DNA of 64,000 bases from Acidobacteriota bacterium (GTDB lineage Bacteria > Acidobacteriota > Terriglobia > Versatilivoradales > Versatilivoraceae). The position numbers and the translations under genes were made by a program. The stretch is from assembly GCA_022826755.1 (NCBI GenBank), contig JAJDUG010000016.1:1-64000 (forward strand). Reading direction: 5' to 3'. The notes below the pieces were generated by a model that searched no databases, was not told where the DNA came from, and worked only from the letters and a program-made list of their open reading frames with translations. Numbering within the stretch: the stretch's first letter is position 1; each line of letters begins with the position of its first letter. Below are positions 1-64,000 of this stretch, in pieces.

Positions 1-150
1 GAAGGGACGGAGATGGTGATGCCTGGAGACAACGTGAGCCTGGAGATCGAGTTGATCACGCCGATCGCGATGGAGAAGGGGTTGAGGTTTGCGATTCGGG
101 AGGGAGGGCGTACGGTGGGGGCCGGCACCATTACCGAGATACTGGAATAG
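1..150 (+). CDS. tuf: Elongation factor Tu, C-terminal end (partial)
   Basis: Open from the window edge, this frame encodes the last 49 residues of EF-Tu, the GTPase that delivers aminoacyl-tRNA to the ribosome. The end of domain 3 is recognisable: MVMPGDN, then [20 protein letters not shown], ending TITEILE before TAG. Only the beta-barrel tail is present, so the GTPase domain lies upstream of the window. It directly precedes rpsJ, the classical str-to-S10 operon junction. Confidence 0.97.
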
Positions 151-199
151 GGGCGCCCTGTTTCCTTGAGCCGGTTGCCTGCGCGAATGAGAGTCATCG

Positions 200-526
200 A
201 TGTTGAACGAAAAGATACGCATCCGATTGAAGGCCTTTGACTACCGGATTCTGGATCAATCCGCCGGAGAGATCGTGGATACGGCCCGGCGAACCGGGGC
301 TCGAATCGCCGGGCCGATCCCGCTTCCCACGGCCAAGAACAAATACTGCGTCCTTCGGTCCCCCCACGTGGACAAGAAGTCGCGCGAACAATTCGAGATA
401 CGGACTCACAAGCGGCTTCTGGATATTCTGGAGCCCACCCCTCAAACCATCGATGCCTTGATGAAGCTCGATCTGCCGGCAGGGGTTGACGTAGAGATCA
501 AGGCCTATGGCAAGGAGCACAAGTGA
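200..526 (+). CDS. rpsJ: 30S ribosomal protein S10
   Basis: 108 residues, slightly longer than the usual 102-105. The N-terminus ([17 protein letters not shown]) and the conserved loop (GPIPLP, then [20 protein letters not shown]) are those of S10, which sits in the 30S head and also forms the NusB-S10 antitermination complex. It is the first gene of the S10 operon, 49 bp after tuf and 82 bp before rplC. Confidence 0.97.
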
Positions 527-608
527 GAGTGAGGGGTATTGTCCGTCCTTGCAGGCCGGGTCCGGTACGCAATCCGGCGCATGCAGCCAGTCACCGGGAG
601 CTTGACCG

Positions 609-1241
609 ATGTTGAATGGCATTCTGGGTGTCAAGATCGGGATGACCCAGTTGTTTGAAGACGGGGGGCGCGTGGTTCCGGCGACCGTGATCCAGGCCGG
701 TCCCTGCGTGGTCGTGCAGAAGAAGACGGCCAATCGGGAAGGCTATGACGCCGTCCAACTGGGATTGATCGAGTTCACTTCTCCCAAGCGAGTCGGTCGC
801 CCCATGCAGGGCCATTTCAAGAAGGCCAAGGTGGCTCCGGTTCGTTTCCTGAAGGAATTTCGCTTGTCCGATGGCGTCGAAGATACGGCCGTGGGATCCA
901 AAGTGCTGGTGGACCAGTTCAGCGACAGCGACGAAGTGGACGTGACCGGTGTCAGCAAGGGCAAGGGTTTCGCCGGGGTGATGAAGCGGCACAATTTCAG
1001 GGGGGGCGTGGCCAGTCATGGATCCATGTTTCATCGGGCTCCAGGATCGATCGGTGCCTCGGCATTCCCCTCGCGTGTGCTCAAGGGCATGAAGGGCGCC
1101 GGTCACATGGGACAGCGCCAGGTAACGGTAAAAGGGTTGAAGGTTGCGCGCGTGGACGCGGAAAAGAACCTGCTGATCGTCAAGGGAGCCGTTCCCGGCG
1201 CCAACGGGGACTATTTGATTGTTCGCAGAAACCGGCGATAG
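609..1241 (+). CDS. rplC: 50S ribosomal protein L3
   Basis: 210 residues, typical for L3, which binds near the 3' end of 23S rRNA and nucleates assembly. It starts [20 protein letters not shown] and contains the conserved signature region [17 protein letters not shown] followed by a His-Gly-Ser segment. The order rpsJ-rplC-rplD is standard. An 82-bp gap to rpsJ shows nothing beyond a leader. Confidence 0.97.
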
Positions 1242-1270
1242 AGCTGGCGGCCCGGCTTGGCGGCGGGCCA

Positions 1271-1909
1271 ATGGAGCGGGTCGTGGCAACGCTTGATATT
1301 GTGAATCTGGAGAATGAGGTGGTTGGTCAACTCGATCTCCACGACACGGTTTTTTCGGTCAAAGTCAACAAGAGCCTGCTCTATCTGGCGGTGAAACACT
1401 ACCGTGACAGCCTCAGACAAGGAACTCACGCCACCAAGACCCGCGCCCAGGTGCGTGGCGGGGGTCGAAAACCCTGGCGGCAGAAGGGTACCGGAAGAGC
1501 CCGGGTCGGAAGCTCCCGCAATCCACTCTGGAGAAAGGGTGGAGTGGCCCATGGGCCGAAGCCCAGGTCCTACGCCTTTCGCCTTCCCAGGAAAATGTTG
1601 CAGGGTGCGATGCGTTCGGCCCTGAGCGACAGGTTCTCCTCGAACTGTATCAGGGTGGTCGCCGATTTTTCCTTGCCCAATCACAAGACCAGGGAGTTGG
1701 ACCAGGTGCTGCGGAAGCTGGAGACGCGGAGAAAGCTTCTCATCGTGGACAATGGGGAGAATGAGAACCTGGCCCGAGCCTCCGGCAATCTGCCGGAAGT
1801 GAAAGTCGTATCCAGTCGTGGGATTACCGTTTACGATTTGCTGAATTCCAGGAGTGTTCTTTTCTCCAGGAAGGCCATTGAGAAACTTCAGGAGGGTCTG
1901 CAAGCGTGA
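1271..1909 (+). CDS. rplD: 50S ribosomal protein L4
   Basis: 212 residues. The L4 exit-tunnel loop is clear (TRAQVRGGGRKPWRQKGTGRAR, residues about 57-78). L4 binds 23S rRNA, and in E. coli it also represses the S10 operon; no such leader structure was assessed here. Its stop overlaps the rplW start by four bases (GTGA), which implies translational coupling. Confidence 0.96.
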   Translation: MERVVATLDIVNLENEVVGQLDLHDTVFSVKVNKSLLYLAVKHYRDSLRQGTHATKTRAQVRGGGRKPWRQKGTGRARVGSSRNPLWRKGGVAHGPKPRSYAFRLPRKMLQGAMRSALSDRFSSNCIRVVADFSLPNHKTRELDQVLRKLETRRKLLIVDNGENENLARASGNLPEVKVVSSRGITVYDLLNSRSVLFSRKAIEKLQEGLQA

Positions 1910-2196
1910 ATCCGGCCTCGATCGTAAAGCGCCCGATCATCACCGAGAAGGCCTTGGGTCTGAAGGAAGACCACAGGTATCTGTGCTTTGAAGTGTCTGC
2001 ACGGGCCAACAAGCATCAGGTCAAGCAAGCCGTCGAGAAGCTCTTCAACGTAAAAGTGGCTTCGGTCAATACCGCCGGCTTCAAGGGTAAGGAACGACGA
2101 CAGGGACGCTATGTCGGGCGGCGGCCCGATTGGAAGAAGGCCTTCGTCAAGTTGAAGCCCGGCGAAAAGATGATTGAATACGCGGACATAACTTAG
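1906..2196 (+). CDS. rplW: 50S ribosomal protein L23
   Basis: 96 residues from a GTG start overlapping the end of rplD. It begins MNPASIVKRPIITEKA, the normal L23 opening, and has the basic loop with KGKERRQGR and a final DWKKAFVKL strand. L23 lies at the polypeptide exit and is a docking site for SRP and trigger factor. The stop codon TAG (2194-2196) abuts the left arm of repeat element B1. Confidence 0.96.
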   Translation: MNPASIVKRPIITEKALGLKEDHRYLCFEVSARANKHQVKQAVEKLFNVKVASVNTAGFKGKERRQGRYVGRRPDWKKAFVKLKPGEKMIEYADIT

Positions 2197-2314
2197 TGAA
2201 GAGTGAAGAGTGAAGAGTGAAGGAAGCAACCATTCTTGATACGAGCTTAACGATGGCATACGGTGCGGTCTTGTTCCCGAAACTGATCACTAACCACTAT
2301 TCACTAGCCACTAC
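2196..2314. repeat. Repeat element B1 with inverted GTGAAGAGT arms
   Basis: The left arm (2196-2223) is a direct repetition of the 9-mer GTGAAGAGT. The right arm (2288-2314) is built of CACTA-type units that are largely its reverse complement. About 64 bp of unrelated sequence lies between. Two further elements with the same arms occur at 9237-9363 and 31295-31817. It fills the rplW-rplB gap and ends seven bases before the rplB start codon. Confidence 0.75.
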
Positions 2315-2320
2315 CTAGCC

Positions 2321-3145
2321 ATGGGCCTTAAAACCTTCAGACCCTTTACACCCTCGCTGCGGTTTACCTCGGTGACGACTTCCGAGGGACTCAGCCGCAA
2401 GCGTCCCAAGAAGACCCTGACCACGGGCAAGTCCAGGACCGGGGGCCGTAACAATCTGGGTCGCATGACCGTGCGCCATCGAGGGGGAGGGCACAAGAGA
2501 CTCTATCGCCACATCGATTTCAAGCGCGACAAATTCGGTGTGCCGGCCAAGGTAGCCGCGGTGGAATACGACCCCAACCGATCGGCCCGAATTGCGCTGC
2601 TTCACTACAGGGATGGGGATAAGCGTTACATCATTCATCCCGTGGGTCTCGATGTTGGAGCTACGGTCGTTTCCGGACCGGACGCCGACATTCTGGTCGG
2701 CAATGCCCTGCCATTGAAGAATATCCCGCTGGGCACCACCATCCACAACATCGAGTTGCGGAAGGGCGGGGGAGCCCAAATGGCCCGTTCGGCCGGGAGT
2801 GCGGCTCAACTGGTTGCCAAGGAGGGTACCTACGCCCAGGTGAAGATGCCGTCCGGCGAGGTCAGGAAGGTCCACCTCGACTGTCTGGCGACGGTCGGCC
2901 AGGTGGGCAATACCGACCACAGCAACGTCAGCCTGGGCAAGGCCGGAAAGCATCGGTGGTTGGGACGTCGACCGACCGTGCGGGGCGTGGCCATGAACCC
3001 GGTCGACCATCCCCACGGAGGCGGCGAAGGCCGGACCTCCGGAGGGCGCCATCCGGTGACGCCTTGGGGACAGCCAACCAGGGGATTCAGGACCCGAAAC
3101 AACAAGAGAACCGATTCGTTCATCGTGAAGCGAAGGGGCAAGTAG
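2321..3145 (+). CDS. rplB: 50S ribosomal protein L2
   Basis: 274 residues, the normal length. L2 is part of the peptidyl-transferase region, and the signature near the conserved histidine is present ([15 protein letters not shown], residues about 225-240). The start is fixed by the conserved opening [14 protein letters not shown]. The 20 bases upstream have no Shine-Dalgarno-like sequence because repeat B1 runs up to position 2314. Confidence 0.97.
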
Positions 3146-3168
3146 CAGGACCTCCGGGAGGTGAGGAG

Positions 3169-3456
3169 ATGGCCCGATCCGTAAAAAAGGGACCTTTTGT
3201 GGACCGCAGCCTGGCCAGGTTGGTAGACGGCATGAACAAGCGGTTCGAGAAAAGGGTGATCAAGACCTGGTCGAGGAGGTCCACCATCATTCCCGACATG
3301 GTCGGCCACACCTTCGCGGTGCACAACGGCAAGAAATTCATTCCGGTCTTCGTGACTGAGAATATGGTGGGACACAAGCTGGGAGAATTCTCCCCCAGCC
3401 GCCTTTTCAGGGGGCACAGCTCCAAGTCCTCCGAGAAAACGGCATCGCGGTCCTGA
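3169..3456 (+). CDS. rpsS: 30S ribosomal protein S19
   Basis: 95 residues from ATG 3169, behind a strong GAGGTGAGGAG ribosome site. It begins [12 protein letters not shown] and carries the family core [20 protein letters not shown] and [12 protein letters not shown]19 binds 16S rRNA in the head together with S13. It follows rplB by 23 bp. Confidence 0.97.
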
Positions 3457-3488
3457 GGCCTGAGAGGTCGGCCTGGAGCTCAAATCTG

Positions 3489-3824
3489 ATGGAAGCTCGT
3501 GCTACCGCAAAATTCATCCGCAGCTCGCCGCAAAAGGTGCGGTTGGTTATTGACCTGATCCGGGGGCGAAACGTTTCGGAAGCGCTGGACATTCTGCGCT
3601 TTACCAAGAAGAGGGCAGCCGCGCAGATCACCAAGGTCCTGAAGTCGGCCATCGCCAACGCGGAACAGAAAGACGAGGCCACCGACGTGGACCGGTTGTT
3701 GGTGAGCAAGGCTTACGTCAACGAGGGACCGCGGATGAAGCGGATGCGCCCGGCTCCCATGGGGCGGGCATTGCGTTACCAGCGGCGGATGAGCCACATC
3801 TCGATTCATGTGTCGGACGAATAG
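3489..3824 (+). CDS. rplV: 50S ribosomal protein L22
   Basis: 111 residues. The opening ([20 protein letters not shown]) and the C-terminal hairpin ([15 protein letters not shown]) match L22, whose hairpin lines the exit tunnel and is a known site of macrolide-resistance mutations. It follows rpsS by 32 bp and precedes rpsC by 14 bp. Confidence 0.97.
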
Positions 3825-3838
3825 ATAGGGAGGGACGC

Positions 3839-4501
3839 GTGGGACAGAAAGTACATCCCTTTGGTCTTCGCTTGGGATACAACAAAACCTGGCGTTCCCG
3901 CTGGTACGCCAAGAAGGACTATGGAACGTTGTTGCACGAAGACCTGCGCCTGAAGACGGAACTCAAGAAGCAGTTGGGGCACGCCGGAGTCTCCAACATT
4001 GAGATCGAGCGGCCCGGCAACAAGATTCGAGTCACCATTTACACCTCCCGGCCCGGAATCATCATCGGCCGCAAGGGTTCCGAGATCGACAAGCTCAAGG
4101 TGGATTTGCAGCAGAGGACCAATCGGGAAGTCTTCATCAACATCAATGAGATTCATCGCCCCGAACTCGAGGCACAACTGGTTGCCGAATCCATTGCGCT
4201 TCAGTTGCAAAAGAGGATTGCGTTTCGGCGGGCGATGCGGAAGGCCGTCGACTCGGCCCTCAAAGTCAACGCCAAGGGCATCCGGGTCTGTTGTGCGGGG
4301 CGTCTGAACGGGGCTGAAATCGCGCGAACCGAGTGGTACCTTCAGGGTCGCCTTCCTCTACACACGCTGCGGGCCGATATCGACTATGGTTTCGCCGAAT
4401 CCTTTACCACTTACGGATTGATTGGCGTCAAGGTGTGGATTTACAAGGGGGACCTCTTTCCGGTGACGAAAAAGGCCTCGGAGATCGGCGCCAAGCTCTG
4501 A
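3839..4501 (+). CDS. rpsC: 30S ribosomal protein S3
   Basis: 220 residues from a GTG start preceded by [24 protein letters not shown] and the KH-domain GxxG ([12 protein letters not shown], residues about 75-86) identify S3, which shapes the mRNA entry channel. A C-terminal S3 domain ([14 protein letters not shown]) follows. Operon position is standard. Confidence 0.97.
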
Positions 4502-4522
4502 TCAACCCGGTGGGGATCTGAA

Positions 4523-4948
4523 ATGTTAATGCCCAAGAAGGTCAAGTTTCGCAAGCAGCAGCGCGGGCGCAACTGCGGCAAGGCGTGGCGGGGCTCGGAA
4601 ATCGCCTTCGGAGACTATGGACTGAAGGTGCTGGAGCCCGCCTGGATTACCGACCGGCAGATCGAAGCGGCCCGGATCGCCATGACCCGTGCCGTCAGGC
4701 GCGGCGGAAAAATCTGGATTCGCCTCTTCCCGGATAAGCCCGTGACCAAGAAGCCGGCGGAAACCCGCATGGGAAAGGGCAAGGGATCCCCCGAGTATTG
4801 GGTCGCGGTGGTCCGCCCGGGGAAGGTCATCTTCGAGATGGAAGGCGTGGACCGGGATGTGGCGCGGGAAGCCATGCGTTTGGCCTCCAACAAGTTGCCG
4901 GCCAAGACCAAGTTCGTCTACCGGCCCAATGCGGGGGGCGAGGCATGA
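4523..4948 (+). CDS. rplP: 50S ribosomal protein L16
   Basis: 141 residues if the ATG at 4523 is used; a second in-frame ATG at 4529 gives the more usual MPKK opening. RKQQRGRN, the basic [20 protein letters not shown] stretch and the C-terminal helix are L16 hallmarks. L16 contacts A-site tRNA. Its TGA overlaps the rpmC ATG. Confidence 0.96.
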
Positions 4949-5154
4949 CGCCCGAACAGATCAGGGATTTCTCGGACGAAGAACTGGTCAGCCAGGAAAA
5001 CGACATGGCCGAACAGATCTTTCGACTGCGATTGCAACTGGCGATGGGCCAGGCGGAGGGGACCCACAGGCTGCAGCAGTTGAAGAAGGACGTGGCCCGG
5101 ATCAAGACCATACGACGGGAGCGCCAACTGCAGCAGCAAAGGGATGCGGGATAG
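4945..5154 (+). CDS. rpmC: 50S ribosomal protein L29
   Basis: 69 residues in two predicted helices, as expected for L29 at the tunnel exit. The start is set by the ATGA overlap with rplP. Landmarks are the opening [15 protein letters not shown], the central LRLQLAMGQ and [11 protein letters not shown]. It lies immediately before rpsQ in standard order. Confidence 0.95.
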
Positions 5155-5192
5155 AGGACACGAGTCCCATCCAGGATCGGGAGCGCAAGGCC

Positions 5193-5459
5193 ATGAGCAG
5201 CGAAGAGAAAACAGGTCGAAGGAACGCCAAGGTAGGGATCGTCAAGAGCGATGGGATGGACAAGACCGTGGTGGTTTCGGTGGAGCGCCGGGTGCCCCAT
5301 CCTCTTTACCGGCGCATTGTCACCAGGACTTCCAGATTTCTGGCTCATGACGAGCAGAACGCCTGTGGCGTCGGCGATCGGGTTGCCATCGTGGAGACCC
5401 GCCCCACCAGCAAGCGCAAGCGGTGGCGCGTGTCCCGCATCATCACCAAGGCCGGTTGA
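5193..5459 (+). CDS. rpsQ: 30S ribosomal protein S17
   Basis: 88 residues from ATG 5193, behind GGGAG and AAGG motifs. The OB-fold core is recognisable ([20 protein letters not shown], then [19 protein letters not shown] and [20 protein letters not shown]). The open frame continues upstream through rpmC and rplP in another phase, so the start was placed by homology and the ribosome site. Confidence 0.95.
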
Positions 5460-5505
5460 GGGTTGGTAGAGCGGCGCCTGAGCCGGTCAACGGAGAGATT
5501 GCACC

Positions 5506-5874
5506 GTGATTCAAATGGGGACCATCCTGGAAGTCGCCGACAATTCGGGCGCCCGCAGGCTCGCCTGCATTTTGCCACTGGGCGGCTCCACGGGGGCCAA
5601 GGCCGCCTTGGGAGATGTGGTGACGGCCGCCGTCAAGGATGTGACTCCCGATGGCAATGTCAAGAAGGGGAGGGTCGTCAAGGCGGTGATCGTGAGGGCG
5701 CGCAAGGAGACTCGTCGGCGGGATGGTTCCTACATTCGCTTCGACCAGAACGCGGCCGTGCTGATCAACGAACAGGGAGAGCCGGTGGGAACCCGCGTCT
5801 TTGGGCCGGTTGCCCGGGAGCTGCGGGACAAGCGATTCCTGAAGATCGTGTCCCTGGCGCCGGAGGTGATCTGA
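5506..5874 (+). CDS. rplN: 50S ribosomal protein L14
   Basis: 122 residues, the canonical length. GTG start giving [18 protein letters not shown]. The conserved [17 protein letters not shown] and [10 protein letters not shown] segments are present. L14 forms part of the intersubunit bridge with 16S rRNA. One base separates it from rplX. Confidence 0.97.
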
Positions 5875-5875
5875 A

Positions 5876-6211
5876 ATGGGACGTCCGAGCCGAATCGATA
5901 TCCGGAGAAACGACCAGGTCAAGATCCTTGCCGGAAAGGACCTCAAGGAAGTCGGTCGCGTGTTGCGCGTGATCCGCGGCCAGCAGCGGGTGGTTGTGGA
6001 AGGAATCAATATGGTCAAGCGCCACACCCGCCCCAACCCCAGCCGAAATCTGAAGGGCGGGATTGTGGAGAGGGAAGGCCCCATCCACATCTCCAACGTA
6101 ATGGTGGTTTGCGGAGCCTGCGGGCAGCCGACGCGGATCGGCCACCAGGTTCTGGCCGATGGAAAGAAGATCCGGATTTGTCGCAAGTGCGAGGCCTCGC
6201 TGGATCGCTGA
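5876..6211 (+). CDS. rplX: 50S ribosomal protein L24
   Basis: 111 residues. An N-terminal KOW motif ([18 protein letters not shown], residues about 15-32) is followed by HTRPNP. Toward the C-terminus two Cys pairs (VCGACG and RICRKC) could bind zinc, as in many L24 proteins. L24 is an assembly initiator at the exit tunnel. Confidence 0.96.
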
Positions 6212-6246
6212 CTCCCGGGGGCGGGCCTGCTGGAGAAGAAGAATTC

Positions 6247-6786
6247 ATGAGCCGACTCAAGGACCGCTATCAGAAGGAGATCATGCCGGCTTTGCAGAAG
6301 GAGTTTGGCTACGGCAACATGATGGCGGTGCCCAAGCTGGAAAAGATCGTGGTCAACATCGGCCTGGGGGAAGCGATCCAGAACCCCAAGCTGCTGGATT
6401 CGGCCATGGACGAACTGGGAGCGATCACTGGACAACGGCCCGTCATCAACCGAGCCCGAAAGTCGATCGCTTCATTCAAGCTTCGGCAGGGAATGGCCAT
6501 CGCGTGCTCGGTCACGCTTCGGTCCGGCCGAATGTACGAGTTTTTCGATCGTCTGATCAACATCGCACTCCCCAGGGTCCGTGACTTCCGAGGGCTCTCC
6601 ACCAGGTCTTTCGACGGGCGCGGGAACTATACGCTGGGATTGCGGGATCAGTTGGTGTTTCCGGAGATCGACTACTCCAAGGTCGGCAAAATCAAGGGAA
6701 TGAACGTGTGCATGGTAACCAGCGCCAAGACCGACGATGAAGCCAGAAGCTTGTTGGGTCTCTTGGGGCTCCCATTTCGACGATGA
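6247..6786 (+). CDS. rplE: 50S ribosomal protein L5
   Basis: 179 residues from ATG 6247, after GGAGAAGAA. It starts [20 protein letters not shown] and contains [23 protein letters not shown] and [10 protein letters not shown]5 binds 5S rRNA in the central protuberance and contacts P-site tRNA. Ten bases separate it from rpsN. Confidence 0.97.
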
Positions 6787-6796
6787 GGTTTAATCG

Positions 6797-6982
6797 ATGG
6801 CCAGAGTCGCTCTGATAGCCAAGGCCAAAAAAAAGCCCAAGTTCAAGGTCCGGCGATACAACCGTTGCAGACTCTGTGGTCGATCGCGCGGTTATTTGCG
6901 CAAGTTCCAGTTGTGTCGCCTCTGCTTTCGTCAGTTGGCCTTGAGAGGGGAACTTCCGGGGGTCATCAAGTCAAGCTGGTGA
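6797..6982 (+). CDS. rpsN: 30S ribosomal protein S14, zinc-binding form
   Basis: 61 residues, the short type-Z form rather than the about 100-residue zinc-free form. The zinc ribbon is visible as [20 protein letters not shown] (C-X2-C, X12, C-X2-C) at residues about 24-43. It begins [19 protein letters not shown]. Located between rplE and rpsH as usual. Confidence 0.96.
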
Positions 6983-7043
6983 ACCCGATACTGTCCGCGA
7001 TCCGGTGGGCCAACCGGGCCGCTTTTTTGGAGCCTGATGAAGA

Positions 7044-7442
7044 ATGAGCTTAACTGACCCTGTCGCCAACTACCTCACCCTCATTCGCAACGCCTTGCAG
7101 GCCAAGCACCAGAAGGTCGACATTCCCTGCTCCCGCCTGCTGACGGAAATGACCCGGATTCTGAAGGAGGAAGGGTATATCGCCAACTTCAAGACCATTG
7201 ACGAGGGCAGTAAGCGGTCCTTGCGAATCTATCTCCGTTACGGTCCCAGAGGCGAGCGGGTAATTTCGGGATTGCAGCGCATATCCCGGCCGGGTTGCCG
7301 TGTGTACGCTTCCAAGCGCAGGATTCCCTCGGTACTTGGGAATCTGGGGATCAGCATCCTCACGACCCCCAAGGGAGTGATCACGGGGAGCCGGGCCCGC
7401 CGGGAAGGGGTTGGCGGAGAGGTGCTCTGTTACATCTGGTAG
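7044..7442 (+). CDS. rpsH: 30S ribosomal protein S8
   Basis: 132 residues. The opening TDPVANYLTLIRNALQAKHQ, the central NFKTIDEG and the C-terminal signature (GISILTTPKGVITGSRARR) are diagnostic. S8 binds 16S helix 21 and in E. coli regulates the spc operon. The 61-bp gap from rpsN holds a short GC-rich inverted repeat (CCGGT/ACCGG at about 7000) and a T-run at 7022-7027, too weak to call a terminator. Confidence 0.97.
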   Translation: MSLTDPVANYLTLIRNALQAKHQKVDIPCSRLLTEMTRILKEEGYIANFKTIDEGSKRSLRIYLRYGPRGERVISGLQRISRPGCRVYASKRRIPSVLGNLGISILTTPKGVITGSRARREGVGGEVLCYIW

Positions 7443-7475
7443 GTGCGTTTCGGAACCTGAAGCGGACGTTCAGCC

Positions 7476-8015
7476 ATGTCACGAGTCGGAAGACAGATCA
7501 TTTCAATTCCGGAGGGCACCGAGGTGAGCATCGGGGACGACCAGGTCCGCATTCAGGGGCCCAAGGGTCAAATGACAAGCGTGGTGCCGGAGGGAATTCG
7601 CTTTGAACGGACCGAAAAAGGGGTGGTCGCCACCCGATCCTCGGATTCCAAGCAGCAGAAGGCACTCCACGGATTGGCCCGGAGTTTGTTGGCCAACGCC
7701 GTTGCCGGGGTGAGCCGGGGATTCAGGAAGGAACTCGACATCGTGGGCATCGGCTACAGGGCTGAGCACAAGGGGAAGTCGGTGGTCTTCAGTCTGGGGT
7801 ATTCCCACCTCGTCGACTTTCCGATCCCCGAGGGGATCAGCGTTGAGGTGGAACGACAGACACACCTGATCGTCTCGGGAGTGGACAAGCAGAAAGTAGG
7901 TCAGACCGCCGCCGACATCCGGTCCTTGCGCAAGCCCGATCCCTACAAGAACAAGGGAATTCGTTATACGGGAGAGATGCTCAAGAAGAAAGTCGGCAAG
8001 ACGGGGGCCAAGTAG
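7476..8015 (+). CDS. rplF: 50S ribosomal protein L6
   Basis: 179 residues. Two L6 repeats are visible: the first after [14 protein letters not shown], the second ending in the family signature [14 protein letters not shown] near the C-terminus. L6 sits near the sarcin-ricin loop. It follows rpsH by 33 bp. Confidence 0.97.
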
Positions 8016-8054
8016 CGGCAGGGTCGGGAAGCGCAGGCCGCCCAAACGGGAAAC

Positions 8055-8423
8055 ATGGCTAAACGGATTTCCAGAGGTCACATACGCAAACGCATCCACG
8101 TGCGGGTGCGCAAGAAGATCAGAGGCTCGGGCCAACGGCCTCGGCTCGCCGTATTCCGCTCGGCCAGTCACATTTACGCCCAGGTCATCGATGACGACCA
8201 GGGCCGCACCCTGGCTTCCGCCTCAACCGTCGACAAGGAGATCCGCGAGCAAAACCGGAATGGCGGCAACCTGGCGGCGGCCAGGGTCGTCGGCAGCCGA
8301 ATCGCTGAGCGGGCCTCCCGGCTTGGGATCAAGCGAGTGGTCTACGACCGGGGAGGCTATCTGTTTCACGGCCGGGTCAAGGCATTGGCGGAGGCGGCTC
8401 GAGAGGGCGGCCTGGAGTTTTAG
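8055..8423 (+). CDS. rplR: 50S ribosomal protein L18
   Basis: 122 residues. The basic N-terminus ([18 protein letters not shown]) and [20 protein letters not shown], then [24 protein letters not shown], match L18, which carries 5S rRNA into the ribosome. The G of its TAG stop is also the first base of repeat end C (8423), so the gene finishes exactly at the repeat boundary. Confidence 0.97.
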
Positions 8424-8478
8424 CCCGCATTTCTCACCAGGGCGCACCTGCATTGTTGGAGACTGGGTATTTTCAGAC
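8423..8478 (-). repeat. Solo end of repeat C (about 56 bp)
   Basis: This stretch is the near-exact reverse complement of the right end of the element at 14777-15018. It starts with the same 19-bp terminal sequence (GCCCGCATTTCTCACCAGG) and continues through the internal GCACCTGCATTGTT segment. It lies between the rplR stop and the rpsE ribosome site at 8483. Confidence 0.7.
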
Positions 8479-8499
8479 CGACAGGGAGGCAATTGCCGC

Positions 8500-9093
8500 A
8501 TGGTGACTCAACGAGGGCGTTTGGAGGCCAACATCGATTCGAGTGAATCCCAATTCAAGGACCAGGTGGTTTCGATCAATCGCGTCACCAAGGTCGTCAA
8601 GGGCGGCAAGAACCTGAGTTTCAGCGCCCTGGTGGTTGTCGGTGACGAGAACGGCAGAGTGGGTTACGGCAATGGAAAAGCCAAGGAGGTTCCCTCGGCC
8701 ATTCGCAAGGCGACCGAAGCGGCCAAAAAGAACCTGATCCGTGTCCCGATGAAGGGCACTACCATTCCTCACCTGGTAGTCGGTCGATTCGGCGCGGGCC
8801 GGGTGCTGCTGAAACCGGCTCCCGATGGAACCGGCGTTATTGCCGGCGGACCGGTGAGAGCCGTGATTCAGTCGGCAGGAATTCAGAATGTGTTGACCAA
8901 GTCTCTGGGGAGCGCCAACCCTCACAATGTGGTGAAGGCCACCATTGAGGGCCTCCAGCAGCTCAGGGACATTAGAGATGTTGCTCGTTTGAGAGGGAAG
9001 TCGCCCGAAGAAATTTTACAGGTGCCGGAGCCGCAAGGGCATGAAGAAACAGAACAACCCCAAGAAAACGCAGAAGATGCCTCTGAAGATTAA
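8500..9093 (+). CDS. rpsE: 30S ribosomal protein S5 with acidic C-terminal tail
   Basis: 197 residues from ATG 8500, after AGGGAGGC. The S5 double-stranded-RNA-binding fold is clear: [37 protein letters not shown] and [19 protein letters not shown]5 takes part in decoding accuracy. The protein is about 25-30 residues longer than usual. The extra tail is rich in Glu, Gln and Pro ([18 protein letters not shown]) and overlaps the start of rpmD. Confidence 0.96.
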
Positions 9094-9256
9094 GCTGGTC
9101 AGGAGCGGCATTGGCCGCTCGGCCCGGCAAAAGCAGGTGATTCGAGGTTTGGGTTTCAGAAGGTTGAACCAGACCGTTGCCCGACCCGATACTCCTGAAA
9201 TTCGCGGCATGATCTTCAAGATTCGCCATCTCTTGGAAGTGAAGAGTGAAGTTTGA
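9041..9256 (+). CDS. rpmD: 50S ribosomal protein L30
   Basis: 71 residues from ATG 9041, which has a GGAG about 10 bases upstream. An in-frame ATG at 9077 would give a 59-residue protein starting [14 protein letters not shown], the usual L30 length. The family core is [28 protein letters not shown], split here only for reading. The last residues (EVKSEV) and the TGA are encoded by the left arm of repeat B2, so the natural C-terminus appears to have been replaced. Confidence 0.9.
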
Positions 9257-9363
9257 AGTGTGAAGTTTGAAGTGTGAAGAAGGGATGCTCCGGGATGTTC
9301 AGTATGCTCAACGTGTCGATCGAATCACAACTATTCACTAACCACTCTGCACTCTCCACTATT
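9237..9363. repeat. Repeat element B2 with inverted arms
   Basis: Left arm 9237-9283 consists of GTGAAGAGTGAAG- and GTGAAGTTTGAAG-type units. Right arm 9330-9363 (ACTATTCACTAACCACTC...) is largely complementary to the arms of B1 and B3. About 46 bp of unrelated sequence lies between. It spans the end of rpmD and the gap before rplO. Confidence 0.72.
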
Positions 9364-9379
9364 GTGAGGTCGCTGCTCC

Positions 9380-9826
9380 ATGATTGAACTTCACGACCTG
9401 AAGCCTTCCCCGGGTTCCACCCGGAACCGCAGGCGGCGGGGAATCGGACGCGGGACCGGACTGGGAAAAACCGCGGGTCGGGGAAGCAAGGGACAGAAAT
9501 CCCGTTCCGGCGCCAGGGCCAAGCGAGGATTCGAGGGCGGTCAGATGCCCCTGCACCGCCGTTTGCCGAAACGCGGTTTCACCAACATCTTCAGGAAGCA
9601 GATCGTGGTGGTGAACGTAGGTCAGCTCCAGGTGTTCAGGGCCGGGTCGTCGGTGTCACCGGACGCCCTGGTCGAACGGGGAATCATCAAGAAAGTCAAG
9701 GATGGAGTGAAGATTCTGGGTCGAGGCGAGGTGTCGAAAGCGCTGAAAGTGACAGCACACTTTTTCAGTCAAAGCGCCAGGGACAAGATCAGCCGGGCCG
9801 GGGGGGCCGTCGAAGAAATCAAGTGA
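9380..9826 (+). CDS. rplO: 50S ribosomal protein L15
   Basis: 148 residues. The Gly/Arg-rich N-terminus (GIGRGTGLGKTAGRGSKGQK, residues about 21-40) and GGQMPLHRRLPKRGF are characteristic of L15, a late assembly protein. Its stop overlaps the secY GTG start (GTGA), which couples the two. Confidence 0.97.
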   Translation: MIELHDLKPSPGSTRNRRRRGIGRGTGLGKTAGRGSKGQKSRSGARAKRGFEGGQMPLHRRLPKRGFTNIFRKQIVVVNVGQLQVFRAGSSVSPDALVERGIIKKVKDGVKILGRGEVSKALKVTAHFFSQSARDKISRAGGAVEEIK

Positions 9827-11211
9827 TCGAAAGCCTGCGCAACATCTGGAACATGAATGACCTGAGGAAGAGAATCCTCTTTACCTTGGGCATTCTGGCC
9901 GTATACAGGATCGGGGCTTTCATCCCCACCCCTGGAATCAACACCGAGGCCCTGCGTGAGATTTTCGACCGCAGCCGGGGAACGGTTCTGGGTTTTCTGG
10001 ATCTATTCTCCGGCGGCAATTTCGGCAACTTCACCATTTTCGCCTTAGGCATTACCCCCTATATTACGGCCTCCATCATCCTGCAGTTGATGACTGTCGT
10101 TTGGCCCTATTTGGAGAGACTTTCCAAGGAAGGAGAACTCGGCCGCAAGAAGATCACCCAGTACACTCGATATCTGACGGTGATCCTCAGTCTGGTGCAG
10201 TCGTTCGGCATTGCGTCCTTTTTGCAGGGGATGCCTGCCGAGGGCGGAACTCAAGTGGTTCTGAACCCTGGTTTTGGATTCGTGTTCATGACCATGCTGA
10301 CCCAGACTACGGGAACTGCCTTTATCATGTGGCTGGGAGAAAGGATCACCGAGAGGGGCATCGGCAACGGAATGTCCCTGATCATCTTTGCCGGAATTGT
10401 CAGCGGCCTGCCCAGCGCCGGCCATGAGATCTTTACCCGACTGGTGCAGCAGCAATGGTCCCCGCTGTTCGTCATGGTGCTCCTGTCCATCATGGTGGTG
10501 GTGGTCGGATTCATCGTGTTGGTGGAGAGGGCCCAGAGGCGGATTCCGGTTCAGTACGCCAAGCGCGTGGTGGGACGCAGGGTCATGGGGGGGCAGTCGA
10601 CCCACCTTCCCCTGAAAGTGAATGTGGGGGGAGTGATTCCCGTAATCTTTGCCTCTTCCATACTCACCTTTCCGCAAACCTTCGGACTGTTGTTCGAGGA
10701 CAGTCGTTTTTTCAGAAGCCTCACCGATGCCCTCGGATTTGGCGAGCCACTTTACAATCTCCTTTATGTCACCTTCATTATTTTCTTTTGCTACTTTTAC
10801 ACCTCCATCGTCTTCAACCCCACGGAAGTCGCCGGCAATATGAGGAAGTACGGAGGTTTCATTCCGGGAATCCGGCCCGGACGGGCTACCGCCGAGTATA
10901 TCGAGACCATTCTGACTCGCATCACCTTTGCAGGAGCGATCTATCTGGCCATGATTGCGGTCATTCCGGAGTTCATGATTACCGGTTTCCATATCAATAA
11001 CCTGCCCTGGGTGGGCGGCTATTTCGAAGGGTTGCCGAACTGGATCTTGAACGGCATGGGAGTGCAATTTTATTTCGGTGGGACCTCTCTGCTGATTGTG
11101 GTGGGGGTGGCCATGGACACTGTTCAACAGATCGAGGCCCAATTAGTGATGCGCCACTACGATGGATTCCTGGGGCCGCGGGGGCGTCGGATTCGCGGGC
11201 GCCGGGCATGA
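9823..11211 (+). CDS. secY: Preprotein translocase subunit SecY
   Basis: 462 residues with ten predicted membrane segments. SecY forms the protein-conducting channel with SecE and SecG. Landmarks are GAFIPTPGI (start of the plug region), GITPYITASII, GIGNGMSLIIF, the cytosolic loop QRRIPVQYAKR and a C-terminal GVAMDTVQQIEAQL. adk and map, which often follow secY, are absent here. Confidence 0.97.
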   Translation: MIESLRNIWNMNDLRKRILFTLGILAVYRIGAFIPTPGINTEALREIFDRSRGTVLGFLDLFSGGNFGNFTIFALGITPYITASIILQLMTVVWPYLERLSKEGELGRKKITQYTRYLTVILSLVQSFGIASFLQGMPAEGGTQVVLNPGFGFVFMTMLTQTTGTAFIMWLGERITERGIGNGMSLIIFAGIVSGLPSAGHEIFTRLVQQQWSPLFVMVLLSIMVVVVGFIVLVERAQRRIPVQYAKRVVGRRVMGGQSTHLPLKVNVGGVIPVIFASSILTFPQTFGLLFEDSRFFRSLTDALGFGEPLYNLLYVTFIIFFCYFYTSIVFNPTEVAGNMRKYGGFIPGIRPGRATAEYIETILTRITFAGAIYLAMIAVIPEFMITGFHINNLPWVGGYFEGLPNWILNGMGVQFYFGGTSLLIVVGVAMDTVQQIEAQLVMRHYDGFLGPRGRRIRGRRA

Positions 11212-11325
11212 GCCGGCAGCATCCGGAAAGTTTGGTTTCGGACCGGGTCAAGTGTTGGAATTGTAGGTAACTTGTTGTATTCTTGGAAGTTCGGGTTTAA
11301 CTCTTCTATAGGGATGTGGTCCTGA

Positions 11326-11544
11326 ATGTCGAAGGAAGATGCTATTGAAGTGATGGCGGTTGTCCTGGAGCCCTTGCCCAATGCCATGTTCAAGGTTCAG
11401 TTGGAGAACAAGCATGTGGTCCTGGCTCACATTTCCGGGAAGATGCGCAAGAACTTCATTCGGATTCTGCCGGGAGACAAGGTGGCGGTGGAGTTGTCCC
11501 CCTACGACTTGAGCCGGGGCCGGATCGTCTATCGCTACAAGTAG
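11326..11544 (+). CDS. infA: Translation initiation factor IF-1
   Basis: 72 residues, canonical length. The S1/OB fold is recognisable: [40 protein letters not shown] and [16 protein letters not shown]-1 occupies the 30S A site during initiation. The 114-bp gap after secY is AT-richer and could hold a promoter, but no clear -35/-10 pair was found. Confidence 0.97.
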
Positions 11545-11551
11545 ATCAGCC

Positions 11552-11665
11552 ATGAAAGTCAGGGCATCGGTCAAGAAAATTTGTCCGAAATGCAAAATCA
11601 TTCGGCGGCACGGGGTGGTTAGGGTGATTTGCGTCAACCCCAAATGCAAGCAGCGTCAGGGATAG
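11552..11665 (+). CDS. rpmJ: 50S ribosomal protein L36
   Basis: 37 residues, [19 protein letters not shown] onward, seven bases after infA. The zinc knuckle is C-X2-C, X12, C-X4-C; the last ligand is Cys (NPKCKQRQG) where many L36 proteins have His. The length and the C-terminal KQRQG are exactly those of the family. Confidence 0.95.
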
Positions 11666-11710
11666 CCGGACCGGCCGGTCTCCGGTTCTCCTCCCTGGAA
11701 AGGATTGGAC

Positions 11711-12097
11711 GTGGCTCGGATCGTTGGCATTGATTTACCGAACGACAAGCGGGTGGAGGTCGGTCTGACCTACATCCACGGCATTGGCAGGCCAAGATCC
11801 CGCAAGATCCTTGACCTGGCGGGCATCAGTCTGGACACCAAGGTGCGAGACCTTTCCGAGGAAGAGGTGACCCGCATCCGCCAGATCATCGAGGAACAGA
11901 GCGGCGTTGAAGGTGACTTGCGCAAGGAAGTCGCCATGAACATCAAGCGGCTCATGGAGATCAGCTCCTACCGTGGGTTGAGGCATCGACGGTCGCTTCC
12001 GGTCAGGGGGCAACGGACGCACACCAACGGTCGTACCCGCAAGGGCCCTCGCAGAGGAGCCGTGGCGGGCAAGAAGAAATCGACGGCCAAGACTTGA
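11711..12097 (+). CDS. rpsM: 30S ribosomal protein S13
   Basis: 128 residues from GTG 11711 ([20 protein letters not shown]). The GGAAAGGA ribosome site at 11697-11704 fits this start better than the TTG at 11705. The helix-hairpin-helix region and the C-terminal [20 protein letters not shown] are diagnostic. S13 contacts P-site tRNA and L5. Confidence 0.96.
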
Positions 12098-12131
12098 GAA
12101 CGGGAATCGTGATTCCATTGGAGTGGATGTG

Positions 12132-12545
12132 ATGGCCAAGGCTCAGACCAAGTCCAAGAAGGGACGCAAGAAGGTCTTTCGGAGAAAGGAAAAGAAGGTT
12201 GTCCCGAGCGGCATTGTTTTCGTCCAGGCGACTTTCAACAACACCATCGTCAGCATCACTGACACGCGTGGCAACCTGGTCTGCTGGTCCAGCGCGGGAT
12301 CCCTGGGGTTCAGGGGATCACGGAAGGGGACTCCCTTTGCGGCGCAGCAAGCCTCTATCACTGCCGGCAACATCGCTCGTGAGCACGGAATGAAGACGGT
12401 GGACGTACGGGTGAAAGGGCCCGGGTCGGGGCGCGAATCCGCTATTCGAGCGCTGCAGACAGTAGGACTGGAAGTCAAGTCGATTCGAGACGTCACTCCC
12501 ATTCCTCACAACGGTTGCCGTCCGCCCAAGAAGAGACGGGTCTAG
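12132..12545 (+). CDS. rpsK: 30S ribosomal protein S11
   Basis: 137 residues from ATG 12132 with GGAG upstream. [18 protein letters not shown], the [17 protein letters not shown] segment and the C-terminal [18 protein letters not shown] identify S11, part of the mRNA-exit platform. Its TAG stop overlaps an 18-bp repeat (AGTGTCCTGTCTCAGAAA) that recurs at 15789. Confidence 0.96.
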
Positions 12546-12561
12546 TGTCCTGTCTCAGAAA
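12544..12561 (+). repeat. Repeat D, copy 1 (18 bp)
   Basis: AGTGTCCTGTCTCAGAAA occurs here and, identically, at 15789-15806. A shorter match (TCTAGTGTCCTG) lies at 26253-26264. In the copies at 12544 and 26253 the repeat overlaps the TAG stop codon of the upstream gene. It resembles the terminus of a small mobile element, but no partner end was identified. Confidence 0.5.
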
Positions 12562-12575
12562 TTAGGAGAAGGAAG

Positions 12576-13205
12576 TTGGCTACCTATCGCGGTTCCGTAT
12601 GTCGTCTCTGTCGTCGGGAGGGAATCAAGCTGTACCTCAAGGGGGACCGCTGTTTCAAGGACTCCTGCGCCATTGAAAAGAGGAATTTCGTTCCCGGGCA
12701 GCATGGCAGAAGCCGTCGATCCAAGATTATCGGGTACGGTCTCCAGTTGCGCGAGAAGCAGAAGGTCAAGCGCATCTACGGATTGATGGAACGTCAGTTT
12801 CGGAATTACTTCGAAAAGGCATCCCGGCAAAAAGGGGTTACCGGCGAAAACCTCCTCGGGATGTTGGAGAGGCGTCTCGACAACGCAGTCTACCGCCTGG
12901 GATTTGCATCCTCCAGGGCGCAGGGCCGGCAGTTGGTGGGGCATGGCCATATTCGTGTCAATGATCGCAAGGTCAACATCCCCTCCTTTCAACTGAAGCC
13001 GGGTGACTCGGTTTCGGTTCGCGAAAAGAGCCGCAAAGTGCCAAGCATCGTGACTTCAGTAGAGATGGTCGGAAGTCGTGGGGTCCCCGCCTGGCTGGAG
13101 TTGGATGGTTCCCACCTGTCAGGGAAGGTGCTTACCCTTCCTACCCGAGACGATGTCAATCTGCCCGTGCAGGAACATTTGATCGTAGAGCTTTATTCCA
13201 AGTAG
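12576..13205 (+). CDS. rpsD: 30S ribosomal protein S4
   Basis: 209 residues from TTG 12576 behind AGGAGAAGGAA. This is the zinc-type S4: four cysteines lie near the N-terminus (CRLC and, after a spacer, C-X4-C). The S4 RNA-binding domain follows at about residues 95-160 ([36 protein letters not shown]). S4 is a primary 16S binder and, in E. coli, the alpha-operon repressor. Confidence 0.96.
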
Positions 13206-13296
13206 TTGATCGTCCGAAAGTTTTCTTGGAAGTGTCTTTCGGACCTCAATCAGGCCATTGGCCGGCAGGCTCCAACCCTGGGAGGGTCTAACACCT

Positions 13297-14295
13297 ATGT
13301 TGTGGAAAGGATTTCAGAAGCCCAAACGGCTCTCTATCAGCAGCGAGGACCAGGAGCAACACTTCGGACAGTTTACGGCACAGCCTTTCGAGCGGGGCTT
13401 TGGGACTACGATCGGGAACGCCTTGCGCAGGGTGCTGTTGTCCTCGATCGAAGGCGCCGCCGTTACGGCGGTCAGGATCGATGGCATACTGCACGAGTTT
13501 TCTCCCATCCCGGGAGTCGTGGAAGATGCGACCGATATCATCCTGAATCTCAAGCAGGTGTCGTTCAGGCTCAATGGCGAGGGGCCCAAGACATTGTATT
13601 TGGAATCGGAATCCCCGGGTGTGGTCACCTCTGCCGATATTCAGACCGATGGAGATGTTGAAATCCTGGACAAGACCGTCTATCTGGCGACTGTAAGCGA
13701 AGGTGGGCGCCTGCAGATGGAAATGCGTCTGAAGCACGGTCGAGGATACATTTCCGCCGACCGGAATTTCGATGACGATCTGTCGATCGGCTATATCCCC
13801 ATTGACTCCGTTCACTCCCCGGTCCGAAAGGTCAACTATAGGGTCGAACCTTCCAGGTTGGGCCAGATGACCGACTATGACAAGTTGTCTCTGGACGTCT
13901 GGACCAATGGATGCATCACGCCCCAGGACGCCGTCGGTCTTGCGGCCAAGTTGATCAGAGACCATATGTCCATCTTCATCAACTTCGAGGAACAGGCCGA
14001 AGATGAGGAGGAGCCCGCCAATCAGGTCGTGGAAGTGGTCAACGAGAATCTAGCCAAATCGGTGGACGAACTGGAACTCTCGGTTCGGTCCTACAACTGT
14101 TTGAAGAACGCCAATATCAAGACCATCGGGGAGCTGGTTCAGAAGACCGAGTCGGAAATGCTCAAGACCAAGAATTTCGGCCGCAAGTCGTTGAACGAGA
14201 TCAAGGATATTTTGGGCAGCATGGGCCTGGGTCTCGGAATGGAGCTCGACGAACGCGGGCAGCCGGTAGAAGCCCCGGTGAGCGAGGAACAGTAG
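13297..14295 (+). CDS. rpoA: DNA-directed RNA polymerase subunit alpha
   Basis: 332 residues from ATG 13297, 10 bases after GGAGGG. The N-terminal dimerisation domain holds [20 protein letters not shown] (residues about 31-50) and the hallmark [17 protein letters not shown] region. The C-terminal domain that binds UP elements and activators runs from about residue 250 ([33 protein letters not shown]). The acidic linker contains [10 protein letters not shown]. Confidence 0.97.
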
Positions 14296-14342
14296 AGACC
14301 GGCCGTGGTTCCCCGCTGGATTTGTCGTTGGGGAGGGATTGG

Positions 14343-14777
14343 ATGAGACATCGTGTACACGGACGAAAGCTGGGGCGAACGCCTCCCCACCGCCGAGCGC
14401 TGCTCAGGAATCTATGCACCTCGCTCTTGGAGCACGAACGCATTACCACGACGGTTCAAAAGGCCAAAGAGGTCAGGCCGCTGGCTGAGAAGATGATCAC
14501 TCTCGGCAAGAAAGAGACGCTGCATGCCAGGCGCCAGGCTGCTCGATTCCTTTTTAAGGCCGCTGTCGTCCAGAAGCTCTTCGATAGCATTGCTGCCCGC
14601 TATGCCGATCGTCCCGGCGGGTACACACGCATCCTGAAGCTGGGACCGCGGGCCGGCGATGGAGCCGAATTGGCCATCATCGAGCTGATTTCGGAGGAGT
14701 CGGAGAAGAAATCCAAGTCTGCCGACGCCAAGAGCCGGGGCAAGAGCCGGGAGGAGCAACCCAAAGCCGAGGGCTAG
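14343..14777 (+). CDS. rplQ: 50S ribosomal protein L17
   Basis: 144 residues from ATG 14343 with GGGAGGGA upstream. [20 protein letters not shown] and [20 protein letters not shown] are diagnostic. The Lys/Ser/Glu-rich tail ([19 protein letters not shown]) exceeds the E. coli-type core. It is the last gene of the superoperon. Its TAG stop shares its G with the left terminus of the element at 14777. Confidence 0.97.
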
Positions 14778-15018
14778 CCCGCATTTCTCACCAGGGGGCA
14801 TGATCATGGCGCAGGATTTTTTTCTCCAGGGCGTGCTCGCGACCGAAGAGCGTAGCGGTTTCTACGGTCGAGGGAGCCTGTGCGGGCTGGAGGAAAAAAG
14901 ACCAGCCAGGGCATGCCCAGCACCGTCTGTTTTTCTTGCCATTCCCAGATGAACCCATAACGTATTGAAAATAAACAGTCTCTAACAATGCAGGTGCGTC
15001 CTGGTGAGAAATGCGGGC
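14777..15018. mobile_element. MITE-like element C with 19-bp terminal inverted repeats
   Basis: The ends GCCCGCATTTCTCACCAGG (14777-14795) and its exact reverse complement (15000-15018) bound a 242-bp segment with no convincing gene. A second inverted end lies alone at 8423. No target-site duplication is obvious (GCTA on the left, GAAC on the right). It could be a miniature transposon or the deleted remnant of an insertion sequence; the family is not assignable by eye. Confidence 0.72.
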
Positions 15019-15173
15019 GAACGTCCATGGAACAACCGTCTCTGTCCCCGCCAGACCGCAGTCCCCATCCTCAAGCAACTCCGCCCTTCCTTTCCCTGTG
15101 TCGGGGTGTATCAGTCGAGCGTGAAATGGCCTGTCCTGTCCATCCAGGTTTATCAGGATGATGACAAGGAACC

Positions 15174-15179
15174 TATAAT
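15174..15179 (+). promoter_or_regulatory. Possible -10 box upstream of the NUDIX gene
   Basis: A perfect TATAAT stands 74 bases before the proposed NUDIX start, after the end of element C. The expected -35 position holds only weak matches (TTTATC, spacer 19). The remaining sequence 15019-15253 shows no other feature except a short GTCCTGTCCATCCAGG tract resembling fragments of repeat A. Confidence 0.3.
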
Positions 15180-15253
15180 AGCCTGAGCGGCGATCCCTAG
15201 AAATTATTCGGGCTGCGGAACGGAAGTCCCGGTCCCGTCAACAGGAGGCTGCG

Positions 15254-15823
15254 CTGAACCAACATTACCGGCTGAACCACAGCCGGACCGTCTATAGGGG
15301 AAGAGTGATCGATCTCACGGTCGACCGCATCACCACGGCCTCCGGAACGCAGGCGGTGCGAGAAGTAGTGGTGCACCCTGGAGGCGCGGCGGTGGTGCCG
15401 GTGTTTGCGAACGGGGACGTCCTCCTGGTGGAACAGTTCCGCTATCCGATGCAGCAGTCTCTGCTGGAGCTGCCGGCGGGCAAGATCGATCCTGGAGAGT
15501 CCCCCGAGGAGACGGCCGCCAGAGAGCTGGAGGAGGAAGTGGGCTTCAGAGCGGGCAGGTTGGAGAAGCTGGCGGCATTTTATACGACGCCGGGATTTTG
15601 CAACGAGCTTCTCCACCTTTTTCTGGCTCGAGACTTGGAGCCCGGGCGAAGGGCCGGCGATGAGGATGAGGAACTCTCCGTCCATCGCTATTCCCCCAGG
15701 CAACTGGAGAAACTGATCCGCCTGGGCAAGATCGTCGATGCCAAGACGCTCATCGGCCTTCACCTTCATTTGGCCAATCCCGGATACCAGTGTCCTGTCT
15801 CAGAAACAGGTCCCTTGAAGTGA
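15254..15823 (+). CDS. NUDIX hydrolase, ADP-ribose pyrophosphatase type (probable CTG start)
   Basis: 189 residues if translation begins at CTG 15254, five bases after a perfect AGGAGG (15243-15248). The first standard start, GTG 15305, would cut off the NHSRTVYRGR segment that family members keep before the first strand. The NUDIX box is complete at residues about 76-98: G-X5-E-X7-RE-X2-EE-X-GF. Such enzymes hydrolyse ADP-ribose or similar nucleoside diphosphates. The last residues (CPVSETG) are encoded by repeat D at 15789. Confidence 0.8.
   Translation: MNQHYRLNHSRTVYRGRVIDLTVDRITTASGTQAVREVVVHPGGAAVVPVFANGDVLLVEQFRYPMQQSLLELPAGKIDPGESPEETAARELEEEVGFRAGRLEKLAAFYTTPGFCNELLHLFLARDLEPGRRAGDEDEELSVHRYSPRQLEKLIRLGKIVDAKTLIGLHLHLANPGYQCPVSETGPLK
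15789..15806 (+). repeat. Repeat D, copy 2 (18 bp)
   Basis: Identical to 12544-12561 (AGTGTCCTGTCTCAGAAA). It lies inside the open 3' end of the NUDIX gene, where it encodes the atypical last dozen residues. The original stop codon may therefore have been displaced. Confidence 0.5.
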
Positions 15824-15858
15824 ACCCTTTTGCGATTTTTCGAGGAGACGCCCATTCC

Positions 15859-17358
15859 ATGCCAAGAAAACGAGTTCGACGCCTGTTTCCTGTTGCCGTG
15901 ACCCGCGTGTTTGAGGTTCATGTCCTGGCAGTCCTGGTAGCCGGACTGGCTGCCGGTTTCCTGCCGGTCGGGGTCGTAGCCGAGGATGGGGCCCAGGCCC
16001 CGGTGTGGCCCAGATTTCGAGGTCCGGGCGGGATGGGTGTCTCCGACGATCGAAACCTCCCGGTCCGCTTTGGGCCGGAAGAGAACGTCGTCTGGAAGAC
16101 CGGCCTGCCACCGGGAGAGTCCTCGCCGGTGATTGCAGGCGATCGTTTGTTTCTGACCGGGGCTTCGGATGAATCACTGGTCACCTATGGAATCGACCGC
16201 AATACGGGACGCATTCTCTGGCAGAGGTCCTTGAGGCGGGACCGGGACCAGCGGTACCACAAGATCAACTCCGTCGCTTCGCCGACGCCCGTTACCGATG
16301 GAGAAGTAGTCGTCGTGTTTTATGGGGATTTCGGACTGGTGGCCTATGAGGTAGACGGTAACGAGCGATGGCGATTGCCGTTCGGACCATTGAACAATAT
16401 CAATGGCCACGCTGCCTCGCCGATCCTGGCGGACGGCAAAGTCGTCATGGTCTGTGACCAGGACAGCGGCTCCTACATGGTTGCGGTGGACAAGGACAGC
16501 GGGCGGCTTCTGTGGAGAACGGAAAGACCCGAGGTCACCCGAGGCTATTCGACACCAGCGGTATTTCGGCGCAGCGGTGAGCCTCCGGAGCTGATCGTGC
16601 CGGGGTCCTATCAGTTGATCGCCTATTCGCTGGATCGGGGGGAGAAGCTCTGGTGGCTGCGGGGCATGGCCTGGCAGCTCAAATCGGTGCCGCTGATCGA
16701 CGGCGACAGAATCTACCTCAATGCCTGGGAATCCGGCGGAAATAGCGCCATGCGAGTCGATATTCCCTCCCACGCCCAGGTGTTGGCGGACCGTGATCTG
16801 GACAGGGACGGACGGTTGTCTCTGGAAGAGATCGAAGGATTCAAGCCGGCCAAGCCTTGGCGGAATGTGGACCTGGACAAGGATCGTTTCCTGAGCGAAC
16901 GGGATTGGGAATTCTTTCGAGCCCGTCTCGAGGCTCAGAACAACATGATGGCCATACGACATGGCGGGCATGGCGACCGGACCGGCACCAACGTTCTTTG
17001 GCGATATCGAAAATCCTTGCCAAACGTCTCGTCGCCGCTCCTCTACCAATCCGTGCTCTACCTGGTCAAGAATGGTGGAATCGTCACTACCCTGGATCCT
17101 GAAAGCGGGGAAGTGCTCAAGCAGGCCCGCCTGACCGGGGCTACCGACCGCTACTATTCCTCTCCCGTAGGTGTAGACGGCAAGGTGTACCTGATCAGCC
17201 AGAACGGGAAGGCCCCGGTATTGAAAGCAGGGGGTCAATGGGAGGTTCTGGCGCTCAACGATCTGGCGGACGAGTGTTTCGCCACGCCGGCGATTGCCGA
17301 CGGTCGACTCTACGTTCGCACCCGCCGGACGCTCTATTGCTTCGCCCGCGTTCCCTGA
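15859..17358 (+). CDS. Secreted PQQ-like beta-propeller protein with EF-hand insert
   Basis: 499 residues from ATG 15859 behind GAGGAGA. A basic N-terminus and hydrophobic stretch (residues about 15-40) form a signal peptide or anchor. WPRFRGPGGMGVSDD and repeated blades (GIDRNTGRILWQ, AVDKDSGRLLWR, TLDPESGEVLKQ) are typical of PQQ-like propellers. Between blades, near residues 315-355, lie two calcium-loop-like segments (DRDLDRDGRLSLEE and DLDKDRFLSERD). Substrate unknown; related proteins are often annotated as periplasmic quinoproteins or serine/threonine-kinase-like propellers. Confidence 0.8.
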   Translation: MPRKRVRRLFPVAVTRVFEVHVLAVLVAGLAAGFLPVGVVAEDGAQAPVWPRFRGPGGMGVSDDRNLPVRFGPEENVVWKTGLPPGESSPVIAGDRLFLTGASDESLVTYGIDRNTGRILWQRSLRRDRDQRYHKINSVASPTPVTDGEVVVVFYGDFGLVAYEVDGNERWRLPFGPLNNINGHAASPILADGKVVMVCDQDSGSYMVAVDKDSGRLLWRTERPEVTRGYSTPAVFRRSGEPPELIVPGSYQLIAYSLDRGEKLWWLRGMAWQLKSVPLIDGDRIYLNAWESGGNSAMRVDIPSHAQVLADRDLDRDGRLSLEEIEGFKPAKPWRNVDLDKDRFLSERDWEFFRARLEAQNNMMAIRHGGHGDRTGTNVLWRYRKSLPNVSSPLLYQSVLYLVKNGGIVTTLDPESGEVLKQARLTGATDRYYSSPVGVDGKVYLISQNGKAPVLKAGGQWEVLALNDLADECFATPAIADGRLYVRTRRTLYCFARVP

Positions 17359-17368
17359 TAGGAGATGA

Positions 17369-18859
17369 GTGATCTTGGGATCCGATCAGGCGCATGATCG
17401 CGGTCAGTATGCCCTCTTGACCGATCTTTACCAGTTGACCATGGCCTTCGGCTATTGGAAGACAGGTTGGGAGGAGAAGGAAGCCGTCTTCAATCTTACC
17501 TTCCGAAACAATCCCTTTGGAGGTGGTTTTTCCATTGCCTGTGGGCTGGCCAGCGTCATTGAATTCCTGGATCGATACGCTTTCACTGCCGAGGAAATCG
17601 ACTATCTGGGGACGTTGACCGGTAACGATGGCCGGCCGATATTTCATTCCGACTTTCTGAGATACCTGGGAAGGCTGAAGCTGACCTGCGAGGTTGACGG
17701 TTTTCCCGAAGGGGCGTTGGTCTTCCCTCACGAGCCGTTGCTGCGGGTACGCGGGCCGATCATACAATGCCAGCTCCTGGAAACAACCCTGCTGAACATC
17801 CTCAACTTTCAGTCGCTGATTGCCACCAAGGCGGCCCGGGTGTGTCTGGCGGCCAACGGAGATCCTGTGCTGGAATTTGGTCTGCGAAGGGCGCAGGGAA
17901 GCGATGGCGGCCTCAGTGCGAGCCGGGCCGCCTATATTGGCGGCTGCGCCGGCACATCCAACCTTCTGGCCGGGAAGCGCTTTGGAATTCCAGTCCGGGG
18001 AACTCATGCGCACAGTTGGGTCATGGCCTTTGGCAGCGAGCTTGAGTCTTTCGAAGCGTACGCCCGGGCGCTCCCCAACAACTGTGTCTTCCTGGTGGAT
18101 ACCTATGACTCTGTGGAGGGGGTCCGCAACGCTGTCCGGGTAGGGAAGCAGCTGCGCCGATCGGGCCATGAGATGGTGGGAATTCGTCTCGATTCAGGAA
18201 ACCTGGATCGGCTCAGCCGGGACGCCCGTAATATTCTGGACGAGGCGGGTTTTGCCGAAGCGGTCATCATTGCCAGCAACGATCTTGACGAACACCTCAT
18301 TGCCTCCCTCAAGAGACGGGGGGCGGCCGTTGGAGTCTGGGGGGTCGGAACCAGGATGGTTACCGCCGACGGACAGCCGGCAATGGGTGGAGTCTACAAG
18401 CTGGCGGCCGTTCGCGGTTCCTCCGGAGACTGGGATTACAAGCTGAAACTGTCTGAACAGGCGGTCAAGGTGTCGATTCCGGGCATCCTTCAAGTCCGCC
18501 GGTTCCAGGAGTCCGGGAGGTTTGTAGGGGATGTCATTTATGACGTGCGCTTGGCGCCAGGCCGGAGGCAGGTGTTGCTGGATACCCGCGGGGTGCGTCG
18601 GGAGCGGCGGTCTCCGGCATGGGAGGCTGGTGAGGATCTGTTGATTCCGGTCTGGCGAAATGGAAAGCAGGTCCGTCAGGCGGAGCCAGCCGATCGCTGT
18701 CGCCAAAGGGCTCAAGAGCAATTGGCCCGATTGGATCCTGCCCTGAGGCGCTTGACCCGACCCAGGCAGTATCCGGTGGGTCTCGAGTCGAGGCTACACC
18801 ATCTGAGAGAAAAGATGATCCTGGAGAGCAACCGGCATGGAAGCCTTGATAGTGGTTGA
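17369..18859 (+). CDS. pncB: Nicotinate phosphoribosyltransferase
   Basis: 496 residues. It converts nicotinate and PRPP to nicotinate mononucleotide in NAD salvage. ALLTDLYQLTMAFGYWKTG, FRNNPFGGGFSIACGL, ILNFQSLIATKAAR, FGLRRAQG and GTHAHSWVM match the family, and VDTYDSVEGVRNA and GIRLDSGNLDRLS supply the phosphoribosyl site. The GTG start at 17369 follows GGAGATGA; the N-terminus is somewhat uncertain. Its end overlaps pncA by 23 bp, so the two salvage enzymes are probably co-expressed. Confidence 0.93.
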   Translation: MILGSDQAHDRGQYALLTDLYQLTMAFGYWKTGWEEKEAVFNLTFRNNPFGGGFSIACGLASVIEFLDRYAFTAEEIDYLGTLTGNDGRPIFHSDFLRYLGRLKLTCEVDGFPEGALVFPHEPLLRVRGPIIQCQLLETTLLNILNFQSLIATKAARVCLAANGDPVLEFGLRRAQGSDGGLSASRAAYIGGCAGTSNLLAGKRFGIPVRGTHAHSWVMAFGSELESFEAYARALPNNCVFLVDTYDSVEGVRNAVRVGKQLRRSGHEMVGIRLDSGNLDRLSRDARNILDEAGFAEAVIIASNDLDEHLIASLKRRGAAVGVWGVGTRMVTADGQPAMGGVYKLAAVRGSSGDWDYKLKLSEQAVKVSIPGILQVRRFQESGRFVGDVIYDVRLAPGRRQVLLDTRGVRRERRSPAWEAGEDLLIPVWRNGKQVRQAEPADRCRQRAQEQLARLDPALRRLTRPRQYPVGLESRLHHLREKMILESNRHGSLDSG

Positions 18860-19457
18860 CATTCAAAATGATTTCATTCCCGGGGGAGCGCTGGCGGTTC
18901 CCGGCGGAGATGAAGTGATACCCCCGGTGAACCGGCTGCAGGCACGATTCGAGTTGATCGTCGCAACCCGGGACTGGCACCCTTCCGATCACGGGAGCTT
19001 TGCCGCCAACCATCCCGGGAAGCGTGCCGGAGACTCAATCGAGTTGGCGGGGCTCCGGCAGACGCTGTGGCCGGTCCATTGTGTGCAGAATACGCCGGGG
19101 GCTGACTTTGCTCCGGGTCTGGACGGAGACCGCTGGGCCAAGGTCGTCCTCAAAGGCACCGATGCCGGCATTGACAGCTACAGCGGGTTTTATGACAACG
19201 GGCATCGCATGGCGACCGGCCTCGGAGACTACCTGAAACAAAAGGGTGTGGGCACGGTATTTGTGGCGGGACTGGCCACCGACTACTGTGTGAAGTTCAC
19301 CGCGCTGGATGCGCGGGCGCTGGGGTTTGTGACCTTTGTGGTCCGGGATTGTTGCCGGGGCGTCGATTTGAATCCGGGAGATGTGGAAGGCGCAGTGGAT
19401 GAAATGAGAGCGGCCGGTGTTGGAATCGTAGACAGCGCTGAGATGGGGAAACCCTAA
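18837..19457 (+). CDS. pncA: Nicotinamidase
   Basis: 206 residues. The cysteine-hydrolase triad is visible: Asp in VVDIQNDF (about residue 8), Lys in KVVLKGTDAG (about 105) and Cys in GLATDYCVKFTA (about 147). Metal ligands would be the Asp and His residues in TRDWHPSDHGSF. It deamidates nicotinamide to nicotinate, the substrate of the overlapping pncB. Repeat A1 begins four bases after its stop. Confidence 0.94.
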   Translation: MEALIVVDIQNDFIPGGALAVPGGDEVIPPVNRLQARFELIVATRDWHPSDHGSFAANHPGKRAGDSIELAGLRQTLWPVHCVQNTPGADFAPGLDGDRWAKVVLKGTDAGIDSYSGFYDNGHRMATGLGDYLKQKGVGTVFVAGLATDYCVKFTALDARALGFVTFVVRDCCRGVDLNPGDVEGAVDEMRAAGVGIVDSAEMGKP

Positions 19458-19460
19458 GGC

Positions 19461-19791
19461 CTGAAACAACAGAAAAAAGAGCTATCCACTAAGACACACG
19501 AAGGATCACGAAGACACACGAAGCAAGGCAATGTTCTTGACCCACTCAAAGGGAACGCCCCTTGGGTTCGGGTGAGGGAAAACGCAGCCAGTCGGCTTCC
19601 CGCGCCACAGCGTCTCATCCTGTTCATCCTGTGTATCCATATTCAATAGGTAGATAACCGGATCAACGGGACGGGGTCCTTGTTGCCGAAAGGCCACGAA
19701 GAAAAACGGGAAGAGATCCATTCGAATTCGTGTTCATTCGTGGTTCGTCTTTATTGACGCCCCCCTGTTTCACTCTCGAATGATCCGCCCG
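19461..19791 (-). repeat. Dispersed repeat A, copy 1 (about 330 bp)
   Basis: Non-coding. In reverse complement it matches 31383-31734 almost base for base, with small indels. Shared landmarks are GGGCGGATCATTCGAG at one end, the AACCACGAATGAACACGAAT tract, ACCCAAGGGGCGTTCCC, and TTCGTGTGTCTT...GTGGATA near the other end. A shortened copy is at 47501-47627 and an end fragment at 63601-63675. No terminal inverted repeat or open frame was found. Confidence 0.85.
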
Positions 19792-19809
19792 CCGAAGCCT
19801 CACACCGGC

Positions 19810-20649
19810 TTACCTGCGGGACATTTTCTTTCGCCACTTTCGTGAAAGACGCTCGGCCTTGTCGATTTCCTTGGCCGACATTCGATTGCCCAATTTGGTT
19901 TTCAGTTCTGTTGACTGACGATGCACTTCACGGGTGCGCCAGCCACCGTTGCTGAACTGGGCCGCCAGGTGGATCCAGGCATAGGCCTTCAGGTCGTCTT
20001 GAGCAAGACCCTCCCCCTTGAGGTAAGCCACGCCCAGGTTGTGCATGGCCTGGGGTAGTCCCCGCTGAGCTGCCTTCTCGAACCATTTGACGGCTTCCAG
20101 GTTGTCCTGGGCGACTCCGCGGCCTTCGCTGTACATCCTGCCCAGGTTGGATTGTGCGTGAGGGACGCCCTGCTCGGCAGCCAGCCGATACCAATACGCC
20201 GCCTGTTGGTCGTCTTTCTCGATCCCCTTTCCGTTTTCGTACATGACGCCCAGGTTGTGCTGAGCGACGGCGTTGCCTCGCTTGGTCCCGCGGCGAAACC
20301 ACTCGATGGCCCGGGAATCGTCCTGGGGAACGCCGCGGCCATAAGCGTACCGCAAGCCCAGAATGGATTGAGCCAGGCCGTGTCCCTGCTCGGCCGCTTT
20401 CCGAAACCACTTCACGGCCTCAGCCTGGTCTCGGGGGACCCCGCGACCCCAGGCAAACATCCGCCCCAACAGGACTTGAGCCTCGACATCCCCTTCTTCG
20501 GCCAGGGAACGGGCAAGCTGATAGGCGGTGCCGTACTGGCCTTGATCGTAAGCCTCGGTGGCGACTGAGGATTGGGCTGGAAAGGAGGCAGGGAGGGATA
20601 GCCCCAGGGAGATGAGCAAGGTCATGGAGCAGAGCGTTTTCAGGCTCAT
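19810..20649 (-). CDS. Secreted Sel1-repeat protein
   Basis: 279 residues from ATG 20649, which has GAGG six bases upstream; an ATG at 20661 adds four residues. A signal peptide (LCSMTLLISLGLSLPASFPA) precedes about five Sel1-type TPR units of 36 residues, recognisable by AEAVKWFRKAAEQGH, LGxxYxxGRGVPQD and AQxxLGxMY. Sel1 solenoids mediate protein contacts in the envelope; the partner is unknown. The tail is basic. A longer relative lies inside the mobile element at 55297. Confidence 0.85.
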   Translation of the reverse strand: MSLKTLCSMTLLISLGLSLPASFPAQSSVATEAYDQGQYGTAYQLARSLAEEGDVEAQVLLGRMFAWGRGVPRDQAEAVKWFRKAAEQGHGLAQSILGLRYAYGRGVPQDDSRAIEWFRRGTKRGNAVAQHNLGVMYENGKGIEKDDQQAAYWYRLAAEQGVPHAQSNLGRMYSEGRGVAQDNLEAVKWFEKAAQRGLPQAMHNLGVAYLKGEGLAQDDLKAYAWIHLAAQFSNGGWRTREVHRQSTELKTKLGNRMSAKEIDKAERLSRKWRKKMSRR

Positions 20650-20826
20650 GGCATGCCTCAATCTCTCTTCAACCTGGCTGGAGTGTGAATGATTGACTGC
20701 AAGATTACAAGCAGAAACTCCGGCATGGGCTGCCCCAGCGTGCTTTTCCGGTCCGGACCCCTGACGGCGGCAAACACTCGGCCTCAGGACGGCTGCCTCC
20801 TGGCAGCGATTGTTGCTTTGGTTGGC

Positions 20827-23337
20827 TCATTTCTCTGCCTTGCCCAGCCAGCGCAATCGAACGACCAGCTTTCTGGGGGATCGCCCGAAGAGATTGTGAA
20901 ACTGGGGAGAATCGATGTTGTTGTTGACCAGGTTGTAGTTGGGGCGATTGGTGACGTTGTCCACACCCGGCCGCAACGACCACTGGTGTCCGAGGAAGCT
21001 CAACCTTCTCTGGACGTGGATATTCAGGTTGAAATGCCGGGGAAGTCGCCAACTGTTGATTCTGCCGACCTGTTTGCCGTTGTCGTCGTGGATGCTGAAG
21101 GGAAATCCGTCACGCCATTCGGCAAAAAGGGCCACGGAAGTCTTTTCCCCGATGGGAAAGGATGCCCAGGACACCAATCGGTGGGGAACGTCCCAGGAGG
21201 GTCGGCCCGAGATGTCGGAAAACAGGACGGGGTCGTCGGTATCCAGGTCCAGAGCGGCGTTGGAGCGGGCTCGCGAATAGGTGTAGCTCAGGAACCAGCG
21301 ATGGTGCGCCCGGAACAGTCTGCTTAGAGAGATCTCTACCGAGTCGTAGGTGTTCTCCCTGAAGTTCTGCAGTTGATAGCGGATGGTCCGACTCCCGGGA
21401 GGGAGGCGATCGTCCTGGATCATTCGGATTGAGAGGGGGAACTGTGCGTATCCGTTCCGCATCCTCTTGCGCAAGTAATTGAGGCTGAGATCGGTGTCGT
21501 ACGGCAGCTTCTGTTGCCAGCCGGCGCTCAGATTCTGTGTCCTGGGAATGGTGAGCAGGGATCGGTCCAGAGTGAAGAACCTGGCGTTGAGAGGTTGCAG
21601 CGGAGTGATGCCGTCCGGAGCGAAGTCGGTAAAGATGGAATGTTGATCTCTATGGCGAGTGAAGACCCGGAAGTAGGTGGTGGCCGGAATCCAACCAAAG
21701 CCGGCTGAAAGCTTGGTGCTGTCAAGTCCGACCGGCATAAAAGCCAAGCTGAATCTGGGGGTAACCACGCCGCGGGAAACAACGCGGTCCCAATCCCAGC
21801 GCAGACCCAACTCCGCTACCAGACGCGGTTGGATGGCCCACCGGTCCTGCAGGTAGGCGGCCGTTTCCAGGTTCCATTCACTGAATTCGCCGCTGCCGCC
21901 GAAGGACAGCCTGCTTGACCGGGTACCGTCCAAGCGGAAATATTCGACGGCGGACCGCCGGATGTCCTGGAAGTATCGTGAATAGTCAAGGTTGGCTCCC
22001 ACCTTGGTCTGGTGCTGTCCGAGCCAGTCCCAGGGGGGACTGAACAGATCGGCTCGCCACTGGTCGCGGCTGCTGATATGCAAGGTGTCGATGGGGAAGT
22101 TTCCGCCTCTTTCAAAGGACGTGATTCGGTAGGTCTCGCTTCCCTGAGGGACCTGTCGATTGATGGAGCGGTAGGCCGCATAGCCGAATTCCAGGATACT
22201 TTCGGGGGATAGTACCCATTGATCCTTGAGATTGAAGAAATACCTGCGGGCTCGCCTGTCCAGGGTGGTCTCCAGCGGGTTCAGGGGAGAAAGGCCCGAC
22301 TTGGGCGCATTGAGATAGTCCACGACGAACCCTGAGCTCAACGTGTGTTGGGGCGTGAGCTTGGCTCGTACTCGCAAGCTGTTGTTGACGGCCCAGGATA
22401 CGTGACGGTCCCGGCCGACCGGCAGCTCGGGGATGATGTTTTCCTCATAGAGAAGATCCAGGCTGTTGAAGAACCAGGCACGATTCTTGAGGATGGGGCC
22501 GGAGAAATTGTGGCGGGGTCTCCAGTCACGGAATCGGAGTCCCCGGGTAAATTCGATCCCGGGAACGAAGTTGGTGAACCGCTGCCTGAACTGGTCGTCT
22601 CCCATCCGGGAATTGAGGACCATGGTGCCGCCTGTCCCCTTGCCGAACTCGGCCGAATAGCGCCCGGAAAACAGATCCAGGGATTTGACCGATTCCGCAC
22701 CCAAACCCATTTCCAGCTTTCCCGAGGCAGGATCGGACAGGTTGAATCCATCCAGGGACCAGTTCATTTCTTCCACCGAGCTTCCATGAAAATGCAAGTC
22801 ACCCTTCGGATCCCTCAAGACGCCCGGCAAAACCGCCGCGGCCCCTTGAATTCGAAGCTTGGTCGAGCGGGTTACGGGGATGGAGTCGATTTCCCTTTCC
22901 TCCAGCGCCTGAGACATGGCGACCTGCTCCACCGACAGATGGTCGTCAGGGTAGACATCGACCGTGATACGGGACTCCTCCAGGGAGATGAGCTCGATGT
23001 TGACGAGATTCACCCCGGTGATCAATTCCAGGGATTTGTCCTTGATCGGGTAATAGTCGCCATGGTTCGCCTGCAGGAGATACCCCCCGGCTCGATCCAG
23101 GTTGAAACTGAAAGTCCCCTGTTCATTGGAACGGGTGGTGACCTCCACACCTGGACCGCCGCTATTCTCAATGAGGAGGCTGACCTCTTGGATGGGATTC
23201 AAGCCTTGGTCGGTGACGGTCCCGCTGACGACCACCTGTCCCAGTGCCGGTTCCACGAGGCAGAGGAGCACGGCTCCGACACCTGCCGTCAGTCGCAGCC
23301 CCAAGCATTCCCGGGTGACCCGTTTCAGCGTTGTCAT
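20827..23337 (-). CDS. Oar-like TonB-dependent outer-membrane receptor
   Basis: 836 residues from ATG 23337 with AGGA seven bases upstream. A signal peptide ends near LVEPALGQ. A carboxypeptidase-regulatory-like beta domain follows (VVVSGTVTDQGLNPIQEVSL, residues about 35-120), then a plug-like region (STKLRIQGAAAVLPGV, WSLDGFNLSDP) and a long beta-barrel rich in alternating aromatic strands. Such receptors are very numerous in Acidobacteriota. No substrate can be assigned, and no TonB box was located. Confidence 0.82.
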   Translation of the reverse strand: MTTLKRVTRECLGLRLTAGVGAVLLCLVEPALGQVVVSGTVTDQGLNPIQEVSLLIENSGGPGVEVTTRSNEQGTFSFNLDRAGGYLLQANHGDYYPIKDKSLELITGVNLVNIELISLEESRITVDVYPDDHLSVEQVAMSQALEEREIDSIPVTRSTKLRIQGAAAVLPGVLRDPKGDLHFHGSSVEEMNWSLDGFNLSDPASGKLEMGLGAESVKSLDLFSGRYSAEFGKGTGGTMVLNSRMGDDQFRQRFTNFVPGIEFTRGLRFRDWRPRHNFSGPILKNRAWFFNSLDLLYEENIIPELPVGRDRHVSWAVNNSLRVRAKLTPQHTLSSGFVVDYLNAPKSGLSPLNPLETTLDRRARRYFFNLKDQWVLSPESILEFGYAAYRSINRQVPQGSETYRITSFERGGNFPIDTLHISSRDQWRADLFSPPWDWLGQHQTKVGANLDYSRYFQDIRRSAVEYFRLDGTRSSRLSFGGSGEFSEWNLETAAYLQDRWAIQPRLVAELGLRWDWDRVVSRGVVTPRFSLAFMPVGLDSTKLSAGFGWIPATTYFRVFTRHRDQHSIFTDFAPDGITPLQPLNARFFTLDRSLLTIPRTQNLSAGWQQKLPYDTDLSLNYLRKRMRNGYAQFPLSIRMIQDDRLPPGSRTIRYQLQNFRENTYDSVEISLSRLFRAHHRWFLSYTYSRARSNAALDLDTDDPVLFSDISGRPSWDVPHRLVSWASFPIGEKTSVALFAEWRDGFPFSIHDDNGKQVGRINSWRLPRHFNLNIHVQRRLSFLGHQWSLRPGVDNVTNRPNYNLVNNNIDSPQFHNLFGRSPRKLVVRLRWLGKAEK

Positions 23338-23551
23338 GAGAAATCCTTCGCCGCCATTGTGAATTGACAGGCTGCAAAAGGTCAATGGAGGCGTCCGCAG
23401 GTCGACAGGGCGGGTGAAAAAGACAATGAATCCCTGGAGCCTGTCCGGGGGGCGGTCAGCCGCTCCACCAGGTCCCCTTCAAGTACTCAAGCCGATCCGC
23501 CAGGCGAAGGCTGACGCTGTGGGAGAAGCGGGAACGCCGGTCCGGGAGTTG

Positions 23552-25117
23552 CTAAAAGGGCTGGCTGTAGTAGCCACGCTTGGCTCTGACGATGACGTCG
23601 GGGAGGTTGGTCTCGATCCTGATCCGGCGAAACGTTCCGTCTTTTTCCCTGTTGGTGGGACTGTAGGCCAGGCTGTATTGGCTGCTCAGCTCGGCGGCGA
23701 TTTCCCGGAAAGCATCGCCCAGGTTGCGGAGGCCCTCGGAGACGTAAAGAGTGCCCCCGGTGACCTCTGCCAACTGTTGCAGATACTCGCGGCCCTGGTC
23801 GTATTCCGCGTCAGTTCGGCCGAGGCCGACGCCGGTGGGGAATCGGGGGGAGCGGCTTGGTGGAGGCAGGCGGCGAGAAGTTGGGCGGCGAGTAGGCACT
23901 GGCAATCCGACCCTTCCCCGACCGGTCGGCAGCCCGACAGTACCTCCACCGGTTGGCAACCCGACCTGCCCCCCGCCGGTTGGCAACCCGACCTGACCTC
24001 CGCCGGTCGGAATACCTGTGGTGCCACCTCCCCTCCTCAAGGGCGGTCTCGGGTTTCGGGACATGGGACCCCCATCGTAGCGGGTGTCGAAAAAGATCGG
24101 GTAGATGAGCGTATCCGCCTCTTTGGCCAGCTCGATCGTTTCACCCTGCGTAGAAGTGGGGCTGGCGGTGTCGACGCCATCGGTGAAGAGCACCATGGCC
24201 TTGCGCTCCCGCCGGGGACGGAGCTTCTGCTGCAGGGCAAGGTAGACGGCTTCGTAAAGCTGGGTGGATCCGCCCGTGCGAGTTCCCTTGATGGCGCGTT
24301 CGGTCGATCGCTTGCTGCGGGTAAAGTCACTATCCAGGTGCACGTCATCGTCGAAGGAGATGACCAGCACGTCGTCGTCGGCATGAATCTGATCGATGAA
24401 GCGAATGGCTTCGTCCTGGATCTGTTCCAACCTGTTCATGGTGCTGTTGCTGGTGTCCAGGAGCAGTCCCACGGCGAAGGGGGTGTCCACCGGGGAGAAG
24501 TGAGTGATTTGTTGCTCGACCCTGTCCTCGTAGATCCGGAAGTTTTCCTTTGTCAGGTAGGTCAGGTATCTACCGTTGGCGTCGGTCACCACCACGTTGA
24601 CATTGACAAGGTCCACGTCCACCGAGAGCGTGTAGGAATCATCGGCCCCGCTTGCGGCATCTCGTCCCTGTCGCGGTTGTGCTGACCCCTGCCTGGTCGG
24701 GGGATCTTCGCCGCCCCGGGATTCCCTCCGGGAAATCCGCGCGTGACGGTTCACGGCCTCCAGAATCCGTCGGGTGGCGCCCAGTTGTTTCAGGGATTTT
24801 CTGACCGACTTGTCGACGCTGAAACCAATCTTGCGGTCGGCAATGAGGTAGAGGATCCGATCCTCGGACACCTGTCCCTGCTGGAATTGCCGAATCAGGT
24901 GCTTGAGATCGTTCCAGGAGAGTGACTGGTCGGCTTGGTAGGTCCATAGGGCCGGAACCAGCCAGCAGCCGGCAAGAACGACCAGCAGAAGCACCGTGGT
25001 CGGTCGAGCCGGGCCTGAGCCGCCTGGATTTTCGCCCATGGAAGCCAGCATACGCGATTTTCGGATCGATGCACCAGTCCCTGCATGTGGTTTATGAGCG
25101 TTGGATGTCATTGCCAT
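23552..25117 (-). CDS. VWFA-domain protein, acidobacterial type
   Basis: 521 residues. A membrane anchor lies at about residues 41-60 (TTVLLLVVLAGCWLVPALW). A helical region with a possible sensor role follows, then NVVVTDANGRYLTYLTKENF and a von Willebrand A domain with the MIDAS motif DTSNS (about residue 222) and TGGSTQLYEAV. The C-terminus (SSQYSLAYSPTNREKDGTFR) is characteristic of the VWFA-related family common in acidobacteria. A low-complexity Gly-Pro-Thr repeat interrupts the domain. No clear ribosome site fixes the start. Confidence 0.85.
   Translation of the reverse strand: MAMTSNAHKPHAGTGASIRKSRMLASMGENPGGSGPARPTTVLLLVVLAGCWLVPALWTYQADQSLSWNDLKHLIRQFQQGQVSEDRILYLIADRKIGFSVDKSVRKSLKQLGATRRILEAVNRHARISRRESRGGEDPPTRQGSAQPRQGRDAASGADDSYTLSVDVDLVNVNVVVTDANGRYLTYLTKENFRIYEDRVEQQITHFSPVDTPFAVGLLLDTSNSTMNRLEQIQDEAIRFIDQIHADDDVLVISFDDDVHLDSDFTRSKRSTERAIKGTRTGGSTQLYEAVYLALQQKLRPRRERKAMVLFTDGVDTASPTSTQGETIELAKEADTLIYPIFFDTRYDGGPMSRNPRPPLRRGGGTTGIPTGGGQVGLPTGGGQVGLPTGGGTVGLPTGRGRVGLPVPTRRPTSRRLPPPSRSPRFPTGVGLGRTDAEYDQGREYLQQLAEVTGGTLYVSEGLRNLGDAFREIAAELSSQYSLAYSPTNREKDGTFRRIRIETNLPDVIVRAKRGYYSQPF
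23900..24022 (-). repeat. 27-bp in-frame tandem repeat in the VWFA gene
   Basis: Four to five copies of a 27-bp unit encode the nonapeptide G-(L/I)-P-T-G-G-G-x-V at about residues 366-406. The copies are nearly identical at DNA level, so the array is recent and likely to vary in copy number. It sits between the last beta-alpha element of the VWA fold and the conserved C-terminal part. Confidence 0.75.
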
Positions 25118-25300
25118 GAAAAAAGGTTGTGCAAGAACCTTGACGGGCCGAAGTTATTGGCGAGTCAGAATGCATTCCAGGGGTTGGAGGTGGCAATAGA
25201 CGCCTTGCGGGCAGCCATGGTAGTTTACCTGTCTGCCGGTTGAGGCTTCAAGCTGATCGGAAGCCCCACTGGAGCCCCTCCGAATTCTGAGGAATTGGCC

Positions 25301-26257
25301 ATGCTCTATCTTTCCCGTGCCGATGTTGAAGCTGTCGACCTGCCCATGCCCGATATCATTGCTGCCCTGGAAGCCATGTTTATGGAGAAGGGACAAGGCA
25401 AAGTCGAAATGCCTCCCAAGCCGGGCATTCATCCCCGCAAGGATGCATTCATTCATGCCATGCCAGCCTACATTCCCAGCCTGTCGGCAGCCGGAATCAA
25501 GTGGGTTTCGGGTTATCCCGACAATCAGGCCAAGGGACTGCCGTACATCACCGGGCTCCTGATTCTCAATGATCCCGAAACAGGAATACCCATTTCACTA
25601 ATGGATGCTACCTGGATTACCGCCAAGAGAACGGGCGCCGCTACCGCGGTTGCCGCCAAGCAGTTGGCCAGACCCGATAGCGTCACCGCGGGGATCATCG
25701 CCTGTGGGGTGCAGGGACGAAGCAATCTGGAAGCGCTGGCGGCAGTATTCGAACTGCGCCGGGTCAGGGCATACGACATCTATCCTGAAATTGCTCGGCG
25801 CTTCGCCGCCGAGATGGGACCGCGGTTGCAGTTGGACATCGAAGCCGTCCGCACGCCCGAGGAATGCGTGGGGGCCGATCTGGTGGTGACCAGTGGCCCC
25901 ATACTCAGGAATCCCGATCCCGTGATTGAACCCGGGTGGCTGCGCCGGGGCGCCTTTGCAAGCGCTGTCGACTTCGATTCCTATTGGCAAGGCGGCGCGT
26001 TGGCTGAAGCCGATAAACTGGCGACCGACGACACCCAACAATTGGAGTATTACCGCGGCCAGGGCTATTTCGACCAGACGCCCCAACCCTATGCCGACCT
26101 GGGAGAGATTCTGGCCGGCAGGAAACCCGGGCGGCAAAGGGAGGACGAGCGAACATTCTGCATCAACCTGGGGATCGCCCTGGATGACATGGCCACGGCG
26201 GCCATTGTTTACCGGGAAGCCCGGAAACGGGGCCTGGGGATGGAGCTGCCGCTCTAG
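25301..26257 (+). CDS. Ornithine cyclodeaminase / alanine dehydrogenase family protein
   Basis: 318 residues from ATG 25301 with GAGGAA upstream. The substrate domain contains IKWVSGYPDNQAKGLPYITG and the catalytic-type Lys in TAKRTGAATAVAAKQLA. A Rossmann motif (GIIACGVQGRSNLEAL, about residues 128-143) binds the nicotinamide cofactor. The family includes ornithine cyclodeaminases, ketimine reductases and alanine dehydrogenases, and the substrate cannot be decided from sequence alone. It stands alone between the VWFA gene and lipB. Confidence 0.87.
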   Translation: MLYLSRADVEAVDLPMPDIIAALEAMFMEKGQGKVEMPPKPGIHPRKDAFIHAMPAYIPSLSAAGIKWVSGYPDNQAKGLPYITGLLILNDPETGIPISLMDATWITAKRTGAATAVAAKQLARPDSVTAGIIACGVQGRSNLEALAAVFELRRVRAYDIYPEIARRFAAEMGPRLQLDIEAVRTPEECVGADLVVTSGPILRNPDPVIEPGWLRRGAFASAVDFDSYWQGGALAEADKLATDDTQQLEYYRGQGYFDQTPQPYADLGEILAGRKPGRQREDERTFCINLGIALDDMATAAIVYREARKRGLGMELPL

Positions 26258-26286
26258 TGTCCTGCAACGGTTCCTGCTGCGGTCTG

Positions 26287-26316
26287 GTCTAGTGAATTCA
26301 ATTGGTATATAGTACT
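26287..26316 (+). promoter_or_regulatory. AT-rich inverted repeat upstream of lipB
   Basis: TCTAGT and ACTAGA arms bracket an AT-rich core (GAATTCAATTGGTATATAGT). It is the only AT-rich patch in the 190-bp gap before lipB and could be a promoter or operator, but no consensus -35/-10 pair is clear. Confidence 0.25.
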
Positions 26317-26448
26317 AGATCCGCGCCGGCAGGTTCTGCCTGCCATGTGGCCGCGTCTCGGCCTGATTCGACCGGATCCTCCTGTCGCCATTGGGCCTGG
26401 GAAGGGAGTTCGGCAACTCTCATTTGAACTCTACCTGACGGGATCAGA

Positions 26449-27276
26449 ATGGAATTGGCCGGCGAAAGTGCGGCTCCCTCTCCGGAATTCAGTGCCGGTT
26501 TGGCGGTGTCAGTTCGACCGGCGGCCCTGCAGGGGTCTCGCTTGGAGGGGGCTCCCAAGGGCTCTGATCCTGTCTGTCTGGGGCTCGACCTGGGGTTCCG
26601 CGACTATGAAGAAAGCCTGAGGATCCAGGACCGGATCGTTGCGCGGCGAAAGTCCGGTTTCCTTCCTGACTGTTTGCTGTTTGTCGACTATCCCCCGATT
26701 ATCACTCTGGGAAGGGGAGGGAAGACACAGCATCTGCTGGCCGGACCGAAGGAACTTCGCAAGCGCGGCGTGCGAGTTTACCCTGCCGGTCGTGGCGGAG
26801 ATATTACCTACCACGGTCCCGGACAACTGGTGGTCTACCCCGTATTGGATTTGAAAGCGTGGCACAGGGACATTCACCGATACCTGCGCACGCTGGAGCG
26901 CTGCCTGGTGGAGATGCTGTTGGACCTCGGGATTCCTTCGGAGACTTTGCCCGGCGCTACCGGGGTTTGGGTTGAGGGCCGCAAGATAGGGGCGATCGGT
27001 GTCCGAACCAGCAGTTGGGTCACCTCCCACGGGTTGGCCTTGAATGTGAACACCGACCTGCGCTATTTCGATCTGATAGTCCCCTGTGGCCTGGTGGGCC
27101 GCGGCGTAACCTCCATGGCGGCTCAACTGGGCCGGTCACTGGAGCTTTCGGAAGTGCGCTCCGGTTTCATTCGCCATTTCGCACGGGCGTTCGGACGATC
27201 CTTTCGAGTTGCCGACAGGAAGGAGACCTTGATTGCATCCTGCCCGGAGGAGCCGGACTTCCCGCGCCGGCAGTGA
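26449..27276 (+). CDS. lipB: Octanoyltransferase LipB
   Basis: 275 residues. LipB moves octanoate from acyl carrier protein to the lipoyl-domain lysine of E2 subunits. Motifs are RGGDITYHGPGQLVVYP, GATGVWV with the catalytic Lys in GRKIGAIGVR, SHGLALNVN, and the catalytic Cys in VPCGLVGRGVTSM. About 45 N-terminal residues precede the family core, so translation may start later (TTG 26539 is one candidate). The pyruvate dehydrogenase genes downstream include its likely substrate. Confidence 0.92.
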   Translation: MELAGESAAPSPEFSAGLAVSVRPAALQGSRLEGAPKGSDPVCLGLDLGFRDYEESLRIQDRIVARRKSGFLPDCLLFVDYPPIITLGRGGKTQHLLAGPKELRKRGVRVYPAGRGGDITYHGPGQLVVYPVLDLKAWHRDIHRYLRTLERCLVEMLLDLGIPSETLPGATGVWVEGRKIGAIGVRTSSWVTSHGLALNVNTDLRYFDLIVPCGLVGRGVTSMAAQLGRSLELSEVRSGFIRHFARAFGRSFRVADRKETLIASCPEEPDFPRRQ

Positions 27277-27325
27277 AGCGGCCCAACGGTGCAGGCTGAG
27301 AGATTGAACAGGGAGAGCAAGATCT

Positions 27326-28351
27326 ATGCTGCCTGACAAGAAGGTGTGCCGGGACATGCTCTACTACATGAAGCTGTCCCGTGAGATCGAGACCAGGATA
27401 GAACGAAAGCTTTACCGGCAAGGGAAGATTGTGGGAGGCGTCTACGTGGGACGGGGCCAGGAAGCGATTTCCGTAGGCTCCTCCATCCAGTTGGGGCAGG
27501 ACGATTGCATCTGTCCATCCCACCGGGACATGGGTGCTTTTCTGATTCGCGGCCTGTCCCCACGTGAGGTGCTGGCCCAGTACATGGGGAAAAAGACGGG
27601 CGTGACCCGGGGCAAGGAAGCCAACATGCACATGGGCGACATGCGCCACAAGATCGTGGCCTTCGTCAGCATGCTGGCCGACACCGTTCCGGTAGCCGCC
27701 GGCATCGCCCTCGCCTACAAGATGCGACGACAGCGGAATGTGGTGCTCTGCTATTTCGGAGACGGAGCCACCAGCCGGGGGGACTGGCACGAGGGACTGA
27801 ATCTGGCGGCCGTGCAGAAGGTGCCGGTGGTCTTTCTGTGCAACAACAACCAGTACGCCTACTCCACGCCCTTGGAGAAGCAAATGCCCATACCGGATAT
27901 TTCTCTTCGAGCCCGGGGCTACGCCATGCCGGGCGTCTCGGTGGACGGGAACGACGTGCTGGCCGTCCATGAGGCGACCCGGGAGGCCGTGGAGCTGGCC
28001 CGCAACGGTGGCGGCCCCAGCCTGATCGAATGCAAGACCTTTCGCATGACGGGTCACTCCGCCCACGATGACGCCAGGTACGTGCCCAAGGAGCTGTTCG
28101 AAGAGTGGAGCAGGAAGGACCCCATTCTGCGTTGGGAGACCCGCCTGATTCGGGACAAGGTGATGAGCGAAGGCGAGGTGAGGGGAATGGCTACTCGAAT
28201 TACCCAGGAAGTGGACCGGGCCGTGAGTCTGGCAGAGAGCGATCCGCTCCCGGAGCCCGAGGAGACTCTGGAGGGAGTGTACGCCGATCAGTCGGTGGAG
28301 GCTCCGCTGGCTTTTGCGGCTTCGTTCTTCTCTCCCGATCGCTGGAGGTAG
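27326..28351 (+). CDS. pdhA: Pyruvate dehydrogenase E1 component, alpha subunit
   Basis: 341 residues. The thiamine diphosphate motif is present as GDGATSRGDWHEGLNLA through FLCNNN (residues about 147-175). MHMGD and the loop FRMTGHSAHDDARY are typical of E1-alpha. With the beta subunit it decarboxylates pyruvate (or a branched-chain 2-oxo acid) and acetylates the E2 lipoyl group. The complete lipB-E1a-E1b-E2 order suggests the pyruvate complex, although branched-chain specificity cannot be excluded. Confidence 0.92.
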   Translation: MLPDKKVCRDMLYYMKLSREIETRIERKLYRQGKIVGGVYVGRGQEAISVGSSIQLGQDDCICPSHRDMGAFLIRGLSPREVLAQYMGKKTGVTRGKEANMHMGDMRHKIVAFVSMLADTVPVAAGIALAYKMRRQRNVVLCYFGDGATSRGDWHEGLNLAAVQKVPVVFLCNNNQYAYSTPLEKQMPIPDISLRARGYAMPGVSVDGNDVLAVHEATREAVELARNGGGPSLIECKTFRMTGHSAHDDARYVPKELFEEWSRKDPILRWETRLIRDKVMSEGEVRGMATRITQEVDRAVSLAESDPLPEPEETLEGVYADQSVEAPLAFAASFFSPDRWR

Positions 28352-28354
28352 TCC

Positions 28355-29329
28355 GTGGCAACCACAACCTACGTCGAAGCCATTCGGCAGGGGCTTTGGG
28401 AGGAAATGACTCGAGACGAAGAGGTCTTCGTGCTGGGCGAGGACGTCGGCGTCTACGGCGGAGCCTTCAAGGTGACGGCCGGCTTTCTGGATCAATTTGG
28501 GGAAGAGCGCGTGATGGACACGCCTCTCTGTGAATCGGCCATCGTGGGGGCAGCCATTGGCGCCGCGCTGATGGGGATGCGACCGGTGGCTGAAATGCAG
28601 TTCGCCGACTTCATCTCCTGTGCTTTTGACCAGATCACCAACTTCGCCGCCAAATGCCGCTACCGCTGGGGAGCGGGAGTCCCATTGGTGATCCGGGGTC
28701 CGTCCGGGGGTGGCATTCACGGGGGTCCCTTCCACTCTCAAAATCCGGAGATGTATTTCGTGCATACGCCGGGGTTGAAGGTAGTGGCTCCCTCTACCGC
28801 CTACGACGCCAAGGGATTGATCAAGTCGGCCGTTCGCGATGAGGATCCCGTTCTCTTCTTCGAACACAAGTACCTCTATCGACGCGTCAAGGAGGAACTT
28901 CCGAGCGAGGAGTTTCTGATCCCCATTGGCAAGGCCGACGTCAAGCGGACGGGCGGGGATATTTCAGTGATCACCTACGGCGCCATGGTTCACAATGCCT
29001 TGGAAGCCGCCGGAGTCCTGGCCGCGGATGGCGTCGAGTTGGAAGTGGTGGATCTGCGCACCCTGGTGCCTCTGGACAAGGCAACAGTTCTCGAGTCGGT
29101 CAAGAAGACCGGAAAAGTGATTCTGTTGCACGAGGACACTCGGACCGGCGGCTTCGCGGGAGAACTGGCCGCGGTCATTGCGGAAGAGGTCTTTGAGTAC
29201 CTGGACGGGCCCGTTATGCGCATTACGGCCCCCGACACTCCCATCCCCTACAGCCCGCCGCTGGAAGAGTTTTTTCTCCCCAAGACCTCGGATGTCATCC
29301 GCGTGGCCAGGCATCTGGCAGCCTACTGA
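28355..29329 (+). CDS. pdhB: Pyruvate dehydrogenase E1 component, beta subunit
   Basis: 324 residues from a GTG three bases after pdhA. The landmarks of the transketolase-like beta subunit are present: VFVLGEDVGVYGGAF, DTPLCESAIVGAAIGAALMG, FADFISCAFDQITNFAAK and EDTRTGGFAGELAAVI. It forms the heterotetramer with PdhA, and its Glu (in GEDVG) helps activate thiamine diphosphate. Confidence 0.93.
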   Translation: MATTTYVEAIRQGLWEEMTRDEEVFVLGEDVGVYGGAFKVTAGFLDQFGEERVMDTPLCESAIVGAAIGAALMGMRPVAEMQFADFISCAFDQITNFAAKCRYRWGAGVPLVIRGPSGGGIHGGPFHSQNPEMYFVHTPGLKVVAPSTAYDAKGLIKSAVRDEDPVLFFEHKYLYRRVKEELPSEEFLIPIGKADVKRTGGDISVITYGAMVHNALEAAGVLAADGVELEVVDLRTLVPLDKATVLESVKKTGKVILLHEDTRTGGFAGELAAVIAEEVFEYLDGPVMRITAPDTPIPYSPPLEEFFLPKTSDVIRVARHLAAY

Positions 29330-29355
29330 TTCCGTCGTCCAAGTCGGAGAACTCC

Positions 29356-30591
29356 ATGCCGTCCAATGTCATCATGCCCCAGATGGGGGAAAGCATCTTC
29401 GAAGGTACGATCACCAAGTGGCTCAAGAATGTGGGCGACCGGGTGGAACGGGATGAACCTCTCTTTGAAATTTCCACCGACAAGGTGGATTCCGAGATAC
29501 CGGCTTCCGCCTCGGGCATCCTCAGAGAGGTCCTGTTCCAGGAAGGAGACACCGTCGAGATCAACACCGTAGTCGCCATTATCGATGACGATGGAGGCGC
29601 AGTTCAGGATGCCGCGGGGGCCGGAGATGCGATTCTTCCCCAGGAGTCCGAGCAGACTCCCGGGCGGAATCCGAGGCCTGAAGCGGCTGATTCTCGACGC
29701 GGAATACGGGCCTCCCCGCTGGTGCGTCGCATGGCTCGGGAAGAGGGGATCGATCTGAGGGAAATTGAGGGGACCGGCCTGGGAGGACGGATCACCAAGC
29801 GGGACATCCAGAACTATCTGTCGGAGCGGGAGCAGATTGCCGAGGTGACTCGACCGCTGGTTCAGCAGGCTCAGGAGGGGCTGGGTCCGGCTCCCTCCGA
29901 CCAGGACGAAATCGTTCCGATGACAGCCATGCGCAGAAGCATTGCTGAACACATGATCAGCAGCCGGCGCACTTCGGCTCATGTCACTTCCATTTTCGAA
30001 GTGGATATGACTGCCGTCGTAAGACTCAAGGAGGAGAATGCCGAGGAGTTTGCCCGCCGGGAGGGTTTCAAGCTGTCCTTGACGCCCTTCTTCGTCAAAG
30101 GAGTGGTCGACGCCCTGAAGGATTTTCCCATATTGAATGCCTCGATGGTGGGCAACGACATCGTCTACAAGAAGGACATCAACCTGGGTGTTGCCGTGGC
30201 GTTGGACTGGGGTTTGATTGTGCCCGTCATCCGGCAGGCTCAGCAGAAGAGTCTGGTGGGAATGGCCAGGGAGGTTGCTGACTTGTCCCATCGAGCTCGC
30301 CGGAAGCAGCTCAGTCCGGACGAAGTGCAGGGAGGGACTTTCACCCTCACCAACCCCGGGGTGTTTGGCGGCTTGATCGGAACGCCCATCATCAATCAGC
30401 CCCAGGTGGCAATTCTATGTGTCGGAGCTGTCACCAAGCGGGCGGTCGTGATCAACGATGCCATTGCCATCCGCCCCATGGCTTATCTGTCTCTAACCTT
30501 CGATCACCGGCTGATTGACGGCGCCGTGGCGGACCGGTTCCTTTCCGGCCTCAAGGCCAGGCTGGAGGGTTGGGGCGACAAGATCTTCTAA
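29356..30591 (+). CDS. pdhC: Dihydrolipoamide acyltransferase E2
   Basis: 411 residues. One N-terminal lipoyl domain has the acceptor lysine in ISTDKVDSEIPA (about residue 43). A peripheral-subunit-binding domain follows (ASPLVRRMAREEGIDL, about 117-150), then the catalytic domain with the active-site His and Asp in FDHRLIDGAVADRF near the C-terminus. It transfers the acyl group to CoA. The E3 dehydrogenase gene is not nearby. Confidence 0.93.
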   Translation: MPSNVIMPQMGESIFEGTITKWLKNVGDRVERDEPLFEISTDKVDSEIPASASGILREVLFQEGDTVEINTVVAIIDDDGGAVQDAAGAGDAILPQESEQTPGRNPRPEAADSRRGIRASPLVRRMAREEGIDLREIEGTGLGGRITKRDIQNYLSEREQIAEVTRPLVQQAQEGLGPAPSDQDEIVPMTAMRRSIAEHMISSRRTSAHVTSIFEVDMTAVVRLKEENAEEFARREGFKLSLTPFFVKGVVDALKDFPILNASMVGNDIVYKKDINLGVAVALDWGLIVPVIRQAQQKSLVGMAREVADLSHRARRKQLSPDEVQGGTFTLTNPGVFGGLIGTPIINQPQVAILCVGAVTKRAVVINDAIAIRPMAYLSLTFDHRLIDGAVADRFLSGLKARLEGWGDKIF

Positions 30592-30635
30592 CCGGCTTTT
30601 CGGTTCCGGCCGGAGGCTCCCTGGAGGTATGATTC

Positions 30636-31214
30636 ATGCTGATGAAGGCTCAGCCGGAGGAACAAACCGCGGCGCTTACCGGGCTGGTGCGCCAAATGCT
30701 TGGCCACCTGGGCGAAGATGCTCAACGGCCGGGGTTGGAACGGACTCCCGAGCGAGTGGCGGCCAGTCTCCAGTTTCTTACTCAGGGCTACCAGCTCGAC
30801 GTGGATTCGGTGATCAACGGGGCGCTGTTTGAAGCCGAATACGACGAAATGGTGATCGTCAAGGATGTTGAGGTCTACAGCCTTTGCGAGCACCACCTTC
30901 TGCCCTTCTATGGAAAGTGCCACCTGGCTTACCTGCCGGATCGCAAGGTCATCGGACTAAGCAAGATGGCTCGAATCGTGGATGTCTTGAGCCGCCGGCT
31001 GCAGATTCAGGAAAGGCTCACCACGGAAATTGCATCCGCGGTCAAGGAGCACCTGGAGCCGAAGGGAGTGGGCGTGGTCATTGAAGCCTATCATTTCTGC
31101 ATGATGATGCGCGGGGTGCAGAAACAAAACAGTCAGACCGTCACCAGTTGCATGCTCGGCCGCTTCAAGAGCGACAGCAAGACCCGCAGCGAGTTTCTGG
31201 AGTTTCTCAAGTAG
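30636..31214 (+). CDS. folE: GTP cyclohydrolase I
   Basis: 192 residues. It opens GTP to dihydroneopterin triphosphate, the first step of folate and pterin synthesis. Zinc ligands are seen in [13 protein letters not shown] (Cys and His) and in [12 protein letters not shown] (Cys), and [10 protein letters not shown] is conserved. It lies 44 bp after pdhC and may be transcribed with it, though the pathways are unrelated. Confidence 0.95.
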
Positions 31215-31294
31215 TTCTTCCCCTGCCTGGAACAACCCGGTTTCGCCCCCTATGAACCGCCCCATCGAATGGGACGGCGGCGCGCTTAGGGGAA

Positions 31295-31817
31295 AAGTGA
31301 ATAGTGGAGAGTGGAGAGCTACTTGATCGACACGCAAAGCATCTTGTCGGTCTCGGCGCGTCCAGCCCCCGCCCCCGCGACCGGGCGGATCATTCGAGCG
31401 TGAAACAGGAGGTTGTTAATAAAGACGAACCACGAATGAACACGAATCGGCACGAATACGAATGGATCTCTTTCGGTTTTTCTTCGCGGCCTATCGGGGC
31501 AACAAGGAGCCTGTCCCGTTGATCCGGTTCTCTACCTGTTGAACATGGATACACAGGATGCACAGGATTAACAGGACGAGAGGCTGCTGCACGGGAAGCC
31601 GACCGGCTGCGTTTTCCCTCATCCGAACCCAAGGGGCGTTCCCCTTGAGTGGGTCAACAACATTGGTCTTTCTTAGTGGCCCTTCGTCGTTCTTCGTGTG
31701 TCTTCGTGGATAACTCTTTTTTTCTCTTGTTTCTGATAAGCCAGATTATCAGGTGCTTGCCTGTTCCCGAAACACTCGGCTGAGCACTCTCCACTCTTCA
31801 CTCTCCACTCTTCACTC
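31295..31817. repeat. Repeat element B3, containing repeat A copy 2
   Basis: Left arm 31295-31320 (AGTGAATAGTGGAGAGTGGA) and right arm 31783-31817 (units of CACTCTCCACTCTTCACT) are inverted relatives of the B1 and B2 arms. The interior holds the whole repeat A copy 2. The right arm encodes the last residues and the stop of the - strand peptidase gene ending at 31798. The 31215-31294 stretch before it shows nothing recognisable. Confidence 0.75.
31383..31734 (+). repeat. Dispersed repeat A, copy 2 (about 350 bp)
   Basis: The most complete copy, in the opposite orientation to 19461-19791. Just upstream, the GC-rich lead-in (CCCCCGCCCCCGCGA) is also present ahead of copy 3 at 47501, so the true left boundary may be about 25 bp further out. 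No gene was found in it. Confidence 0.85.
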
Positions 31818-32727
31818 CCCGGTCTGAAAGCTTTTCAAGAGTCCTCAGCACGATCTGTCCCACCCGTTCCATGCTGCGGGGGCTGATCTTGTCCAGAGTG
31901 TCCTGCGGCGTGTGCCAGTAGCGGTTGTTCGGTCCGAATTTGAAATCGATCAGATCCACGGCCGGGATACCCACCTCGGTAAAGGGGATGTGGTCGTCCA
32001 GCACGGCCATTGGATTACCGGACAGGTGTTGTCCAAAGCCCAACTCGGTGGCGGATTCTTGCACCAGGCCCATCAGCCAGGGGGTCGAGTTGAGGTCGTG
32101 CTCCAGCACCAGGTCCTTGTCCCCCACCATGTCCATCAGGATCATGGCCTTGATTCTGCCGGTTTGACCGCTGCCTCTGAGACGCTCCACAAAGTATCGG
32201 CTCCCGTAAAGGCTGTCGCTGCTCGACCAGGCCTTCTGGGCTTCTTCTCCGTCGAAAAAGACGAACCAAAAGGAGAAGTTCGGTTTTCGGATCGACAGCA
32301 CCCTTGCCAGTTCCAGCAACAAGCCCACGCTGGACCCTCCATCGTTGGCTCCCACAAAGACCCCGCCCGGCATCAAGTGGGTGTCGTAGTGGCTTGCCAG
32401 AATCACCACCTTGTCTACCTTTCCCGGAGACCTTGCAATGATGTTTTTCATGGGCAGGTTGCCATTGGGCGTCGAAGCCAGGAAGTTCTGGTGTTCGACT
32501 TCCAGGGAGAGTCGTCGCAGAACGTCCGTAATGTACTGTTGTGCTTTCTTGATGCCGGGTGACGCCGGAGGTCGGGGACCGTAGCTGACCAGGCGTTCCA
32601 CATGGGAGAATGCCCGATCGCCGCTCAAGCGGAGACTTTGTCCCCAATGATGGACGGCGAAGATTCCGAAGAGGAGCAGGCCGGTGAGGCCTGTGGCAAC
32701 ACCTGGGGATGGGTGGCGATGGGTCAT
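31798..32727 (-). CDS. M28-family metallopeptidase / glutaminyl cyclase-like
   Basis: 309 residues with an N-terminal membrane or signal segment (GVATGLTGLLLFGIFAVHH). Zinc-binding residues fit the M28 fold: His in ASHYDTH, bridging Asp in GANDGGSSVG, Glu-Glu in FFDGEEA, Asp in ILMDMVGDKD, and His in YWHTPQDTLDKIS. The family includes aminopeptidases and bacterial glutaminyl-peptide cyclotransferases; the spacing suggests the latter group. Its final residues (GVKSGE) and stop come from the B3 right arm. Confidence 0.85.
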   Translation of the reverse strand: MTHRHPSPGVATGLTGLLLFGIFAVHHWGQSLRLSGDRAFSHVERLVSYGPRPPASPGIKKAQQYITDVLRRLSLEVEHQNFLASTPNGNLPMKNIIARSPGKVDKVVILASHYDTHLMPGGVFVGANDGGSSVGLLLELARVLSIRKPNFSFWFVFFDGEEAQKAWSSSDSLYGSRYFVERLRGSGQTGRIKAMILMDMVGDKDLVLEHDLNSTPWLMGLVQESATELGFGQHLSGNPMAVLDDHIPFTEVGIPAVDLIDFKFGPNNRYWHTPQDTLDKISPRSMERVGQIVLRTLEKLSDRGVKSGE

Positions 32728-32741
32728 GGAAGGCAGGCGGT

Positions 32742-33578
32742 CTATTCCCGGACGACCTCGACCTCGGAATCCGGAATGGCGAGTTTCTTGAGCTTCAGGT
32801 CACTGTCCAGCCAGAAATTGACTTTGAATTCCCCCGTGTCGACCAGGAAGCGTCGCAGCCAATGGGGTTGATCCTCGATTTCGACTTCTTCTTTCCCCAC
32901 TTCGGATAGGCTGACGCCTCCAGCCAAAAACTGTTGCGGAACGAATGCAGAGAACTCCTGAATACCGCTCCGGCAGAAATCGTACCGCTTGGAAAGAATC
33001 AGGTAGTGGTGAAAGACATTGTCGTCCAGGATGGTCACGTCCTTTCTCAATTCGATTCTTTTTCGGTCCACACCTTCATCCGAAACATAGGATACCCGGC
33101 TTCGATCCGGAAGAAACTCGACCTTGGCCCTCATTCGATTGGGGCCCGCCTCCTGCACCACTTCGTAATCCTCCGGTTCAAACAGGTCATTGAAGCGCAA
33201 GGTGGATTGGATTCGGAACGTCACCGGTTCAGGGGGCGGACGGTCCGGGGGTGGAAGTTCTTCATAGTCCTCCTCATCCAGATATTCCGGGGGCTCCGCG
33301 GGATCTTCCCGGCTGATGGTGAGTTGGGTGCGGCTGCTGGATTTGATTCGATTGGCGCTTCCCGAAATCTCGAAATCTTCGTGTCCGATTTCCTTTCCTT
33401 CGAAGAATATCCTGAAACGGCCGGACTCGGGACCGGAGTAGGTGATCGGTGGAGGCTCCTCGTCCTCCTCCAACTCCTCGCACTCCTGTTGGGGCAGGAT
33501 CTGGGGCCCTGCCACCAGCAAGCGGCATGGATGCAGGAACAAGAACAACGCGAGGAGGATGGCTGGCTTAACGCCCAT
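32742..33578 (-). CDS. Secreted protein of unknown function
   Basis: 278 residues with a signal peptide (AILLALFLFLHPCRLLVAG). The mature protein has an acidic Pro/Glu-rich patch (CEELEEDEEPPP), a predicted beta domain (FRIFFEGKEIGHEDFEI), a second acidic Pro stretch (EYLDEEDYEELPPPDRPPP), and a C-terminal beta-rich half. The layout recalls DUF3108-like proteins that repeat a beta-strand scaffold, but no family could be named with confidence. It overlaps aroK by 11 bp, so the two are likely co-transcribed. Confidence 0.75.
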   Translation of the reverse strand: MGVKPAILLALFLFLHPCRLLVAGPQILPQQECEELEEDEEPPPITYSGPESGRFRIFFEGKEIGHEDFEISGSANRIKSSSRTQLTISREDPAEPPEYLDEEDYEELPPPDRPPPEPVTFRIQSTLRFNDLFEPEDYEVVQEAGPNRMRAKVEFLPDRSRVSYVSDEGVDRKRIELRKDVTILDDNVFHHYLILSKRYDFCRSGIQEFSAFVPQQFLAGGVSLSEVGKEEVEIEDQPHWLRRFLVDTGEFKVNFWLDSDLKLKKLAIPDSEVEVVRE

Positions 33579-34110
33579 GGTCCGGGGGGGTCGCGGTATT
33601 TCTCGGCGTGGGTTGCAAACGTGTCTTTTCCAGGATGGCGCTCACTATTGTATCAGGGGGCAGGGTGGCGTCGACCTCAAAATCACTCAGCCGGTACAGG
33701 GGCAACCGGGAGGCATAGAGCGCTCTTGCGGAAGCCGGATCCTTCAGGAGCGGCCGGGTGCCGTCCGGGGGGCATCGCTCCAGCACGTCTTCCAGGGGTA
33801 GGTCGAGAAATACGGATAGCCCCAGTTTGCTGATCTGGAGACGGTTCCCCGGGTCCGCAAATGCACCACCCCCCAGGGCCGCGACGCAATAGTTCCACTG
33901 CTCCAGGTTCCTCAAGGCATTGCTTTCCATCTGTCGAAAGAAGGGTTCCCCGCGCTCTGAGAAAATTCGGTGGATCGGGCCTCCGAAGGAAGCCTCGATC
34001 ATGGAGTCCAGGTCCAGGAAGGGCCATCCGAGGCGCTTGGCCAGCAACGGTCCGACAGTGGACTTCCCTGAGCCCATGAAGCCGACCAGGAAGACACGGT
34101 CTCTTTCCAT
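33568..34110 (-). CDS. aroK: Shikimate kinase
   Basis: 180 residues from ATG 34110. It phosphorylates shikimate in aromatic amino-acid synthesis. The Walker A motif VGFMGSGKST is at residues 8-17. FLDLDSMIE supplies the shikimate-binding Asp, ERGEPFFRQME is conserved, and GGGAF forms the glycine loop. The lid segment has RPLL. There is no ribosome-binding sequence: the bases upstream are the T-run of a hairpin (34113-34141). Confidence 0.9.
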   Translation of the reverse strand: MERDRVFLVGFMGSGKSTVGPLLAKRLGWPFLDLDSMIEASFGGPIHRIFSERGEPFFRQMESNALRNLEQWNYCVAALGGGAFADPGNRLQISKLGLSVFLDLPLEDVLERCPPDGTRPLLKDPASARALYASRLPLYRLSDFEVDATLPPDTIVSAILEKTRLQPTPRNTATPPDHGR

Positions 34111-34112
34111 TT

Positions 34113-34141
34113 GCAAAAAAATAGCCCAAGGGGGCTTGGGC
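34113..34141 (-). terminator. Rho-independent terminator on the - strand
   Basis: On the - strand, GCCCAAG and CTTGGGC form a 7-bp stem with a four-base loop, followed by TATTTTTTT. It closes the sigma/anti-sigma/DUF4097 transcript and lies directly before the aroK start codon. Confidence 0.75.
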
Positions 34142-34181
34142 TTGCCTTCAGTGAAGCTCGGCGGGGTTGGAGAAACAGGGG

Positions 34182-35075
34182 CTAGAACTCTTCCTCTGAA
34201 GACTGGCGTTTGATCTGGATCGGGCCACTGAAGGTGGAGAGCTGCACGGTTGCCGCTCCTTCGTTCAGGGTGCCCAACAGCGAATGGCGGTCACGCCACA
34301 GCGGTCGGTGTCGCTTCGACTTGATGGGAAGGTCGGTCTTGATGCTTCCCTTGACTGTCCGGGCTTCCCACTCCACCGAGGCTTCCTCGTCGCAGATGAC
34401 CGAGATCTGACCGTCGGTGCTGGAAAGATTGTAGGAGCCTCCTCCCATGAAATCCCCTTTATAGGTGATGTTGCCAAGGGTCGAATTGGCCTTGACATTG
34501 TCGCTCTCCAACTGGTCCAGCACAATGTCTCCAGTCACCGTGGTGGCGTGAATGGTTCCCTTGGATTGGGTGACCTCCACTGCCTTCCGTCCGATGGAGG
34601 AGGCGTTGACATAACCATCGACCCCGGCCACCTTGACCTCTGCCTCAACCACGTCCACGCTCACCTGGCCTCGAATGTTGTGCACCGTGACAACGCCCAT
34701 GTTGGATCGAATCTCGAGGTTCGATTGTTCCGGAACGTAGAGCTCATAGTCCACCACCGTATTCTCGGCGGTGGCCAGTTCGTCCAGCACGTTGCTGGTG
34801 ATCCGCACCCGGTTGGGCCCGACCTCGGTATCGATTTCAACGTTCTCCGAACGCCTCATCCCGATCACCGTCACCACCTTGTTCTTGCCGCCCTCGACGG
34901 AGATCATGCCGGAATAGTTCACGAGGATGATGGTGGGCGAATCGCCGACGTTGAAGATCTTTTCCTCACGATGGTCGTGAGCGCCGGCAATCGGGGGAAG
35001 CGCCAGCATCAGAGTGGCCGACAGGGTCAGGAGAGTCAGGGGGTGGGTCATGATCGCGGTTGCAAAACCTCTCAT
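34182..35075 (-). CDS. DUF4097-type putative adhesin
   Basis: 297 residues with a signal peptide (LTLLTLSATLMLALPPIAGA). The rest is a regular beta-solenoid with short repeated strands such as SNMGVVTVHNIRGQVSVDV and STLGNITYKGDF, typical of DUF4097 proteins. These commonly lie next to ECF sigma and anti-sigma genes, as here (9 bp after the anti-sigma gene). The molecular role is not established. Confidence 0.82.
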   Translation of the reverse strand: MRGFATAIMTHPLTLLTLSATLMLALPPIAGAHDHREEKIFNVGDSPTIILVNYSGMISVEGGKNKVVTVIGMRRSENVEIDTEVGPNRVRITSNVLDELATAENTVVDYELYVPEQSNLEIRSNMGVVTVHNIRGQVSVDVVEAEVKVAGVDGYVNASSIGRKAVEVTQSKGTIHATTVTGDIVLDQLESDNVKANSTLGNITYKGDFMGGGSYNLSSTDGQISVICDEEASVEWEARTVKGSIKTDLPIKSKRHRPLWRDRHSLLGTLNEGAATVQLSTFSGPIQIKRQSSEEEF

Positions 35076-35084
35076 GTTCAGGAG

Positions 35085-35774
35085 TTATAGCAATGAATCC
35101 GAGGTCACAATCGTTTGCATCAACTCGACTTTCTTTTGATAAGCGGCCAGGAGGTACCGCTGGGCCAGCGGATTTTGCGGGCTGTTCTCCACTGCCCGCT
35201 TGCACTCGTTCAGGTAGTAATCCATGGTCGCCAGGTTGTCGTGAAACACCTGCGCCAGCACTGGATCCAGGCTCTCGAGCTTCTTTTGCGAGCTTGCGCT
35301 GAGCGCCTCGATGGCGGCGCGATAATTCGCCTCCGCCTTTCGGAGTTCCTCGAGAACGGCCTCCTGGTGGGAGGTCGAAACCACGGGAACCGGAACCACC
35401 GGCGAGCGGGTAGTCAGGTCGTAGACCAGCAGCGACCCGATCCCGAGTAACAGGGCCAATATAGCACCGCTCCAGGCGGGTTTCAAGTCAGGCAAGCGCT
35501 TGGGAAAAATCGCGGCCCAGAAGGACTCCTTGGGCTTGGAACGAATGAGCCCTTCGGCCTCGAGCTGGGTTCGGAGGTTGGTCCAGAGGTGTTCGGGTGG
35601 ATCCAGGGGCTCCAATCCCTTCACACCTTCGCCGATGGCATTCAGATCCCGATGGAAAGCGGCGCACTCGGGGCAGCACTCGAGATGTCGCTTGACCGTC
35701 TCGGCCCCCGTGAGATCCAGTTGGCCATCCACCCACAACGAGACATCTTCTTGCAAATCAGGACAATTGATCAT
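35085..35774 (-). CDS. Membrane anti-sigma factor with zinc-finger domain
   Basis: 229 residues from ATG 35774 with GAGGAAA six bases upstream. The N-terminal zinc-binding anti-sigma motif is H-X3-C-X2-C (RHLECCPECAAFH, residues about 30-42). One membrane segment (WSGAILALLLGIGSLLVYDL) is followed by an outer helical part. It should hold the ECF sigma factor encoded 73 bp upstream and release it on an envelope signal. Confidence 0.87.
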   Translation of the reverse strand: MINCPDLQEDVSLWVDGQLDLTGAETVKRHLECCPECAAFHRDLNAIGEGVKGLEPLDPPEHLWTNLRTQLEAEGLIRSKPKESFWAAIFPKRLPDLKPAWSGAILALLLGIGSLLVYDLTTRSPVVPVPVVSTSHQEAVLEELRKAEANYRAAIEALSASSQKKLESLDPVLAQVFHDNLATMDYYLNECKRAVENSPQNPLAQRYLLAAYQKKVELMQTIVTSDSLL

Positions 35775-35847
35775 TGGGTTTTCCTCGACCAACCCGAGTG
35801 GAACCTGAAAAGTGACTAACCTCCGGTAAATTAGATACAAAAAACCG

Positions 35848-36432
35848 CTATCGTGATGCCTTGAGTTGTTTTTTTTCCAATTTTGGCTTCTTGTCCAGTA
35901 AAAGGGACCTGAGTTTGAGCCGTGCCTTGAAGAGCTGCGACTTGGAGTTTCCGACCGAACAACCCATCATCCGGGCAATCTCGTTGTGTTCATATCCTTC
36001 AACGTCGTGCAGGACAAACACGGTGCGGTAGCCTCGGGGTAGAGCCGCGATCGCCTTCTCCAGGGTAATCCGGTCCACCACTCCCAACAGGTCGATATCC
36101 TCGGATCCATACTCCTTGGGGGGAAGATCCTGCCCGTCGTCGCGATCCTGGTCCAGCGAGACCTGGTCCAGCCCCTTCTTTCTGATGCGCATCAGGATGA
36201 TATTGACTGTCAGGCGATGCATCCAGGTCGAAAACGCCGAGTCTCCCCGGAAAGTGCCGATCTTCCTGAAGAGTTGCATGAAGGCTTCCTGGCTCAGATC
36301 CTCCGCCTCGGCCGGATCGCGTACCATCCTCAAGCAGAGCGAGTAGACCCGGCGCTTGTGCATGTTGTACAGCACCTCGAATGCCTGCGGGTTGCCGGCG
36401 ACGCATCCAGCGATGGCTTGAGCTTCGGTCAT
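35848..36432 (-). CDS. ECF-type RNA polymerase sigma factor
   Basis: 194 residues from ATG 36432 (MTEAQAIAGCVAGNPQAFE). The frame is open 56 codons further, but that part is unlike a sigma factor. Region 2 contains EAEDLSQEAFMQLFRKIGTF and FSTWMHRLTVNIILM; region 4 contains LPRGYRTVFVLHDVEGYEHNEIA. No region 3 or 1.1 is present, as expected for the ECF group. It is the first gene of the sigma/anti-sigma/DUF4097 operon. Confidence 0.9.
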   Translation of the reverse strand: MTEAQAIAGCVAGNPQAFEVLYNMHKRRVYSLCLRMVRDPAEAEDLSQEAFMQLFRKIGTFRGDSAFSTWMHRLTVNIILMRIRKKGLDQVSLDQDRDDGQDLPPKEYGSEDIDLLGVVDRITLEKAIAALPRGYRTVFVLHDVEGYEHNEIARMMGCSVGNSKSQLFKARLKLRSLLLDKKPKLEKKQLKASR

Positions 36433-36458
36433 CTGTAAGAACCAGGGAGCACAGCGGC

Positions 36459-36483
36459 AGTCGCACCATTGGTGAACAGTTCC
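36459..36483 (-). promoter_or_regulatory. Candidate ECF-type promoter
   Basis: On the - strand, GGAACT is followed after about 15 bases by GACT, 27 bases before the sigma start codon. GGAAC is a frequent ECF -35 element, and autoregulation is common. The match rests on short motifs only. Confidence 0.25.
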
Positions 36484-36906
36484 GGGAAGGCGACCGGACT
36501 GATTCCAAAAGTTGTTACCTGCAAATGACTTATCACATCCGCAAGGGTCAGCGCTGCTCGCCTGAGGGTCGAAAATAGCGGATGGTTGGGAAGGTGTCAA
36601 CCTCCGAAAGGGGCTTGTCCCCCTGCGGAAGGAGGTCCGGAGCGGTGGTTCCGCGAGGTCGAGTCCGCATGCTGTGGCCGGAGCGGCGTCAGCGGTGCAG
36701 CCGGTAACCGCCCGCCTGAAACAACCCCCGGTTCAACTGCCTGATTAACATGGATGAACAGGACATACAGGATTCCTGTTTGATGGGCCAGGACGGAATG
36801 CTCCGGGACGAACGTTCTCTCCCCCCTCGAGTTCGACCAATACCCTATCTTAGGATGCACCATCGGTTTAACTTTAGTCTCATCAAGGGTTAAGCTGTTC
36901 ACGTCC
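36484..36906. other. Intergenic region without a gene
   Basis: No supported gene. It holds GC-rich sequence with several short imperfect inverted repeats (36600-36720), then ACATGGATGAACAGGACATACAGGATTCCTG (split: ACATGGATGAACAGG, then ACATACAGGATTCCTG) at about 36749-36779. That resembles the central tract of repeat A (ATGGATACACAGGATGCACAGG). Confidence 0.5.
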
Positions 36907-36935
36907 TTGACTGGGGAGGGCTTTCTGTGTAGGGT
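36907..36935 (+). promoter_or_regulatory. Putative housekeeping promoter for nrdR
   Basis: TTGACT (36907-36912), a 17-base spacer, and TAGGGT (36930-36935). It leaves a leader of about 75 bases before the nrdR ATG. Confidence 0.4.
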
Positions 36936-37014
36936 TAGTCGCGACTATTCCCGGAGCCTGGGGTGGCGACTCCCTTGTTGACTTGGATTGGCTCCAGTCT
37001 CCCGACCCAACGAT

Positions 37015-37479
37015 ATGAAGTGTCCCTATTGTGGTCACCTTGAAGACAAGGTGGTCGATTCCCGAGAGAGCAGGGAAGGGGAAGCGATCCGCCGCCGCCG
37101 CCAGTGCGCGCTTTGCGGGCGCAGGTTCACCAGTTACGAAAGGATCGACGAGATTCCCTATCTGGTGGTCAAGAAGGATGGTTCTCGGGAGAGGTTTGAT
37201 CCGCAGAAGCTGATGGCGGGCCTGTTGAAGGCCTGCGAGAAGCGTCCGGTGAGCATGAACCAACTGGAAACCATCGTGAATGAAGTCGAGTCCTTTGTTC
37301 ACGAATCCGGCGACCGCGAGAGACAGACTGCCCAGATCGGGGAGATGTTGATGGAGCGATTGCGCCAACTCGACAAGGTGGCCTACGTGCGATATGCCTC
37401 GGTGTACCTGGATTTCAAGGACATCAAGGAGTTCATGGCAGAGCTTCGGGAACTGCTCAGAGTTGAGAGAACGGACTGA
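37015..37479 (+). CDS. nrdR: Transcriptional repressor NrdR
   Basis: 154 residues. A zinc ribbon (CPYCGHLEDKVVDSRESREG then CALCGRRF) is followed by an ATP-cone domain (VVKKDGSRERFDPQKLMAGL). NrdR represses ribonucleotide reductase genes in response to dATP/ATP. No ribonucleotide reductase gene is in the window. The ATG at 37015 has no obvious ribosome site; a TTG at 36988 would add nine residues unlike the family. Confidence 0.94.
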   Translation: MKCPYCGHLEDKVVDSRESREGEAIRRRRQCALCGRRFTSYERIDEIPYLVVKKDGSRERFDPQKLMAGLLKACEKRPVSMNQLETIVNEVESFVHESGDRERQTAQIGEMLMERLRQLDKVAYVRYASVYLDFKDIKEFMAELRELLRVERTD

Positions 37480-37649
37480 ATGACCCGGCGCGGCAGCGTC
37501 GAGCCCGCACTCGAGGCAATGGGCCCCTCCACAATGGCCACCGTATTTCGCACTATCCAAAAGCCCCCGCGGGGCGCCGCCGGCACCCGGAGTTCCCCCA
37601 TGCCATGGAGCTCCAGGATTCGCCGGCGGGTGCGGAGGACGTAAGGATC

Positions 37650-38660
37650 ATGGCGGTCCGGTCCTCCGCTCAGGGTGAAACCAGGCTGATCGAACGCATT
37701 CACCGCCTCGCCCGCCAAGCTCTCTCACCCTCCAAAAACGTTTCCATCTCATTTGGCGACGATGCCGCCGCGCTGGTCCCCTCCCCGGGGCACATACTGC
37801 TGATTTCGACCGATGCCCTTGTGGAGGGAATCCATTTCGATCTGGACTACTTTCGACCGGAGGATCTGGGTTGGAAGGCGCTGGCCGTCAACCTCAGCGA
37901 CATCGCCGCCATGGGAGGCAGGCCCTTGGGATTCACCACTTCTTTGGCGTTTCCGAAAGAAACGCCGCCAAGCTTTGTAACCCGGGTCTATCGGGGGATG
38001 TTGAAGCTGGCCGACCTCAGCGGGGCCGTTCTTCTGGGAGGAGACCTGTGCGCGTCTCCGGGAACCTTGTTTCTGGACGTGACCATGTTGGGAGAAGTGA
38101 AATCGGAGCAGGTGCGCACTCGAGACCATGCTCGTCCTGGAGACAGGCTTTTCGTCACCGGGGAGCTCGGGGCCTCGGCCATAGGACTGGAGCTGCTCCG
38201 GCGGTTTCCCAGGCGGGCCCGTTACTATCCGCACCTGGCCGGAAGGCATTTACGACCGATACCCAGAAATCGCATGGGTTGCTGGCTGGCCGGCGACGGT
38301 TGCGCTTCCGCTCTCATCGACGTGAGTGATGGGCTCTCCACCGACCTTCACCATCTTTGCCAAGCGAGTCGGGTGGGAGCCGTGATTGAAGCGGACCGGA
38401 TACCCTTGCCCGCAATCAGCCCAAAAGTCGGTTCCTGGGTGGAACGGTCCCTGCTAGACTATGGATTGAATGGTGGTGAGGACTACGAGCTCCTGTTCAC
38501 CGTGCCGCACGGGAGACGGCATCGGGTTCCCGGGCGGTTGGATGGCCTCGGGATTCACGAAATCGGTTGCATTACCGATGAGCCCGGGGCCTGTTGGCTT
38601 CGGGAACGGGGAAGCCTGAGACCTCTTTCGCCCGGCGGATTCGACCATTTTCGACGGTAG
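37650..38660 (+). CDS. thiL: Thiamine-monophosphate kinase
   Basis: 336 residues from ATG 37650 with AAGGA upstream. ISFGDDAAALVP, STDALVEGIHFD, LAVNLSDIAAMGGRPLG, GGDLCAS, and GGEDYELLFT identify ThiL, which makes thiamine diphosphate. That cofactor is needed by the PdhA/PdhB pair elsewhere in the window. Directly after the stop is TAGTGTTCCAGTGTTC, slightly like repeat D. Confidence 0.93.
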   Translation: MAVRSSAQGETRLIERIHRLARQALSPSKNVSISFGDDAAALVPSPGHILLISTDALVEGIHFDLDYFRPEDLGWKALAVNLSDIAAMGGRPLGFTTSLAFPKETPPSFVTRVYRGMLKLADLSGAVLLGGDLCASPGTLFLDVTMLGEVKSEQVRTRDHARPGDRLFVTGELGASAIGLELLRRFPRRARYYPHLAGRHLRPIPRNRMGCWLAGDGCASALIDVSDGLSTDLHHLCQASRVGAVIEADRIPLPAISPKVGSWVERSLLDYGLNGGEDYELLFTVPHGRRHRVPGRLDGLGIHEIGCITDEPGACWLRERGSLRPLSPGGFDHFRR

Positions 38661-38667
38661 TGTTCCA

Positions 38668-40173
38668 GTGTTCGGCAACCGGTCTACAAGTCTTCCATCG
38701 CCAAAGCTTGGGGGCGGGGTTCGCATATTGGGAATGCTGATCCTGCTGCTGGCATCAGTTCGCCTGGGCCAGGCACAGATACCTTCGATTCTGATTCAGC
38801 CCGATATTCGGGTGTTTACCGTTCTGGGAGCACTGCGGGCCGCCGGATTCGACGAGGGCTCACTCCTGCTCCATCCGGCCGGTCGTCCGATCGCCCGGGA
38901 ATTCCGGAATGTGCCCGCCGGCCTGAAGGCACGGTTGGAGAACTTTTACGACTCCCACCGTGGAAGAGAGGATTCTCGACAGGAGCTGACCAAATACATT
39001 TCCCTGGCGTTGGTCATCGACGGCCCCCCGGATTTCAAACCCCTCCTGCCCCCGGGGCAGATGCCTCCCGACGCCGGTTCAGTGGCGGAACTGACGAGTC
39101 TGCTGGCGGAGTTCTACGCCAAGGCAAGAATTGAATCGGTGTGGAGCCGGTACAAGCATCTTCATGATCAAGCCGTCCTGGATTACCGCCCGTTGATCAA
39201 CCGGATGATCATGACCACCGAGGGATATCTGAGGTTGCGGTCGGGAGTCTATCGAGGACGTCAACTGGTCCTGGTGCCGGACTATCTGGTTCCTCCCAAT
39301 ACCTTCAATGCGCGAACCTACCAGAGCAGCTACTATTTTTTGTTCAGTCCTTCCCGCTCCCCCAAGATTTCTGAAATTCGCCACCAGTTCCTGCACTTCC
39401 TGCTGGATCCCTTTGCCGCCAGATTTCCGCTGCCGGCCGAAGAGAGAAAGGTTCTGAGGGAAATCATGCTGGTCGGGAGTGAACATCCGGAGAGCGCCGA
39501 GTACGGAGTGCAGGAGATGGTGACCGAGAGCCTCATCAAGGCAGTGGAGATGAGGCTCGATCGTTTGCCGAAAGCCGAGGCCGAGACGGCCTTGAACGAG
39601 GCTGCTCGTTCGGGAGCCTTGCTGTGCCGACATTTTTATGCGGCACTGCAACGGTTCGAGAAGGAATTCGAAGGATTTCAACTCTATTACCGGACGCTCC
39701 TCTCCGGACTGGACATTGATGGGGTTTGGGAGGCCCGGCAAGCGGCCATCGATTCACCGCCTGCAGAGACGGCGCCGGCCAATCGGCCAACGGAATTGGA
39801 GCGCCTTATTCGCCAGGCCAGGTCCAGCCTGGGAAGCGACGAGTTGGAGCGGGCCGCGGAGCTGTTCAACCTGGTGTTGGACCGGCACGACTCCCGCAAC
39901 GGCGAGGCCTTGTACGGATTGGGCATCGTGGCCGTCAGCCGCGGTGACAAGCATGCGGCCCGGGACTATTTCGGCAGAACAGTGGCCTCGGAATCCTGTC
40001 CGGACTCGGTCAAGGTATGGGCCTACATCTATCTGGGGAGACTCTTTGATCTGGACGACGAAAGGGAGGAGGCAGTTCTACAGTACCGGGCTGCCGTTGC
40101 CCTGGGCGACGATACACGGGGTGCTCAGGCCGTTGCCCGGAGCGGATTGCTGGAGCCCTTCCAACCCAAGTGA
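38668..40173 (+). CDS. Exported TPR-containing protein of unknown function
   Basis: 501 residues. GTG 38668 is the longest start; ATG 38734 or TTG 38728 would begin nearer the signal peptide (MLILLLASVRLGQA). No start has a good ribosome site. Residues about 40-380 show no recognised family but are well-behaved coding sequence with helical and amphipathic stretches (YRPLINRMIMTTEGYLRLRS). Two TPR-like units lie at about 385-490 (ALYGLGIVAVSRGDKHAARD, WAYIYLGRLFDLDDEREEAV). It is 18 bp before rnc. Confidence 0.8.
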   Translation: MFGNRSTSLPSPKLGGGVRILGMLILLLASVRLGQAQIPSILIQPDIRVFTVLGALRAAGFDEGSLLLHPAGRPIAREFRNVPAGLKARLENFYDSHRGREDSRQELTKYISLALVIDGPPDFKPLLPPGQMPPDAGSVAELTSLLAEFYAKARIESVWSRYKHLHDQAVLDYRPLINRMIMTTEGYLRLRSGVYRGRQLVLVPDYLVPPNTFNARTYQSSYYFLFSPSRSPKISEIRHQFLHFLLDPFAARFPLPAEERKVLREIMLVGSEHPESAEYGVQEMVTESLIKAVEMRLDRLPKAEAETALNEAARSGALLCRHFYAALQRFEKEFEGFQLYYRTLLSGLDIDGVWEARQAAIDSPPAETAPANRPTELERLIRQARSSLGSDELERAAELFNLVLDRHDSRNGEALYGLGIVAVSRGDKHAARDYFGRTVASESCPDSVKVWAYIYLGRLFDLDDEREEAVLQYRAAVALGDDTRGAQAVARSGLLEPFQPK

Positions 40174-40191
40174 GGTAGAGTAATCCCGGCC

Positions 40192-40932
40192 ATGGAACAT
40201 CCGCTCGAGAACCTGGAGGAGCGAATCGAGTACGCATTCAAGGATCGGTCCCTGCTGGTCAGAGCCTTGACCCACAGTTCCTATGCCAATGAATGCCGGT
40301 TCGAGCAGGGAGACAACGAGCAGTTGGAGTTCCTGGGAGACACCATCATTGGCTTTGCGGTGAGCGAATACCTGCTGCTGAACCACCCCGATTTCTCCGA
40401 GGGCCAACTCTCCAAGCTCAGAGCCCAACTGGTCAGTTCCAGCAGTTTGTTTCGCTCGGCCTCCGCCCTCCAACTGGGCCGATTCCTCAGATTGGGAAAA
40501 GGCGAAGAGAAAAACGGCGGCCGCAACAAACAGGCTGTTCTGGTGGATGCGACCGAGGCCCTGGCGGCGGCGCTGTATCTGGATGGAGGGATGGAAGCAG
40601 CCCGCGGCTTCGTGCTGAGACAGTTGGAGGAGGAGTTGGGGGACATCCGTTCGGGGCGCTTCGTCTCCAGCAATTACAAGTCCAGTCTGCAGGAGAAATT
40701 GCAATCCCTCCGGGAAGAGCCGCCTGTATACTCCGTCATCGACGAGTCCGGTCCCGATCATCGACGAAAATTTTGCGTCCGATTGACCATCGGAGGGGAG
40801 CCGGCGGCTCAAGGTCAAGGCGAGACCAAGAAGAGCGCCGAGCAGGACGCGGCCCGCCAGGCCCTGGAAAAAGTAGAGCGACAGTTTGCCTCGGGAGAAA
40901 TCCTCAATCGTGGAAATTGTGAATTCAAATAA
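40192..40932 (+). CDS. rnc: Ribonuclease III
   Basis: 246 residues. The catalytic signature is NEQLEFLGDTIIGFAVSEYL at about residues 42-61, with the metal-binding Glu and Asp. The second cluster is VDATEALAAALYLDGG. A double-stranded-RNA-binding domain covers about residues 165-235 (YKSSLQEKLQSLREEPPVYS, GQGETKKSAEQDAARQALE). It processes rRNA precursors and other double-stranded RNA. Its 3' end overlaps lepB. Confidence 0.95.
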   Translation: MEHPLENLEERIEYAFKDRSLLVRALTHSSYANECRFEQGDNEQLEFLGDTIIGFAVSEYLLLNHPDFSEGQLSKLRAQLVSSSSLFRSASALQLGRFLRLGKGEEKNGGRNKQAVLVDATEALAAALYLDGGMEAARGFVLRQLEEELGDIRSGRFVSSNYKSSLQEKLQSLREEPPVYSVIDESGPDHRRKFCVRLTIGGEPAAQGQGETKKSAEQDAARQALEKVERQFASGEILNRGNCEFK

Positions 40933-41707
40933 CGCCGATCGCCCACCCAGGCAATCGACCCTGCGCGAGTACTTCGAAAGCTTTGTGGTGACCATCGTTC
41001 TGGCGCTTTTCGGAACGACCTTCGTGGTCCAGGCATTCAAGATTCCTACACCCTCCATGGAGGACAACCTGTTGGTTGGAGACCACCTGCTGGTCAACAA
41101 GTTCGTCTATGGCCATCCGGGGGGATGGCTGAAGCCGCTGCTTCCGTTCCAGCAGGTGAAGCACGGCGACGTCATTGTATTCCGCTACCCGGAAGATCCC
41201 TCCAAGCACTACGTCAAGCGGGCCATCGGGCTGCCGGGAGACCGCATCCGCATGGAAAACCAGCGGTTGTACCGGAACGGCAAGCACGTGGCCGAGTCCT
41301 ATGTGTTCCATAAGCGACCGGGACGCAGCGATGTGGAAATCAGGGACACCTTTCCGCTTAGCGAGGACCAGATCAATCGCTTCGCCGACTACAATCAGGC
41401 CCGGGATATTCACCTGGCCTACCGCTATTTCACGGAATTTACCGATGGCCGGGACGTCGTGGTTCCTCCTGGTCGATACTTCGCCATGGGCGACAACCGC
41501 GACAATAGCGCCGACAGTCGATATTGGGGATTCGTGCCTCGAAAAAATATCGTGGGCAGGGCGTTCATTATCTATTGGTCGTTCGAGACGGGGCCAAGGC
41601 AACACCTGCACGATTCGCTTTCGGACCGAACCGGTCGGTTCGCGGATGTCCTGTTCAACTTTTTCCGCAAGACCCGTTGGAATCGGACGTTCAAGCTGGT
41701 GGGATGA
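40910..41707 (+). CDS. lepB: Signal peptidase I
   Basis: 265 residues from GTG 40910; TTG 40886 and GTG 40919 are alternatives. A membrane anchor (FVVTIVLALFGTTFVVQAF) precedes the catalytic Ser in PTPSMEDNLLVGD and the catalytic Lys in HYVKRAIGLPGD. The C-terminal box is FAMGDNRDNSADSRYWG. It cleaves signal peptides at the outer face of the inner membrane. An inserted region (RPGRSDVEIRDTFPLSEDQI) lengthens the non-catalytic domain. Confidence 0.93.
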   Translation: MEIVNSNNADRPPRQSTLREYFESFVVTIVLALFGTTFVVQAFKIPTPSMEDNLLVGDHLLVNKFVYGHPGGWLKPLLPFQQVKHGDVIVFRYPEDPSKHYVKRAIGLPGDRIRMENQRLYRNGKHVAESYVFHKRPGRSDVEIRDTFPLSEDQINRFADYNQARDIHLAYRYFTEFTDGRDVVVPPGRYFAMGDNRDNSADSRYWGFVPRKNIVGRAFIIYWSFETGPRQHLHDSLSDRTGRFADVLFNFFRKTRWNRTFKLVG

Positions 41708-42348
41708 GAACGGGGAGCAGGCACCAGATGGGGAGACGAACGGCTCTTTGTTTGTTGGGTCTGCTTCTCTTGGGGGCGGGCGCCTGGCGATTTCTTCGCG
41801 CTCCCACGGAAGCATCCGGACCCGCCTCGGCGGCGAATCGGACCCCGGCCCAGGCATTTGCCGAAAAGCTGGCGGCCATTGCCCTTCCGCCCGCAGGCTC
41901 CGCTGGAGGGCAGGCCGAGTTCACCGAAGCCGAGATCGACGCCTTCCTTCAACACGAGATATCACAGCACTACCCACAGGGAGTGAGACAGATCCGCTTC
42001 CGATTTCAGCGGAACCGGCTTACCGCCCGGGCGCTGCTGGACTTCGATGAAATGCAGGCCGATTCCGCGGCTGCCCGCAAATCCTTGGTGTGGGCACTGC
42101 TGCAGGGAGAACACTGGGTGGAGGTGTCCGGCAATCTGACCGGTGAGAACGGACTGGGGCGTTACGATATCCTGGGGATTCGGATCGATGACCAGGAGGT
42201 CCCCAGGGTCTTGATCGATTTGCTGCTGGAACATTACGTGCTTCCCAAGTATCCCGGAGCGGGACCCAACACCGATTTTGATCTCCCCTTCAATATTCGG
42301 AGCATAGAGTTGTTGCCGGGCAAGGTCTTCGTCCGCTATGGGGAGTGA
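41704..42348 (+). CDS. Membrane-anchored protein of unknown function
   Basis: 214 residues from ATG 41704, overlapping the lepB stop (ATGA); ATG 41728 is another choice. One N-terminal hydrophobic segment (TALCLLGLLLLGAGAWRFL) and an outer domain with FTEAEIDAFLQHEISQHYP, IRFRFQRNRLTARALLDFD and a C-terminal RSIELLPGKVFVRY. This layout resembles envelope lipid-binding-like proteins, but no family is assigned. Coupling to lepB suggests an envelope role. Confidence 0.75.
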   Translation: MRTGSRHQMGRRTALCLLGLLLLGAGAWRFLRAPTEASGPASAANRTPAQAFAEKLAAIALPPAGSAGGQAEFTEAEIDAFLQHEISQHYPQGVRQIRFRFQRNRLTARALLDFDEMQADSAAARKSLVWALLQGEHWVEVSGNLTGENGLGRYDILGIRIDDQEVPRVLIDLLLEHYVLPKYPGAGPNTDFDLPFNIRSIELLPGKVFVRYGE

Positions 42349-42453
42349 TGGCCGCCCGGGCCGTGCGTGGCAACCCTCCCTGGAGATCCTTGCGGGAGAA
42401 TCTCTCCCGGCAACGGACACCCGCTCCCACAGTGACCACCATTCGCCGCTCGA

Positions 42454-43503
42454 TCAATTGGTCGGGAGAGAACTCCAACCTCTCGGCAGGAACAGGCTGT
42501 CGTAAAGTTTCAGGGCAAATCGATCGGTCATCCCCGCCACGAAGTCGACCACGGCACGCTCCGCACCGACTTCAGGACGCCGAAAACTCTCCGGAATGCA
42601 ATCGGGATGGGTCAACAGATGGTGGTAGATATCGCTCAAGAGCTTCTTGGCTTTGAGCAGTTCTTCCTTGGGGATGCTTCGCGCGTAGACCGTCCGATAG
42701 AGAAAGCGCCTCATTTCCATCATCGCCTGCAGGGTCGGGGGGCTCATGGAAATGATCTGAAGGTTGGTTTCCAGGCTGGAGCGAATCACGTCCCGGACCA
42801 GGGTGTCGATTCGAAGCGAGTGGCCTTTGCCCAAGGCAGTCGTCAACTCCTTCGGGATGTCGGATGCTCGAATCAGTCCCGACCGCAGGGCATCGTCCAG
42901 GTCGTGGTTCACGTAGGCGATTACGTCGGAGACTCTGACGACCTGACCCTCCAGGGTTGAAGGGCGTCCCTGGTCCCGGCTTGTGAACACCGCGCCCGCG
43001 CCCTTGGAGTGCTTGAGGATTCCGTCCCTCACTTCCCAGCACAGGTTCAACCCCCGTCCCTCCTGCTCCAACCTGTCCACAACCCTCAGGCTCTGGCGGT
43101 AGTGGCGAAAACCGCCGGGAGCAAGCTCATCCAAGATGGCTTCACCGGCATGCCCAAAGGGGGTGTGTCCCAGGTCATGTCCCAGCGCTATCGCCTCGGT
43201 GAGGTCTTCGTTCAGTCGCAGCGCCCGGCTGACGGTTCTGGCGATTTGGGCGACTTCGAGAGTATGGGTCAGGCGGGTCCTGTAGTGGTCACCCTCTGGT
43301 GAAAGGAACACCTGGGTCTTGTGCTTCAAGCGCCGAAATGCCTTGGAATGGAGGATGCGGTCGCGGTCGCGTTGAAAGGCGGTTCGGATGGCGCAGGCAG
43401 ACTCGTCCCTCCGGCGGCCTCGAGTCCGCATGCTGAGGGTTGCCTGAGGGGCCAGGGTCTGGGCCTCTTGCTCCTCCGCCCGTTGACGAAGGGTCTCAAC
43501 CAT
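42454..43503 (-). CDS. dgt: dGTP triphosphohydrolase-like HD protein
   Basis: 349 residues. The HD-domain motif is intact: [19 protein letters not shown] (first His) and [16 protein letters not shown] (His-Asp), residues about 78-121. [10 protein letters not shown] and [20 protein letters not shown] are typical of the dGTPase-like family. Members hydrolyse dNTPs to the nucleoside and triphosphate, which can influence replication fidelity and phage defence. Its start overlaps the stop of the upstream TPR gene by one base. Confidence 0.9.
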
Positions 43504-44219
43504 CAGGGATCAATTTTCCTTAACCGCTGCTCGGCTTCGGTAGAGGCGGGTGAAGTGGGGAATTCGTCGATGACCCGTTGGTACATCTCGGCGGCCTGCT
43601 CCTTCCGGTCCTGTCGCTCGTAAAGGAGGGCCGCCTGCATTGCCAGGGTTTCTCCGGGCGTTGTCAAGGCATTGCGCTCAACCAGTTGCTGATAGACCTC
43701 GGTTGCCCTGGCCAGGTCCGCGGTGTCCTCGTAAATCCTTCCCAGGGCTGCCAGCGCCAGTGCGCCGAAGTCTGACTGCTCCCGGCTTAGAGGTTCAAGC
43801 AGCGACACGGCCTCCGAACTCCTGTCGAGCTGGTGGAGGCAAAGCCCAGAGTAATAGGTGGCAATCTTGCCGGCCGCCCTGGAGTTGTGGCGGGAGATGA
43901 CCTCCTGGAGTTCCGACAAGGCTTGTTCAAATTTCTGAGTGGGCGACTCAAAGAAAACGGGAGCCGTCAATGCCGACGATTCGGTCTTGCCGACGGTCGC
44001 GTGGTAGGTCGCCAGGGCCCGGGCCAACTCCTCTTTGGACTGCTCCTCCTGCTTGGCCGAGTAGTAGTAGTAGCCTGCCACCAGGGCGGCTACGACTCCG
44101 ACGGCCGACAGACCGCGCAGGATTTCGGAACGATTGTTGGCGAAGAAGTGGCGGGTCTCATCCACCAACATCATGAAGCGGTCTTCCTTCAGAATTTCAT
44201 GCCGGGTGAGTCGGGCCAA
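43503..44219 (-). CDS. Membrane-anchored TPR protein (YfgM-like)
   Basis: 238 residues. It opens [20 protein letters not shown], an N-terminal pattern seen in YfgM-like proteins. One membrane segment ([19 protein letters not shown], about 36-54) is followed by TPR-like helices ([60 protein letters not shown]). Such proteins are associated with envelope chaperoning near the Sec translocon. Confidence 0.8.
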
Positions 44220-44389
44220 GAGGTTCTCCCAGGGTTGTTGAAACTCGGTAGAAGCGGAATTTTCTCCCGAAGTACGGAGAACTGCTGGAACGACCCAATG
44301 CTAGCAGCGTCCTCCAGCGCTGTCAATTTCGCCCGCCGCCCGTGTCGGTAGCATGTGAAGTGACCGGTGTCCCGGCAGGCCGCTTTGGG

Positions 44390-44418
44390 TTTACAACGTC
44401 GACAAAACGTCATTAAAT
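44390..44418 (+). promoter_or_regulatory. Putative housekeeping promoter for the DinB gene
   Basis: TTTACA (44390-44395), a 17-base spacer and TTAAAT (44413-44418), 54 bases before the next ATG. The rest of the 253-bp gap is unremarkable. Confidence 0.45.
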
Positions 44419-44472
44419 GGGGAAGCGAATCCGGCAGGGAGAGTAAAGAGATCCGGGAGGGAGGCTGCGACC

Positions 44473-44970
44473 ATGGGAATAGAGGATCTGACGGAGTTGT
44501 ATGCCTACAACGGGTGGGCCAATGAGCGAGTCAGGAATTCCATTCAGAACCTGGATCCGGAAGTCTTCAAACGTGATCTGGGGGCCAGTTTCGGGTCACT
44601 GCAGGGGACCGTGGCTCACCTGGTGTCGGCCCAGAGGAACTGGTTGAGACGTTGGAAGGGCCAGTCGGCCGGCCGGCCCCTGCCCTCCGCAGCCTTTGCG
44701 AGTCCCGAAGAAGCCAACCGTCGCTGGGGAGAAGTCGATCGGGCCCTTGCCGACTTCGTCGACGGACTGGACGCCGCCAGTCTGCAGCAATCCATCGCCT
44801 TGACCAGCCCGCGGGGGAGCAAGTACTCGAGTCGGCTTTGGCGGGCAATGCTGCACGTCGTCAACCACTCCAGCTATCACCGCGGACAGATTGCCGCCAT
44901 GCTCCGGCAGGTCGGCGCCACTCCGCAGGGCACGGACCTGATGCTCTATTACCGAGAGCCGTCGAGGTAA
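44473..44970 (+). CDS. DinB-family protein
   Basis: 165 residues behind a strong GGGAGGGAGG. The four-helix DinB fold is indicated by LYAYNGWANERVRN near the start. Possible metal-binding histidines lie in GTVAHLVSAQRNWLRR (about residue 47) and MLHVVNHSSYHRGQIAAMLR (about 125-140). Some family members are metal-dependent thiol transferases; the function here is unknown. Confidence 0.87.
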   Translation: MGIEDLTELYAYNGWANERVRNSIQNLDPEVFKRDLGASFGSLQGTVAHLVSAQRNWLRRWKGQSAGRPLPSAAFASPEEANRRWGEVDRALADFVDGLDAASLQQSIALTSPRGSKYSSRLWRAMLHVVNHSSYHRGQIAAMLRQVGATPQGTDLMLYYREPSR

Positions 44971-45031
44971 TTGTGGAAAACCCGAAGAGACCTATTTGCA
45001 GAGACCGGTTCTCGGTCCAACCTCCGCGGAG

Positions 45032-46045
45032 ATGAGCGCACCCAACGCCATGTACAAGGCCAGAATCCTGGGTACCGGAAGCTACCTGCCGGAAAAGATC
45101 GTCACCAACGCCGACCTGGAAAAGGTGATGGACACCTCCGACGAGTGGATCCGGCAGAGGACGGGAGTCCGCGAGCGACGCTTCGTGGAGCCGGGGGTCG
45201 GACCCACCGACCTGGGATTGCAGGCCGTCCACCGGGCCCTTGAGTCTGCCGGGCTGGCGCCCGGTCAGGTCGACTTCATCATCTTCGCCACCTTGAGCCC
45301 CGAGTACAATTTCCCCGGTTGCGGCTGCCTCCTGCAGGAAATGCTTGGAATTGGCCCGGTAGGCGCCCTGGATGTTCGCAACCAGTGCACGGGTTTCGTC
45401 TACAGTCTGGCCATCGCCGACCAGTTCATCAGGACCGGCACCTATCGTCACATCCTGGTGGTCGGCGCCGAGGTCCATTCGTCCGGATTGGAGATGAATA
45501 CCCGCGGCCGGGATGTTGCAGTCATCTTCGGTGACGGGGCCGGGGCCGTGCTGGTGGGCCGCTCGGAGAACGGAAACCGTCGAATCCTTTCCAGCCCGCT
45601 CCACGCCCAGGGGAAATATGCCCGAAAGCTGTGGCTGGAAGCTCCGACCTCGCTGAACCACCCCCGATTGACGGAGGAGATGCTGCGAGAGGGCCGCCAC
45701 TATCCGCAAATGGACGGCCGCTACGTCTTCAAGCATGCGGTTGACCGCCTGCAGGAGAGCGTCCGGGAAGCCTTGGCCGAAAACCACCTGGAAATCGAGG
45801 ATGTCGGCCTCCTGATCCTGCATCAGGCCAATTTGAGGATTTCGGAAGCGGTGGTGCGTTCCCTGAAAATTCCGCCCGAACGAGTGTTCGGCAATATTCA
45901 ACAGTACGGCAACACCACGGCTGCATCCATTCCCATCGCGCTGGACGAAGCCGTTCGAGCGGGCAGGGTCCGGCCGGGAGACGTGGTCGTACTGGCCGCC
46001 TTCGGCTCCGGATTCACCTGGGGCGCCTCCATCCTGCGTTGGTAG
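45032..46045 (+). CDS. fabH: Beta-ketoacyl-ACP synthase III family protein
   Basis: 337 residues from ATG 45032; ATG 45050 (MYKARILGTGSYLPEK) is equally possible. The FabH catalytic triad is seen: Cys in VRNQCTGFVYSL, His in LLILHQANLRI and Asn in QQYGNTTAAS. DTSDEWIRQRTGVRERR is the usual opening. It would condense acetyl-CoA with malonyl-ACP to start fatty-acid synthesis. Atypical 3-oxoacyl synthases share these motifs, and no fab genes are adjacent. Confidence 0.88.
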   Translation: MSAPNAMYKARILGTGSYLPEKIVTNADLEKVMDTSDEWIRQRTGVRERRFVEPGVGPTDLGLQAVHRALESAGLAPGQVDFIIFATLSPEYNFPGCGCLLQEMLGIGPVGALDVRNQCTGFVYSLAIADQFIRTGTYRHILVVGAEVHSSGLEMNTRGRDVAVIFGDGAGAVLVGRSENGNRRILSSPLHAQGKYARKLWLEAPTSLNHPRLTEEMLREGRHYPQMDGRYVFKHAVDRLQESVREALAENHLEIEDVGLLILHQANLRISEAVVRSLKIPPERVFGNIQQYGNTTAASIPIALDEAVRAGRVRPGDVVVLAAFGSGFTWGASILRW

Positions 46046-46068
46046 AAAGCCGGGAAGTCGGGGAAGAA

Positions 46069-47067
46069 ATGGCTCATCGCTTCTGCATGGCCGGCCTGGT
46101 CTGCCTGGGGGCAACCATTGCCCTGGCGCAGACAGTGAAGGCGCCTTCCATCAGCCTCCATTTTGCGTCACCGGAAGAAGGACGAGAGATCCTCCGGACC
46201 CGGGATGGCTTTATCCGGCGCCTGAGCCCATTCGATCGGGCCGCTCGGCTGAAGACGGACCGGGAAGTGTCCGAGACCGAGTTTCTGAACTTTGTCGCCG
46301 GCAAGGTCATCGAATGGAACAGTGCGGACAGGGGAAGAGTCGAGCAGGCCTTCGATCGTATTCGCCCCGCACTGGGCGAGTTTCCCCTGAATTGGCCGGC
46401 GAGCGTCCATTTCGTCCATACCACCGGAGAGGAGGAAGGAGGGGCAGCCTATACCCGGGGGAAGGCTGTCGTTCTGCCCCGAACCAGGCTCGACCAGTCC
46501 CCGGGGAAACTGGCCCAACTGGTTGCCCATGAGCTGTTTCACGTCCTGTCCCGTCACGACCGGGACATCCGGGATCGACTCTACCGGGTGATCGGCTTCG
46601 AACGCTGTCCCGAGGTCGAATTGCCGAAGCCCCTCGCCCGCCGCAGGATCACCAATCCGGATGCACCGGTCAATGCCCACCGCATCCGCGTGCAACATGA
46701 GGGGCGGCAGTTCTGGGCAGTCCCGGTCCTCTACTCCAGGAGCGAGCGCTACGACCCCCTGCAGGGAGGCAGCTTCTTCAAGTATCTGCAGTTTCGCCTT
46801 CTGCTGAAAGCCGCGGAAGACGCGGCCGCCACCGCTTCCGCTCCGGCCGGCTCAACGTCCAAGCTGGTCGAGGTCAAGGAGGTGTCGGGGTTCTTCGAGA
46901 AGATCGGCAGGAACACCTCCTACATCATTCATCCCGAAGAAATCCTGGCGGTCAACTTCGCCCTGATCGTGACGGGCGAGACCGAGTTCCCGTCGCCCGA
47001 GGTGGCTGAAGGCATCCGGTCCGTTCTGAGAGCCGCAAGTGCTCCCACCGGCCCGGAGGGGCGGTAA
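46069..47067 (+). CDS. Secreted zincin-like metalloprotease candidate
   Basis: 332 residues from ATG 46069 with a signal peptide (FCMAGLVCLGATIALAQ). A HExxH motif lies in LVAHELFHVLSRHDRD (about residue 156), which would bind zinc and position the catalytic Glu. The surrounding sequence (AAYTRGKAVVLPRTRLDQSP, PDAPVNAHRIRVQHEGRQFW) is not from a family I can name. A third zinc ligand could be Glu in the segment after the HExxH helix. Confidence 0.75.
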   Translation: MAHRFCMAGLVCLGATIALAQTVKAPSISLHFASPEEGREILRTRDGFIRRLSPFDRAARLKTDREVSETEFLNFVAGKVIEWNSADRGRVEQAFDRIRPALGEFPLNWPASVHFVHTTGEEEGGAAYTRGKAVVLPRTRLDQSPGKLAQLVAHELFHVLSRHDRDIRDRLYRVIGFERCPEVELPKPLARRRITNPDAPVNAHRIRVQHEGRQFWAVPVLYSRSERYDPLQGGSFFKYLQFRLLLKAAEDAAATASAPAGSTSKLVEVKEVSGFFEKIGRNTSYIIHPEEILAVNFALIVTGETEFPSPEVAEGIRSVLRAASAPTGPEGR

Positions 47068-47107
47068 CGGCCGCCATGTTCCTGGTTTCAATCGTGTCGG
47101 GACCGCG

Positions 47108-47136
47108 TTTACAAATCGGTGGCGGCATGCTAATCT
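47108..47136 (+). promoter_or_regulatory. Putative promoter for tRNA-Leu
   Basis: TTTACA (47108-47113), a 17-base spacer and TAATCT (47131-47136). It leaves an unusually long leader of about 85 bases before the tRNA, so another promoter is possible. Confidence 0.4.
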
Positions 47137-47224
47137 CCACGCCGTGCCGGGATGCGAATCGCCGAAACCGTTCCGAACCGTGGCGATTTCCGGAGCCGTT
47201 CTTCACCCATCCTCACCCCACTCT

Positions 47225-47313
47225 GCCGGAGTGGCGGAATTGGCAGACGCACTAGACTCAAAATCTAGCGTGGGTTACCCCACGTGGGGGTTCAAGTCCC
47301 CCCTCCGGCACCA
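47225..47313 (+). tRNA. tRNA-Leu (anticodon CAA)
   Basis: The acceptor stem pairs GCCGGAG with CTCCGGC. The anticodon stem is CTAGA/TCTAG with loop CTCAAAA, giving anticodon CAA (codon UUG). A variable arm (GTGGGTTACCCCAC) of the class-II type expected for tRNA-Leu and the T-loop GTTCAAG follow. The CCA end is encoded (47311-47313). Confidence 0.96.
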
Positions 47314-47500
47314 GACTTCCCGCCCATGGCCTGCCAAATGAAGTTTCTCCGGGATCTCAGGTAGGTCGATGCGGAGCTCAAGTTCAGAGGCATAAGATTA
47401 CAGAAGAGTGCCTTACTTCCCTTGAACTGCCCGCTCCCGCCGTGCAGCCTCAACATTCCGTGGATCTGTCCGACTTGTGCCCCGCCCCGCCCCCACGAAG

Positions 47501-47627
47501 GGGCGGATCATTCGAGGGTGAAACCGGGGACTTTGATGGCCTATCGAGGGCGGGAACAGGTTCCGGTTCCCTCACCGTCTTTCTTCGCGTGACTTCTCGG
47601 ATAACTCTTGTTTTCTGTTGTTTCAAG
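47501..47627 (+). repeat. Dispersed repeat A, copy 3 (internally deleted)
   Basis: It keeps the left end (GGGCGGATCATTCGAG), a short inner part and the right end (TTCTTCGCGTGACTTCTCGG, then ATAACTC...TGTTGTTTCA), but lacks about 220 bp of the interior. The GC-rich lead-in at 47478-47500 resembles that before copy 2. Sequence 47314-47477 between it and the tRNA shows nothing recognisable. Confidence 0.75.
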
Positions 47628-47647
47628 TACGGGAGGAAGGGGCGATC

Positions 47648-49636
47648 ATGAAAGGGAATAGCTCTCTGTTTCCGATTTTCCTGGTCTTGCTCCATGCCGC
47701 TGCGACTTTCGTTGTCCAGGGGGGCGCTGAACCGTCGTCTTGTGGGGATCGCTCCGTATCCGCAAGCGCTGTGCGCACGCCGGAGGACGTTCGGGGGTTC
47801 GTCCAATGCGCCTACGAATTCGTTCAGGAAGTGGGGTTCGAGGAAGCCCGCAGGGCCTTTCATGAGGACGAGCGCTGGAGAAGCGGCCCGATCTATGTCG
47901 TTGTCGACGAAGTGACCCCCATAAGCCATCAGGCGACGACGTTCGTCTATCCCCCTGATCCTTCGAGGGAAGGGGCTCCTTGGGGGCTCCTGATCGACGA
48001 CTTCGGCAATGACTGGTTCAAGGAACAGCACCGTATCGTGAGCAACTTCGGAGAGGGCTGGATGTATTACTCCTTCACCAACCCGGAGACGGGCCGGGAT
48101 GAACCGAAGTTTGCCTATCTCAAGAGCCTCATCTGGGAGGGGACGCCGGCTGCGATCGGTGCGGGGGTCTACCCCCGCGACATCCCGGCCGCCTGCCGGA
48201 GGGAAGAAGTCAACGCCAGAGGTCTTGAGGTCGATCCTTCCCCTGAGAAGCTGCAGGAGTTTGTTCGTTGTGCGGCTCTCGAGCTGGAGTCACAGGGGTA
48301 TTTCGGCACTGTCGCTCTGTCAACCGATCCTCGCTGGAGGACCAACTCGATTTACCTGTTCGGCTTGGACACCCATGGCAACACGTTGTTCACCGGCGAT
48401 CCCTACAACCAGGGGAACGGCCTCGGCGAATCCGAGTTGGATGCCGATTTCAGCGCAGCCCTTCAAGGCCGGGACCTGGTCGGCCTTGCGGACAGATTTG
48501 GGGAAAGCTTTCTCTACTACTGGGCGCACAATCCGGCCACCGGATTGCTGCAGCGCAAGAGGGCTTTCGTCAAACGGGTCGTGATCCACAGTCTGCCGGT
48601 GCTGGTCGGCGCCGGAATCTACCTGGATTGCCCGCCGGCCGGGTGCGGCACTGGCTCAGGGACTACGGAGGGCTCGACCGCGGCCGCCTGCGAAGCGGCC
48701 CGGGGAATGCTGGCCGGCTTACCGGACATGCGCGTCAATTACGGTTTCTATACCGATTTCAATCCGATGAGTTATTCAATCGCGTCGGCGGTCCACCAAC
48801 CGATGGGCTACGAGCCGGACCTGGTCGCTGCCGTCGAGACTTTTTCAAAGGGAAAGCTGAGCTTCAACACGCTGGGGATCGGCAATCCCTTCTCCGGGAT
48901 CTGGCTCAACGCGGCGCAGGAACCATTCGACATGGTGGGCGGCGGCATCACCGCGTTGCCTGAACGCACCCGGGATGCAAATGGGCGGCAGGTGATTCGC
49001 TTCGGCGTAGCCCATGTCAGCTTCCGCCAATCGCTGCTGGTGCGCTCGGAGAGTGTCATCAATCGGTACGCCAATCTGACATCACACCACCGCGTGGGCG
49101 TTCTGAGGGGCACCACCGGCGAGAAGCGGCTGTTGGAGCTGACCGGCATCATCGATGCCGAGGGCTTCCTCCGTAGCGGGACGCAAGTTCAGTTGGCGAG
49201 CGGCGATGTCTTGATCGCCGGAGAGCCCGACAGCCGGGCGGCTCTGCGCATAGCCGCGGGCACGGGGTCTGCCGCCATCGCCACTCGTGTCCGCCTGGCG
49301 CCGGCCGGGAATGACCGCCCCGAAGTGTTCTATTTCAACAGCGACAGCGAGCAGCTCAGTGCGTTGCTGGAGCGTGTAGTGGATGCCTTGGCGCGGGGCG
49401 AGCTGGGCAACCGGGTGACTGCCCGCGACACACCCGGCCTGCGTGTGACCGCCATCGACACGGAGGGCAGCGAATGGGGGGCCTTCAGCTATCCCGACAC
49501 GCCCGCCGGCAATGCACTGCGGAGGGCCATGAATGCAGCCATCACCTGCCTGACCGAGAACGGGACCATTGGATTTTCGCAATGGTTCGAAAGCGGGGGC
49601 ACGATCTTCTCCGAGCGCGCCGAGGAATGGCGCTGA
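47648..49636 (+). CDS. Secreted Cache-Cache-solute-binding fusion protein
   Basis: 662 residues from ATG 47648 behind GGAGGAAGGGG, with a signal peptide (FPIFLVLLHAAATFVVQGG). Two single-Cache modules follow (residues about 40-180 and 190-335), each with an AYEFVQEVGF- or ALELESQGYF-type helix, a YVVVDEV/YLFGLDTHGN strand, and the NPETGRDEPKFAYLK / NPATGLLQRKRAFVK strand ending IGAGVY or VGAGIY. From about 350 a periplasmic solute-binding-like domain appears (YEPDLVAAVETF, GVLRGTTGEKRLLE). No transmembrane, HAMP, kinase or methyl-accepting domain is attached. Confidence 0.8.
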   Translation: MKGNSSLFPIFLVLLHAAATFVVQGGAEPSSCGDRSVSASAVRTPEDVRGFVQCAYEFVQEVGFEEARRAFHEDERWRSGPIYVVVDEVTPISHQATTFVYPPDPSREGAPWGLLIDDFGNDWFKEQHRIVSNFGEGWMYYSFTNPETGRDEPKFAYLKSLIWEGTPAAIGAGVYPRDIPAACRREEVNARGLEVDPSPEKLQEFVRCAALELESQGYFGTVALSTDPRWRTNSIYLFGLDTHGNTLFTGDPYNQGNGLGESELDADFSAALQGRDLVGLADRFGESFLYYWAHNPATGLLQRKRAFVKRVVIHSLPVLVGAGIYLDCPPAGCGTGSGTTEGSTAAACEAARGMLAGLPDMRVNYGFYTDFNPMSYSIASAVHQPMGYEPDLVAAVETFSKGKLSFNTLGIGNPFSGIWLNAAQEPFDMVGGGITALPERTRDANGRQVIRFGVAHVSFRQSLLVRSESVINRYANLTSHHRVGVLRGTTGEKRLLELTGIIDAEGFLRSGTQVQLASGDVLIAGEPDSRAALRIAAGTGSAAIATRVRLAPAGNDRPEVFYFNSDSEQLSALLERVVDALARGELGNRVTARDTPGLRVTAIDTEGSEWGAFSYPDTPAGNALRRAMNAAITCLTENGTIGFSQWFESGGTIFSERAEEWR

Positions 49637-49734
49637 CCAGGCTGCCGAAGGGGGAGCAACGGCCCAAGGAGTTGAGCCGTCTCCAGCGGCAGGCCTTGAT
49701 GACGGTGGAACAGTTGATGCGCCTGACGCTCTGA
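49627..49734 (+). CDS. Possible 35-residue small protein
   Basis: The ATG overlaps the end of the Cache-fusion gene by 10 bases, so translation could be coupled. The product is basic and probably helical (RLPKGEQRPKELSRLQRQAL), with no known family. It could equally be a chance frame. Confidence 0.25.
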   Translation: MALTRLPKGEQRPKELSRLQRQALMTVEQLMRLTL

Positions 49735-49879
49735 AGACCGGCACGCCACCCGGAACAGGACAGCAGGATTGCCCGCCGTAGGGCAGGGAGAGGGTACGTT
49801 GCGCCTGCGCTCTGCAACCTCCTGTGATCCGGCCTTCAGATCCAGGTATTTCCGTTCACAAGGGTCTTTGCTGTCGGGT

Positions 49880-50158
49880 CGTCACCCGCAGTCATCGCCA
49901 TTCCCGTAACCACAGGCGATCGCCAGCATGCGGACGCAGCATGGCCGAGAGCGGGTGGACCACCTGCGCCTGACTGCCCCGGCCGCGGATGCAGCCTGCC
50001 AAGGTCGCGGCCGGACCTGATCTACGCTCCGCCTCACGCAACAGGACGAGGCCGCCGTCCGACGAGATCAGACCGCCGTCGAAGGCGGCGCCCACCTTCT
50101 TGCGTTGAACCGCTGGCAGATGGAAGAGGAGCGGGCTTTCGTCGGTCATGGCGGGCAT
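49880..50158 (-). pseudogene. IS1380-family transposase, truncated and frameshifted
   Basis: Only the N-terminal about 95 residues of a protein usually over 400 long. KKVGAAFDGGLISSDGGLVL and LLREAERRSG match the IS1380 start. After SAMLR the reading continues in another frame (MLAIACGYGNGDD), which shows a frameshift. Nothing further of the transposase was found on the far side (49735-49879). Confidence 0.75.
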
Positions 50159-50317
50159 GGCATTCTCGTTGTGCGGAGAGGAAGTCGCCTCGACAACGAA
50201 TTCCTGCTCGATGGCAACGGTCTACGCGACGTCCGGCCCCCAAAGTCAGGCGGCCCGACACGAACAATCCGGACCGACTCGCCAGGCGAGACGGCAAGCA
50301 ACAGGAAGGACGCACCC

Positions 50318-51790
50318 ATGAGCGACGCCGGACACATGACGCCGGACGGATTCCGCCGCGCGGGCCACGCGGTCATCGAGTGGATCGCGCGCTACATGGA
50401 GGAGGTGGAGCGCTACCCTGTGCTGAGCCAGGCGGAGCCGGGGTCGGTCCGGGCGAAGCTGCCCGAGGCCGCGCCCGAGCGGGGCGAGCCCTTCGCCGAC
50501 GTGCTGCGCGATGTCGACGAGATCATCGTGCCCGGCATCACGCACTGGCAGTCGCCCAACTTCTACGCCTACTTCCCGGCCAATGCGTCGGGTCCGTCGA
50601 TCCTGGGCGACCTGCTCTCGTCGGGGTTTGGCGTGCAGGGCATGCTGTGGGCGACGAGCCCGGCCTGCACCGAGATCGAGACCCACGTGCTCGACTGGCT
50701 GGTGGACCTGCTGGGGCTGCCGCAGGGATTTCGTTCCAGCGCAGCCGGCGGCGGGGTAATCCAGGACAGCGCGTCGAGCAGCACGCTGACCGCGCTGATT
50801 GCGGCGCGTGAGCGCGTGAGCGCGGGCGCCGCCAACCGCCACGGCGTGGGCTTCGGGCCTGCGGGCGAGGCGGGGCCGCGGCTCACCGTCTACACCTCGC
50901 GCCACGCCCATTCCTCCATCGAGAAAGGGGTGAAGATCGCGGGGCTCGGCAGCGAGAACCTGCGGCTCGTCGACGCCGACGGGAGCCATGCGATGCGCGC
51001 CGACGCGCTGGCGGCGGCGCTGGCGGCGGACCGGGCGGCCGGCGCCCTGCCCGCGATGGTCTGCGCCACCGTGGGCACGACGTCGTCCGGTGCCGTGGAT
51101 CCGCTCCGCGCCATCGGCGCGGTCTGCCGGCGGGCGGGCGTCTGGCTCCACGTCGATGCCGCGCACACGGGCAGCGCCACCGTCTGCCCCGAGCAGCGGG
51201 GCCTCATCGACGGGCTGGAACTCGCGGACAGCTACACCTTCAACCCGCACAAGTGGCTGCTCACCAACTTCGACTGCAACTGTTTCTGGGTGGCCGACCG
51301 CGCCGCGCTGATCGAGGCGCTGAGCGTACTGCCCGAGTACCTGCGGAACCAGGCGACGGAATCGGGCGCGGTGATCGACTACCGCGACTGGCAGGTGCCG
51401 CTCGGCCGCCGCTTCCGCGCGCTCAAGCTCTGGTTCGTGATCCGGCACTATGGGGCGGAGGGCCTGCGCGCGCACGTCCGCCACTGCGTGGCCCTCGCGG
51501 ACTGGTTCGCGGCGCAGGTGGAGGCGAGCGAGGATTTCGGGCTGGCGGCGCCGGTCTCGGCCGGGCTGGTGTGCTTCCGCCACCGTGCGGGCGATGCGTT
51601 CAACGAGGCGCTGATGAACCGGCTGAACGAATCCGGCGCGCTCTATCTCACCCACACGAAGCTCGACGGCCGGCTGGTGCTTCGCCTTGCGGTGGGTGCC
51701 GTCGCGACCCGTCGCGAGCATGTCGAAGGCGCCTGGACGCGCATCGCCGAGACCGCGCGGGCGCTTGCGGCCGAGGCGCCGGGCGCGTAA
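50318..51790 (+). CDS. Aromatic amino-acid decarboxylase (PLP group II)
   Basis: 490 residues from ATG 50318, eight bases after AGGAAGGA. PLP-binding features: TSPACTEIETHVLDWLVDLL, the Asp-Ala-Ala-His in LHVDAAHTGSA, and the Schiff-base Lys in YTFNPHKWLLTNFDCN. Related enzymes decarboxylate tyrosine, DOPA, tryptophan or phenylalanine; the substrate is not decided. The gene is strongly GC-rich with G or C at nearly every third position, unlike the ribosomal genes, so it was probably acquired. It lies between two mobile-element remnants. Confidence 0.9.
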   Translation: MSDAGHMTPDGFRRAGHAVIEWIARYMEEVERYPVLSQAEPGSVRAKLPEAAPERGEPFADVLRDVDEIIVPGITHWQSPNFYAYFPANASGPSILGDLLSSGFGVQGMLWATSPACTEIETHVLDWLVDLLGLPQGFRSSAAGGGVIQDSASSSTLTALIAARERVSAGAANRHGVGFGPAGEAGPRLTVYTSRHAHSSIEKGVKIAGLGSENLRLVDADGSHAMRADALAAALAADRAAGALPAMVCATVGTTSSGAVDPLRAIGAVCRRAGVWLHVDAAHTGSATVCPEQRGLIDGLELADSYTFNPHKWLLTNFDCNCFWVADRAALIEALSVLPEYLRNQATESGAVIDYRDWQVPLGRRFRALKLWFVIRHYGAEGLRAHVRHCVALADWFAAQVEASEDFGLAAPVSAGLVCFRHRAGDAFNEALMNRLNESGALYLTHTKLDGRLVLRLAVGAVATRREHVEGAWTRIAETARALAAEAPGA

Positions 51791-51923
51791 GCCGCACGAG
51801 CCGTGGCGACCTGAGACCTCCAAGCGCTGAGCGAACAGCTCTGACGAACTTGACGGAGGTTCTGGCGACAATTTGACGGCCTGTTTCCGGCGTGATTTGA
51901 CGGTGATGGATCACGCTGCCGCG

Positions 51924-52579
51924 CTAGCGCTCGACTGTTTCCCAGTCGGCGCTGGAGACAGCCGAACGGAGAATGAGAAGTTCTCTGCCGGCCTCGGTCA
52001 GGTCTCTGCCGACCCAGGATCGCATCACCCGCTCGGCGCGGTCCGGCAGTTCCTGCTCCCAGGCAACCGCAACCGCCTCGGTCCGCCAGCCGCACTCGAG
52101 AAGCGACTGCCAAAGGGGCCGGTGGGCCACTCTCCAGGAGTTCAGCTCCGTCCGGGTTCCCATGCCGGGATCGATGTAGACGAATACGGCCGCCTCCACG
52201 CGGTTGCGGACCACATGCGCCAGGGCCGCCTCGATCACTTCCCGGGGATGATCCGTTTCCTCAGCCGCCCAGTCCCGGAAGCTGGAGCGGAAACCGTGCG
52301 GCACGGCCGCAATCCCGAGTTGGCGCAGCAGGCGGCGCACCGTGCTGTCATGCATTTGCTTCCCGCCTCCATGGGTGAACACCAGCGGACCGGCTCCCTC
52401 ATCCAGTGCCTTCGCCTCCTCGAGAAGCTCCAGCGCGCGTCCGCACAGCGGCACCCGGTGCCGGCGGTTCGTCTTCGTCCGCCTGGCCGGGACGGTCCAC
52501 ACCCTCCCGTCCCGATCATTCTCCTCCCACTCGGCCCACCGCACCTCGCCCCACCTGGCTGTCGTCAGCACCAGGAACT
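51924..52579 (-). pseudogene. P4-type integrase, C-terminal fragment of the interrupted gene
   Basis: The frame begins at the insertion boundary (FLVLTTARWGEVRW) and carries the first catalytic Arg in that segment and the HGFRSSFRDWAAEETDH box with the His-X2-Arg. The expected C-terminal YARSDLFERRR with the catalytic Tyr is missing: after HVVRNRVEAA the sequence switches to an unrelated about 95-residue tail. The N-terminal part lies 10.6 kb away at 63187-63591. Confidence 0.85.
52569..52579. repeat. Left 11-bp direct repeat of the insertion
   Basis: CACCAGGAACT, identical to 63187-63197. In the integrase it encodes part of EFLVL. The match stops after exactly 11 bases on both sides. Confidence 0.85.
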
Positions 52580-52645
52580 AGTATGGATGCATGGAATCCA
52601 TCGACTTCCATAGTCGTCCAATAGGGATTATAACTGACTCTATAA

Positions 52646-52661
52646 GCATGTATTTACATGC
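52646..52661. promoter_or_regulatory. Perfect 16-bp palindrome upstream of the integrase
   Basis: GCATGTA-TT-TACATGC in an AT-rich leader, 70 bases before the integrase ATG. Together with a TGGAT/ATCCA inverted pair at 52584-52600 it lies between the insertion end and int, where attachment arm sites or an operator would be expected. Confidence 0.4.
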
Positions 52662-52731
52662 ATTATCCAACACTCCTTGTTTGTCCAAGATGTCCCTTGA
52701 AAACCATAACCATCCCCAATATAATTGGGGA

Positions 52732-54012
52732 ATGAGTTATGTAATCAATCCGCCCCACTCTTCCCGTAAAACCAAGCCCAAAGGCCGCCATCCCCAAAAG
52801 GCCCTTTCGGCTGCCTTCGTGCGCTCGGCTCCGCCGGGAAGGCACTGTGACGGCAACGGGCTGTACCTGTTCGTCCAGCCCAGCGGCGCCCGGAGCTGGA
52901 TTCAGCGGCTTGTCGTCCGGGGCCGCAAGCGCGAGCTCGGACTCGGTAGCCTCGCCCTGGTCTCGTTGGCCGAGGCCCGGGAGAAGGCCCTGACCAACCG
53001 CAAACTGGCACGCTCGGGCGGGGATCCGCTGGCGGAGAAGCGCCGTGCCGAGGGCATTCCCACCTTCGCCGAAGCCGCCCGGCGGGTGGTGGAGCAGAAG
53101 CAAGCCGGCTGGCGCAATCCCAAGTCGGCGACGAACTGGTTGCGTAGCCTGGACGCCTACGTCTTCCCGAGGATCGGAAAGATTGCCGTCTCGGAGGTCA
53201 CCAGCGCTGACGTGCTGGAGGTCCTCACGCCCATCTGGCACCTCAAGGCGGAGACGGGCCGTGCCGTGCGGCATCGCCTGCGCGCCGTGCTGGAATGGAG
53301 CATCGCCATGGGTTGGAGAGGGGACAATCCTTGCGATCGGCTGCTGCCGGTGCTGGGTCGCCAGCACGATGTCGTCCGACACCGCCGGGCCTTGCCCCAC
53401 GGGGAGGTGGCGGCAGCTCTGGCAAGGGTGCGGGTGTCGGAACCGGCCACGGCGGACAGGTTGGCCCTAGAGTTTCTGGTGTTGACGGCGGCGCGGGGCG
53501 GCGAGGTCCGAGGGGCGGTGTGGACGGAGATCGATCGGGAGGACGGTGTGTGGACCCTTCCCGCCGGCCGAATGAAGGCGAACCGCCCGCACCGGGTGCC
53601 GCTGTGCGGCCGGGCGCTGGAGATTCTCGATGCCGCCCGGACACTGGGCGGAGGTCGCAGTCCGATCGTCTTTGTCACCGAGCGTGGGCAACCGCTCAAC
53701 AACAAGCGGATGTGCCGGTTGCTGGAAAAGTACCGCATCGCGGCCGTGCCGCACGGCTTCCGGTCGTCGTTCCGGGATTGGGCGGCTGAGGAAACGGACC
53801 ACCCGCGTGAAGTCATTGAGGCGGCCCTGGCGCATGTGGTCCGAAACCCGGTCGAGGCGGCCTATGCGCGGTCGGACCTGTTTGAACGGCGACGCCGGCT
53901 CATGTATGATTGGGCCGACTACTTGGCCAGCCCGAGCCGACGGCCGCAGGCCGGAGCAGCGCTCGATGGCCGTGCGAGGCGGGGACAGCGGGGCCGGCGC
54001 CGCAACGCGTAG
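52732..54012 (+). CDS. int: P4-type tyrosine recombinase (integrase), intact
   Basis: 426 residues from ATG 52732; the frame is open 47 codons further upstream. The DUF4102 N-terminal domain (HCDGNGLYLFVQPSGARSWI, LGLGSLALVSLAEAREKAL) is followed by a core-binding region (SATNWLRSLDAYVFPRIGKI). The catalytic residues are Arg in LTAARGGEVRGAVW, His-X2-Arg in PHGFRSSFRDWA, and Tyr in EAAYARSDLFERRR. It presumably integrates and excises this element. Confidence 0.93.
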   Translation: MSYVINPPHSSRKTKPKGRHPQKALSAAFVRSAPPGRHCDGNGLYLFVQPSGARSWIQRLVVRGRKRELGLGSLALVSLAEAREKALTNRKLARSGGDPLAEKRRAEGIPTFAEAARRVVEQKQAGWRNPKSATNWLRSLDAYVFPRIGKIAVSEVTSADVLEVLTPIWHLKAETGRAVRHRLRAVLEWSIAMGWRGDNPCDRLLPVLGRQHDVVRHRRALPHGEVAAALARVRVSEPATADRLALEFLVLTAARGGEVRGAVWTEIDREDGVWTLPAGRMKANRPHRVPLCGRALEILDAARTLGGGRSPIVFVTERGQPLNNKRMCRLLEKYRIAAVPHGFRSSFRDWAAEETDHPREVIEAALAHVVRNPVEAAYARSDLFERRRRLMYDWADYLASPSRRPQAGAALDGRARRGQRGRRRNA

Positions 54013-54021
54013 TGCCGGGGA

Positions 54022-54055
54022 GCCAGCCTACCCAGTGTAATACACTGGGGCTGGC
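54022..54055. other. Strong hairpin after the integrase gene
   Basis: CCCAGTGTA and TACACTGGG form a perfect 9-bp inverted repeat around a single A (54031-54049). GCCAGC and GCTGGC pair outside it. It starts 10 bases after the int stop. There is no T-run, so it is not a classical terminator. Confidence 0.6.
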
Positions 54056-54207
54056 GAGGGGCTCCGGCCCCTTCGAACCCCCGACCGGGGAGATCTCTCC
54101 CCTGGCCCCCCATCACCCCCGACGCTCCCTTCTCCCTCTCCCATGACGGAGGCCTTGATGGCGCCGGAGGCGACAGCAACGGGGCTGTTGCGGCGTTTCG
54201 GGGAAGC

Positions 54208-54296
54208 TTTCGACCACAACGGCGAGGGCTCCGCCCTCTGAGAGAGAGGTGTTGTGGGTAGCAGGATCTCCGCCATGTCAGCCCCCCGTCGGAAAG
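54208..54296 (+). repeat. Structured repeat E, copy 1 (about 90 bp)
   Basis: Contains CCACAAC (54214) ... GAGGGC-TCC-GCCCTC (54224-54238) ... GTTGTGG (54251), a hairpin nested within a longer stem. Reverse-complement copies of the whole stretch are at 56797-56886, and the core recurs at 62003-62027. Sequence 54056-54207 before it has no supported gene. Confidence 0.7.
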
Positions 54297-54460
54297 TCGG
54301 GGCCAACCATCCCGGCGCACTGGTGGGAGGCTTTGTGGCGAGTGTGGTTGTGCTGGTGTTCTGCACGTGATCTCAGAGACCGCAGGTTTCGCCTCCTGTG
54401 AGACTGGTTTTGGCGTGGGAAGGTCCTTCTGTCGGAAAGAAGGACCTTCGGGGGGGTAGA

Positions 54461-55234
54461 ATGGTCTATCTCAAGCACTCAGAGATATCATTGATCGAAA
54501 ACTTCGTCGCTTGGCCCCGGGGTCCCGGATACGTGCTTCGTTTTTCAGACAACACTTATGCGGAGTTCTTCAAGGACGAATTTCAGATCGAGATTTATGA
54601 CCCAGTTTATCAAGATCGTGGACCCTCCAAGAGAAATCATCTGATCAGCTTTTGCTTGAAGGAGCCGGCCGGCATCGTCGCCCGCGTGCTGAGCATGCTT
54701 GCCGACAAACGCCGCCAGTTCGCCGATGCTAGCCCCGCCCCACCTCAAGACGGGCTTCAGGACCCATTCGAGGCGCTTGTTGCCGGGATCGAGACGCGAG
54801 CCGACCAGCCGCTCACCGATGCCCTCTATCTCTATGAACAGGACCGGTCGCTTGTTGAGTTGGTTACGGATCTACAACGCACGCTTGAGAGAAATAAGCC
54901 GGAAGCAGCGCTCGACCGCCTCCATACGTATTGCATGAAATATTTTGCCTACCTTCTGTCGCTGCGTGGTATCGAATGCACCGACAAGGAAGCGTTGCAT
55001 GCTCGCTTCGGCAAATATCGCAACTGTCTGCTCGCTGAGACGAATCTGCAGGAGATCTCAGATCTTGCGATGAAGTCGGCGATCTCTATCCTCGAAAAGT
55101 TCAATGACGTGCGTAACAGTCGATCGTTTGCCCATGACTCGGTGATCTTGGATCACCAAGAAGCGCGTTATGTGTTCGAAATCGTGACCGCATTTCTTCG
55201 TTTTATCCGTTCCTATGAGGCAGGCCGGGTTTGA
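54461..55234 (+). CDS. Abortive-infection-like protein with HEPN-type C-terminal domain
   Basis: 257 residues from ATG 54461 behind a run of seven G. The N-terminal part (YVLRFSDNTYAEFFKDEF, RNHLISFCLKEPAGIVARVL) resembles the domain that precedes Abi-C modules in abortive-infection family proteins. The C-terminal helical domain (LHTYCMKYFAYLLSLRGIEC) ends with RNSRSFAHDS, which fits the HEPN ribonuclease motif R-X4-6-H, then EARYVFEIVTAFLRFI. A role in phage defence is inferred from the domain and from its position on a mobile element. Confidence 0.7.
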   Translation: MVYLKHSEISLIENFVAWPRGPGYVLRFSDNTYAEFFKDEFQIEIYDPVYQDRGPSKRNHLISFCLKEPAGIVARVLSMLADKRRQFADASPAPPQDGLQDPFEALVAGIETRADQPLTDALYLYEQDRSLVELVTDLQRTLERNKPEAALDRLHTYCMKYFAYLLSLRGIECTDKEALHARFGKYRNCLLAETNLQEISDLAMKSAISILEKFNDVRNSRSFAHDSVILDHQEARYVFEIVTAFLRFIRSYEAGRV

Positions 55235-55296
55235 AATCGTTCAGCGCTAGTGCGATATATACCGATAAAGTGGTTTGGAAATCGGGCTGTGCAGAC

Positions 55297-56439
55297 TCAC
55301 CAGATAGGGATTCCCCTTTCGATATACCAGCGATAAGCGGCAGCGAGGCGGTGGGCGTCGGAAAGCTCGCTCTGCGTCATCGAGCTTTCTAGCCCCAGGA
55401 GCGTGGGAGAGTGGCTTCCGGGTGAGGCCTCGGCTGCCAGGGCCAGCCAGGCGTAAGCGTGGATGGCGTACATACGCCCGAGGGAGTAATGGGCGCGGGT
55501 GTGGTTCTGCTTAGCGGCCTTTAGGTACCAGTTGAGGGCCTGGTTGTAATCCTTCGAAATCTCCTGTTTCAAACTCGCCCGGCCCTGATGGTACATGCGC
55601 CCGAGTTGATATTGAGCACCAGCGTGTTCTAGCTCGGCAGCCTTCCGGTACCACTTCACCGCCTCTCGGTAGTCCTGTTGTACGCCACGGCCCTCAGCGT
55701 ACATGGAAGCCAGGCGGTGTTGCGCCTCGGCGTTTGACCACTCGGCGGCCTTTCGATACCACTTCACCGCCTCTCCGTAGTCCCGCCCCACACCCCCGCG
55801 GCCATTGGCGTACATGGTGCCCAGGAGTAATTGAGACGGGTCGTATCCCGGTTGCTCGGCAGCCCTCCTGTACCACTTCACTGCCTCTCGGTCATCCTGT
55901 GGTACGCCTCGGCCGGCAGCGTACATCTGACCCAGGCAGGTTTGCGATGGGGCGTGGTCCTGCTCGGCGGCCTTTCGGTACCACTTCACCGCCTCTCGGT
56001 AGTCCCGCCGCACGCCCCGGCCCTCAGCGTATCTGGAACCCAGCCAGTATTGAGAAATAAAGAATCCTTGCCAGGCGGCCCTCTGATACCAGATCACCGC
56101 TTCTCTCTCGTCCTGTCGTACGCCCTTGCCCTCAGCGTACTTGAATGCCAGGGTGTTTTGACACAGGGCGTCTCCCTGTTCGGCAGCCTTCCTGTACCAC
56201 TTCACCGCCTCTCGGTCGTCTTGCGGGACGCCATCGCCCTGATCATACATGAAACCCAAGAGGCCTTGCGCCTTGGCGTGTCCCTGATCGGCGGCCTTGC
56301 GAACCCACTTCACGGCCTCTCGGTGGTTCTGCGGCACGCCCTTGCCATGCATGTACTCAACTCCCAGGGCGAATTGAGCCTCGGCGTCCAAGCGAAACCA
56401 CTTGCGGACCAAAGTGTTTAGGTTGCTTATGATTCTCAT
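55297..56439 (-). CDS. Sel1-repeat protein, mobile-element cargo
   Basis: 380 residues with about eight Sel1 units of 36 residues (REAVKWYRKAAEQGD, AEGRGVRRDYREAVKWYRKA). One unit is expanded (GRASLKQEISKDYNQALNWY). There is no signal peptide, unlike the Sel1 protein at 19810, so it probably acts in the cytoplasm. It is convergent with the Abi-like gene, 62 bp apart. Confidence 0.85.
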   Translation of the reverse strand: MRIISNLNTLVRKWFRLDAEAQFALGVEYMHGKGVPQNHREAVKWVRKAADQGHAKAQGLLGFMYDQGDGVPQDDREAVKWYRKAAEQGDALCQNTLAFKYAEGKGVRQDEREAVIWYQRAAWQGFFISQYWLGSRYAEGRGVRRDYREAVKWYRKAAEQDHAPSQTCLGQMYAAGRGVPQDDREAVKWYRRAAEQPGYDPSQLLLGTMYANGRGGVGRDYGEAVKWYRKAAEWSNAEAQHRLASMYAEGRGVQQDYREAVKWYRKAAELEHAGAQYQLGRMYHQGRASLKQEISKDYNQALNWYLKAAKQNHTRAHYSLGRMYAIHAYAWLALAAEASPGSHSPTLLGLESSMTQSELSDAHRLAAAYRWYIERGIPIW

Positions 56440-56796
56440 CAGTCACCCTTTCTGAATCCGTGAGCCTGGGGGCTGGTTCAACGGTGCTCATGAAGTGGAG
56501 GGAAAGCGGCCCAGCGTTTCCAGCCCGCCGGGCTGGCCTTACTCCCCCTTGTAATCTGCCATCTTCAACCGCCCGATCCTTATGACCTGCGCCAACGGGT
56601 GAAATCAACCAAAGGCACCCATGGTCAGCAGGCCGCTACCTATTCGCTTCGGGCCAAAGCGAGGGTAATAATGGGCAGCCCTAGGAGCATATGCGAAAAC
56701 GGCGAGGCTGCAAAAACGGCGGCCTCGGTCGGAGCGGGATAGGTCGATAATTTCCGCCTCTGGGGGTCAAGCAGATACCGTCAGATGGGCCGCCAC

Positions 56797-57165
56797 CTTT
56801 CCGACGGGGGGTGGCGGTCTAACATGGCGGCGACCCTGCTACGCACAACGCCTCTCTCTCAGAGGGCGGAGCCCTCCCCGTTGTGGTTAAGGACTTTCTG
56901 CGAACGCCCCATTGGACACGGGATAAGACGGATTTCCCGCTCCCAATGCGACAAGGCGAAGTGACGCTGTGCCTCGCGTGTCCCTCCTCGCCCGGCGAAA
57001 CGGTGCGCCGCACAAGAGGGGTGCTGGTGGTGAGAGCGACCCACCCTTTTGACCGCTGGTGCGGCACGGGGGCGGACAAAGGTGGCGGCCAAGGTGGCGG
57101 CCCTTTGCCCCCCTTCGGGGAGGTCGCTCTCACCTCAGTGATCCCTGGCGGGAAGGCCATCGAGC
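56797..57165 (-). repeat. Structured repeat E, copy 2 (about 370 bp)
   Basis: Inverted relative of 61719-62033 over its full length and of 54208-54296 over its first 90 bp. It has the GAGGGC-GGA-GCCCTC hairpin at 56862-56876. Shared landmarks with copy 3 are GTGCCGCACCAGCGG and GCTCGATGGCCTTCCCGC on the - strand. Long open frames across it are by-products of its GC-rich sequence. Confidence 0.7.
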
Positions 57166-57773
57166 CGGCCGGGAGGCTGGCGCTAGGGACAGCAGAGCCA
57201 GGCAACAGACAAGCAAACCACAGCTCGCACATGGGCCACGACCGACACCTGGAGGACCGTGGCCTCTACGCCCAATGTCCGGCGCGCGGAACCTCACGGT
57301 TGCCAGCTGGCCGACGGTTTCGTGCCGAGCCGATTCGTAGCGATTCCACTATCGCCGCAATATTCGTAGCTGTTCGGTCAGGCCGTGATGGCTTGGACCC
57401 GGACGATGTTGGAGAGGATATCCAGGATCGTCATGACAACTATCTTGAGACTCACAGCGGCCACACCCCGCCACAAAGAACCAGGAACCCGCCACCTGGG
57501 CGAGCCCCCCCCTCACTCATTGGGTTGCTGGGAAAGCAGCATAACACGCCCGTACGCTTGAGATGCCGGGGTGCTACGGGTCGCGGCAGGTCGAAAAACG
57601 CGATCCTAGGGCAATTGAGGACGTGTAATTGCTGCCGATCGGGGCCGAAATTGCGCGGGGGCCGTTGTGGGGTCTCGTTAACTCGAGATTGGGGCACCCA
57701 GCGCGCGCTGTGCTCCCGTCATGGTCGTTTCGTGGTGTCCGGCGTGGTTTGTATCGTCCGGAGGCCTCATGTT
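57166..57773. other. Region without a convincing gene
   Basis: Long frames exist on both strands but lack family resemblance and ribosome sites. The only clear structure is the 41-bp repeat F at 57367-57407. It probably contains decayed genes. Confidence 0.4.
57367..57407 (+). repeat. Repeat F, copy 1 (41 bp)
   Basis: GTAGCTGTTCGGTCAGGCCG followed by TGATGGCTTGGACCCGGACGA, the exact reverse complement of 63022-63062. Both copies lie within the mobile element. Confidence 0.7.
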
Positions 57774-58052
57774 TCAGATCCAGGTTGTCCTAACCATAAA
57801 ACCCCGCATCTGCAACTGGTAGCCCAGATGCGCTCCAGACGTGCGCAGGGTCATAGCAAAGGGTGCTTGGTCGTCAAACTCTCCCAATCCGCCGTCCCGA
57901 CCCGTCAACAGAACCGGTTCGTCGTCGTCGCCATCAATCAGCGCCGTCTTGGCGTAGATCGGAACACGGACCACGATCCCAAGCCTCCGCAGGTCGCAGC
58001 CTACTGTCTTGTTTCTCAAATCCAGGTCAACTTTCCGAGGAATAACGACCAC
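57774..58052 (-). CDS. Hypothetical 92-residue protein
   Basis: The translation has a protein-like pattern (DLRRLGIVVRVPIYAKTALI, then GDDDEPVLLTGRDGGLGEF), with alternating hydrophobic strands and acidic turns. No family is recognised. It could be the remnant of a larger gene, since repeats and decayed DNA lie on the far side. It is 22 bases from the 3' end of the tandem-repeat gene. Confidence 0.35.
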   Translation of the reverse strand: MVVIPRKVDLDLRNKTVGCDLRRLGIVVRVPIYAKTALIDGDDDEPVLLTGRDGGLGEFDDQAPFAMTLRTSGAHLGYQLQMRGFMVRTTWI

Positions 58053-58073
58053 CTTGCCGGGATCACGGCAAGT

Positions 58074-59150
58074 TCAGTACGGGTCTGTGATTGTGATTCG
58101 AGACTTCCCAGTCCGCTGAGTGGTGCCGGTCGACAAGCTGCCGTTTGAACCCCACATTCTGTGATATTCCATGTTTCCGATCCGCTGGGTGGTGCCAGTC
58201 ACCAGATTGCCGTCCGAGCCCAACAGACTGTGGTATTCCGTGTTTCCGATCCGCTGGGTAGTGCCAGTCACTAGGTTGCCGTCCAAATCCATCAGGCTGT
58301 GATACTCCGTGCTCCCGATCGGCTGGGTAGTGCCGGTCACCAGGTTGCCGTCCGAGCCCAACAGACTGTGGTATTTCGTGTTTCCGATCGGCTGGGTGGT
58401 GCCGGTCGAAAGGCTGCCGTCTGAGCCCAGTAGGCTGTGGTATTCCGTATTCCCGATCGGCTGGGTGGTGCCACTCAACAGACCGCCGTCTGAACCCCAC
58501 CAGTTCTCAAGAGTCGTCTCATAGCTTGTTCGGTGGCCGGTGTCTTCAGGCTGGCTCCAAACGGGAAATGAAGTCCTGCGGTATGTTGACTGGGGTGCCA
58601 AGGTGCTGCGAAGCAACGAGTCAGCGACCCCTTGGACAATTTCTCCGAACAAATTCAAATAGACACGCTGCCGGTTGATTTGGTCGAGGCGTCTTCGTGC
58701 AGCGTCAAATCCCTGGTCACTCTCGCTGGCCAGGTCTTCGCCAGCCAGCTGCCGGTTGATCTGGTCAAGGCGTTTCCGTGCAGTGTCAAATCCCTGGTCA
58801 CTCTCGCTGGCCAGGTCTTCGCCAGCCAGTCGCCGGTTGATCTGGTCAAGGCGTCTCTGTGCAGCGTCAAAGCCCCGGTCACTCTCGCCAGTTGGGTCCC
58901 CGCAGTCCAGTTGTCGGTTGATCTCATCGAGTCGCTTGCGCGCAGCGGTAAAGCGGTCAGATTCATCAGCAGAGGCAGGGGTCTCCACTGTGGGCTGAGA
59001 ACCGGAAGGGAAAAGCAGGGCATCGCTCTCCTCCATAGTGAGACAATCCGATCGGTCGCCTTCGGTATCTTGAGGCGATTGTGCGTGGCTCAATGCTGTA
59101 GAAAAGGCGAGCACAATAACCAACAAGATTTTCCAGACCGTCATGGTCAA
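58074..59150 (-). CDS. Secreted protein with two tandem-repeat regions
   Basis: 358 residues with a signal peptide (ILLVIVLAFSTALSHAQ). Region 1 (about residues 68-160) has about four 27-residue units built on RRLDQINRQLAGEDLASESD, probably coiled coil. Region 2 (about 215-350) has about six 23-residue units of the form NTEYHSLLGSDGNLVTGTTQ followed by PIG, resembling short beta-meander repeats. The linker RLDEINRQL also occurs in the adjacent ankyrin protein. Function unknown. Confidence 0.75.
   Translation of the reverse strand: MTMTVWKILLVIVLAFSTALSHAQSPQDTEGDRSDCLTMEESDALLFPSGSQPTVETPASADESDRFTAARKRLDEINRQLDCGDPTGESDRGFDAAQRRLDQINRRLAGEDLASESDQGFDTARKRLDQINRQLAGEDLASESDQGFDAARRRLDQINRQRVYLNLFGEIVQGVADSLLRSTLAPQSTYRRTSFPVWSQPEDTGHRTSYETTLENWWGSDGGLLSGTTQPIGNTEYHSLLGSDGSLSTGTTQPIGNTKYHSLLGSDGNLVTGTTQPIGSTEYHSLMDLDGNLVTGTTQRIGNTEYHSLLGSDGNLVTGTTQRIGNMEYHRMWGSNGSLSTGTTQRTGKSRITITDPY
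58110..58500 (-). repeat. 69-bp tandem repeats in the secreted repeat gene
   Basis: About six in-frame copies of a 69-bp unit, differing by a few bases each (TCCGATCGGCTGGGTAGTGC, TGTGGTATTCCGTGTT). They encode the 23-residue GSDGNLVTGTTQPIG units. Confidence 0.8.
58660..58960 (-). repeat. 81-bp tandem repeats in the secreted repeat gene
   Basis: About four copies of an 81-bp unit encoding RRLDQINRQLAGEDLASESD-type segments. The two central copies are nearly identical, which suggests recent duplication. Confidence 0.75.
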
Positions 59151-59185
59151 CCTCCTGATGTTTTAGTGAGAGTCTCCCTTGCCAT

Positions 59186-60826
59186 CTACTGGAAGCTCAG
59201 CTTGGTTTCAGCTGTGAATTTCTCGTACTCCGTCCAGATCGTGTACGTCCGGGATTTCTCTGCGTAGCGACTACCGGGTCTTCCAAATGTTGTTGTCTCC
59301 TTCTCGACAGGCATCCAATATGGCTTTCTGCCAATTTCTACGGAACTGTAGTCTATTCGCAGGGTTCCTCCCTGGATTGGATACTTGAGAGGAATGTCAA
59401 AGAAACGATCAAAGACAATGCGAACAACCACCGGTAAATCCTTGTCAACAAATATCTTCCCTTGGTACCCCACCCTGATCTGGCCTTTCACCTTCCCATT
59501 GCGCTCAACTTTCTTGACCAGGGTGTACCCCATCGAATGGACCACACTGAAAACGTCTACGGGACGACCGCGGACTTCACCTTCCCCAGCATAAGTGAAG
59601 CGCGCCAAAGAGCTTGGGTGAAACATCCCGTGGAGCACGGACCCGAAGTTTCCCCACCCACCCGCTGCCCACTTCCAGTTGTCACTCGATCGCTTCCCGT
59701 CCACGGCCACGACTTGGTAGGCCTCCTGGCCATCGACGAATTGCACTTTGGCCACAGCCTCTCGAAACTTGTTCCACCTTCCCCGGCCATCGACCACATA
59801 GCGCTGGTCGAACTGGGTGCAGACAAAATTCGGTAAGGCTTCGATATAGCTCAGCACCCAGTTCCTGACCTCATTTAACCTCGCTTCCCGATCACTCAGA
59901 CTGCCTGGATACTCACGGGTCGTATCAGCAGTCCCTTGGATAAGTTCGTTGAGGCGTCTCTGGGTATCAGCGAATGCTTGGTTGTCCGCGCGGGGCGGGT
60001 CGCCGGCGGCAAGCTGCCTGTTGATCTCCTCTAGGCGTGCCTGAGCTGCGGCAACCGAGTCAATATCGCCGGTTCCTCCCCGATTCGGGCGACTCAAGGT
60101 CGGCGTCGTCCTTTTAATCTCGTCGTACTCCCTCCGACCCACAGAACCAGCAAGATAGTATTCCAGCTCTGTGTGCTCCTTTTGGATAGCAAGGCGCAGT
60201 AGCTTTTTTTGGAACTTCTCACCCGTGTTTTTCCATTCACTCAACGCGGCCCCGTTCTTCAACAACGCGTAGGCCGCATCCAGGCTTTCGTGTCGATGAG
60301 CAATATGCAACGGCGTGAGATTGAGATCAGACCACCCCCATCCATAATTCGCAGTTGGATTCGGCTTGGCTCCACGCTTCAACAGCAATTCTGCCACCTT
60401 TGCGTGGTTGTGTTCCGCCGCCAGGTGCAGCGGAGCGCGGGTTACCGGACTGAATAACTTGAGTCTGCCATTTGGATCGGCTCCATGGTCCAAGAGCAGG
60501 CGGGCTATTTCACGGTAGCCATTCCGGGCCGCCAGGTGCAACGGCGTCAGAAAGAGCCCTTTCTCCTCCTTCGCCAGGGGATTTAACTTAGCTCCATGGC
60601 CCAGGAGCAAGCGGACCACTTCACCGTGACCGTTCCGCGCGGCGAAATGCAATGGCGTCTGTTTGCCAATTGAGTCTTCCAGATTCGGGTCGTCTCCGTT
60701 ATCCAGGAGCAGGCGGACTGATTCAATATCGCCCTCTGATGCCGCAATGTGCAAGTCCATGACTTGCCCAAACATCCAGGGCACTGCCAGTACCCAAGCC
60801 AGAGCCAACGTGATAAGCCGTTTCAT
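59186..60826 (-). CDS. Secreted ankyrin-repeat protein with acidobacterial C-terminal domain
   Basis: 546 residues from ATG 60826, with a signal peptide (LITLALAWVLAVPWMFGQ). Five to six ankyrin repeats (about residues 28-190) are seen, such as TPLHFAARNGHGEVVRLLLG and TPLHLAARNGYREIARLLLD. A linker (ARLEEINRQLAAGDP) matches the neighbouring repeat protein. The C-terminal 230 residues (ALPNFVCTQFDQRYV, GEGEVRGRPVDVFSVVH, QGKIFVDKDLPVVVRI) form a beta-rich domain seen in other acidobacterial secreted proteins. Eukaryote-like ankyrins on a mobile element suggest a protein-interaction role. Confidence 0.8.
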   Translation of the reverse strand: MKRLITLALAWVLAVPWMFGQVMDLHIAASEGDIESVRLLLDNGDDPNLEDSIGKQTPLHFAARNGHGEVVRLLLGHGAKLNPLAKEEKGLFLTPLHLAARNGYREIARLLLDHGADPNGRLKLFSPVTRAPLHLAAEHNHAKVAELLLKRGAKPNPTANYGWGWSDLNLTPLHIAHRHESLDAAYALLKNGAALSEWKNTGEKFQKKLLRLAIQKEHTELEYYLAGSVGRREYDEIKRTTPTLSRPNRGGTGDIDSVAAAQARLEEINRQLAAGDPPRADNQAFADTQRRLNELIQGTADTTREYPGSLSDREARLNEVRNWVLSYIEALPNFVCTQFDQRYVVDGRGRWNKFREAVAKVQFVDGQEAYQVVAVDGKRSSDNWKWAAGGWGNFGSVLHGMFHPSSLARFTYAGEGEVRGRPVDVFSVVHSMGYTLVKKVERNGKVKGQIRVGYQGKIFVDKDLPVVVRIVFDRFFDIPLKYPIQGGTLRIDYSSVEIGRKPYWMPVEKETTTFGRPGSRYAEKSRTYTIWTEYEKFTAETKLSFQ

Positions 60827-61259
60827 GGGTTCACTCGAGTATCCCAGTAAAAAGACCCTATCGTCTTCCGGCCGCAACCCTACGCGGGCCGGGCCATCAA
60901 GACGTCTATATGTGCGCTTGGCTGTTAGACCAAGGACGCCTACCCGGGATTCCCGACAAGTGGAGCGAGGCTCACTTTCAGTTTTGAGGTTTGAACGGGG
61001 ATGGGAGCCGGGCCATCACCCAACCACTAAGAGGTAGACAGCCCCGCCCATTCCCCGAAGTCGCAGGAGCTGGGTGTAACTTCGCACCAGGAATTCTATT
61101 CCGTGAAGAAACCCGTTGCGTGGCCGGACTCTCGATGGCATGAGTGACGTGGAAATAGTACGCGGTTTCGTTGCTTTACTCAAGAAGTACCGGCATGTGC
61201 TTCCTTGCTGTCGGTGACTCCTTCGTCGGCAAAGGGCCGGTTTGAGACCTGGGCGGTGA
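60827..61259. other. Region without a convincing gene
   Basis: No supported gene. It probably holds the promoter of the ankyrin gene on the - strand and the decayed N-terminal part of the nuclease pseudogene that follows; no readable motif was found. Confidence 0.4.
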
Positions 61260-61471
61260 GCAGGCTTTAACGAATCGCCGGACATAGAAGCGCTTGGCCC
61301 CCTGCCTGAGGAGGAAGACATCGACGTATTCACGGCGCACATCCCCAACGGTTCCAAGCATGGATGGAGAAAGACACGCACCTTCAACATCCTGTCGGCA
61401 CGCTACGCCGGGCAATCGACTCGCCGCGCATCCTGACCGGCGACTTCAATGAACCCAAGCGGTTCCGATAA
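61260..61471 (+). pseudogene. Endonuclease/exonuclease/phosphatase family remnant
   Basis: One frame reads EDIDVFTAHIPNGSKHGWRK, and after a frameshift near 61400 the next reads AIDSPRILTGDFNEPKRF. The GDFNEP and HIPNGS motifs are typical of the EEP superfamily near its catalytic Asp and Asn. The N-terminal half and the final His-containing box are not found, so the gene is broken. Confidence 0.65.
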
Positions 61472-61718
61472 TCGGGACAGATCGTGCTCTCTTGGAGAGA
61501 AGATTCATGAAGATGGAGGTACGTCCATCCGGGGCTGTTATATGGTGTCCTGCACCCTGAATCCACGAGCTTTGCCGGGCAGGCTGGACTTTCTCACTCC
61601 CTGGCATACCACAACACCCCGAAACGCCTCCTGAACCGATTTCCCTCTCAGGGACCGCAGGTCCCGCCGCCTGTGGGGAATCCGGACCGATCGGTTGATC
61701 GGCCCTGACCTCGGCAGC

Positions 61719-62033
61719 GCTCGATGGCCTTCCCGCTAGGGATCACTGTGGAGGGAGCGACCCCGAAAGGGGAGGGGAGGTGGTGGATTTTGGCGTGCAC
61801 CACCTCCCCCTGCCCGGTGCCGCACCAGCGGCGAAAAACCCGGGGTCGCTCCCTCCACTTCCTCCCCCTCCTGTGCGGCGCCACGACGCGCCGCGCGAGG
61901 GGGAAACACGCGATGCCGGCGCCGCACAGCGCTTTACGCCATAGGATTTGGGCAATCCGTGCCAACCCACGTCCAATGTGGGTTTCCCGGCACAGCCTGG
62001 ACCACAACGGCGAGGGCTGCACCCTCTGATAGT
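61719..62033 (+). repeat. Structured repeat E, copy 3 (about 315 bp)
   Basis: Homologous in inverted orientation to 56797-57165. The hairpin here is GAGGG-CTGCA-CCCTC (62013-62027) after CCACAAC (62003): the loop changed but the stem is kept. Sequence 61472-61718 before it shows nothing recognisable. Confidence 0.7.
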
Positions 62034-62284
62034 GCAGATTCGTAATTGCCAAAATCGTGCGCCACCTCGTGCGCCATCTGCGTGCACCACCCCTCCTTTG
62101 TAAGGTGGCCACCCATACGACGGCACGGGCGTGACCCCCGGAGGCGAAAATCGTCGATCATTCCTCGGCCGTTGGAGGCCGGGTCTTCCTGCTCCCATTG
62201 GACGATCTTCTCCATGACGAAACCGAGGCCGTCATGGCGTTTGGTCGTACATGTCACCACGACTGGATTGGGCTGCGGCACAGG

Positions 62285-62313
62285 TATAATTCCTGCCGCA
62301 GTACAATTGCGGC
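62285..62313 (+). promoter_or_regulatory. Promoter -10 box with adjacent inverted repeat
   Basis: A perfect TATAAT (62285-62290) is followed four bases later by GCCGCA-GTACAAT-TGCGGC (62295-62313). An inverted repeat at the expected transcription start would suit a repressor. The -35 region is poor. The HEPN-like gene starts 33 bases later. Confidence 0.45.
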
Positions 62314-62346
62314 AAAGCACTACTGGGACATCGGAGGCATAATCTA

Positions 62347-62928
62347 ATGAAGAAAGGATGCTGGACACCAGCAGAACAGGGCAAAGAGATTGGATCAGCA
62401 AAGTCCATTGCGACGACAGCGAACCTGTTGTTTGGTCTGCGGTGCACTGGACCAGGGAACCAATTCCTAGACGTGATGGTAGATCAGGCAGGAATGGACG
62501 AGAAGCTGTGTAAGGGGGCAACTTGGTTCATACTTGTCCCTATGCTGCCGTTCGCGGTTGAGTTGTGTTTGAAAGCATTGAAGGCACAAGGTGGAAATGA
62601 ATTCTTATGGACTCACAACCTGGCATTGCTTTGGAAAGACCTAGAACCGATAGAGCGAGAAGAGGTGCGAAAACGAGTGGAAGATCCAGCGTGGCGGAAG
62701 GAGGACAGGGAGCACCGAAATACACTTGGAATCACGGCACAACCAAGGACAGTAGACGAAGTGATAGAAGCCCACAAAAACGATTTTGAGGATTGGAGGT
62801 ATGTGACCGACGGAGAAAAGAGGCTGACGAAAGAAAAGAAAAACATCGTAGTCGAAGATGCGCTGATGGTCTTGTATAGAATCGTATTTGCATGTGCTGC
62901 GTATCACGAAAAACGAAGAGGTACGTAA
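62347..62928 (+). CDS. HEPN-domain-like protein, candidate defence or toxin component
   Basis: 193 residues with GGAGG about 10 bases upstream. LPFAVELCLKALKAQGGNEF and the following THNLALLWKDLEPIEREEV are like the first helices of HEPN proteins. Nearby RKEDREH fits a loose R-X5-H. It is AT-richer than the surrounding DNA. It carries its own promoter-like region and no obvious antitoxin or nucleotidyltransferase partner. Confidence 0.5.
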   Translation: MKKGCWTPAEQGKEIGSAKSIATTANLLFGLRCTGPGNQFLDVMVDQAGMDEKLCKGATWFILVPMLPFAVELCLKALKAQGGNEFLWTHNLALLWKDLEPIEREEVRKRVEDPAWRKEDREHRNTLGITAQPRTVDEVIEAHKNDFEDWRYVTDGEKRLTKEKKNIVVEDALMVLYRIVFACAAYHEKRRGT

Positions 62929-63021
62929 CGGTTCCGCCAAGCCGTGGAGTCCATCCACCGTCCGGGGGAGGCGCAGCGAGCGGAACCGACGGATTGCCTG
63001 TGATTGCAGGTACGTTTAACC

Positions 63022-63062
63022 TCGTCCGGGTCCAAGCCATCACGGCCTGACCGAACAGCTAC
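63022..63062 (-). repeat. Repeat F, copy 2 (41 bp)
   Basis: Exact reverse complement of 57367-57407, located 125 bases inside the right end of the element. Sequence 62929-63186 around it has no supported gene. Confidence 0.7.
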
Positions 63063-63186
63063 CGTCCGCCAACGTCCTGAATGGTCCAATGGATTCCCGT
63101 TCACAAAGCGGGATTCAATAAGGGGATGGTAGCGGACGGAGTGTGAATATGTCTTGTTTTATCAGTTAGTTATACTAGAAGATCTA

Positions 63187-63197
63187 CACCAGGAACT
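63187..63197. repeat. Right 11-bp direct repeat of the insertion
   Basis: CACCAGGAACT, identical to 52569-52579. On its left side is the element end (ATACTAGAAGATCTA); on its right side the integrase gene continues. Confidence 0.85.
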
Positions 63198-63591
63198 CAA
63201 ACGCCAGCCGGGCAGCCAGCACCGCTGCCGATGCCCGCACCCTCCGGATCACCGCAGCCGCCTCACGATGGGGCACGGCCTGCATGTGCTCGGTAACATC
63301 CTTTTGGGAGCCAAGCACCGGGCCGATCCGGTCACATGGGTTGTCAAGGCGGTACTCCATAGCCACGGCCCGTTCCAGGACCGCCCGCAGGCGCTGGCGC
63401 ACCCGCTTGGCCGTGGCTACATTCCGGTGCCAGAGGGGCGTGAGGAGCTCAACCAGATCGGCGGTCGTGACCTCTGAGACGGGCACCTTGCTGCTGCGCG
63501 GGAAGGGGACTCGGTCGATGATCGGGTGGGCGATTGAGGACATCCATGCGCTGGGGGGCGAGACCAAGCGCCGGGAATGGAAGGGCATCAC
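63187..63591 (-). pseudogene. P4-type integrase, middle fragment of the interrupted gene
   Basis: Encodes the core-binding region (KVPVSEVTTADLVELLTPLW, RQRLRAVLERAVAMEYRLDN, PCDRIGPVLG) and ends at LAFEFLV, where a TAG is created by the inserted element. The N-terminal domain is missing beyond about 63591, where repeat A copy 4 begins, so this gene has also decayed on that side. Continues at 52579 on the other side of the insert. Confidence 0.85.
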
Positions 63592-63600
63592 TTCGTGTAT

Positions 63601-63675
63601 TTCTTTTTCCCTTCCTGTTTTCTTCGTGTGTCTTCGTGGTCCTTCGTGGATAACTCTTTTTTTCAGTTGTTTCAG
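63601..63675 (+). repeat. Dispersed repeat A, copy 4 (right-end fragment)
   Basis: Matches the right end of copy 2 (TTCTTCGTGTGTCTTCGTGG and ATAACTCTTTTTTTC...GTTTCAG). It overlaps the stop codon of the DUF1501 gene and separates it from the integrase fragment. Confidence 0.75.
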
Positions 63676-64000
63676 ACCAGCGCTTCGCGGATCACCCGGC
63701 CGTGGACGTCGGTCAGGCGGAAGTCTCGGCCGCTGTAGCGGTAGGTCAGCTTTTCGTGGTCGAGGCCGAGCAGATGCAGGACGGTGGCGTGAAGGTCATG
63801 GACATGGACCTTGTTCTCCACGGCCTTGAAACCGAAATCGTCGGTGCTTCCGTAAGTCGTTCCACCGCGGACGCCCGCGCCGGCCAGCCAGACCGAAAAG
63901 CCCCAATGGTTGTGGTCGCGGCCGTTCTGGACCACGCTGGCGCCGCTGGTCTCCACCACCGGGGTGCGGCCGAACTCGCTGCCGCAAATGACCAGCGTGT
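63672..64000 (-). CDS. DUF1501-family protein, C-terminal part (cut by window end)
   Basis: The last 109 residues of a gene that starts beyond the window. [34 protein letters not shown] and [20 protein letters not shown] are typical of DUF1501 proteins, sulfatase-like members of the alkaline-phosphatase superfamily common in planctomycetes and acidobacteria and often paired with DUF1553 genes. The TGA stop lies in repeat A copy 4. Confidence 0.88.

Follow-up and report, generated by a model that had tools for sequence, protein, structure and literature searches.

Three elements with inverted heptad arms

The window, by which we mean the whole stretch of 64,000 nucleotides of Acidobacteriota DNA analysed here, carries three elements, B1, B2 and B3, each bounded by inverted arms of tandem 7-bp repeats (heptads). 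The elements and their neighbouring genes are given below, where IVP stands for the 23S rRNA intervening-sequence protein; the names rplB and rplO are presumed from gene order.

1906-2196, plus strand: rplW (L23, PF00276), its TAG stop overlapping the first bases of the B1 arm
2195-2312: B1, between rplW and rplB; left arm 2195-2222, right arm 2287-2313
2224-2259, reverse strand: B1 core, first codons of the IVP gene, MPSLSSYQEWLL against MTSLSSYRELIV in the complete copy
9077-9256, plus strand: rpmD (L30, PF00327), with the arm-encoded end EVKSEV*
9238-9360: B2, between rpmD and rplO; left arm 9238-9279, right arm ending at 9360
30636-31214, plus strand: GTP cyclohydrolase I gene, upstream of B3; same TAG stop in the congeners read
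31215-31291: outer module left of the B3 arm, without counterpart in empty sites and resembling the flanks of other elements
31292-31359, minus strand: B3 left arm plus a remnant of the IVP 3' end (ETDKMLCVSIK*), matching positions 456-389 of the complete element at 72% over 68 nt
31296-31816: B3, between the GTP cyclohydrolase I gene and the M28 peptidase gene
31296-31318, plus strand: B3 left arm, AGTGAATAGTGGAGAGTGGAGAG
31365-31742: nested repeat inside B3, with 10-bp CACGAAT-type arms, dozens of copies, separate from the heptad element
31785-31816, minus strand (inverted): B3 right arm, whose minus strand provides the M28 peptidase with GVKSGE and its TGA stop
31798-32727, minus strand: M28 peptidase gene (PF04389), its 3' end rebuilt by the B3 arm

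The original prediction described B1, B2 and B3 as repeats with inverted arms of one family, and the same build was indeed found in all three. The gene tails that it read from the arms were recovered as well: rpmD ends in HLLEVKSEV* and the M28 peptidase in KLSDRGVKSGE*, while at rplW the AGTG at 2195 lies inside the TAG and GTGAAG starts from the last base of the stop. The middle of B3 (about 31365-31742) needs correction: it belongs to another interspersed repeat, nested between the heptad arms. The pattern GTGAAGAGT, with at most one mismatch, occurs 23 times in the window, compared with 11.9 expected. Since an Rfam scan of the window returned one tRNA and nothing else, the elements correspond to no curated RNA family.

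An intact IVP gene between heptad arms

A profile search of the genome with PF05635 gave four matches, three of them over the family cut-off. At C78:7850-8167 (contig C78), an intact PF05635 gene lies between inverted AGTGAAG arrays. Its protein scored 133.4 bits to PF05635 (cut-off 33.8) and 134.6 bits to the NCBIfam model TIGR02436, 'four helix bundle protein' (cut-off 24). The gene is thus a member of the PF05635/TIGR02436 family of 23S rRNA intervening-sequence proteins, four-helix bundles with solved-structure relatives 2gsc and 2rld. The IVP is under purifying selection, with dN/dS values of 0.07-0.19 in nine of ten comparisons and a saturated dS in the tenth. Records labelled Binatia, Dehalococcoidia, Thiorhodococcus and Pseudanabaena, among others, contain IVPs that are 70-82% identical to it; among 50,697 phage records, a single one matched at E<=1e-5, with 32% identity.

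The same genome has a second IVP subfamily, at C12:17999, C19:53409 and C65:47988, flanked by TTTGAAG heptads in place of GTGAAGA; a stop interrupts one copy, and another is matched only in part and scores under the cut-off.

Outside its arms, the C78 copy was matched by 32 of 53 short elements (E<=1e-3), B1, B2 and B3 included. Thirty-one of these matches fell in the last 100 nt of the copy, and that of B1 near its start. When the middle of the copy was shuffled 20 times, no element matched in 19 shuffles and one did in the remaining shuffle; the reversed sequence gave none, and of five sets, each of 53 other intergenic stretches, one set had a single match and four had none. The other 21 sampled elements had no IVP homology at E<=1e-3. 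As 32 of the 53 cores match the ends of the IVP gene, compared with 0-1 in the controls, the short elements that match are gene-less, MITE-like derivatives that arose from the IVP element by internal deletion. Such gene-less derivatives outnumber the complete copy in the genome. The B1 core keeps the first 12 codons of the IVP gene (83% over 36 nt), and the B2 core with its right arm resembles the 3' end of the gene (79.7% over 64 nt). The earlier description misses the identity of the repeats, in which the arms mark the limits of an element with its origin in a PF05635 gene. In our judgement, B1, B2 and B3 are probably non-autonomous, internally deleted copies of an element comprised of a heptad array, an IVP gene and an inverted heptad array.

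Placement of heptad arrays at the 3' ends of genes

In the 4.62-Mb genome, GTGAAGAGTGAAGAGTG with at most two mismatches had 336 overlapping matches, compared with 13 for the reversed pattern. Arrays of at least two AGTGRNN heptads numbered 48 in 0.83 Mb, with none in the reversed control. The list of these arrays holds no minus-then-plus neighbours within 700 bp, and therefore neighbouring arms point inward; the pairing code covered plus-then-minus pairs, and the absence of the opposite order was read from the list. A search for period-7 arrays in 1,624,126 bases (35% of the genome) revealed 89, compared with two in a codon-shuffled control, and 74 of the 89 lay at most half inside called genes. 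These were grouped into 54 elements, of which 53 had neighbours on both sides; the one without a neighbour was left out. Gene calls for the placement counts and for the gene controls were made with our own simple hexamer caller, which is non-standard.

In this 35% sample, 20 of 59 3'-facing edges overlapped a coding end and 21 were within 30 nt of one, while among 47 5'-facing edges one overlapped and 14 were within 30 nt. Twelve of the 20 coding-end overlaps covered at least 9 nt (tails VKSEV*, ESGE* and KFEV*) and eight covered 1-5 nt; B3 was caught by its left arm alone, and its overlap with the M28 peptidase gene is outside the 20 of 59. In gaps between tandem genes, 25 of 39 elements lay over the upstream stop or within 10 nt of it, compared with 12.4 +- 2.3 under random placement in the same gaps; six of the 39 lay over the start codon or within 10 nt of it. 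Divergent gaps, which make up 24% of the intergenic sequence and 17% of the junctions between genes, held 4 of 53 elements. The orientation of the core relative to the abutting gene was unbiased (12 same, 15 opposite). The enrichment at stop codons, on whose absence the original prediction would have fallen, is therefore present in the sampled 35% of the genome. Though this enrichment holds, we give more weight to the parent IVP element.

At C40:16318-16614, the core and right arm stand in tandem with a 79-bp step and three right arms, and thus elements also grow by internal duplication. Outer modules (GTGAAACAGG..TTTCAG and GATCCGYCCCGTCG-like hairpins) recur beside the arms, and sometimes come and go with the elements.

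Occupied and empty sites in the genus

We compared the present genome (G000) with its congeners G001-G006. The B1 and B2 sites are occupied in all seven genomes; both are old insertions. As all seven carry B1 and B2, the rplW and rpmD stops may be native or supplied by the arms. In several congeners, the two arms of B2 are unlike each other. The B3 site is empty in G001, G002 and G004, retains only a short right-arm remnant in G006, and in G003 and G005 holds an insert without heptad arms. A further site, C8:111799, is empty in four congeners.

The B3 site reveals what an arm does to a gene end. The M28 peptidase ends in KLSAR* in G001, G003, G004 and G005 and in KLSTR* in G002, while in G000 and G006 it ends in KLS[D/A]RGVKSGE*, with GVKSGE* encoded by the arm. 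The B3 arm thus added GVKSGE and a new stop to the peptidase, replacing the native stop. At C40:82575, the G000 gene ends in FREV*, its last codon and stop coming from the arm and the stop lying within a TTTGAAG heptad, while G005 has no element and the end FREE*. Read by eye, G006 has the same gene end as G000, G001, which lacks heptads, ends in FREEGGPVR*, and the end in G004, where there is an insert with GATGAAT arms, is FGEKGE*. The element shows one route by which the C-terminal tails and stops of ordinary genes are replaced.

It had been proposed that the arms encode a harmless tail followed by TGA, and so could settle at gene ends. The new stops at B3 and C40:82575 bear this out, but not as a general design: among the consensus heptads of 157 arms of PF05635 elements, a stop was read inward in 89 and outward in 85. 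As these are equally frequent, we rejected an 'all-frame stop' as a general feature of the arms.

Folding and possible mobility

Both arms of the complete copy form a long terminal stem (folding z -4.07). Five short pieces, two of which were parts of elements (146 of 176 nt and 148 of 218 nt), gave z values of -6.63, -4.17, -2.52, -1.97 and -0.05 compared with shuffles; B2 (-0.05) and part of C40:88817 (-1.97) were not distinct from the shuffles. Could the elements be host regulatory hairpins, acting at gene ends as terminators or in mRNA stabilisation or translation coupling, with the likeness to IVP incidental? Their position at gene ends, their retention at rplW/rplB and rpmD/rplO in all seven genomes of the genus, and the regulatory role suggested for cyanobacterial STRR hairpins in the part of that report available to us (PMC2670836) agree with such a role. 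We nevertheless consider it improbable, given the excess of IVP-derived cores over controls, the differences between congeners in presence and heptad at the same gene end, and the folding of B2, which is no better than that of shuffles.

MITE, ERIC and REP sequences are short, non-autonomous, intergenic elements with inverted repeats that can add ends to genes, and they have fixed terminal repeats and a transposase parent. The present elements are likewise short, palindromic, intergenic and multi-copy; they share with MITEs their terminal inverted repeats, the internal deletion of a parent and their many copies. They differ in that the parent found encodes an IVP, and in that the heptads vary between copies. 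A REP-like or classical MITE, on whose terminal inverted repeats a DNA transposase would act in trans, is accordingly a quite improbable account. The variable heptad leaves no fixed terminal repeat, and the sole gene found inside is that of the IVP. Of the transposases, the Y1 family (PF01797) was searched, and it had no match in three of the seven genomes, G000 included. No clear target-site duplication was seen at the sites read across congeners, where the element ends are not defined to the base.

Matched heptad arms at other PF05635 loci

The comparison was widened to a set of 109 PF05635 loci. HMM searches of this genome and its relatives (best matches first) supplied 30 of them; the other 79 lie in named genomes and were collected with the C78 protein as query, so that they are relatives of one IVP. 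Three loci at contig ends (L080, L082 and L093) were left out of the 109, while L077, L092 and L102 were kept despite a contig end shortening one flank, and the gene limits of these three are off by at most 143 nt. In both 160-nt flanks, the autocorrelation had peaks at lags 7, 14, 21 and 28 that were missing from far flanks; at lag 7 it was 0.35-0.38 near the gene, compared with about 0.25 far from it. A period-7 run lay on one side of the gene or on both in 92 of the 109 loci, and on both in 49 (far-flank control, 5/205). The flanks matched across the gene in inverted orientation in 89 loci and in direct orientation in 21 (far-flank control, 2/96); 20 loci were under the inverted-arm threshold. 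Two gene controls were used. Of 153 genes called in this genome with lengths of 240-500 nt, three had an inverted match and one had runs in both flanks; when a single other ORF was taken per contig from 76 named contigs, the counts were four and none. In 20 genomes found by way of named loci, 27 of the 30 best-scoring loci had an inverted match (direct, 5), as did 17 of 19 lower-ranked loci (direct, 5). The best-scoring loci overlap the 79-locus named set, while the lower-ranked loci, at other places, were 20 picked from the HMM matches listed, 19 of them usable (L386, incomplete, was left out).

Heptads vary from element to element, while the two arms of any one element agree. Unit similarity was 0.806 between the two arms of one element, 0.530 between elements and 0.466 in direct orientation, values that come from 58 of the 109 elements, those for which each arm had a score; none of 5000 permutations reached 0.806. 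One and the same gene end bears GATGAAT- or AGTGGAG-type heptads in different congeners, and in-register mixtures were seen by eye inside single arrays. We also asked how closely the heptad tracks IVP phylogeny, and only a weak signal was found (Mantel r 0.22, n 37); unit similarity was 0.83 above 70% IVP identity and about 0.6 below.

On cyanobacterial plasmids, seven of eight IVP genes, picked among the matches listed (25 of 41 records), had matched heptads on both sides, such as AGTAGGG, AGGGAAC and AGGGTGT, and the eighth was below the threshold for arrays on both sides. One Nostoc plasmid has two IVP genes whose heptads differ from each other, though each is matched across its own gene; the plasmid also bears further inverted heptad pairs that lack an annotated IVP gene. 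Heptad arrays also lie near an IVP gene between two ribonucleotide reductase genes on a Nostoc edaphicum plasmid (L402:44521-44889) and near one between cas6 and cas4 on an Anabaena sp. 90 plasmid (L394:695-1063).

Heptad numbers are variable and 7-mers are a noted class of bacterial repeat in the available parts of two reports (PMC4679880, PMC4692102), as would be expected of simple sequence repeats that arose on the spot through slippage, non-mobile and favoured at gene ends because harmless there. We regard this origin as extremely improbable: it is contradicted by the inverted pairing around a shared IVP core, by empty orthologous sites, and by the flanking of one protein family across phyla, the lineage labels of other genomes being those of record titles.

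A proposed mechanism of spread

Herein, we describe how the IVP-derived elements could spread. The two arms would pair into a hairpin, in a transcript or in single-stranded DNA. The IVP made from complete copies may then recognise the folded element and serve its spread both in cis and in trans. Insertion would proceed without an obvious target duplication and be tolerated chiefly on a stop codon or directly downstream of one. The position near stops would mostly reflect tolerance by selection, and in this genus heptads with an inward-reading TGA would help. Slippage would alter the number of heptads, while correction templated by the hairpin may keep both arms alike as the heptad sequence drifts.

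The IVP is not known to have an enzymatic activity, and thus a partner would be needed. In one scenario, the IVP, distantly related to the DGR protein Avd, would act together with a reverse transcriptase, and this enzyme would copy the hairpin RNA into the ends of genes. Matches of the IVP to the bAvd and DivGenRetAVD models are weak and do not reach the cut-offs; a resemblance between PF05635 and Avd near DGRs is noted in the part of a published report seen (PMC10053308); and RVT_1 matches are present in six of the seven genomes, G000 having one. Against this, G003, rated 100% complete, has no RVT_1 match, yet has PF05635 genes, including a full-length one. We regard a retroelement as rather unlikely. 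PF05635 is also named among CRISPR-linked proteins in a figure legend, the part seen of another paper (PMC10910872).

Relation to known systems

Pieces of the anatomy described here are already known, namely the heptamers of the Coxiella IVS, the cyanobacterial STRR hairpins and the TAACTGA repeats. In the 23S rRNA IVS of Coxiella burnetii, as described in the part of the report available (PMC4990558), tandem heptamers (GACAGAT) that vary in number between strains precede the S23p ORF, and a PF05635-type gene undergoing deletion lies inside a stem of complementary ends. In the complete C78 copy, complementary ends likewise form a terminal stem around the IVP ORF. The systems differ in that the IVS lies inside 23S rRNA and is cut out by RNase III, while the present elements lie at the ends of protein genes, with heptad arrays at both ends and gene-less derivatives that outnumber the complete copy. 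None of 40 IVP loci scanned for rRNA had a match over the gathering score, and the window elements lie between protein genes.

The cyanobacterial STRR are 7-bp repeats able to form hairpins, found in promoter regions and between genes and of unknown function, as far as the part of the source seen goes (PMC2670836). Hairpin-capable tandem 7-bp repeats likewise lie near or between genes in this genome and at cyanobacterial IVP loci, but the STRR, as described in that part, have no link to a gene or to mobility. The TAACTGA repeats of Beggiatoaceae are abundant and mostly intergenic; their forward copies have stops in all three frames and some overlap ORF ends (PMC4679880, in part). They differ from the present arms as one fixed heptamer, repeated directly except in one inverted set and mostly directed at start codons, and no IVP is mentioned with them in the portion seen. 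The main text of a review of prokaryotic MITEs (PMC10969869), as far as seen, has no mention of heptamer, S23, four helix or intervening sequence. Within the open PMC literature, preprints aside, no report joining PF05635 genes to inverted heptad arms was found.

We tentatively propose, as a real possibility, that IVP genes may be the core of a widespread class of mobile elements distinct from known transposons. Such a class would combine drifting heptads in matched arms, a non-enzymatic four-helix-bundle protein, insertion without target duplication, and gene-less swarms at gene ends. It would take in the 23S rRNA IVS and many of the STRR hairpins of cyanobacteria. If true, three loose ends recorded separately would share a home: IVP genes with no assigned purpose, hairpins of heptamers like the cyanobacterial STRR, and repeats extending over the ends of genes. 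The elements would then conserve a 7-bp period and the matching of their arms rather than a fixed sequence.

A second family with 10-bp arms

The repeat nested in B3 belongs to a second interspersed family, with 10-bp arms of the CACGAAT/CTTCGTG type, also present at window positions 19460-19790 and as a 10-bp tandem run at 63621. The single GxxExxY (TIGR04256) match of the genome, at C60:22153, has the same 10-bp arms. The nested repeat at 31365-31742 and the GxxExxY copy have only these arms in common, and its likeness to the GxxExxY protein is confined to 10 N-terminal amino acids. The flanks of GxxExxY genes had an autocorrelation peak at lag 10 (0.290, compared with 0.244) in the 27 of 30 loci that were long enough. 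In G001, 16 of 20 GxxExxY matches were C-terminal fragments only, most below the family cut-off, and by analogy would parallel the IVP derivatives. GxxExxY genes with 10-bp arms may form a second, parallel class. The window also has long tandem repeats at 55632-56388 and 58112-58954, with periods of 108, 69 and 81 bp.
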